Shown here one piece after another: positions 1 through 12,190 of a stretch of 12,190 nucleotides of DNA (position 1 is its first letter; each line of letters starts with the position of its first letter). This DNA comes from Flavobacterium sp. (GTDB lineage Bacteria; Bacteroidota; Bacteroidia; Flavobacteriales; Flavobacteriaceae). The translations under genes were made by a program, and so were the position numbers. The notes under the pieces were generated by a model. It had not been told where the DNA came from, searched no databases, and worked only from the letters and a program-made list of their open reading frames with translations. The stretch covers positions 1 through 12,190 of the forward strand of contig JANJWE010000296.1 of the NCBI GenBank assembly GCA_024709705.1. Reading direction: 5' to 3'.

Positions 1-342
1 CAACCTATGCAGCCAATGATGTCTCAACCTGTTGCTCCAGTAGCTCAGGCTCCCGCTAGTACACCTGTTGTAGCAAGTACTCCGGTTGAAGACAATTCAA
101 AATACATTACAATAAAATCCCCTATGATTGGTACTTTGTACAGAAAACCATCTCCAGATAAAGCACCGTTTGTAGAGGTAGGTGCTACTATCTCAAAAGG
201 TGATGTAGTATGTGTTATTGAAGCTATGAAATTATTCAATGAAATTGAATCTGAAGTTTCAGGAAAAATTGTTAAAGTTCTTGTTGACGATTCTTCTCCT
301 GTTGAATTTGATCAACCTTTATTTTTAGTAGATCCATCTTAA
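1..342 (+). CDS. accB: Biotin carboxyl carrier protein of acetyl-CoA carboxylase, 3' part
   Basis: This protein carries biotin between the biotin carboxylase and carboxyltransferase parts of acetyl-CoA carboxylase, the first committed step of fatty acid synthesis. The reading frame is open from the first base, so the N-terminus lies outside the window. The first Met codon at base 7 sits inside a Pro/Ala-rich linker and is probably not the start. AccB proteins are usually about 150-160 residues, so roughly a third is missing. The visible part holds the flexible linker (about 30 residues, rich in P, A, V and T) and then a complete biotinyl domain. The biotin acceptor motif is EAMKLFNEIES, with the modified lysine at bases 229-231. 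The C-terminus (PLFLVDPS) is normal. accC follows 98 bp downstream on the same strand, almost certainly in one operon. Identification is firm. Confidence 0.96.
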   Translation, partial: QPMQPMMSQPVAPVAQAPASTPVVASTPVEDNSKYITIKSPMIGTLYRKPSPDKAPFVEVGATISKGDVVCVIEAMKLFNEIESEVSGKIVKVLVDDSSPVEFDQPLFLVDPS

Positions 343-430
343 TTTTAGATTTTTAGATTTTTAGATTTTAGAAATTATTTAATTTTTCTAGGTCTACAAA
401 TCCAACAATCCAATAATCCAATAATCTAAA
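343..430. repeat. 8-bp tandem repeats in inverted arrangement between accB and accC
   Basis: Directly after the accB stop come about 3.75 copies of TTTTAGAT (343-372). At 397-430, after an AT-rich middle, come about four copies of AATCCAAT-like units, ending in AATCTAAA. Read on the other strand, the second block has the same 8-bp period and resembles the first, so the two could fold into an imperfect long hairpin; the outermost 8 bp (TTTAGATT/AATCTAAA) are perfect. There is no G/C-rich stem and no T tail, so it is not a standard terminator. Low-complexity intergenic repeats of this type are, from memory, common in Flavobacterium genomes. Function is unknown; it could lower or protect the downstream accC message. 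Confidence 0.7.
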
Positions 431-440
431 TTAATAAAAG

Positions 441-1787
441 ATGTTTAAAAAAATATTAGTAGCCAATCGCGGAGAAATTGCACTACGTGTGATAAGAACG
501 TGTAAGGAAATGGGTATCAAAACTGTGGCGGTTTATTCTACAGCCGATGCAGAAAGTCTTCACGTAAAGTTTGCCGATGAAGCCGTTTGTATTGGTCCTC
601 CGCCTAGTAATTTGTCCTATTTAAAAATGTCAAACATAATAGCAGCTGCAGAAATTACCAATGCTGATGCTATTCATCCCGGTTACGGATTTTTATCTGA
701 AAACGCTAAGTTTTCTAAAATTTGTCAAGAACACGGCATTAAATTTATTGGGGCTTCTCCTGAAATGATTGAAAAAATGGGAGACAAAGCAACTGCTAAA
801 GCTACCATGAAAGCAGCTGGAGTTCCTTGTGTTCCCGGATCTGACGGAATTTTAGAATCGTTTGAACAAGCTAAAAAAGTAGCCAAAGAAATTGGTTATC
901 CGGTAATGATGAAAGCTACTGCCGGTGGTGGTGGTAAAGGAATGAGAGCCATTTGGAAAGAAAGCGAGTTAGAAAAAGCTTGGGAAAGTGCCCGTCAAGA
1001 AGCAGCCGCAGCTTTCGGAAATGATGGAATGTACATGGAAAAATTGATAGAAGAACCCAGACATATTGAAATTCAAGTAGTAGGTGATGCCTATGGTAAA
1101 GCGTGTCACTTATCCGAAAGAGATTGCTCCGTTCAACGTCGTCATCAAAAATTAACAGAAGAAACACCTTCTCCTTTTATGACCGATGATTTACGCGAAA
1201 AAATGGGAGAAGCTGCTGTAAAAGCCGCAGAGTTTATCAAATATGAAGGGGCCGGAACAGTGGAATTTTTGGTGGACAAACACCGAAATTTCTACTTCAT
1301 GGAAATGAATACACGTATTCAAGTAGAGCATCCTATTACGGAACAAGTTATTGATTACGATTTGATTCGTGAACAAATTTTAGTAGCAGCAGGTGTGCCA
1401 ATTTCCGGTAAAAATTATTTACCTCAATTGCATTCTATAGAATGTCGTATTAATGCCGAAGATCCGTATAATGATTTTAGACCTTCACCGGGAAAAATCA
1501 CCGTACTTCATGCACCGGGCGGACATGGTGTGCGTCTAGATACACACGTGTATGCAGGTTACACGATTCCACCAAACTACGATTCGATGATAGCCAAATT
1601 GATTACTACGGCTCAAACCCGTGAGGAAGCTATCAACAAAATGAAACGTGCTTTAGATGAATTTTATATTGAAGGAATTAAAACTACTATTCCGTTTCAC
1701 CGTCAATTAATGGACGAACCGGATTATGTAGCCGGAAATTATACCACAAAATTTATGGAAGGTTTCAAAATGAACGATCCGGAATAG
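441..1787 (+). CDS. accC: Biotin carboxylase subunit of acetyl-CoA carboxylase
   Basis: Cytoplasmic ATP-grasp enzyme that uses ATP and bicarbonate to carboxylate biotin on AccB. Its 448 residues match the 449 of E. coli AccC. The N-terminal domain begins with [13 protein letters not shown]. The ATP-grasp domain contains K116, K158, the glycine-rich loop GGGGKG (162-167), the HQKLTEE segment (K237), and E275 and E288. The signature [14 protein letters not shown] (288-301) includes the catalytic E296 region and R292. The C-terminal domain contains ECRINAE with R336. All residues expected for catalysis are present. The ATG at 441 follows an A-rich stretch (TTAATAAAAG) and gives the canonical N-terminus. 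It lies behind accB in an operon and ends at a strong terminator 24 bp downstream. Loss of function would be expected to be lethal. Confidence 0.98.
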
Positions 1788-1810
1788 TATAATACAATAT
1801 TCAAAAACGT

Positions 1811-1843
1811 AAAAGAGTCTGATTTTATCAGGCTCTTTTTTTA
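1811..1843 (+). terminator. Rho-independent terminator of accBC
   Basis: A 10-bp stem, AAGAGTCTGA / TCAGGCTCTT (1813-1822 and 1828-1837, one G-U pair), with loop TTTTA is followed by a run of T. It lies 24 bp after the accC stop and separates the operon from the control region of the glycosyltransferase. Confidence 0.9.
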
Positions 1844-1863
1844 TTTGTAAAAGGGGTAATCGA

Positions 1864-1922
1864 TGTAAAATTTACACATTACAAAGTGTGTAAAATTCCT
1901 TTTAATGGGTATTTTTTACACA
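1864..1922. promoter_or_regulatory. Candidate enhancer (upstream activating sequence) for a sigma-54 activator
   Basis: The core is a perfect inverted repeat: TTTACACA (1871-1878), 8-bp spacer, TGTGTAAA (1887-1894). A further half-site TGTAAA at 1864-1869 forms a second palindrome with the left arm (TGTAAA-A-TTTACA), and another TTTACACA lies at 1915-1922. I did not find the 8-mer elsewhere in the window. The centre of the main repeat lies about 120 bp upstream of the transcription start predicted from the -24/-12 element at 1977. That is the distance usual for NtrC-family activators, which bind as dimers to palindromes and loop the DNA. The activator is presumably the NtrC-type regulator encoded at 3806-5143; that link is inference. 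Confidence 0.55.
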
Positions 1923-1976
1923 GCGATTTTAAGGCATTTTATTAGTAAATATCAGAAAAACAAGGATTTGAAAAAA

Positions 1977-1993
1977 TGGAATAGCACTTGCTT
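1977..1993 (+). promoter_or_regulatory. Candidate sigma-54 (-24/-12) promoter for the glycosyltransferase
   Basis: TGGAATAGCACTTGCTT fits the RpoN consensus TGGCACG-N4-TTGCW. GG at 1978-1979 and GC at 1990-1991 are exactly 10 bp apart, the -12 block TTGCT is perfect, and the -24 block matches at 4 of 7 positions including the key TGG. The predicted start is near 2003, leaving a leader of about 97 bases before the ATG at 2100. No convincing Bacteroidetes housekeeping promoter (TTG-N19-21-TAnnTTTG) was seen in this region. The next gene downstream of the glycosyltransferase encodes a sigma-54 activator. Confidence 0.6.
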
Positions 1994-2099
1994 TATACGG
2001 AAATGTGTTTTTACTCAAACCTTTCAAGTTCAAGACAAATTAGAGTTGGGTTTTGATTAAGAATACCAAGTATAAGTTCAATACCAAAATTTTATAACT

Positions 2100-3605
2100 A
2101 TGGAAAGCCGAAATCGATATCCAAATGAATCATCTACTACAAAACGAAACGAACAGGAACAAAGCTTATTTAGTTTTGTTGTTCCGATTTATACTAAATC
2201 AATGCATCGGATTGTGGCACAAAAAGGTACGGAGATTAAAGATTTCATTCAAAGAAAAAGCAGGTTTTCCAATGTGTCAAAACATAGACTTATCAATGGG
2301 GTTGTGCTTGCCGGAACTTTCTTCATACTGGCTGGATCTGCTTTGGGTGCTTATCATTTGCAACCCCATTTTGAACAATTTAATATAGATAGAATGGGCA
2401 CTGCTTTTGGGATGTTCTTTCTAATTCTATCACTGGTTTTGTTATTTTATAAATTAGGTTTTTCTCTTTATCAGGTTTATTTGTATTTAAGGTATAAACC
2501 CATTCAATCAGTTTCTGATGAAGAATTGCCCACATGTACGATAATTGTACCGGCTTACAATGAGGGGAAACTGGTATGGGAAACCCTTAAGAGCATTGCA
2601 AATAGCGATTATCCTCAGGAAAAATTACAGCTATTAGCTATTGACGATGGCAGTAAAGATGATACATGGTATTGGATTCAGCAGGCAAAAAATGAATTGG
2701 GTGACCGATTGACAATTTTCAAACAACCCGAAAATAAAGGGAAACGTCATGCTCTTTACAAAGGATTTACTATAGGAACCGGAGATGTTTTTGTTACAAT
2801 AGACAGTGATTCTATCGTTAAGAAAGATACCCTGCGAAACTTGGTTAGTCCGTTTGTAACTCAAGAAAATTGTGGTGCTGTGGCCGGAAATGTAAGAGTT
2901 CTAAACAATCAAAAAGCCATGTTGCCTAAAATGTTGAATGTGAGTTTTGTAATGAGTTTTGAATTTGTTCGATCGGCAGAAAGTATGTTAGGTTCTGTTT
3001 TGAGTACTCCTGGAGCTCTAGCAGCATATAAAAGAGAAGCGGTATTTAATTGTTTGGAAGAATGGATTAATCAAACTTTTATGGGGCAACCCTCTGATAT
3101 AGGTGAAGACAGAGCCATGACAAATATGATCTTGAAACAAGGTTATGAAGTCTTATTTCAAAGAAATGCCCATGTGTTGACCAACGTACCGGAACAGTAT
3201 AAAGGACTTTATAAAATGTTTATTCGTTGGGGAAGAAGTAATGTGCGTGAAAACATTATGATGGCAAAATATGTGTTTACAAATTTTAGAACGGAATCTA
3301 AATTTGGTGCTAGGCTCTTATTTTTTAATCAATCTTTAAATATAATAATGACCTATCCATTTCTGATATTCATGCTGTTTTTTATTATTACTCACCCGGT
3401 TTTATTTTTAAGTTCAACACTGGTAAGTATATTCGTTCTATCATCATTCCCAATGCTGTTTTATGCTAAAAGATATAATTTTTCTGAGTCGGTTTGGGCA
3501 TATACTTATAGTGTATTGTATACGTTTGGGCTTTTTTGGATAACGCCTTATGCCATTGCCACAGCAGGCAAAAGGGGTTGGTTAACCCGTGAAATATCGG
3601 CCTAA
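2100..3605 (+). CDS. Membrane family 2 glycosyltransferase (hyaluronan/PNAG synthase-like)
   Basis: Probably a processive membrane glycosyltransferase that polymerises a surface polysaccharide from a nucleotide sugar; the sugar cannot be told from sequence. The 501 residues comprise a polar N-terminus (1-60), two membrane segments (about 66-84 and 101-122), a cytoplasmic GT-A domain (about 144-390) and about three membrane segments (410-487). GT2 motifs are clear: IIVPAYNE (148-155), IDDGSKDD (181-188), the metal-binding DSD (235-237) and the ED catalytic-base motif (336-337). The acceptor motif, usually Q(Q/R)xxRW, reads MFIRW (373-377), so the Gln is Met. The following RSNVRE resembles synthases of the NodC/HasA type. 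The ATG at 2100 has no obvious ribosome binding site; Met35 is an alternative start. It stands alone behind a candidate sigma-54 promoter and ends in two hairpins, so it is probably a single-gene transcript. No PgaB, PgaD or BcsB-like partner is nearby. Confidence 0.88.
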   Translation: MESRNRYPNESSTTKRNEQEQSLFSFVVPIYTKSMHRIVAQKGTEIKDFIQRKSRFSNVSKHRLINGVVLAGTFFILAGSALGAYHLQPHFEQFNIDRMGTAFGMFFLILSLVLLFYKLGFSLYQVYLYLRYKPIQSVSDEELPTCTIIVPAYNEGKLVWETLKSIANSDYPQEKLQLLAIDDGSKDDTWYWIQQAKNELGDRLTIFKQPENKGKRHALYKGFTIGTGDVFVTIDSDSIVKKDTLRNLVSPFVTQENCGAVAGNVRVLNNQKAMLPKMLNVSFVMSFEFVRSAESMLGSVLSTPGALAAYKREAVFNCLEEWINQTFMGQPSDIGEDRAMTNMILKQGYEVLFQRNAHVLTNVPEQYKGLYKMFIRWGRSNVRENIMMAKYVFTNFRTESKFGARLLFFNQSLNIIMTYPFLIFMLFFIITHPVLFLSSTLVSIFVLSSFPMLFYAKRYNFSESVWAYTYSVLYTFGLFWITPYAIATAGKRGWLTREISA

Positions 3606-3680
3606 TCAATCCTTATAATTTCAGATTAATGAAAGAATCAGTTCCTAATAAATGAATAAAAATTGGTTAAGTTAAGTGGG

Positions 3681-3706
3681 CAGCCAAATACCCCAAGATT
3701 TGGCTG
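3681..3706. repeat. Perfect 9-bp inverted repeat just before the terminator
   Basis: CAGCCAAAT (3681-3689) and ATTTGGCTG (3698-3706) with an 8-base loop form a stable hairpin four bases before the terminator stem. It has no T tail of its own. It may stabilise the 3' end of the glycosyltransferase message or be a protein-binding site; nothing shows which. Confidence 0.6.
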
Positions 3707-3709
3707 AAT

Positions 3710-3738
3710 AAAAAGAGGTTTTTAAAACCTCTTTTTTT
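3710..3738 (+). terminator. Rho-independent terminator after the glycosyltransferase
   Basis: The stem AAAAAGAGGTTT / AAACCTCTTTTT closes a tiny TTA loop and runs into seven Ts (3732-3738). The A/T flanks make it nearly symmetrical, so it could stop transcription in both directions, but no gene arrives from the right. It lies 105 bp after the glycosyltransferase stop and separates it from the regulator gene. Confidence 0.85.
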
Positions 3739-3780
3739 ATTTAGTTATTTTTTAAGAGAATTTTCATCGGAATGCCTTAT

Positions 3781-3802
3781 TTTAGCTATATCCAAAGCTA
3801 AA
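3781..3802. promoter_or_regulatory. Inverted repeat touching the start of the regulator gene
   Basis: TTTAGCT (3781-3787) and AGCTAAA (3796-3802) flank an 8-bp spacer and end three bases before the ATG at 3806. It could be an operator or a small RNA hairpin that hides the translation start. It differs in sequence from the TTTACACA sites before the glycosyltransferase, so there is no sign that the same protein binds both. Confidence 0.35.
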
Positions 3803-3805
3803 TAC

Positions 3806-5143
3806 ATGAAGACTATTTTATTGATTGAAGACGATATTGCTTTTTCAAAAATGGTGAGCAACTTTCTTTCTAAAAATGGATACCTTGTTGAAGCAGCCTA
3901 TACTGCACAGGAGTCCAAAAATCGTTTTAAAAATTCAGATTTTGATTTGGTTTTGTGTGATTTACGTTTGCCGGATAGTGATGGTATTGACCTGATGATT
4001 GATTTAAAATCAACTAAAAATGAGGTTCCGGTAGTTTTGATGACGGGCTATGCCGATGTAAATACTGCTGTCAAAGCCATGAAAAAAGGAGCGGCAGATT
4101 ATATTTCCAAACCGTTTGTTCCCGAAGAAGTTTTATTGGTTCTTTCTAACGCGTTACTTTCTCCTAATGCTCAAAAAAAGCCTGAAAATAGTCAAAAGAA
4201 TAAAATAGAAAGTTCTGTTTCTAGTGATTTTGTTCAAGGGATCAGCCCCGTATCTAAAGCGATGAACAAACACATTGAATTGGTAAGTCCAACTAATTTA
4301 TCGGTTTTAATTATTGGTGAAAGCGGAACCGGGAAAGAGGTTGTGGCCAAAGAAATCCACAATCTGAGTCATCGAAATAAGGCTCCGTTTATAGCGGTTG
4401 ATTGTGGAGCTATTCCCAAAGAATTAGCAACCAGCGAGTTTTTTGGTCATTTAAAAGGTTCTTTTACAGGTGCGGTAACAGATAAAATGGGGCATTTTGA
4501 AGCCGCAAATGGAGGTACTTTGTTTTTGGATGAAGTGGGTAATCTAACCTATGAAAATCAAATACAACTATTAAGAGCTTTACAAGAACGCAAAGTAAAA
4601 CGAATAGGAAGCAGTAAAGAAGTAGAAGTAGATATTCGAGTAATTGCAGCCACAAATGAAGATTTAAAAGAAGCGGTGAAAGCGGGAAATTTCCGTGAAG
4701 ATTTATACCATCGATTGAATGAATTTTCCATTGAAGTTCCCAGTTTAAATGAGAGAAAACAAGATTTGCTGATGTATGCCGAATATTTTTTGGAAAAAGC
4801 CAACGAACAATTACATAAAAAGGTTTTAGGATTTTCACCCGAAACACTTCGAATTTTTCAAAACTATTCTTGGCCCGGAAATCTAAGAGAATTGCAAAAT
4901 ATTATCCGAAGAGCGGTATTGTTAACCCCTGGAGATCTAGTCGAAAAAGAGGTTATTCCTTCTGAGTTTTTTGAAGTAGAAAACCAATCTTCATCTGCAT
5001 TTTCAAAATCACAAAACGAAAAGGAAATGATAATTAAAGCTCTTCAAATATGTAACGGAAATAAATCAGAGGCTGCAAAAATGTTGGAAATTAACCGTAA
5101 AACACTTTACAATAAACTTAAGCTTTATCATTTAGAGGATTAG
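3806..5143 (+). CDS. Sigma-54-dependent response regulator (NtrC/AtoC family)
   Basis: Cytoplasmic transcription activator that, when phosphorylated, hydrolyses ATP to open promoters held by RNA polymerase with sigma-54. The 445 residues show the full three-domain layout. The receiver domain (1-115) has acidic residues E8, D9 and D10, phospho-acceptor D52 and K102. The AAA+ domain (about 143-375) has Walker A GESGTGKE (171-178), the sigma-54 contact loop GSFTGA (218-223), Walker B TLFLDE (238-243) and the REDLYHRLN segment with arginine finger candidates R297 and R303. The Fis-type helix-turn-helix is at about 405-441 (NKSEAAKMLEINRKTLYNKL). Every key residue is intact. The neighbouring hybrid kinase, convergent and overlapping by 12 bp at the 3' end, is the likely phosphate donor. 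The glycosyltransferase upstream, with its -24/-12 promoter, is the likely target. The specific gene name is not recognisable. Confidence 0.95.
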   Translation: MKTILLIEDDIAFSKMVSNFLSKNGYLVEAAYTAQESKNRFKNSDFDLVLCDLRLPDSDGIDLMIDLKSTKNEVPVVLMTGYADVNTAVKAMKKGAADYISKPFVPEEVLLVLSNALLSPNAQKKPENSQKNKIESSVSSDFVQGISPVSKAMNKHIELVSPTNLSVLIIGESGTGKEVVAKEIHNLSHRNKAPFIAVDCGAIPKELATSEFFGHLKGSFTGAVTDKMGHFEAANGGTLFLDEVGNLTYENQIQLLRALQERKVKRIGSSKEVEVDIRVIAATNEDLKEAVKAGNFREDLYHRLNEFSIEVPSLNERKQDLLMYAEYFLEKANEQLHKKVLGFSPETLRIFQNYSWPGNLRELQNIIRRAVLLTPGDLVEKEVIPSEFFEVENQSSSAFSKSQNEKEMIIKALQICNGNKSEAAKMLEINRKTLYNKLKLYHLED

Positions 5144-7546
5144 TTCTTTTTCTAATGTATCAATTAATTTTGTAAGTTTATTTCGAACCTCATAAAACAA
5201 CTTTTGAAGGGCAGAGTTTGAGATATTTGATGTTTTACAAGTTTCCAATTCTTGCAAAAGCCGAACAATGTGGTAAGCTCCAACTTGATGAGTCATTGGT
5301 ATCATTCGATGTGAAATAGATTCTACCAAAGAATAATTTTTGTCTTCAATTGCTTTTTCTATTTGAATCAAACTGGAGCGTGTGTTTTCTATATACGAAT
5401 TTAAAACATCTCGAATAGCCTCTTGATCATTATCCAACATTGTTTTTAAAGCACTTAGATTGTACGCTTCAATGGTGTTTTCTTCCTTTTTTAAAATTTG
5501 CTTTTGATTTATTTCAATTGGAGTGTGAAGTACTTGATTTAAAACAGAAATCAACTCTTCAGAGGTATATGGTTTGTAAAGTAGAGAAGCAAACCCTTTT
5601 TTTGTATAATATTCTTTTCCCCATAGACGTTGCCCCGTTATTGCAATTACCGGAAGTGAACTCGGTATTTGTTCTAACAACTCAAATCCGCTCATTTCTG
5701 GCATTTGAATATCCGTGAAAACAACATCTACACTTGATGTGTGTAGTGCCTCCAAAAGTTCTTTGGGATGGTTAAAAGAAAGAACATTGAATTGATGTAG
5801 TTTTAAAAATGTAGTTGTAAGTTGGAGTAATGAACTGTCATCATCCACAACAGCTAGAGTGTAATTATGATCTTGTTTTGAGTTTTGTAATAGTGTATTT
5901 TCTATTTCTTTACTTTTTGCGGGAAGTATCATTTTAAATGTACTTCCTTGACCCAATTCGCTTTCAACAGTTAAGTTGCCGCCCAACATTTCAGTAAGTT
6001 TTTTGCAAATGGTTAGACCTAATCCGGTTCCGCCATATTTTTTTTCTATGCTGGAATTGGCTTGAGTAAATTCATTAAAAATCAAATGCAATTGATCTTT
6101 TTTTATTCCAATTCCGCTATCTTGAACACTTAAATACAGTTGGTTTTGGTTGTATTTTGCCGTGATTTTTATGAATCCGTTCTCCGTAAATTTATAGGCA
6201 TTTCCTATCAAGTTACTTATGATTTGTCGAATGCGTAAGGCATCACTCTCTATCAAAAGGTTTTCAATGGCATCTAACTCGAATTGTAAGGAAATCGTTT
6301 TATTGTGATAAAGAGATTGAATGCTTAGGGCAACTTCTTCAATGAGTTGGTGTAAATTAAAAACAGATATTTCCGGCTTAATTTTTCCGGCTTCAATTTT
6401 GGAAAAATCCAACAAATCGTTGACCAATTGATTGATATAAACCGAAGCACTTTGAATATTAGAAATATAGTAGTTTTGTTTTTCTGAGATATTTCCGGAT
6501 TTAACAAGTTCACTAAATCCTTGAATGGTATTGAGTGGAGTTCTCAAATCATGACTCACCGTTGCAATAAGTTGCTCTATAGCGGTTAATAGGGTTTCTG
6601 TTTTCTTTTTTTCTATTTCTAATTGTTTTCTGTAGCGTTGATTTTTAAGAAAATCATTGGTTATCAAAAGGAAAAACAATCCGGTCATTAGGAGTCCAAT
6701 TACCGCTGCCGAGGTTAAAATAGAAACGGTCTTTTGTTGGGCTTCTTCTCTGGAAAGATTATTTAAATTGGCTTTTTTGATGATATCAGATTCAAATTCA
6801 ACCAAAATTTCGTTTAGTTTTTGTGAAATAAACAAATCATTACGCAGTAATTCAATTTCTTTATTTTTTTGCGAAGTCGTTTTTACCTGATTATTGGTGC
6901 GAACATTTTCGAGTATTTTTTTGGATGATACCAAAATAGAATCTATTTCTTTATCCGATAATGTACTCGCTGATTCTTTGGGTACGTTTTCATTCAGATA
7001 ATCAACATATTCCTGATATACTTTTTTTTCGTATGCAGAAAGTTGGTTTGGATTAATATTCAATCCTTCTAGGGTAATCTTACCCATTGATTCTTCCATT
7101 CTTCTAATATCGGTAACTGCTTTTTCAATAGAACTGTAATCGTTTTGGGATGTGTTCATTTTTTTTAGTGCAGTTATGTTTGCTACTTTTTGTTCTAAAA
7201 TGATTTTTAAACTATCTAATTGTTCTATCTGTTTGGCATTGTCAATTTTTTGTTCAAAAGAATCGATGGCTTTTATGAGTTTTTGATTTTCTTGGTAATA
7301 GAGTCTGAAATCATTTTCTTTATTGTTTTGGGCTGCAATTCGACCTAAATTATCAACATCATAAATTTTAGAAATTAAAGAGCTGAGATGGATTAGTTTT
7401 TGGTTTTCAACAACAGATTCATTTTCATAATCTGTAAAAAGTTTATTTTCTTTAAAAAGCAAAAAACCTACTGCTATTACCAGTGTAGCAAGCAGTAAGT
7501 AGCTTAGGAGCACTTTGAGTGGAATAAAGCTTGATTTTTGTGCCAT
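5132..7546 (-). CDS. Hybrid histidine kinase with receiver and HPt domains
   Basis: Inner-membrane sensor kinase with an internal phosphorelay. From the ATG at 7546 it has 804 residues; a TTG seven codons upstream (7567) could also open the frame but is less likely. Order: membrane segment (about 10-31); helical extracytoplasmic sensor region (about 35-270) of no family I recognise; membrane segment (274-295); coiled linker; HisKA with SHDLRTP (H332); HATPase with N box NLIGNAYKF, G1 DSGIGI (476-481) and G2 GGTGLGL (505-511); receiver domain with DDD (568-570), D612 and K658; and a C-terminal HPt-like domain with SHRM (H746). The expected path is H332 to D612 to H746 to a separate regulator, as in ArcB or BarA. 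The obvious acceptor is D52 of the convergent NtrC-type protein. The signal sensed is unknown. The 3' end overlaps the regulator gene by 12 bp. Confidence 0.94.
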   Translation of the reverse strand: MAQKSSFIPLKVLLSYLLLATLVIAVGFLLFKENKLFTDYENESVVENQKLIHLSSLISKIYDVDNLGRIAAQNNKENDFRLYYQENQKLIKAIDSFEQKIDNAKQIEQLDSLKIILEQKVANITALKKMNTSQNDYSSIEKAVTDIRRMEESMGKITLEGLNINPNQLSAYEKKVYQEYVDYLNENVPKESASTLSDKEIDSILVSSKKILENVRTNNQVKTTSQKNKEIELLRNDLFISQKLNEILVEFESDIIKKANLNNLSREEAQQKTVSILTSAAVIGLLMTGLFFLLITNDFLKNQRYRKQLEIEKKKTETLLTAIEQLIATVSHDLRTPLNTIQGFSELVKSGNISEKQNYYISNIQSASVYINQLVNDLLDFSKIEAGKIKPEISVFNLHQLIEEVALSIQSLYHNKTISLQFELDAIENLLIESDALRIRQIISNLIGNAYKFTENGFIKITAKYNQNQLYLSVQDSGIGIKKDQLHLIFNEFTQANSSIEKKYGGTGLGLTICKKLTEMLGGNLTVESELGQGSTFKMILPAKSKEIENTLLQNSKQDHNYTLAVVDDDSSLLQLTTTFLKLHQFNVLSFNHPKELLEALHTSSVDVVFTDIQMPEMSGFELLEQIPSSLPVIAITGQRLWGKEYYTKKGFASLLYKPYTSEELISVLNQVLHTPIEINQKQILKKEENTIEAYNLSALKTMLDNDQEAIRDVLNSYIENTRSSLIQIEKAIEDKNYSLVESISHRMIPMTHQVGAYHIVRLLQELETCKTSNISNSALQKLFYEVRNKLTKLIDTLEKELIL

Positions 7547-7593
7547 TCTCAAAGATAAAAAGAACAAAAGGTTTTGTTTACCTAGGAAGTGTT

Positions 7594-7623
7594 AAAAAAA
7601 ATTCCCGATGGCTATCGGGAATT
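7594..7623 (-). terminator. Rho-independent terminator of the S9 peptidase gene
   Basis: On the minus strand AATTCCCGAT-AGCC-ATCGGGAATT (plus-strand arms 7600-7609 and 7614-7623) is followed by a run of T (plus-strand As 7594-7600). It starts four bases after the peptidase stop and isolates it from the kinase gene on the same strand. Confidence 0.92.
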
Positions 7624-7626
7624 AAA

Positions 7627-9531
7627 TTATAAGGTTTCTTTTAACCAAGAAAAGAATTCGCGTTGCCAAACCATAGCATTTTGAGGTTGAAGCACCCAAT
7701 GATTTTCTTCCGGAAAATAGATAAATCTACTTTTGATACCTTGCAATTGAGCCGCTTGAAAGGCTTCTTGTCCTTGACCAATGGGCACACGAAAATCTTT
7801 TCCACCTTGAATGATTAAGATAGGCGTATCCCATTGGGTTACATTTTTAATGGGATTAAATTGCGAATAGGTTTTTTGAGCCAAAGTATTGGTTTTATCC
7901 CAATACGGTCCGCCCAAATCCCAGTCGGTAAAAAACACCTCTTCGGTTGTCCCATACATGCTTTCTAGATTGAAAACTCCACAATGCGAGATAAACGATT
8001 TAAAACGTTTGTTGTGTATTCCGGCTAAATAAAAAACGGAATAACCACCATAACTTGCACCTACAGCTCCTAAACGTGATTGGTCTACATAACTTTCCTT
8101 AGCCACATCGTCAATGGCAGAAAGGTAATCATCCATCACTTGTCCGCCCCAGTCTTTGCTGATTTGTTCGTTCCATTCAACCCCATGACCCGGCATTCCT
8201 CGGCGGTTTGGAGCCACTACTACATAACCCTGAGAAGCCATCAAACTGAAATTCCATCTAAAGGAGTAAAATTGTGATAGAGCTCCTTGAGGTCCTCCTT
8301 GACAATACAATAATGCAGGGTATTTTTTTGAGGCATCAAAATTGGGAGGAAGAATAACCCAAACCAACATTTTTTTTCCATCGGTTGTAGTTACATATCT
8401 TTTTTCAAATTTGGGTAAAGCTAGTTTTTTATAGATTTCATCATTTACTTTGGTGATTTGTAACCACGTTTTTTTCTTAAAATCATAGGAATAAATTTCT
8501 TTTGCATGGTTCATGTCGGTTCTACCCACAATAATTTTATCACCTGAAAATCCCACAATATCCGTGACATCAAAATCACCCGATGTAATTTGACGCACCG
8601 TAATAGCTATTCGAGTTAATCCCGGAAAGTTTACTTCAAACAATTGTTTGGTACCATCAACCGGAGCTAAGAAATAGACTTTTTTTCCATCGGCACTCCA
8701 AGTGAAACTGTCCACTGTTCCGTCCCAATTAGCGGTTAAGTTCATGTCCATTCCTTTAAAACGTACAATTATGTCGTTCTTGTCGGCCTCAAAACCATCG
8801 CGTTTCATTTGCAGCCACGACAATTCGCCATTAGGTGAAATGGTGGGATGCGTGTCGTAACCTAAATTGTTTTCGGTTAGATTGGTAGTGGTTTGGGTTT
8901 CTAAGTTGTACTCGTATAAATCGGTATTGGTAGAAACGGCATATGCAGTACCTGATTTCTTTTTGCAAACATAAATAATGCTTTTCCCGTCTTTTGACCA
9001 AACGTAATCTTCGTCGCCACCAAATGGTTTTTGAGGAGAATCAAACGGTTCGTCTTTCATGATGTCAAAAAAGGAGTTTTCTTTACCTATTTCTGAAAAA
9101 CCAACGTGATTGTGTTTGCCTTCATTCCAGCTGTCCCAGTGGCGGTAATTTAGTCCGTTATAAACTTGAACATCCGACTTGTTAAGTTCAGGGTAAATAT
9201 CTTTTCCGTTTATCTTTTCCATTTTCACTTCTTTGTGAGAAAGGAGAAATTTTCCGTTAGAAGAAATATTTTTATCGTTTAAAAGTTCTTTGGTTTCGGT
9301 AATTTCTGTAGCAATGCCGCCATTAATTGGAATGCTGTAAAATTTGGAATTAGATTTATTTTCTTCTACAGAAGGTGTAGCAACTTTGTAAATGATATTT
9401 TTTCCATCTTTGGAAATACCTAAAGGCGAAACTCTGCCCAATTTCCATAGAGTTTCCGGAGTTAACACTTGTTGAGCGGTTGAGGTTGTTAATCCCATAA
9501 AACAACTTAAAATTAAAATTAGATTTTTCAT
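7627..9531 (-). CDS. Secreted S9 family serine peptidase (DPP5/acylaminoacyl-peptidase-like)
   Basis: Probably a periplasmic exopeptidase that removes dipeptides or acylated residues from peptides. The 634-residue protein starts with a signal peptide (MKNLILILSCFMGLTTSTA, cleavage likely after A19). An N-terminal beta-propeller (about 25-375) contains repeats of the type 'WSxDGKxIxY' (178-187, 278-287). The C-terminal alpha/beta-hydrolase domain (about 385-634) carries the triad: S493 in GASYGGY, D579 in GGKDFRVP and H611 in ENHW. HGG-like oxyanion motif QGGPQG is at 411-416. Length and layout fit bacterial dipeptidyl-peptidase 5 and related prolyl oligopeptidase family enzymes; exact specificity is not readable. 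The ATG at 9531 follows an A/T-rich leader without Shine-Dalgarno. It is transcribed alone, with its own terminator. Peptide scavenging is typical of Flavobacteriia. Confidence 0.92.
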   Translation of the reverse strand: MKNLILILSCFMGLTTSTAQQVLTPETLWKLGRVSPLGISKDGKNIIYKVATPSVEENKSNSKFYSIPINGGIATEITETKELLNDKNISSNGKFLLSHKEVKMEKINGKDIYPELNKSDVQVYNGLNYRHWDSWNEGKHNHVGFSEIGKENSFFDIMKDEPFDSPQKPFGGDEDYVWSKDGKSIIYVCKKKSGTAYAVSTNTDLYEYNLETQTTTNLTENNLGYDTHPTISPNGELSWLQMKRDGFEADKNDIIVRFKGMDMNLTANWDGTVDSFTWSADGKKVYFLAPVDGTKQLFEVNFPGLTRIAITVRQITSGDFDVTDIVGFSGDKIIVGRTDMNHAKEIYSYDFKKKTWLQITKVNDEIYKKLALPKFEKRYVTTTDGKKMLVWVILPPNFDASKKYPALLYCQGGPQGALSQFYSFRWNFSLMASQGYVVVAPNRRGMPGHGVEWNEQISKDWGGQVMDDYLSAIDDVAKESYVDQSRLGAVGASYGGYSVFYLAGIHNKRFKSFISHCGVFNLESMYGTTEEVFFTDWDLGGPYWDKTNTLAQKTYSQFNPIKNVTQWDTPILIIQGGKDFRVPIGQGQEAFQAAQLQGIKSRFIYFPEENHWVLQPQNAMVWQREFFSWLKETL

Positions 9532-9563
9532 TTTTAAAAAAATTAAAGGCTAAAAGTAACGAT

Positions 9564-9593
9564 TTTATAGCTACTTTTGAACTTATTTGTCAA
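9564..9593 (-). promoter_or_regulatory. Possible promoter of the S9 peptidase gene
   Basis: On the minus strand TTGACA (plus 9588-9593) and TATAAA (plus 9564-9569) are 18 bp apart, about 33 bp before the ATG at 9531. This resembles an E. coli-type promoter; the Bacteroidetes -7 element TAnnTTTG is not matched. In an AT-rich spacer such matches arise by chance, so this is weak. Confidence 0.25.
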
Positions 9594-9637
9594 CTACTTT
9601 TTAAAAATAGGATACATTTAAATCAAAAAAATTGAAG

Positions 9638-10753
9638 ATGCAACTTAGTTTTTGGGAACTTAAAAATTGGTTTACAAATGTAGATTTCACTATTGTGGGT
9701 AGCGGAATCGTGGGGTTGCATTGTGCTCTGGAATTACGTGAAAAATTTCCATTAGCTAAAATTCTGATTCTCGAAAAAGGGGCACTTCCTCAAGGGGCAA
9801 GTACTAAAAATGCCGGATTTGCTTGTTTTGGTTCGGTTTCAGAAATTTTGGATGATTTGAATTCGCATTCAGAAGATGAGGTTATTCAATTGGTTCAAAA
9901 AAGATGGAACGGTTTGCAATTACTACGTAAACGTATTGGTGATAAAGTTTTAGACTTAAAACCTTTTGGCGGATATGAATTGTTTTTAAAAGATGACAAA
10001 TCAATGTATGAAGAATGTTTACAGAAGCTTCCGTTTGTCAATGAAATGTTGAAACCTTTGTTTAAGAACGACGTTTTTTCAAAAGAAATTGACCGATTTG
10101 CATTTCAAGGCATTCAAGAATATGTGCTTTTTAATCCCTATGAGGCACAAATTGATACCGGAAATATGATGCAAGAACTTTTGAGAACGGCTTCCAATCA
10201 GAACATTTTAATTCTAAATCAACAAACGGTAACTTCCTATATTGATAAAAATAATGCAGTGGAGGTTGTTTTGGACAATTTTTCTTTTTCAACTCGAAAA
10301 TTACTTTTTGCTACAAACGGTTTTGCTAATGAACTCACTAAAGGCGAAGTGAAACCGGCCAGAGCTCAGGTTTTAATAACTAAACCCATTCCTGATTTGG
10401 ATATTAAAGGAACTTTTCATTTAGATAAAGGGTATTACTATTTTCGAAATTTTGAAGATAGAATTTTATTAGGCGGAGGCCGAAATCTGGATTTTGAAGG
10501 CGAAACTACCACAGAGTTAGCTCAAACAGAAATCATTCAAAATAAGTTGGAGCAATTGCTAAAAGAAGTAATTTTGCCCAAACATACTTTTGAAATAGAA
10601 CACCGGTGGAGTGGCATAATGGGAGTAGGAAACCATAAAAACCCCATTGTAAAAAGGCTGAGTGAAAATGTGTACTGTGGAGTACGACTTGGAGGGATGG
10701 GAGTTGCCATTGGGAGTTTAATTGGAAAAGAATTAGCAGATTTAATCGATTAA
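9638..10753 (+). CDS. FAD-dependent oxidoreductase, DAO family
   Basis: Flavoenzyme of the D-amino-acid oxidase/glycine oxidase superfamily, which oxidises amines or amino acids; the substrate cannot be read from sequence. The 371 residues begin with a Rossmann fold: GSGIVG (21-26) binds the FAD diphosphate and E46, at the end of the second strand (ILILEKG), the ribose. STKNAGFA (55-62) matches the segment near the isoalloxazine ring in this family. FATNGFAN is at 224-231, and the C-terminal part has RWSGIMG (323-329) and GGMGVAIGS (352-360), which closes on the FAD. There is no signal peptide, so it is cytoplasmic. ATG 9638 is preferred; TTG 9632 in the same frame is possible. The divergent S9 peptidase shares the 106-bp upstream region. 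mtgA starts 3 bp after the stop, so the two are probably co-transcribed, although their functions have no evident link. Confidence 0.88.
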   Translation: MQLSFWELKNWFTNVDFTIVGSGIVGLHCALELREKFPLAKILILEKGALPQGASTKNAGFACFGSVSEILDDLNSHSEDEVIQLVQKRWNGLQLLRKRIGDKVLDLKPFGGYELFLKDDKSMYEECLQKLPFVNEMLKPLFKNDVFSKEIDRFAFQGIQEYVLFNPYEAQIDTGNMMQELLRTASNQNILILNQQTVTSYIDKNNAVEVVLDNFSFSTRKLLFATNGFANELTKGEVKPARAQVLITKPIPDLDIKGTFHLDKGYYYFRNFEDRILLGGGRNLDFEGETTTELAQTEIIQNKLEQLLKEVILPKHTFEIEHRWSGIMGVGNHKNPIVKRLSENVYCGVRLGGMGVAIGSLIGKELADLID

Positions 10754-10756
10754 TTT

Positions 10757-11437
10757 ATGATAAGAAAAATATTTCGTTTCCTTTGGAAAGCGATGTTGTG
10801 GTTTTTTGGGATTTCAATTTTTTTAGTGATTCTCTTGAAATTTGTTCCGGTTCCATTTACTCCTTTGATGGCAATTCGAGCTGTTGAGCAGAAAAGTGCC
10901 GGAAAAGAAATGACTTGTAGTCATGACTGGGTACCACTCGAAGAAATTTCAATTAATCTTCAAAAAGCAGTCATAGCCAGTGAGGATGGCAATTTTTTAA
11001 CTCATAATGGTTTTGATTTTAAAGCTATTGAAAAAGCCATGGAAGCCAATAAAAAAGGGAAAAAATTACGAGGGGGAAGTACAATTTCACAACAAACTGC
11101 CAAAAATGTTTTTCTTTGGCAAGGCCGTAGCTACCTTAGAAAAGGATTGGAAGCCTACTTTACGGTTTTGATAGAACTCATTTGGGGTAAAGAACGTATC
11201 ATGGAAGTTTATTTAAACAGTATCGAAATGGGCGACGGTGTTTATGGTGCTCAAGAAGCTTCTCGGGTTTGGTATCGAAAAGATGCCATTCATTTAACGC
11301 CTCGTGAAGCAGCCGGAATTGCAGCTATTTTGCCCAATCCACGAAAATTTAAAGCGACCAATTCTTCCAATTATATCAATCGAAGAAAGAATCATATTGA
11401 AAGACAAATGAGCTATTTGGGTAAAATAGAATATTAA
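10757..11437 (+). CDS. mtgA: Monofunctional biosynthetic peptidoglycan glycosyltransferase
   Basis: Inner-membrane GT51 enzyme that polymerises lipid II into glycan strands without a transpeptidase domain. The 226 residues match the family's usual size (E. coli MtgA has 242). One N-terminal membrane anchor (about 10-31) is followed by the catalytic domain. GT51 motifs in order: ASEDGNFLTHNGFD (74-87) with the catalytic base E76; RGGSTISQQTAKNVFL (105-120); a segment around WGKERIMEVYLNSIEMG (143-159) with the second conserved glutamate E157; and GVYGAQEAS. All are intact. The start at 10757 is 3 bp after the oxidoreductase stop and has no separate promoter, so expression depends on that gene's transcript. 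The gene ends before a bidirectional terminator. Confidence 0.95.
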   Translation: MIRKIFRFLWKAMLWFFGISIFLVILLKFVPVPFTPLMAIRAVEQKSAGKEMTCSHDWVPLEEISINLQKAVIASEDGNFLTHNGFDFKAIEKAMEANKKGKKLRGGSTISQQTAKNVFLWQGRSYLRKGLEAYFTVLIELIWGKERIMEVYLNSIEMGDGVYGAQEASRVWYRKDAIHLTPREAAGIAAILPNPRKFKATNSSNYINRRKNHIERQMSYLGKIEY

Positions 11438-11488
11438 ATATTTCAACGGAAATTAAATTTTAGATATCACTAATTGTTTTACAAAAAG

Positions 11489-11540
11489 AAAACCACCAAT
11501 TCACAACATACATTTTGTGAATTAGTGGTTTTTTATTTTT
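11489..11540. terminator. Bidirectional terminator between convergent mtgA and prolyl oligopeptidase genes
   Basis: Arms of 18 bp (11489-11506 and 11515-11532, one mismatch) enclose an 8-base loop. The plus strand continues with a T-rich tail to 11540, and the minus strand reads TTTTCTTTTTG past the stem. It sits between two converging genes, so it most likely ends both transcripts. Confidence 0.88.
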
Positions 11541-11553
11541 CTGAAATTACTTT

Positions 11554-12190
11554 TTAGATTTTTATAATCCCCATATTAAATAAGGTAAACGCCTGAATGT
11601 CTGCGTTTTCTTCAATGGTTTTAGAGATTGGTTTTCCGGCTCCGTGTCCAGCATTTACATCTATTCGTATTAAGACAGGGTTTGTGCCGGCTTGTTTGTC
11701 TTGTAATTCTGCAGCAAATTTAAAACTATGTGCCGGAACTACGCGGTCATCATGATCGGCTGTAGTTACTAGGGTTGCCGGATATTGAACCCCTTTTTTT
11801 ACATTATGTACCGGAGAATAGTTTTTCAAATATTCAAACATTTCTTTACTGTCGTTTACTGTACCGTAATCATAAGCCCATCCGGCACCGGCAGTAAAAG
11901 TATGGTATCGTAACATATCCAGTACTCCAACAGCAGGAAGTGCAACTTTGGCCAAATCGGGTCTTTGAGTCATTACGGCTCCAACCAATAAACCATCATT
12001 TGAACCTCCTCTAATGGCTAAATAATCTGAAGATGTATACTTTTGAGCGATTAAATATTCTCCTGCTGCAATAAAGTCGTCAAAAACATTTTGTTTTTTC
12101 ATTTGTATACCGGCATCATGCCATTTTTTTCCATACTCGCCACCGCCTCTGAGATTTACAACAGCATAAATTCCGCCATTTTCCATCCAT
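11554..12190 (-). CDS. Prolyl oligopeptidase (S9A), C-terminal part
   Basis: Serine peptidase that cleaves short peptides after proline. The frame runs off the right edge (codon TGG precedes the first Met in the window), so only the last 210 or so of about 700 residues are seen: most of the catalytic domain. Counting from the Met at 12184-12186: NLRGGGEYG (11-19), nucleophile S62 in [10 protein letters not shown]103 in AGWAYDYG (matching the proline-stacking Trp595 of porcine prolyl oligopeptidase), D146 and R148 in HDDRVVP, and H181 in AGHGAGKP. These mark S9A rather than oligopeptidase B. The odd point is D64: the family normally has GGSNGG here. A signal peptide, if any, lies outside the window. 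It converges with mtgA and shares its terminator. Confidence 0.93.

Follow-up and report, generated by a model that had tools for sequence, protein, structure and literature searches.

A predicted sigma-54 switch, run by an NtrC-type regulator, for a hyaluronan-synthase-like glycosyltransferase in Flavobacterium

The window analysed here, a stretch of 12,190 nucleotides, is contig C110 of the Flavobacterium sp. draft genome G000 (2.26 Mb, 82% complete). Its gene order is accC, a 312-base spacer, a glycosyltransferase (GT) gene, an NtrC-type regulator gene and a convergent hybrid kinase gene, with the following features.

441..1787, plus strand: accC-like biotin carboxylase, the upstream neighbour (Pfam Biotin_carb_N/C, CPSase_L_D2)
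1812..1842, plus strand: terminator-like inverted repeat followed by a T run, the putative end of the accC unit (sequence reading)
1863..1877, unstranded: distal predicted activator site ATGTA-N5-TACAC, an inverted repeat with 1 mismatch centred about 107 bp upstream of the -24
1871..1894, unstranded: palindrome TTTACACA-N8-TGTGTAAA, right arm conserved, left arm partly
1887..1894, plus strand: half-site TGTGTAAA, of which TGTGTAA (1887-1893) is kept in 7 of 7 aligned rows
1907..1921, unstranded: main predicted activator site GGGTA-TTTTT-TACAC (GGGTA-N5-TACAC), 1 mismatch to GTGTA/TACAC, centred about 62 bp upstream of the -24
1977..1993, plus strand: predicted sigma-54 -24/-12 element TGGAATAGCACTTGCTT, with GG at 1978-1979, GC at 1990-1991 and N10 between
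2003, plus strand: predicted transcription start, 12 bases past the -12 C as inferred from spacing, giving a leader of about 97 bases
2100..3605, plus strand: GT2 membrane polysaccharide synthase, hyaluronan-synthase-like (Pfam, NCBIfam, sequence and fold matches)
3712..3738, plus strand: terminator-like inverted repeat followed by a T run, a putative separator of GT and regulator (sequence reading)
3806..5143, plus strand: NtrC-type response regulator, REC-AAA+ (GSFTGA)-HTH_8 (domains, reading of the translation)
5132..7567, minus strand: hybrid sensor kinase (Pfam HisKA, HATPase, REC, weak Hpt), convergent with the regulator

The 12 kb window also contains two distinct S9 peptidase genes, at 7630-9531 and at 11554-12189, the latter cut by the contig end. 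The accC of the window is 88-95% identical to copies at regulator loci in stretches from 10 relatives, and the accC-like gene, judged by these neighbourhoods, marks the conserved locus of the regulator.

Pfam assigns the GT to GT2. Its best NCBIfam matches, NodC (157.4 of 550 bits) and PgaC (149.8 of 422.3 bits), both score far below the curated cut-offs, and its best solved relatives, by sequence and by fold, are hyaluronan synthases. The structure model is of moderate confidence (mean pLDDT 64.3, pTM 0.63). The protein is thus like class I hyaluronan synthases (8smn, 7sp7) and NodC/PgaC in fold and sequence match, but differs from them in its NCBIfam scores and in an identity of about 20% in the fold alignment to hyaluronan synthases. 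It combines the marks of a processive GT2 membrane synthase, namely a GT2 domain, DDG/DSD/GED/RW, long C-terminal helices and a fold match, and 24 orthologs share residues DD182-183, D235, D237, GED335-337 and RW376-377 without exception. The QxxRW motif of such synthases reads MFIRW here. We take the GT to be a predicted processive membrane polysaccharide synthase.

The GT gene is nearly always alone. At 111 loci, the ORF of at least 90 aa on its 3′ side lies on the same strand within 100 bases in 3, on the same strand but farther in 37, and on the opposite strand in 71. One genome (G195) carries two GT copies (L164 and L165), one with tRNA-like repeats, recognized by eye, directly upstream, and its regulator frame is broken. 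In a group of 13 loci (the L269 group) the gene upstream of the GT encodes a different, secreted-looking protein of 147 aa that by eye resembles the PepSY-like type, and at L185 (G152) the GT gene and a gene for another NtrC-type regulator, which shares 39% identity with that of the window, point away from each other.

As the initial annotation had read it, the regulator is an intact NtrC-type activator, a full-length protein with REC, sigma-54 AAA+ and HTH_8 domains in which the GAFTGA-type loop reads GSFTGA. Its best NCBIfam matches are AtoC (396.6 of 714 bits), NtrC (393.1 of 558.6) and ZraR (378.1 of 760). By the recognition helix, the orthologs fall into class A (I[TN]RKTLYNK), class B (DIDRKTLYNK-like), class C (GIDRKTLYNK) and class D (the rest, mostly ISRKT-like). 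The neighbouring gene does encode a hybrid kinase with HisKA, HATPase and REC domains, whose Hpt match is below threshold (16.5 bits against a cut-off of 24.6); the kinase also adjoins the regulator in L148, L149, L154-L160 and L162. A genome search placed rpoN, a Sigma54_DBD gene (178 bits), on contig C337, and an orphan AAA+/HTH activator with GAFTGA and no receiver domain on contig C185, next to a gene that by eye is miaB-like. Contig C265 of the same genome encodes a response regulator whose AAA+ domain has GAFTSA and which ends without an HTH, possibly no sigma-54 activator; similar proteins of 380-410 aa match in many of 37 genomes.

All motifs originally noted in the spacer lie where they were placed: TGGAATAGCACTTGCTT at 1977-1993, TTTACACA-N8-TGTGTAAA at 1871-1894, and the extra half-sites TGTAAA at 1864-1869 and TTTACACA at 1915-1922. 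On a sigma-54 matrix with hand-chosen weights that follow the Barrios consensus, the -24/-12 element of the window scores 10.5 bits, a value reached by 5.2% of 307 control upstream regions, so that the single sequence could not settle the promoter question. The controls are upstream regions of other ORFs at the same loci, many of them inside operons and so not pure spacers. The nearest relative, L258, has AGGAAT in its element and scores 9.7 bits.

A comparison across GT loci, the check proposed at the outset, bore the promoter out. The median best score is 13.3 bits over 64 GT upstream regions (of 66; L148 and L149 were dropped as duplicates of L097 and L098) and 4.9 bits over the controls. 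At least 12 bits are reached by 42 of the 64 GT upstream regions, 7 of 307 controls and 17 of 1280 shuffles, and by 68 of 80 GT loci in a named set that shares species with the 64. GG-N10-GC is conserved across relatives, and in part of them the -12 reads TTGT or TTGA, not TTGC. This conservation lifts the predicted -24/-12 element of the window above chance.

Upstream of it, the initial annotation had read the palindrome as an enhancer element. Conservation covers the right arm (1887-1894) but not the palindrome as one unit, the left arm being only partly kept: in seven aligned rows it reads TAYACA in four, CACACA in one and TATATC in two. When the window is aligned with six clade members, TGTGTAA, GGGTA, GG and CTTGC are kept in all. 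The distal site at 1863-1877 is identical in L258, and its left half is not retained in the other aligned clade members. From this alignment, the predicted enhancer core conserved in the window is 1907-1921 plus the half-site 1887-1894. In a genome scan with the perfect palindrome, a check that the initial annotation had suggested, the copy in the spacer is the sole exact one in the 2.26 Mb draft; the sole copy with 1 mismatch lies on another contig, inside a coding sequence that is aldolase-like by eye. Near-copies stay close to control level, with 36 places at up to 3 mismatches against 30 in the reversed control, and the palindrome was rejected as a genome-wide mark of a regulon.

A related inverted repeat recurs across species. 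No 5-mer is more enriched than GTGTA, be it in GT promoters (3.9-fold) or in the first nine upstream regions of PepSY-like genes beside the regulator (7.1-fold; these genes are described below), and GTGTA-N2..9-TACAC occurs in 15 of 64 GT and 2 of 9 PepSY upstream regions and in none of the 307 controls. With up to 1 mismatch and a spacer of 5-9 allowed, 33 of 43 GT promoters contain the repeat somewhere within 180 bases (shuffle mean 1.03, maximum 5). These 43 are what remains of the 64 after 17 class C rows and 4 rows lacking an anchor were left out. In a slot 58-66 bp upstream of the -24 it is found in 28 of the 43 (shuffle mean 0.055, maximum 2, over 200 rounds), a count outside which the window falls because it was listed under its equally good distal site, its 1907-1921 site filling the slot as well; the other 15 have no repeat at 0-1 mismatch in the slot. 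Among the 80 named loci the slot holds the repeat in 65 and lacks it in 15. A search for a third target in 18 genomes (GTGTA-N3..9-TACAC-N35..62-TGG) gave counts mostly only somewhat above the reversed control, and among the matches listed were several GT promoters, stretches near the regulator locus and many coding-looking places.

The GT and the regulator are strictly associated in the genus. Across 249 genomes, 87 hold both, none holds the GT alone, 24 hold the regulator alone and 138 hold neither (Fisher p 2.7e-45, phylogeny ignored), so regulator orthologs occur in 111 genomes, among them every GT genome (87/87). The cut-offs used (E at most 1e-90 for the GT and 1e-115 for the regulator) fall in gaps: the next match to the GT lies at about 1e-30, and regulator orthologs extend to 9.8e-118, a broken copy, with the next protein at about 1e-102. 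Ten further GT-bearing genomes, six filed under other names than Flavobacterium (Gelidibacter, Zunongwangia and Allomuricauda among them), three Flavobacterium and the near relative L258, all hold a regulator ortholog (10/10, 55-97% identity). The GT also occurs in a strain of F. johnsoniae (L317).

The circuit as a local arrangement, which the window had suggested, does not hold in general. The regulator was absent from the fetched stretches of the first 11 same-genus GT loci (11/11), and only 7 of the 87 GT genomes (G000, G150, G205, G242, G216, G146 and G181) have GT and regulator on a single contig and no more than 10 kb from each other, different contigs being scored as not close although they could abut. 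The other 80 have them on separate contigs or with a gap of at least about 65 kb. Adjacency is seen in the clade of the window, where GT and regulator adjoin at L148 (G150), L149 (G205), L259 and L260; at L258 accC precedes the GT and the stretch ends soon after it, and at L262 neither neighbour of the GT lies within its 13.5 kb. At L150-L153 (G242, G216, G146 and G181) GT and regulator are 4-6 kb apart on opposite strands, with neither PepSY genes nor a kinase beside the regulator.

At L154-L160, regulator and kinase follow accC, mostly ahead of a peptidase S9 gene, and the slot of the window's GT instead holds a tandem array of two to five genes, each encoding a protein of about 100 aa that looks secreted by eye. 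These proteins resemble PepSY-like proteins (PF11396) by a match that is weak and below cut-off (best of five tested 24.3 bits, against 28.3). Such genes, one to four per locus, are present at 25 of 40 further regulator loci (L188-L227) and at none of the 12 class C loci in that set (0/12), some of the stretches being short. A profile of the small proteins matched in G007, G015, G084 and G153, in none of six genomes of the window's clade (G000, G150, G205 and the genomes of L258, L260 and L262) and in none of five others (G022, G242, G032, G001 and G010). In the lineage of the window the predicted synthase occupies the slot of the relatives' PepSY-like operon.

The PepSY upstream regions carry a comparable set of elements. 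GGYAY-N5-TTYY occurs in 30 of 33 (of 34; G067, with length 0, was left out, and G135, which looks like the coding sequence of an earlier copy, was counted as a miss) against 7 of 307 controls. The repeat, with up to 1 mismatch, is centred 113-118 bp upstream of this element in 23 of the 33, a count made without a shuffle control. The predicted site lies about 53 bp farther upstream than that of the GT, which by our own reading would correspond to five helical turns. The PepSY-operon promoters (for example L154 at about 4163-4180, L156 and L200) mostly read GGYAY-N5-TTTC, with T for the sigma-54 G at -12, strongly conserved and off-consensus. The PepSY-like operon is a second predicted target of the regulator, adjacent to it in many relatives.

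The half-site varies with the recognition helix at both targets. In GT promoters TGTA[AT]A is present in 34 of 34 class A rows, 1 of 10 class B and 1 of 17 class C (B and C together 2/27; controls 50/307), and TGT[AG]GAA in 1 of 34, 8 of 10 and 8 of 17, respectively (B and C together 16/27; controls 5/307). In these 61 rows, 12 of the 34 class A genomes were assigned via near relatives rather than their own fetched regulator, for five rows lacking a -24 anchor (L099, L109, L118, L062 and L176) the scored stretch was 290 bases and not 65, and 3 class D rows were left out; in several class C promoters the half-site is hard to place. In PepSY upstream regions TGT[AG]GAA is found in 8 of 8 class B, 4 of 22 class A and 0 of 3 class D (controls 32/307), and GTGTA[AT]A in 2 of 8, 18 of 22 and 2 of 3 (controls 23/307). 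When the tree is built from the regulator minus its HTH, classes B and C, which carry the D residue, group in one supported clade of 28 rows. The agreement of site and helix is one event seen at two targets, because the helix change is that of one clade; covariation in many independent events was rejected by this tree.

We propose, with a probability of about 0.83, that the regulator binds the repeat and drives sigma-54 transcription of the single-gene, hyaluronan-synthase-like GT. In the mechanism we infer, phosphotransfer would begin at the hybrid kinase, which would phosphorylate, or relay to, the NtrC-type regulator. The regulator would bind directly to TGTGTA half-sites in inverted pairs (GTGTA-N5..9-TACAC), which in the window means the main site at 1907-1921 together with the further half-site at 1887-1894 and the distal site at 1863-1877, and by looping would drive RNA polymerase with sigma-54 open at 1977-1993, a dependence on sigma-54 that would hold in vivo. 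The single GT gene would then be transcribed, and the enzyme would polymerise and export the polymer, a surface polysaccharide. Strict co-occurrence, conserved promoters, the site shared with a second target and the agreement of site and helix lend good support to the core of the chain in the initial annotation, from the kinase/regulator pair through sigma-54 and enhancer to glycosyltransferase; its relay step is tentative, given the weak Hpt match.

The sigma-54 promoter might instead be worked by another activator, such as the orphan of contig C185, which is an AAA+/HTH protein with GAFTGA; larger genomes do hold more activators. We consider this improbable: the repeat also precedes the operon beside the window's regulator in relatives, the half-site type tracks the helix of that regulator, the genomes with the GT are a strict subset of those with the regulator, and the third candidate, on C265, has GAFTSA and no HTH. 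Nor are we inclined to a conventional regulator, activator or repressor, that binds the TTTACACA/GTGTA repeats on a sigma-A promoter, with the -24/-12 incidental. The repeats are palindromes of ordinary size, and GlnR/TnrA-type sites (TGTNA-N7-TNACA) have a somewhat similar look, but the -24/-12 stands at a fixed distance from the repeat, which lies far upstream as sigma-54 activator sites do, and a TAnnTTTG sigma-A box sought in 1788-2099 was absent; such an arrangement is very improbable. A chance resemblance, in which an AT-rich spacer happens to hold a palindrome and GG-N10-GC, can appeal to the controls that match the -24/-12 of the window taken alone, yet it would also have to account for conservation over 64 and 80 upstream regions with spacing fixed in most, and we give it almost no weight.

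The evidence, all of it comparative, thus turns an observation on one spacer into a well-supported prediction of what is very probably a sensor kinase/regulator switch for the GT. A broader idea, which we put forward tentatively and regard as rather unlikely, is that kinase, regulator, PepSY-like proteins and synthase together make up a closed loop for envelope sensing. The PepSY-like proteins, induced along with the polymer, would feed back either to the kinase's sensor part or to the synthase, and one or both outputs would be kept in a given lineage; in the lineage of the window the synthase would have taken the slot of the lost feedback operon, and the circuit would run without it.

We know of few sigma-54 activators of Bacteroidota with an assigned site or target. 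The regulator described here now has a predicted site, a spacing rule, two targets and a specificity change, over many species, so that polysaccharide production can be put to the test in a genus common in soil and water. Promoter and predicted docking sites are common to many Flavobacterium species, even with the genes far apart, and the operon lost with a synthase in its slot would be a clean example of a regulon outliving gene order.

A literature search of partial coverage, with most subscription journals outside it, found no description of the regulator, its site or the GT target, in line with the original remark that no such circuit had been described in Flavobacteriia. The predicted NtrC-type circuit would thus be new, and its kind, NtrC-type sigma-54 activation, is already known. 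In the sections available of a study of Flavobacterium psychrophilum, sigma-54 -24/-12 promoters are established, one by reporter and mutagenesis, and three activators are predicted (PMC9723704). Its Table 2A, a selection of targets, lists chaperones, proteases, the gliding rem/spr operon and exported proteins; that selection names neither a GT2 synthase nor a PepSY operon, and the same sections hold no assignment of activator to site (PMC9723704). A 2025 survey, in its accessible part, predicts sigma-54 regulons by class, with aspartate decarboxylase, TonB, chaperones, proteases and ribosomal proteins for Flavobacteriia (PMC12316311). Control of the bacterial exterior by sigma-54, exopolysaccharide included, is an old general theme (PMC3162934), and the portion of that paper at hand cites NtrC-regulated exopolysaccharide in Vibrio vulnificus; it shares the theme of the GT circuit and, in that portion, does not mention Bacteroidetes, Flavobacteri or glycosyltransferase.

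Among characterized systems, those of NtrC, AtoC and ZraR come closest. The window resembles them in its REC-AAA+-HTH_8 regulator with GSFTGA, upstream inverted repeats and predicted -24/-12 promoter, but differs in regulator scores far below the equivalog cut-offs, in a hybrid-kinase partner, in a polysaccharide synthase as predicted target and in the predicted recognition half-site TGTGTA.
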